Positions 1 through 13,019 of a stretch of DNA of 13,019 nucleotides are shown here, in pieces. Below the pieces are notes generated by a model. That model did no database searches, had not been told where the DNA came from, and was given only the letters and a program-made list of their open reading frames with translations. Each line of letters opens with the position of its first letter. Position 1 is the stretch's first letter. The position numbers were made by a program, and so were the translations under genes. Source of the DNA: Candidatus Altarchaeum sp. (lineage in GTDB: Archaea; Altiarchaeota; Altiarchaeia; Altiarchaeales; Altiarchaeaceae); assembly GCA_018260755.1 (NCBI GenBank), contig JAGTWP010000009.1, positions 1 through 13,019 of the forward strand, read 5' to 3'.

Positions 1-23
1 AATTTATGAAATTTTTAAATAAG

Positions 24-71
24 ATTGAAATCAAAAGATTTCAGTATTTCAAAATCCCCACGATTTTGAAA
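24..71. promoter_or_regulatory. Two adjacent hairpins upstream of ilvD
   Basis: Two inverted repeats lie side by side. The first pairs 24-32 with 37-45 (nine pairs, one of them G-T) around an AAAA loop. The second is a perfect 10-bp stem, 47-56 with 62-71, around the loop CCCAC. They end about 88 nt before the ilvD start. They could terminate a gene lying left of the window, or act as an operator or leader element for ilvD. No T-run follows immediately, which weakens the terminator reading. The pairing is seen directly; the function is unknown. Confidence 0.45.
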
Positions 72-159
72 ATTGTTGTTAAGTGCAATTTTAAAGTTAT
101 CCTAAAAAATACAAAATTATTTTAAATTTCAAAAAACAAAAACATCATTCAAAAACAAA

Positions 160-1827
160 ATGAATCTACGCTCGGATAAAACAAAAAAAGGTATAACGAG
201 AGCACCACATCGCTCATTAATGAAAGCGATGGGATTAACAGACGAGGAAATTTCCCAGCCGTTTGTAGGTGTTGTAAATTCCTGGAATGAATATGTTCCC
301 GGACACATACATTTAGACAAGTTGGCACAATCCGTAAAGGCAGGGATACGATATGCAAAATGCACACCTTTTGAGTTTCACACTATTGCAATTTGTGACG
401 GAATTGCAATGGGACACGAAGGAATGAGATATTCTTTGCCAAGCAGGGAGACAATTGCGGACTCAATTGAATTACAGGTTCAGGCACACCAGATGGATGC
501 TTTGTTGTTAGTTCCTTCCTGCGATAAAATTATCCCCGGACATTTGATGGCATCAGCACGGCTCAACATTCCAACGATAGCAGTTACAGGAGGTCCGATG
601 TGTCCCGGATTTGTAAATGACAGTAAAGTTGATTTGATTTCTTTATTTGAGGGAGTTGGAAGGTATAATGTTAATGAAATAAGCGAAGATGAATTAAAAA
701 TTCTGGAAAATTTTGCCTGCCCGGGTGCAGGAAGTTGTGCCGGCTTATTCACCGCTAATACTATGGGTTGTCTTACGGAAGCACTTGGAATGTCATTGCC
801 GGGATGTGGAACCGCTCTTGCCGTAGAAGCAAAAAAACATCGCATTGCAAAGGAAAGCGGAATGAAAATTTTTGACCTGATTAGCAGTGACATAAAAAGT
901 AGAGATATCCTAACTTATGATGCCTTTGAAAATGCAATAATGGTTGATATGGCAATAGGCGGTTCAACAAATACGTCCCTTCATATTCCTGCTATTGCAA
1001 AAGAATGCGGAATAAAATTGGACTTGGAAATTTTTGATGAAATCAGCAGAAAAATTCCCCATATTGTTTCAATTCGTCCCGGCGGAAGTCATTTTATGGA
1101 AGATTTAGAGCGCGCGGGCGGAATTCAGGCGGTTATGTCCAAACTGAGGACTAAATTAAATTTAGATGTGCTAACTGTTACAGGTGAAACATTAGGTAAA
1201 AATTTAGAGAAATTTAAAATCATAAATCCTGAAAAGAACAAAGAAGTTATAAGAGATTTAAGCAAACCGTATCACAAAGAAGGCGGAATTTTTGTTTTAA
1301 AGGGAAATTTAGCCCCCGACGGGTCCGTAGTTAAAGTAGGAGCAGTTAATGAAAAAATGTTGAAATTTTCCGGAAAGGCAAAGGTCTTTGACTGTGAAGA
1401 AGATACAAATGATGCAATAGTGAAAAGAAAAATTAAGGCAGGTGATGTCGTTGTAATTAGATACGAAGGTCCGAAAGGAGGACCGGGAATGAGGGAAATG
1501 CTTCAGGCAACATCGGCATTGGCGGGACAGGGATTAATTGATAATGTTGCGTTAATTACAGACGGAAGGTTTTCGGGAGGAACAAGGGGTTTAGCAATAG
1601 GTCATGTTTCACCGGAAGCGACAGAAAAAGGGACAATAGCAATTGTTAAAGACGGAGATGTTATAGAAATTGATTTGGAAAAAAGATTGCTAAATTTAAA
1701 AATAAGCGACGATGAGATCAAAGAAAGAACAAAAAATTTAAAGAGCAAAAAGAAAATTTTAAGCGGTGTATTAAAGAGATATGCTGCAAGTGTTACATCA
1801 GCGAATACAGGGGCGATATTTGAATAG
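160..1827 (+). CDS. ilvD: Dihydroxy-acid dehydratase IlvD
   Basis: This enzyme dehydrates 2,3-dihydroxy-isovalerate and 2,3-dihydroxy-3-methylvalerate to the 2-oxo acids that become valine, leucine and isoleucine. It is a cytoplasmic Fe-S enzyme. The 555-residue protein has the full family length. Visible signatures are RAPHRSL near residue 14, PGHIHL at 47-52, [10 protein letters not shown] followed by [16 protein letters not shown] with Cys121, and CPGAGSC at 187-193 with Cys187 and Cys193. Late in the protein come [11 protein letters not shown] and [11 protein letters not shown]. Cys121 and one or both of Cys187/Cys193 are likely cluster ligands. The ATG at 160 follows an A-rich leader (AAAACAAAATG) with no Shine-Dalgarno motif, and the conserved N-terminus begins at once, so this start is secure. 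It stands alone: no other ilv gene is in view. A T-rich tract follows the stop. Confidence 0.97.
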
Positions 1828-1840
1828 TTGTTTAAAATAG

Positions 1841-1872
1841 TTTTTTATATTAAATTTTAATTTTTTTATTTA
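1841..1872 (+). terminator. T-rich termination tract after ilvD
   Basis: Runs of six and seven T lie in a nearly pure A/T stretch starting 14 nt after the ilvD stop. Archaeal termination commonly uses such T-tracts without a stable hairpin. The tract is visible; its role is inferred. Confidence 0.45.
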
Positions 1873-1903
1873 AATTTTAATATTAAATCCTAATTCTTAA
1901 TTA

Positions 1904-1914
1904 ATTTATATAAG
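1904..1914 (+). promoter_or_regulatory. TATA-like box for porB
   Basis: ATTTATATAAG is a good archaeal TATA-like match, about 50 nt before the porB ATG. It predicts a transcript start near 1937 and a leader of about 25 nt. No clear purine-rich BRE precedes it. Confidence 0.45.
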
Positions 1915-1922
1915 ATTTGTGT

Positions 1923-1948
1923 AAATTTATTAAATAAATTTATTAAAT
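1923..1948. repeat. Two perfect tandem copies of a 13-bp AT repeat
   Basis: AAATTTATTAAAT occurs twice head to tail immediately before the porB leader, spanning the predicted transcription start. It may be replication slippage in AT-rich DNA. A related 13-bp period occurs near 10196. Confidence 0.8.
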
Positions 1949-1961
1949 AAAAATTTTTAAA

Positions 1962-2861
1962 ATGGAAGAATTACTTGCTCCGGGAACAAGAACATGTGCC
2001 GGATGTGGGGCAGCAATTGCTATAAGGATGGTTTTAAGAGCAATACAAAAAGAGGTGAGTAAAAATTTTATTGTCTGCAATGCGACTGGCTGTTTAGAAG
2101 TGGCAACTACACCTTATCCCGAAACATCATGGAGAATTCCCTGGATACATGTTGCATTTGAAAATGCCTCTGCTGTTGCAAGCGGAGTAAATGCAGCATA
2201 TATGTATATAAGCGAAAACAACAAAACAGAGAAACCTAAAATAATTGCTATTGGTGGTGACGGTTCAACATTTGATATTGGTTTTGGCTCACTTTCCGGA
2301 ATGTTAGAAAGAAATGACGATGTGCTTTACATTTGCTACGATAACGAAGCGTACATGAATACTGGAGTTCAGCAGTCAGGTGCAACTCCAAAATTTGCCA
2401 GTACAACTACAACCCCGTCAGGAAAGGTTATTCCGGGAAATTTACAGAGAAAGAAAAATTTAGTTGAAATAGCAGCAGCACACGGTGTTTATGCAGCATC
2501 AACAACAGTTTATAATTTCAGGGATCTGGAAAACAAGGTAAGAAAAGCACTAAAAATAAAAGGAGCAAAATACATACAAATTTTTGCCCCATGCCCGACA
2601 GGCTGGAGAATACCTGAAAAAGATGCAATTAAAATTACAAAATTAGCAATTGAGACCGGAATATGCAAGGTTTTTGAAATAGAGAATGGAAAATTTAATT
2701 TAAATTATAAACCCGCAAAGCGAAAAAAGGTTGAGGAATATTTAAAGGTGCAGGGAAGGTTTAGGCATTTAACCCAACAACAAATAGATGAAATTCAGGA
2801 TAGGATTGACAAAGAATGGCAAGAGTTGGAAAAGGTGAATGTATCGGCAGTCACGGTATAA
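1962..2861 (+). CDS. porB: Pyruvate:ferredoxin oxidoreductase, beta subunit (PorB)
   Basis: PorB is the thiamine-diphosphate subunit of the archaeal multi-subunit pyruvate synthase. The complex interconverts pyruvate plus CoA with acetyl-CoA plus CO2 using ferredoxin, and in autotrophs it runs toward pyruvate. The 299-residue length matches the family. CAGC at residues 12-15, Cys44 in NATGC and Cys211 in FAPCPTGW are the four expected ligands of the TPP-proximal [4Fe-4S] cluster. GDG at 99-101 and NEAYMNTG at 128-135 form the TPP/Mg motif. The start follows an A/T leader without a Shine-Dalgarno site. No alpha, gamma or delta subunit gene lies in the window, so the gene is split from the usual por cluster or follows an unusual order. 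Part of its 3' end is duplicated downstream. A 2-oxoacid oxidoreductase of other specificity is possible but less likely. Confidence 0.93.
   Translation: MEELLAPGTRTCAGCGAAIAIRMVLRAIQKEVSKNFIVCNATGCLEVATTPYPETSWRIPWIHVAFENASAVASGVNAAYMYISENNKTEKPKIIAIGGDGSTFDIGFGSLSGMLERNDDVLYICYDNEAYMNTGVQQSGATPKFASTTTTPSGKVIPGNLQRKKNLVEIAAAHGVYAASTTVYNFRDLENKVRKALKIKGAKYIQIFAPCPTGWRIPEKDAIKITKLAIETGICKVFEIENGKFNLNYKPAKRKKVEEYLKVQGRFRHLTQQQIDEIQDRIDKEWQELEKVNVSAVTV
2811..2854 (+). repeat. porB 3'-end segment, copy 1 of a 44-bp duplication
   Basis: These last codons of porB (KEWQELEKVNVSAVT) recur at 2948-2991 with 38 of 44 bases identical. All six differences are transitions. The two copies are 137 bp apart. 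Confidence 0.85.
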
Positions 2862-2863
2862 AC

Positions 2864-2884
2864 TTCTCTTTTAGAAAAAGAGAA
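2864..2884 (+). terminator. Hairpin just after the porB stop
   Basis: A perfect 9-bp stem pairs TTCTCTTTT (2864-2872) with AAAAGAGAA (2876-2884) around a 3-nt loop, two bases after the stop. A weaker CTCT/AGAG repeat follows. No T-run follows the stem, so it may stabilise the 3' end or separate porB from the J-domain gene rather than terminate transcription. Confidence 0.4.
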
Positions 2885-2947
2885 AACTCTCTGAAAAGAG
2901 AAAAAAGTAAACATTGAAAGAAATTTAGGGGGCCCAAATAAATACTT

Positions 2948-2991
2948 AAAGAATGGCAAAAATTAGAAAAGATGGATGTATTGGCAGTCAC
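2948..2991 (+). repeat. Copy 2 of the porB-tail duplication, holding the J-protein start
   Basis: The segment matches 2811-2854 at 38 of 44 positions. In the porB frame it would read [15 protein letters not shown], still PorB-like. The J-domain gene instead starts at the ATG inside GAATGG and reads a different frame. The match stops exactly where J-domain homology begins. Confidence 0.85.
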
Positions 2992-3447
2992 TATCTGGTG
3001 CTGGGCCTAAAGAGAAGTGCTTCTGAACGGGAAATAAAAGACAGATACAGGGAACTTGCAAAAATTTATCATCCCGATGTTAATCATTCTTATGATGCGG
3101 AAGAAAAATTTAAGCAGATAAATGAAGCGTATAATTACTTAATTTCTCATGTCGGAGATAAATCTGATAGTTATAATGCTGATAGTTATAATGCTGATAG
3201 TGATGATGCTGATAGTGATGATGAGGAAATTTTTAGGGTAAGAAAAACAAATAAAGCAAATAAAACAAACAAAAAAGACATCAAAGACATCACAGATGAA
3301 ATTTTAAAAGATATTTCAAAATCCGTAAAGAGAGATGTCCATAAAAATTTACAAAAAAATTTACAAAAATTTATGAAACAGAGAAATCGCGTAATTTACA
3401 CAGCAGCAGTTAAAAGTATAAAGAAAGAAATGAAAAGAAGATTTTGA
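2953..3447 (+). CDS. Small J-domain (DnaJ-like) co-chaperone
   Basis: The 164-residue protein carries an N-terminal J domain at about residues 13-66: HYLVLGL, then [11 protein letters not shown], the Hsp70-activating HPD triad at 40-42, and [12 protein letters not shown]. It should recruit and stimulate an Hsp70-type chaperone. It lacks the Gly/Phe region, the Cys-rich zinc fingers and the C-terminal substrate-binding domains of true DnaJ. An acidic linker of four five-residue units (DSYNA twice, then DSDDA and DSDDE) follows, then a Lys-rich tail with [10 protein letters not shown] and KNLQKNLQK repeats. ATG 2953 is the only usable upstream start, because the next candidate, GTG at 2998, would cut into the J domain. 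No Shine-Dalgarno site is near, and a GGGGGCCC run lies 18 nt upstream. Residues 1-13 come from the porB-tail duplicate. It converges on asd with a 26-nt gap. Partner and substrate are unknown. Confidence 0.85.
3166..3225 (+). repeat. Four tandem 15-bp repeats inside the J-protein gene
   Basis: Units start at 3166, 3181, 3196 and 3211. The first two are identical (GATAGTTATAATGCT). The last two read GATAGTGATGATGCT and GATAGTGATGATGAG. They encode [15 protein letters not shown] and DSDDE. The paired pattern suggests two successive slippage events. Confidence 0.9.
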
Positions 3448-3473
3448 AATGAAATTTAAAAACCATAAAAAAT

Positions 3474-4529
3474 TTAAAACAACCCTAATTTGTGTGCCAA
3501 TTCCGCTTCAAGAACACTCTCTCCTGCTGCCCCTCTGATTGTGTTGTGGCTTAAAGAATAGAATCGTAAAATTTGAGTATCTTTTTTTTCAATCCTGCCG
3601 ACACTTATTGTCATTCCGTTATCTCTGTTTCTGTCAAGTCGTGGCTGCGGTCTGTCTTCTTCATCAAGCACCGTGAGCGGATTTTTCGGAGCAGACGGTA
3701 ATGAAAAATCCTTTAGCGGATTAAATTTTGCAAATTCTTCCTTTACTTTTTCAACATCAAAATCATTTTTTAATTTGACATGTATAACTTCAAGATGTCC
3801 GTCAAGCACATTAACCCTGTTGCACGAAGCATAAATTTTAAAATCTGCATTGACTATTTGTTTGCTTTGAGCGTCGTATTTCCCTAAAATTTTCAACGCC
3901 TCTGTTTCCATCTTATCCTCTTCCCCGCCGATGAATGGAATTATATTGTCAAGTATTTGCATTGACTTGACTCCGTCATAGCCAGCACCGCTTAATGCCT
4001 GAAATGTTGTAATATTTAAATTTTCTATTCCGAATTTATCTTGTAAGACCTTTAAAGGCAAAACCATTCCTGTTGTCGAGCAGTTCGGAGCGGTGACTAT
4101 AAAACCGTTAAAATTTCTGCTTTTTTTTTGATGTTTTATTATTTCAAAGTGTTCTCGATTTATTTCAGGCACGATAAGCGGAACATCTTTATCCATTCTG
4201 TGCTTTGAAACCTTGCTGAATAAAGGAATTTCTCTGGCAAAATTTTCCTCCAGGAACGCAATCTCTCCCGGAAGTGCGGAAAACACAACATCAAGTTTAT
4301 GCTTTTTAATATTGTCTGTGGAAATTTCATCAACGACCATAGCGGAAATTTCTTCAGGTATGTCAAAGTCAAGATACCATTTTGCACATTCCTTATATTT
4401 CTTTCCTGCACTATGTTCGGATGCCATTAATGAAGCAATTTCAAAAAATTTATGCTTGTGTAAAAATTGTATGTATCTTTGTCCGACTAATCCTGTTGCC
4501 CCTAAAATTCCTACTTTTAATTTATCCAT
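3474..4529 (-). CDS. asd: Aspartate-semialdehyde dehydrogenase, archaeal type
   Basis: Asd reduces L-aspartyl-4-phosphate with NADPH to aspartate semialdehyde, the branch point to lysine, threonine and methionine. In many archaea this product is also a substrate for making 3-dehydroquinate, so it links to the aroA gene in this window. The 351-residue length is normal for the archaeal/fungal branch. GILGATGLVGQ (residues 7-17) is the nucleotide-binding loop. The catalytic Cys150 sits in TAPNCSTTGM, SGAGYDGV (180-187) follows, and His245 in LDGHLE is the likely base. The usual SNAS-type stretch before HRMD reads SKVSKHRMD, a small departure. The ATG has an A-rich leader. The gene lies 41 nt after ribC on the same strand, with an AT-rich box between that could be its own promoter. 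Confidence 0.95.
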   Translation of the reverse strand: MDKLKVGILGATGLVGQRYIQFLHKHKFFEIASLMASEHSAGKKYKECAKWYLDFDIPEEISAMVVDEISTDNIKKHKLDVVFSALPGEIAFLEENFAREIPLFSKVSKHRMDKDVPLIVPEINREHFEIIKHQKKSRNFNGFIVTAPNCSTTGMVLPLKVLQDKFGIENLNITTFQALSGAGYDGVKSMQILDNIIPFIGGEEDKMETEALKILGKYDAQSKQIVNADFKIYASCNRVNVLDGHLEVIHVKLKNDFDVEKVKEEFAKFNPLKDFSLPSAPKNPLTVLDEEDRPQPRLDRNRDNGMTISVGRIEKKDTQILRFYSLSHNTIRGAAGESVLEAELAHKLGLF

Positions 4530-4570
4530 TTTTAAAAAACTTTCAGTAAAATTTAATAATAAATTTATTT

Positions 4571-5041
<471 letters not shown>

Positions 5042-5081
5042 CTAAATTTTAGATTAATAAAAATTTAATATCTAAATTTAA

Positions 5082-5096
5082 TTTAATATATAAATA
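5082..5096 (+). promoter_or_regulatory. TATA-like box for the ferredoxin-alba transcript
   Basis: TTTAATATATAAATA lies about 45 nt before the ferredoxin ATG in the ribC/ferredoxin divergent region. It predicts a short leader of about 20 nt ending ATCAACAACGAAAAAATG. Confidence 0.45.
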
Positions 5097-5138
5097 CTAA
5101 TTAATATTAAAACAAAAATTTAAATCAACAACGAAAAA

Positions 5139-5324
5139 ATGGCGACTGTAAAAATAGATAAGACAAAGTGTAAGGGATGCAGCAGCTGTGTAGATGCGTG
5201 CCCAGTAGGGATGTTTGAAATTAACGGAAACAAGGCAAAAATAGCAAAAGATATGAGTGAGTGCTTAGGATGCCACGCATGTGAAAGTACTTGTCCAGAA
5301 GGAGCAATTACTGTTGAGGATTAA
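5139..5324 (+). CDS. 2[4Fe-4S] ferredoxin
   Basis: This is a 61-residue clostridial-type ferredoxin, a small soluble electron carrier. It has two complete CxxCxxCxxxCP motifs: Cys11, 14, 17, 21 with Pro22, and Cys42, 45, 48, 52 with Pro53. The pseudo-twofold repeat that binds two low-potential [4Fe-4S] clusters is plain. It could accept electrons from, or donate them to, pyruvate:ferredoxin oxidoreductase, whose beta subunit is 2.3 kb away, but that pairing is an inference. It is shorter than a typical PorD (delta) subunit. The leader is CAA-rich with no Shine-Dalgarno site. Alba follows 52 nt downstream on the same strand and is probably co-transcribed. Confidence 0.95.
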   Translation: MATVKIDKTKCKGCSSCVDACPVGMFEINGNKAKIAKDMSECLGCHACESTCPEGAITVED

Positions 5325-5368
5325 GCAGGTTTGAATGAATAGTACTAATAGAGTCAGCAAAATTTAAT

Positions 5369-5372
5369 GGTG
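5369..5372 (+). promoter_or_regulatory. GGTG Shine-Dalgarno-like site for alba
   Basis: GGTG lies four bases before the alba ATG. It is one of the few starts here with a plausible anti-SD match. That fits a gene inside an operon, while first genes in this window use A-rich leaders. Confidence 0.4.
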
Positions 5373-5376
5373 TAAG

Positions 5377-5688
5377 ATGGAAGAAAATAACATAATTTTT
5401 ATCGGAAAGAAGGACCTTATGGCTTATGTTTTAGCAGTGATGACACAATTTACAAAAACAAACAGTGTTGTGGTAAAAGCAAGAGGAAGGTCAATGAGTA
5501 CGGCAATTGATGTTGTTGAGGTTGTCCGAAACAGGTATCTGCCAAATGCGGCAATAAAAAATATTGTGATTAAAACAGAAGAAGTACCGTCAAGAGCGAG
5601 AGAGGGGGAAACAGAAGAGCATGCAAAGCAAAGAGGTCCGTCAAAGGTATCTGCAATAGAAATAACATTAGAAAAACCACCTTTCTAA
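5377..5688 (+). CDS. alba: Alba DNA/RNA-binding chromatin protein
   Basis: Alba is a small dimeric archaeal protein that coats DNA and binds RNA. This copy has 103 residues, slightly longer than the common 90-95. The opening IIFIGKKDLMAYVLAV carries the conserved Lys pair at 11-12, equivalent to the acetylatable lysines of Sulfolobus Alba. VVVKARGRSMSTAIDVVEVVRNR (about 31-53) is the diagnostic core. IKNIVIKTEEV is followed by a flexible EGETEEHAKQRG loop that should reach over the DNA groove, and the final strand reads VSAIEITLEK. It follows the ferredoxin by 52 nt and is likely co-transcribed. A long T-rich tract begins about 50 nt after its stop. Confidence 0.95.
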   Translation: MEENNIIFIGKKDLMAYVLAVMTQFTKTNSVVVKARGRSMSTAIDVVEVVRNRYLPNAAIKNIVIKTEEVPSRAREGETEEHAKQRGPSKVSAIEITLEKPPF

Positions 5689-5738
5689 AATTATCTTTGA
5701 CATATGCCCATAGCACTTATAAAGCGAAAATTCATTTT

Positions 5739-5774
5739 CTTTTTTTATTTTGTTATAAATTTTTTCTTTTTTAT
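5739..5774 (+). terminator. T-rich termination tract after alba
   Basis: This pyrimidine-rich tract has runs of six or more T and ends in the left copy of a 26-bp repeat, whose second half is TTTTTTCTTTTTTAT. Position and base make-up suit an archaeal terminator for ferredoxin-alba. Confidence 0.45.
5749..5774. repeat. 26-bp direct repeat, left copy
   Basis: This is identical to 6180-6205, 431 bp away. CTTTGACA at 5695-5702 and at 6126-6133 shares the same 431-bp offset, so the repeat may be the preserved end of an older duplication of about 80 bp. Confidence 0.85.
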
Positions 5775-5940
5775 CGTTATATAAAGTATGATAATCCTTT
5801 TAAATTACAATACAGGAAAGTATAAGATTTCTTTTAATAATTAATTAGACTACTATAATAACCTACCTATAAAGTAGATCGTATTCTTGTGTAATAAGTT
5901 GTATGTATTTAATGTTGTGGCTACCTCTCGTTTCTACTGC

Positions 5941-5966
5941 AGCTTATTATACGAGCTTATTATACG
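5941..5966. repeat. Perfect 13-bp tandem duplication
   Basis: AGCTTATTATACG occurs twice without a gap in the middle of the gene-poor stretch. Because 13 is not a multiple of three, a duplication inside a coding region would have shifted the frame. Confidence 0.9.
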
Positions 5967-6006
5967 AAGTTTCGATATTCCCAAAGGGAAAGAGTTACCC
6001 GCAGGT

Positions 6007-6025
6007 TATATTGTCATGCAATATA
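6007..6025 (+). other. 7-bp hairpin in the gene-poor stretch
   Basis: TATATTG (6007-6013) pairs perfectly with CAATATA (6019-6025) around a TCATG loop. With TTCCC-AAA-GGGAA upstream and CAGAGA/TCTCTG (6080-6085/6096-6101) downstream, it gives a row of small stems that could belong to a structured RNA. Confidence 0.35.
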
Positions 6026-6179
6026 CACAAAAAAATATCCGTAAAAACAAAATGGCAGGCAAGAAACCAAAGGCAAAACCAGAGAGTAAATAATATCTCT
6101 GAGTTGCATTCGGGGTAAAAAACACCTTTGACAAATATAAGATTTATGACTTAAATCATTTATTTTTTTGTTTTTCTTC

Positions 6180-6205
6180 TTTGTTATAAATTTTTTCTTT
6201 TTTAT
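6180..6205. repeat. 26-bp direct repeat, right copy
   Basis: This is identical to 5749-5774. It covers the mfnB stop codon (6202-6204 on the minus strand), so it ends at a gene boundary, like the left copy after alba. On the plus strand it would end any transcript from the gene-poor stretch. Confidence 0.85.
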
Positions 6206-6924
6206 TCTCTTTCTAAATTTTCCTTTAACTCTTTTACCATATCCTTATCTATTTCTCCCTTTCTCTCAAAATTCGGACAAACAGCACCTCTTACACCGAT
6301 TACATCTATTTCTTTTATATTTTTGAGGATTGAAATTTCTTTATTCCTCAACGAGCCAGCAATGCCAACTTCAAATCCAAAGGCATGCGCGGTTTTGGCA
6401 AAATTTAAAATTTCTTTTTCTTTGACGAAATCAAATAAATTTTTTCCGTCTTTTATTGAGGTATCTATCATTAAAACATCACAATTGCTTGTTAGCCCCA
6501 CATCATATAATTCCTCAACCGGAAAGGTATTTGCTCTCTGCCAGTCGGCAAATCCAACGGCAACAACCTTTATATTTTCGTCGTTCAAATTTTTGTATTT
6601 CCTAACCTCTTTGACTACCTCTTTCATAAGTGAACCGGCAATTTTTGTATCTTCTGTTTTTAACCCTACTTTAATATAATCAGCGCCGCACATAGCAGCA
6701 CCTGACGCAGCGAGGGAAGCATTTCCGACATGCTGAACATCGCCGATTGCAGCAGAACACGACAAATTAAAATTATGCGAAATTTTTACTATTTCTCTTA
6801 TTGTTTTTGGTGTGCATGCACCAAGCGCTCCTTCTTCCGGATTTTTTACATCGACTATATCTGCCTTTCCTTCTATTGCGTTCATGCATTCAAGCACATT
6901 TTTAACACTTACTAAAAGTTTCAT
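6202..6924 (-). CDS. mfnB: (5-Formylfuran-3-yl)methyl phosphate synthase MfnB
   Basis: MfnB condenses two molecules of glyceraldehyde-3-phosphate to 4-(hydroxymethyl)-2-furaldehyde phosphate, the furan precursor of methanofuran. The 240-residue TIM-barrel protein (formerly DUF556) matches the family throughout. VSVKN opens the protein. DIVDVKNPEEGALGA carries Lys27, the expected Schiff-base lysine. AAIGDVQH is at 58-65, ADYIKVG with Lys85 follows, and IDTSIKDGKNLFDF has Lys158. SAAIGD and GVRGAVC support phosphate binding near the barrel end. The ATG follows TTACAACAAAATG with no Shine-Dalgarno site. It is divergent from aroA. Its presence implies that the organism makes methanofuran and so has methanofuran-dependent C1 chemistry. 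Confidence 0.95.
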   Translation of the reverse strand: MKLLVSVKNVLECMNAIEGKADIVDVKNPEEGALGACTPKTIREIVKISHNFNLSCSAAIGDVQHVGNASLAASGAAMCGADYIKVGLKTEDTKIAGSLMKEVVKEVRKYKNLNDENIKVVAVGFADWQRANTFPVEELYDVGLTSNCDVLMIDTSIKDGKNLFDFVKEKEILNFAKTAHAFGFEVGIAGSLRNKEISILKNIKEIDVIGVRGAVCPNFERKGEIDKDMVKELKENLERE

Positions 6925-6961
6925 TTTGTTGTAATTAACACAAATTAATTTTCAGTATCTA

Positions 6962-6976
6962 AATTTATAATAAATT
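6962..6976 (-). promoter_or_regulatory. TATA-like box for mfnB
   Basis: Read on the minus strand, TTTATTATAAATTT lies about 45 nt before the mfnB ATG in the mfnB/aroA divergent region. This is the same spacing as for the ferredoxin gene. Confidence 0.4.
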
Positions 6977-7053
6977 CAATTAGAAATTTAATTTAAAATT
7001 TAAAAAAGGTTAAAATTTAAAAAAAAGATACGAAATAAATGATATAAAATAAA

Positions 7054-8394
7054 ATGATATATAAAATAACAAACACAACTTTAAAAGGAACAATTGATGC
7101 CCCGCCTTCTAAAAGTTATACGCATAGAGCAATTATTTGTGCCGCATTATCAAAAGGACAATCAACACTAACTAATTATTTGGAAAGTAACGATACCAAC
7201 GAAACAATTTCAACATTAAAAAAATTTGGAATTGGAATAGAAAAACAAAGCGGACAATTAAAGATAAAAGGAAATGAAAATTTAAATAATGTTAGAAGTG
7301 AAGAAAAAAATATTGTGATTGACACAATAAAAGAGTCCGGTTCTACTTTAAGATTTCTCATTCCTGTTGCATGTATATCTAAAGCCAAAAAACCAATTAT
7401 ATTTATCAGAAAAGGCCGACTAAAAGACAGACCTATTGAGCCATTAATGAATGCATTAAGTAAATTGGGAGCGATATTCGAAATAAAGGAAATAAAAGAA
7501 AACAAAGATAATAAGGATGAGAATCGTAAAAATAATGAAAATAAGAAAGAAGTGATTACTATTTATCATGGAATTACCGGTAGAAAAACAGATATTCCTG
7601 GAAATATAAGTTCCCAATTTATAACTGGGCTTTTATTTGCATGTGCAAGGGCAGAAAACGACACGGAAATAAATTTAACAACCGAAATTGAATCAAAGTC
7701 TTATGTAGAAATAACTATAGATATCCTAAATGATTTCGGAATAAAGGTTGATGGAGCGGAAGATATGCGAAAATTTATGATTCCCGGAAATCAGCATTAT
7801 AAGCATAGAGCATATATAATTGAAGGTGATTATTCTTCTGCCGCATTTTTGCTTGCCGCGGGTGCAATTAACGGTAATATTGTTGTCCAAAATTTAAATA
7901 CAAATTCAAAGCAAGGGGACAGAGAAATTTTAAACATTCTTAAACGTATGGATGCAAATATTGAAGTAAATAAAGACAACATCCACATAAGAAAGTCAGA
8001 ACTAAAAGGAATAGAAATAGATGCAAGAAATATACCTGATTTGGTGCCGATTTGTGCTGTATTAGGGTGTTTTGCAGCAGGAGAAACAAAAATTTTTAAT
8101 GCCGAAAGATTGCGAATTAAGGAGAGCGATAGATTGGGTGCAATAACCATAGAATTAAAAAAGATGAATGCAAATATAAAAGAAACAAAAGATGGATTAA
8201 TTATAAAAAAATCAAATTTGAAAGGAGCGATTATAGACCCGCATAATGATCACAGGATAGCCATGTCATGTGCAATTGCCGGATTAAATGCCGACGGAGA
8301 AACAATAATAAATAATGCGGAATGTGTTAATAAGTCCTACCCTTCATTTTTTGAAGATATTGAAAAATTAAAATTTAAAAAATTTAAAACCTAA
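7054..8394 (+). CDS. aroA: 3-Phosphoshikimate 1-carboxyvinyltransferase (EPSP synthase)
   Basis: AroA transfers enolpyruvate from PEP to shikimate-3-phosphate in the aromatic amino acid pathway. The 446 residues run slightly over the usual 425-430. PPSKSYTHRA (17-26) binds shikimate-3-phosphate. GSTLRFLIPVA (96-106), DRPIEPL (125-131), GNISSQFITGLLFA (183-196) and GDYSSAAFLLAAGA (258-271) are standard. IDARNIPDLVP (322-332) has the catalytic aspartate, LRIKESDRLG (353-362) the catalytic Glu, and DHRIAMS (399-405) the PEP-binding His-Arg pair. The extra length is a Lys/Asn/Glu-rich insertion at about 144-166, before the ITGRKTDIPG strand, probably a surface loop. The ATG follows an AT leader with no Shine-Dalgarno site. 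The stop overlaps the convergent DUF131 gene by 11 bp. No other aro gene is in view. Confidence 0.96.
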   Translation: MIYKITNTTLKGTIDAPPSKSYTHRAIICAALSKGQSTLTNYLESNDTNETISTLKKFGIGIEKQSGQLKIKGNENLNNVRSEEKNIVIDTIKESGSTLRFLIPVACISKAKKPIIFIRKGRLKDRPIEPLMNALSKLGAIFEIKEIKENKDNKDENRKNNENKKEVITIYHGITGRKTDIPGNISSQFITGLLFACARAENDTEINLTTEIESKSYVEITIDILNDFGIKVDGAEDMRKFMIPGNQHYKHRAYIIEGDYSSAAFLLAAGAINGNIVVQNLNTNSKQGDREILNILKRMDANIEVNKDNIHIRKSELKGIEIDARNIPDLVPICAVLGCFAAGETKIFNAERLRIKESDRLGAITIELKKMNANIKETKDGLIIKKSNLKGAIIDPHNDHRIAMSCAIAGLNADGETIINNAECVNKSYPSFFEDIEKLKFKKFKT

Positions 8395-8653
8395 AAAATT
8401 TAAAGAATAAGAATGCAACAACCATAAGAACAATTGACAAAATTATTGATATTATCATCATCCATTTGTCAGTTCCAAAGCCAATTGGAATAGGTCCGAG
8501 CATTATAACTCCTCCACCTTTAAAATTTCCACTGTCTTTACCTGTGTTATTTCCTTCGTTATTATTCGACATGTTCATCAAACTTCCGATAAACAAAATA
8601 CAAAAACCAGCTAAAATTAATCCGATTCCTAAAATTATAAATTTTTCATCCAT
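8384..8653 (-). CDS. DUF131 family small membrane protein
   Basis: This 89-residue protein belongs to the archaeal DUF131 (TIGR00304) family of unknown function. It has two likely transmembrane helices at about 5-27 and 64-86. Between them is a soluble loop rich in Asn and Gly (residues 28-47), then GGGVIMLGPIPIGFGTDKW, the family signature (GGVI-x-GPIPI-x-FGTDK). Nothing in the sequence shows an enzymatic role. It starts 16 nt after the four-CBS protein on the same strand and is almost certainly co-transcribed, which may link it to ligand sensing at the membrane. Its 3' end overlaps the convergent aroA 3' end by 11 bp. Confidence 0.85.
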   Translation of the reverse strand: MDEKFIILGIGLILAGFCILFIGSLMNMSNNNEGNNTGKDSGNFKGGGVIMLGPIPIGFGTDKWMMIISIILSIVLMVVAFLFFKFFRF

Positions 8654-8669
8654 CTACTCTATTCTTTAT

Positions 8670-9563
8670 TTATTTCCCGTAAAATGCCTTGATTACATCT
8701 GTTGTAGTTATTATCCCCACTAATTTACCATCTTCAACAACAGGAAAGCCCCCGAAGTTCATCTCTTTCATTTTAGTGATAATAGAGTCCAGATCCGTAT
8801 CAGGGAAAACAACAGTCGGCTGTTTCATAATTTTATCAACGGTTTCACTTAAAACATCTTCACTCATTACACTCTTAAATTCACCTTCTTTTAAAAATTT
8901 AAGAACATCCATTACACTTATAATTCCGACAAGTTCTCCATCACTTACAACAGGAATCCTCCTCTTTTTTGTGTTTACAATTATTCTCGCCAAATCCTTT
9001 ATTGTTGTCTTGGGAGTTACAGTTGTTATAGCCCTTTGCATAATGTCTCCAGCCTTCACACCGGATTTCTTCAGAGTTGGAAAAACATCCTTTTCCGTAA
9101 CAACCTTTGAAATTTTTCCATCTTCATCCGTAATGGGAATTAAACTGGTGTGTTTTTCAATTATTATATTTACCGCATCTTTTATTGAGTCATAATTGGT
9201 TAGTGTCATAAAATTTTGACTCGCAATCTTTGCTATCGGCGAATTAATTGCAGATAGAAAATTTCCGTTAAAATTGTTCAGAATTATATTATACTTTTCC
9301 CCGCCGCCTAAAAAATCAACAATATCTACTGCCTTTGCTACTCCCAGAATGACTTTTGTTCCGGCATCAACGATGGGAATTCTCCTGCAATCATTTTCAA
9401 TCATCATATTTGCAACCTTTATTACAGATGTTGTAGCATAAACTGTTATCGGATCTTTCCCGATACTCATTATCTCTCCGTCCTTCCTTTCGGCTTTTTT
9501 TGATTCAAATCCCTTTTTTACTCCGAATTTTCCTGTTTGTTTTGGCGTTCTTCCCTGATTCAT
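8670..9563 (-). CDS. Four-CBS-domain nucleotide-sensing protein
   Basis: The 297-residue protein consists of a basic N-terminal tail (about 1-30, GKFGVKKGFESKKAERKDG) and four CBS domains at about 31-86, 112-165, 173-226 and 242-295. CBS pairs form Bateman modules that bind adenosine nucleotides or SAM. RIPIVD (61-66), RRIPVVSDGELVGIISVMDV (201-220) and GFPVVEDGKLVGIITTTDV (272-290) are classic. The second domain is more diverged (SLIPITDEDGKISKVVTEKDV). No catalytic, DNA-binding or channel domain is attached, so it is a free-standing regulator and its target is unknown. A TATA-like box about 50 nt upstream (TATATTGG on the plus strand at 9614) could drive it and the DUF131 gene 16 nt downstream. 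Confidence 0.9.
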   Translation of the reverse strand: MNQGRTPKQTGKFGVKKGFESKKAERKDGEIMSIGKDPITVYATTSVIKVANMMIENDCRRIPIVDAGTKVILGVAKAVDIVDFLGGGEKYNIILNNFNGNFLSAINSPIAKIASQNFMTLTNYDSIKDAVNIIIEKHTSLIPITDEDGKISKVVTEKDVFPTLKKSGVKAGDIMQRAITTVTPKTTIKDLARIIVNTKKRRIPVVSDGELVGIISVMDVLKFLKEGEFKSVMSEDVLSETVDKIMKQPTVVFPDTDLDSIITKMKEMNFGGFPVVEDGKLVGIITTTDVIKAFYGK

Positions 9564-9608
9564 TTTATTTAAAAATTTTAGTTATTTTGTTGAAATTTAA
9601 TATCGGAA

Positions 9609-9621
9609 AAATTTATATTGG
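9609..9621 (-). promoter_or_regulatory. TATA-like box for the CBS protein-DUF131 pair
   Basis: CCAATATAAATTT reads on the minus strand about 50 nt before the CBS-protein ATG, a suitable place for an archaeal promoter with a short leader. Confidence 0.4.
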
Positions 9622-9629
9622 AAATTTAA

Positions 9630-9653
9630 GAAATTATTATTGAAATTATTATT
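9630..9653. repeat. Two tandem 12-bp units at the prefoldin 3' end
   Basis: GAAATTATTATT occurs twice without a gap. The second unit covers the prefoldin stop codon (9649-9651). Confidence 0.8.
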
Positions 9654-10131
9654 GGTGTGCAAGTTGTTCGCCGTATTCATTTAAAGCAGAAATTTTATTT
9701 ATAATTTCAGAGTGCTTTTTCTTTAAATTTTCCATAATAGTATTAATTTTTTTAATATCTTCGTTCAGACTGTTTTTTGCATCTTCCGGAGTTCTTTCAA
9801 TGAATACATTGTCAGTAATTCCGAATAACACATTTTTTGATTTTAATGTAGCACTTACGAGAACATTTTTACCGACAGGAAGCAAAATTTCTTTGGTTTT
9901 ATACTCGTCTCCCATCCCGCTTAAGCCATCCAATGTTTCAGTAGTTCTTTGCATCTCCTGAAGTGTTCCGTTCATCATTCCAATCTGATTGTCTAATGTA
10001 TTTGCATGTTCTTCAAGTGCCTTTGCCTGATATATTACTTTTTGTAATTCTTCTTCTTTGTTTCCAGCAATAGTATTATCTGTATTTTCCTTATTTTCTT
10101 CTTTATTTTCCCTTTTATTTTCTACATCCAT
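9649..10131 (-). CDS. pfdA: Prefoldin alpha subunit
   Basis: Prefoldin is a jellyfish-shaped hexamer (two alpha, four beta) that delivers unfolded proteins to the group II chaperonin. The 160-residue protein shows the alpha-type plan. A long coiled-coil helix runs over about 25-75. Two beta hairpins, ILLPVGKNVLVSATLKSK and VLFGITDNVFIERT, cover about 82-114. A second coiled-coil helix spans about 115-158. The 24 residues before the first helix (NKRENKEENKENTDN) are a Lys/Asn/Glu-rich extension absent from typical 140-150-residue homologues. The ATG at 10131 is the only start that keeps helix one whole. It is preceded by ACCAAAACATAATG with no Shine-Dalgarno site. The beta subunit is not in the window. 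Confidence 0.9.
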   Translation of the reverse strand: MDVENKRENKEENKENTDNTIAGNKEEELQKVIYQAKALEEHANTLDNQIGMMNGTLQEMQRTTETLDGLSGMGDEYKTKEILLPVGKNVLVSATLKSKNVLFGITDNVFIERTPEDAKNSLNEDIKKINTIMENLKKKHSEIINKISALNEYGEQLAHQ

Positions 10132-10195
10132 TATGTTTTGGTTTATATTGGCGATTTTGCTGATTAATTAGGAACATATTAAAAAATTTTGATTA

Positions 10196-10231
10196 AAATT
10201 TATTTATTAAATTTATTTATTAAATTTATTT
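10196..10231. repeat. 13-bp AT repeat, 2.8 units
   Basis: AAATTTATTTATT occurs twice in full plus ten bases of a third unit, between hisC and the prefoldin gene. The period matches the repeat before porB at 1923-1948, and the unit is similar. Confidence 0.8.
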
Positions 10232-10240
10232 GCTGCTAAA

Positions 10241-11305
10241 CTAAAAGGTATTCTCAATAACTTCAATTAAAATTTTGTTCTCATCTTCCGTGCCGACAGT
10301 TACTCTCACATATTCTCCTTTGAATCCATCCAATTTTCCGAATGGTCTGACAATAATTTTCTTTTTATAAAGGGCTTCAAAAAATTCCTTTGCGGTGTAA
10401 GGAGAAACATCTACAAAGATAAAATTTGTCAAACTGTTAAATATTTTAAATTTTTTGCTTAAAATTTTACTCAAAATTTCTCTGCCCTTTATAATTTTTT
10501 CAACATTTTGTTTCATAAAGTCGTTATCGTCCAATGATGCCAATGCTGCCTCTTGTGCAAGGTAATTTACATTAAACGGCGGCTTAACATTATGCAAAAA
10601 TTTTATAATTTCTTTATTTGCTATTCCGTAGCCCATCCTTAAGCCAGCAATTCCGAACGCCTTTGCCATTGTCCGAAGCACAATTAAATTTTCATAATTG
10701 TCAATTAAATCAACGCATGTTAAATTTGAGAATTCATAATATGCTTCATCAACGACAACAATTTTGTCAAAATTTAGAATTTTTTCAATATCTTTTCTTT
10801 CAATAATTCCTCCTGTTGGATTGTTCGGAGAGCATAAGAAAACAACCTTTGCTTTTTCAAATTTCTTGTTGTTTATAAATTTCCCGCAGTCAAGACAAAA
10901 GTAATCATTCAGCGGAATTTCATAATAAATTTCGTTAAAAATTTTGGCAACCCGCTTGTATTCCACAAACGAAGGATAAAATCCGATGTATGGGGACCGA
11001 AAGGTCTTAATGAGCAGTTCAATCAATTCGTCAGAGCCGTTCCCGAGTATTATGTTTTCTTTACCGATTAAATTTTTACCTGTTGAAGAATTGCAGTATT
11101 TCGAAATTTTTTCCTTAACCGATTCATCTTTATACGGGTAGCGGAATACCTCGCCTGATTTGTCTTTTATTGCATTAATTACCTTTTTTGAAGGCCCATA
11201 ATCATTTTCATTTGACGCTAACTTGATAAAGTTCTCACTCATCTTTCCCGGAATGTAAGGAGATACATCTGAAATCCATGTCTTTAAAAATTTTGAATAT
11301 TCCAT
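10241..11305 (-). CDS. hisC: Histidinol-phosphate aminotransferase HisC
   Basis: HisC is a PLP enzyme that transaminates imidazole-acetol phosphate with glutamate to give histidinol phosphate. The 354-residue class I/II fold is complete: KLASNENDYGPS (28-39), LGNGSDELIELLI (87-99), SPNNPTGG (159-166), DEAYYEF (186-192), then TMAKAFGIAGLRMGYG with the PLP lysine at 215. IIVRPFG and YVRVTVGT near the C-terminus bind the substrate phosphate or carboxylate. The T-M-A-K stretch replaces the more common T-F-S-K. Some archaeal HisC-like enzymes also use aromatic substrates, so specificity is not fixed by sequence. The ATG follows an AT leader without a Shine-Dalgarno site. No other his gene is present. 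It sits 141 nt after ndk and 109 nt before the prefoldin gene. Confidence 0.93.
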   Translation of the reverse strand: MEYSKFLKTWISDVSPYIPGKMSENFIKLASNENDYGPSKKVINAIKDKSGEVFRYPYKDESVKEKISKYCNSSTGKNLIGKENIILGNGSDELIELLIKTFRSPYIGFYPSFVEYKRVAKIFNEIYYEIPLNDYFCLDCGKFINNKKFEKAKVVFLCSPNNPTGGIIERKDIEKILNFDKIVVVDEAYYEFSNLTCVDLIDNYENLIVLRTMAKAFGIAGLRMGYGIANKEIIKFLHNVKPPFNVNYLAQEAALASLDDNDFMKQNVEKIIKGREILSKILSKKFKIFNSLTNFIFVDVSPYTAKEFFEALYKKKIIVRPFGKLDGFKGEYVRVTVGTEDENKILIEVIENTF

Positions 11306-11446
11306 TGTAAATTAAAAACAAATATGACATTTAAATTGTTCATCACTTTCTTGTACTCAATTCTCGTATCCTTCAAAAACTATCCTTTTTTGAAATCATA
11401 TAGGATGATAAAAATAAGGCAAAGAAAGGTAAGAAATAAATTTTTC

Positions 11447-11863
11447 TTATTCCAGATCCTTTTCCGTAAAGAATATAGGCATTTCCCTGTTTACCGAGTC
11501 AATACTGTCCGATGCATGAATTACATTTGCCTCCATTACTAATCCGAAATCCCCTCTGATTGTTCCCGGCTCTGCTTCTGCTGGATTTGTCTTTCCATTC
11601 ATCTTTCGGACAATTTCTATAAGTTTATCTGTGTCTGCTTCAAGCACACAAACAACAACTTTATCAGAAGTTATGTAATTAATTAAGGAATCATAAAATG
11701 GTTTTCCTTTATGGATATTATATAATTTTTCCGCTTCCTCTTTACGCATTCTTATCATACGCATTGCCTTTATTTTGATTCCTCTTTCTTCAAACCTTGA
11801 CAAAATTTTTCCGGTTATATTTCTTTTAACGGCATCTGGTTTTATTATGATAAACACATTCAT
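11447..11863 (-). CDS. ndk: Nucleoside diphosphate kinase
   Basis: Ndk moves the gamma phosphate from NTPs to NDPs through a phosphohistidine. The 138-residue protein has normal family length. IIIKPDAVKRNITGKI opens it. RFEERGIKIKAM is the second element. PFYDSLINYITSDKVVVCVLEA spans the centre, and KTNPAEAEPGTIRGDFG is the nucleotide-binding loop. The catalytic His116 sits in NVIHASDS, and the tail reads VNREMPIFFTEKD. All expected active-site residues appear intact. The ATG is preceded by ACAAATGAAAAATG with no Shine-Dalgarno site. The 195 nt upstream separate it from a broken gene remnant. A CCAATATAT box about 105 nt upstream and a TTTAAAA box closer in are both possible promoter elements. 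Confidence 0.96.
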   Translation of the reverse strand: MNVFIIIKPDAVKRNITGKILSRFEERGIKIKAMRMIRMRKEEAEKLYNIHKGKPFYDSLINYITSDKVVVCVLEADTDKLIEIVRKMNGKTNPAEAEPGTIRGDFGLVMEANVIHASDSIDSVNREMPIFFTEKDLE

Positions 11864-12032
11864 TTTTCATTTGTTAAATTTGTTTTATCAGATTCTACTT
11901 TTGGTAATGATAAACAAGTAATGCTGTTTTAAATGTAAACATAATTCTTCAAAAAAAATTGAAAAATATATTGGAGCTATTAAATATTTTCATCCGCTAT
12001 TGTAGTTTAGCATTACTTCTTTAGCACCACCT

Positions 12033-12050
12033 ATATTTTAATAAAAATAT
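12033..12050 (-). terminator. Hairpin after the GlmM remnant
   Basis: ATATTTT pairs with AAAATAT around a four-base loop, nine nt past the stop of the remnant on the minus strand. It could end the transcript of the surface-protein gene. Such AT-only stems are weak evidence. Confidence 0.3.
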
Positions 12051-12058
12051 GTTAATAT

Positions 12059-12253
12059 TTAAACTAATTTATTCAGTTCTTCATTTGATATTTTTCTCCC
12101 GAATTCAATTAACTCCTCTGTTCTGCCTTCACTTTTTCCTTCTGCAAATATTCTGTATATCGGTTCTGTCCATGAAGGTCTGAATAAAATCCATCCGTCG
12201 CCGAATAAAATTTTAACTCCCAAATCAAAAAAAATAAAGGAGAAATTATTCAT
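12059..12253 (-). pseudogene. C-terminal remnant of phosphoglucosamine/phosphomannomutase (GlmM family)
   Basis: From about residue 10 of 64, the frame reads DLGVKILFGDGWILFRPSWTEPIYRIFAEGKSE and TEELIEFGRK. This is the C-terminal phosphate-binding domain of archaeal GlmM/phosphomannomutase, usually DGVK..F.DGW.L.RPSGTEP..RI.AE.KS. About 390 upstream residues, including the phosphoserine active site, are absent. The conserved Gly of RPSGTEP is Trp (TGG), and DGVK has become DLGVK, so the domain is probably decayed. The first nine residues (MNNFSFIFF) are unlike GlmM. Its ATG overlaps the 3' end of the surface-protein gene by eight bases, so it may still be translated by coupling. It most likely marks a deletion or recombination joint. 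A functional mini-protein is possible but less likely. Confidence 0.7.
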
Positions 12254-13019
12254 CCATGTTGTTTATCGAATCGCAAATGTTCTTTGCTCCTTCATAATTT
12301 CCAACATTAAATTCAGAAGTGGCCATATTTATTGCATCACTAAATTTCATATCTGTACTTTTATCATAGTTTGTATCTACAAAGGTGTCATTAGTTGCAG
12401 CACCATTTTTAAAATTTAATAAAGTAGCAAAGCATTGTTGAATCACTCTTTCCTTCATTGATGCTTTTGTAATCCACAAAACATTGTAGCCTTCATCAAG
12501 TGTTTTTATTTCATTTCCAAAAACATTTATCGGTAAATAGATTTGTAAAGTTGTTGAATCTATTTGCGCTTTTCCTCTGTTATTTCCGGTTGCGACAGCA
12601 AATTGATGCTTCCAGAATCCGATTGTTCTCATTTCTGTTCTTTGGCCGGGTGTTACATTTACTGTTGCATTTGCAGTTGCACTTACAATTGTTCCCGAAT
12701 AATTACCCGTTACATTTGCAATATTTGTTGTTGTTTGTGTTAATACAACGGTGCAGTTACAGGTCATACTTTCACCTGCTGATAATATATTTTTCGGACA
12801 ATAAACATGAGCGCATTTATCATCGCTGACAGTAACATTACTTAACGGAACATTACCTGTATTCGCAACATTGTAATTATATCTAACGGACTCACCATAA
12901 TTAACCACACTAGCATTTGCCGTTTTATCAATAGTTATTGCAGGATTTATTATCACGATTACAGTTGCAGTATCGTTTGCACTGACAATTTCAGCATTAG
13001 TAGTAATTCCAGTTACAGT
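12246..13019 (-). CDS. Secreted surface protein with DUF11-like repeat (3' part)
   Basis: The frame is open to the right edge, so the 5' end and signal peptide lie outside; 257 residues are visible. A DUF11/DUF7507-type beta-sandwich repeat (ITIDKTANASVVNYGESVRYNYNVANTGN, then CPKNILSAGESMTCNCTVVLTQ) ends in NVTGNYSGTIVSATANATVNV. A preceding repeat ends at the edge with the matching VTGITTNAEIVSANDTATV, so at least two repeats exist. A C-terminal domain follows: RTIGFWKHQ, then CFATLLNFKNGAATND, resembling the GxWKxH...LN..NGA module found after such repeats in bacterial and archaeal surface proteins. Many N-x-S/T sequons and four Cys suit an extracellular site. No C-terminal membrane helix or sorting signal is visible, so it is either released or anchored elsewhere. 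GTG 12956 is internal, not the real start. Confidence 0.85.
   Translation of the reverse strand, partial: TVTGITTNAEIVSANDTATVIVIINPAITIDKTANASVVNYGESVRYNYNVANTGNVPLSNVTVSDDKCAHVYCPKNILSAGESMTCNCTVVLTQTTTNIANVTGNYSGTIVSATANATVNVTPGQRTEMRTIGFWKHQFAVATGNNRGKAQIDSTTLQIYLPINVFGNEIKTLDEGYNVLWITKASMKERVIQQCFATLLNFKNGAATNDTFVDTNYDKSTDMKFSDAINMATSEFNVGNYEGAKNICDSINNMDE

What the first reader, a model, noticed from the sequence alone, without database searches (positions are those of the whole stretch)
2811..2991. porB tail duplicated out of frame to give a J-domain protein its start codon and first 13 residues
2948-2991 matches 2811-2854 at 38 of 44 bases. All six differences are transitions, and the copies lie 137 bp apart. 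In copy 1 the DNA encodes the PorB C-terminus. In copy 2 the ATG hidden in GAATGG is read in another frame and opens the J-protein gene. The match ends at codon 13, just where J-domain homology begins. This looks like a gene that gained a new 5' end by local duplication of its neighbour's 3' end.
Basis: partly seen in the sequence, partly recalled or inferred. Interest (0 to 1): 0.62.

Follow-up and report, generated by a model that had tools for sequence, protein, structure and literature searches.

The report
Mobile hairpin separates two overlapping genes
The repeat is real, but the J-protein gene did not gain a new start: in close relatives the two genes share this DNA, and here a small jumping hairpin, one of dozens in these archaea, landed in the overlap and copied 44 bases of its target, giving each gene its own copy.

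Summary
Observation confirmed: 2811-2854 and 2948-2991 match at 38/44, all six differences being transitions. Three congeners (Ca. Altiarchaeum group) have one copy, in which the porB 3' end and the J-protein 5' end OVERLAP out of frame; the J N-terminus already exists there. The window genome instead carries a 137-bp insertion: a 93-bp filler plus the 44-bp duplicate. The filler holds a ~58-bp hairpin element ("E") dispersed in three of the four genus genomes (about 37, 10 and 7 copies). Of the 37 best-scoring copies, 32 lie between long direct repeats of LOCAL sequence (about 22-120 bp), against 2% of control pairs. At 16 other loci, congeners without E have a single T and no hairpin. The repeats usually begin 0-8 nt before a start codon, and the element points the same way as the gene (23:0). 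So E is a mobile element with long, variable target duplications anchored at gene starts, which spares both neighbours. Its three arms co-vary as an intramolecular triplex would require. No Y1 transposase was found; reverse transcriptase is absent from three of four genomes. The transposition mechanism is unknown. I found no description of such elements in the papers searched.

The parts
1962..2861 (+). porB (TPP-binding beta subunit of a 2-oxoacid:ferredoxin oxidoreductase); its last residue and TAA stop (2855-2861) come from the inserted DNA
   Evidence: ORF; PF02775 2.2e-22; congener PorB ends ..SAVTI* versus ..SAVTV* here
2811..2854 (+). T1: first copy of the 44-bp target, read as PorB C-terminus
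   Evidence: 1/44 differences from congener G001
2855..2947 (+). 93-bp inserted DNA between the two target copies; absent at this junction in three congeners
2860..2915 (+). Element E, dispersed hairpin repeat (model R1 match, 68.8 bits, 8.4e-13)
2864..2872 (+). arm A of E (pyrimidine, TTCTCTTTT)
2876..2884 (+). arm B of E (purine, pairs with A)
2893..2907 (+). arm C of E (purine; mirror image of B across copies), followed by GTAAAC
2916..2947 (+). A/T-rich tail of the insertion up to T2; variable in length between copies
2948..2991 (+). T2: second copy of the 44-bp target; starts 5 nt before the J-protein ATG
2953..3447 (+). J-domain protein gene (164 aa)
   Evidence: ORF; PF00226 4.3e-18; congener orthologues 74-80% identical

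Best explanation
SHOWN: by comparison with three congeners, the ancestor had porB and the J gene overlapping by about 44 nt. In the window lineage a short hairpin element (E) with its A/T-rich tail was inserted, and the 44 bp of target, from 5 nt before the J start codon to codon 13, was duplicated on both sides. porB keeps the first copy and takes a stop codon from the insert; the J gene keeps the second copy, so neither gene is broken. E is a dispersed family in this genus, with related hairpins elsewhere in its class, and it nearly always sits between long direct repeats of local sequence that begin at or just before a gene start. INFERRED: E is a non-autonomous mobile element whose insertion is tied to the direction of transcription, with staggered breaks spanning the first ~25-120 nt of a transcription unit (for example an R-loop) filled in around the inserted hairpin. 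The broad class (mobile hairpin with long target duplication) I hold at about 0.85; the transcription-coupled staggered-break mechanism at about 0.4.
For: Single-copy overlap in three congeners. E is dispersed: G003 37 matches, G001 10, G000 7, G002 1 weak. 32 of the 37 best-scoring E copies have flanking direct repeats scoring >50, against 1.9% of 1,294 mismatched up/downstream pairs, and several of those control pairs are orthologous sites or array neighbours. Congeners lacking E have a single T and no E-like filler at 16 further T-E-T loci, including a perfect 84/84 duplication in G003 whose orthologue in G000 is contiguous. Start codon 0-8 nt inside T2 in 14 of 25 loci (expected 19%, p=4e-5). 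E points the same way as the restored gene in 23 of 23 assignable loci, 0 opposite. Three-way arm covariation (mirror fit 97.5 against shuffled mean 14.8, 0 of 2000; 20 mirror-better, 2 direct-better). T-E-T also at tRNA genes, and in other families of the class.
Against: No mobilising enzyme identified: Y1_Tnp absent in all four genomes, RVT_1 in one only; these MAGs are 65-87% complete. Target duplications of this length and variability are not typical of the prokaryotic transposases I know. All genomes of the genus are draft MAGs, and three loci have N gaps beside a T copy (L002, L004/L176, L108). Some E copies lack recognisable T (5 of the 37 best). One-directional orientation could reflect selection for function rather than mechanism. 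Some T repeats begin far from the start codon or lie at a gene 3' end (L107).
Confidence: 0.85

Rival explanations
1. One reading: a free-standing local duplication of the porB tail created a new 5' end for a J gene that earlier started elsewhere.
For: The direct repeat exists and copy 2 holds the J start.
Against: Three congeners lack the duplicate yet encode the same J N-terminus in the overlap; the spacer is a dispersed element found in the same arrangement elsewhere.
Confidence: 0.05
2. RNA-mediated or circle-mediated integration: a molecule made of a gene's 5' transcript fragment (T) joined to E recombined back at the homologous gene start, giving T-E-T (Campbell-type or target-primed).
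For: T begins at or near start codons or tRNA 5' ends, as the 5' end of a leaderless transcript would; constant 5' end and variable A/T-rich tail of E; the 23:0 strand bias fits.
Against: No reverse transcriptase in G000, G002 or G003; one tRNA case has T as the tRNA 3' half on the opposite strand (L103).
Confidence: 0.25
3. E is chiefly a functional regulatory element (terminator plus promoter, or attenuator) kept by selection at gene starts; the duplications are tolerated by-products.
For: Fixed orientation relative to the gene; a pyrimidine tract that could end transcription of T1 and an A/T-rich tail that could carry a TATA box (direct reading).
Against: Spacing between E and the start codon is very variable, congeners without E keep the gene, and T1 decays. 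Presence/absence between close relatives looks like mobility.
Confidence: 0.25
4. Assembly artefact of short-read MAGs around repeats.
For: N gaps next to T copies in three loci.
Against: T1 and T2 differ by substitutions in many loci (80-98% identity), including the window; the pattern recurs in separate MAGs and, more weakly, in a single-contig genome (G012).
Confidence: 0.04

Closest known systems
REP/REPIN elements with RAYT (Y1) transposases
   Same: Short hairpin repeats, dozens of copies, intergenic
   Different: No Y1 transposase in any of the four genomes; long flanking target duplications, which from general knowledge REP elements do not make
Mobile GC clusters of yeast mitochondria (PMC4478555)
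   Same: Tiny palindromic mobile elements with presence/absence polymorphism and no gene
   Different: [quoted passage not shown] here about 22-120 bp starting at genes
MITEs
   Same: Non-autonomous short dispersed elements with flanking duplications
   Different: No terminal inverted repeats at the element ends seen; duplications long and variable in length
SINE/LINE-type retroelements (target-primed reverse transcription)
   Same: Variable-length target duplications, constant 5' end, A/T-rich variable 3' tail
   Different: No reverse transcriptase found in three of four genomes; duplications anchored at gene starts
Insertion at the Caldiarchaeum tRNA-Thr locus; archaeal integrase att sites (PMC3293823)
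   Same: A 5' gene fragment, then an element, then the complete gene; SSV1 integration leaves a 44-bp tRNA repeat
   Different: There a 1.9-kb element with a putative recombinase at one tRNA; here a ~58-bp hairpin with a different duplicated sequence at each locus, mostly protein genes

Membership tests
REP/RAYT system | Y1 (RAYT/TnpA) transposase in the genome | tested here: not met
   PF01797: 0 of 4 genus genomes, while five control genomes give matches; MAGs incomplete
REP/RAYT system | Short palindromic hairpin, many copies | tested here: met
MITE | Terminal inverted repeats | tested here: not met
   Hairpin A/B is internal; no inverted repeat joins the two ends of the insertion in the copies read
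MITE | Short target duplication of fixed length | tested here: not met
   T about 22-120 bp, variable
Non-LTR retroelement (SINE-like) | Variable-length target duplications | tested here: met
Non-LTR retroelement (SINE-like) | Reverse transcriptase available | tested here: not met
   RVT_1 only in G001; none in G003, which has most copies; MAG incompleteness leaves doubt
Integrase att-site insertion | Same att sequence duplicated at every integration | tested here: not met
   T is locus-specific
Known Rfam RNA family | Match above gathering score | tested here: not met
   No significant Rfam match in 2700-3100
Mobile element | Filled and empty orthologous sites | tested here: met
   17 loci including the window

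The most novel reading that the evidence does not exclude
A class-wide family of tiny mobile DNA hairpins in Altiarchaeota, with co-varying three-arm (triplex-like) architecture, that inserts only in the direction of transcription at gene and tRNA starts by an undescribed process which duplicates the first ~25-120 nt of the target gene and so regenerates it.
Probability: 0.4. Interest if true: 0.85.

Novelty: new variant of a known kind. Interest (0 to 1): 0.66.

Why it matters
It shows how overlapping genes can be pulled apart in one step without breaking either, because the target duplication hands each gene its own copy of the shared DNA. More broadly, the element family looks like a mobile repeat that preserves host genes by regenerating their starts, with target duplications far longer than those of ordinary prokaryotic transposons and strict alignment with transcription. 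Related hairpins also lie inside tRNA genes and a 23S rRNA gene in other Altiarchaeia, which may bear on where archaeal introns and tRNA fragments come from. The mirror covariation of the third arm is a testable sign of an intramolecular DNA triplex.

Tried and rejected
Free-standing duplication creating the J start: rejected, congeners have the overlap. E as a C-terminal peptide tag on T1: T1-E frames are open at some loci but in different frames, and closed at others, so rejected. A arm pairing with C arm in Watson-Crick fashion: G positions fit the mirror (20) not the direct (2) alignment of C to B. Known RNA family: none. E on viral contigs: no exact match to one degenerate pattern, weak evidence only. 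RVT_1 and Y1_Tnp searches found no obvious mobilising enzyme. A fixed-distance promoter carried by E: spacing to the start codon varies too much; not resolved. Literature searches for Altiarchaeota repeats or tRNA introns, and for long target duplications in archaea, gave nothing that describes this. Some control pairs score high because they are orthologous sites or members of one array.

Full report
CHECK. The repeat is exactly as described: 2811-2854 and 2948-2991, 38 of 44 identical, start-to-start 137, all six differences transitions by direct reading. PorB (1962-2861) ends in copy 1; a 164-aa J-domain protein starts at 2953 in copy 2 in another frame; the DnaJ Pfam match starts at residue 13. 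The window is contig C42 of a 1.3-Mb, 85%-complete archaeal MAG. G003 is a third, unnamed congener.

RELATIVES. All three congeners have the porB-J junction with a single copy of the 44 bp. There porB and the J gene overlap out of frame: PorB ends ...KEWQELEKVNVSAVTI* while the same DNA starts MARVGKGECISSHYLMLGL (G001); G002 and G003 are alike. So the J N-terminus predates the duplication. In the window, copy 1 differs from G001 at 1/44 and copy 2 at 7/44, against 12/150 in the J gene body; copy 1 is still PorB coding sequence, and copy 2, freed from PorB, changed faster. A caveat on the J start: G001 and G003 also have a Met at codon 16 overlapping the PorB stop (TGATG), but G002 has ACG and the window GTG there, whereas the upstream ATG is present in all four (in the congeners the PorB frame also constrains it).

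THE INSERT. Between the copies lie 93 bp with no counterpart in congeners. Their core (about 2860-2915) is a dispersed repeat: a covariance model built from 13 copies finds about 37 matches in G003, 10 in G001, 7 in the window genome and one weak match in G002. The element reads G(A/C)AC, arm A (pyrimidine), a short loop, arm B (purine, complement of A), a connector such as CACTCCG partly complementary to the leading tetranucleotide, arm C (purine), GTAAAC, then an A/T-rich tail. Arm sequences differ among copies but change together: C fits the mirror image of B far better than shuffled pairings do (97.5 against mean 14.8, 0 of 2000) and better than a direct copy of B in 20 of 25 non-symmetric copies (2 the other way). 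That is the pattern expected if C lies as a third strand along the A:B hairpin; this structure is inferred, not shown.

TARGET DUPLICATION. The T1-E-T2 layout is general. Of the 37 best-scoring copies, 32 have a direct repeat of local sequence on both sides with alignment score above 50, against 1.9% of mismatched upstream/downstream pairs, several of which are themselves orthologous sites or array neighbours. T is about 22-120 bp and 80-100% identical; T1 usually ends 0-7 bp before the element and T2 starts soon after it. For 16 further T-E-T loci I fetched orthologous sites from congeners that do not carry E at that gene: all have one T and nothing resembling E; in most of them the upstream flank is also continuous with T. 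The youngest case is an 84/84 duplication in G003, empty and contiguous in the window genome. With the window locus that makes 17 filled/empty comparisons.

WHERE IT LANDS. T2 usually carries a gene start: shikimate dehydrogenase-like, mannose-1-phosphate guanylyltransferase-like and other well-formed ORFs (names from reading the sequences), tRNA-Leu twice in G003 with one shared in G001, and a tRNA-Ala (its 3' half, opposite strand). The start codon lies 0-8 nt inside T in 14 of 25 loci (expected 19%, p=4e-5). In 23 of 23 loci where a clear ORF could be assigned, element and gene point the same way. The window obeys the rule: T starts 5 nt before the J ATG, which independently supports 2953 as the real J start. 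One case (L107) has T at a gene 3' end.

WIDER. In other families of the class, weaker but architecturally equal hairpins occur. Some again sit between repeats of tRNA starts, for example an array before tRNA-Lys in G026. Others lie inside tRNA genes near the anticodon loop, or inside a 23S rRNA gene. These identifications rest on my reading of the sequences, except where ARAGORN confirmed the intact tRNA.

MECHANISM. Mobility with long target duplication is well supported. How it moves is not known. No Y1 transposase in four genomes; RVT_1 only in G001; the MAGs are incomplete. I favour transcription-coupled insertion with widely staggered breaks (about 0.4); integration of a T-E RNA, cDNA or circle, and selection for a regulatory role, are the main alternatives. 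In every model the duplication spares the host: in the window porB takes a stop codon from the insert (last residue I to V) and the J gene keeps a full start.

KNOWN WORK. Searches of open papers found no description of these elements. The nearest parallels are yeast mitochondrial GC clusters with short direct-repeat flanks (PMC4478555) and an element at a Caldiarchaeum tRNA-Thr locus flanked by a 5' tRNA fragment and a complete tRNA gene (PMC3293823). The features fail the defining tests of MITE, REP/RAYT and att-site insertion, and meet only part of those for retroelements.

VERDICT. Observation confirmed; the gain-of-start reading is wrong in direction; the real finding is a mobile-element family whose long, gene-start target duplications can separate overlapping genes.

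Noticed in passing
L094 160-2175 (G001, Altiarchaeales archaeon A3); L050 (G002): PorB of G001 is interrupted in frame at CYDNEAYMN|TGVQQSG by an intein-like insertion (CLTEDAL...VVHN); G002 has a shorter interruption at the same place; the window genome and G003 have none.
   Followed up: partly
window 3157-3223: The J gene carries a 15-nt tandem repeat expansion (about 4 units, Ser/Tyr/Asn/Ala/Asp-rich) absent from the three congeners.
   Followed up: no
L152, L161, L165 (tRNA genes), L160 (23S rRNA gene): Related hairpins sit inside tRNA genes near the anticodon loop and inside a 23S rRNA gene in other families of the class; ARAGORN finds no tRNA in L152, L161 or L165.
   Followed up: partly
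L174 (G026:C185:1500-3700): Tandem array of several [tRNA-Lys 5' part + hairpin] units with ~132-135 bp period before one intact tRNA-Lys gene.
   Followed up: partly
L168 (G003:C87), L143 (G001:C40), L147 (G001:C98), L108 (G003:C88): Some E copies carry extra sequence in the apical loop (e.g. GAGCACATAGCACCCTTAGCACACAGC) or longer inserts, suggesting nested or variant elements.
   Followed up: no
G003:C87/G000:C62, G003:C111/G001:C4, G003:C79/G001:C16, G003:C17/G001:C1: Several insertions appear at the same gene start in two species: either shared ancestral insertions or hot spots.
   Followed up: no
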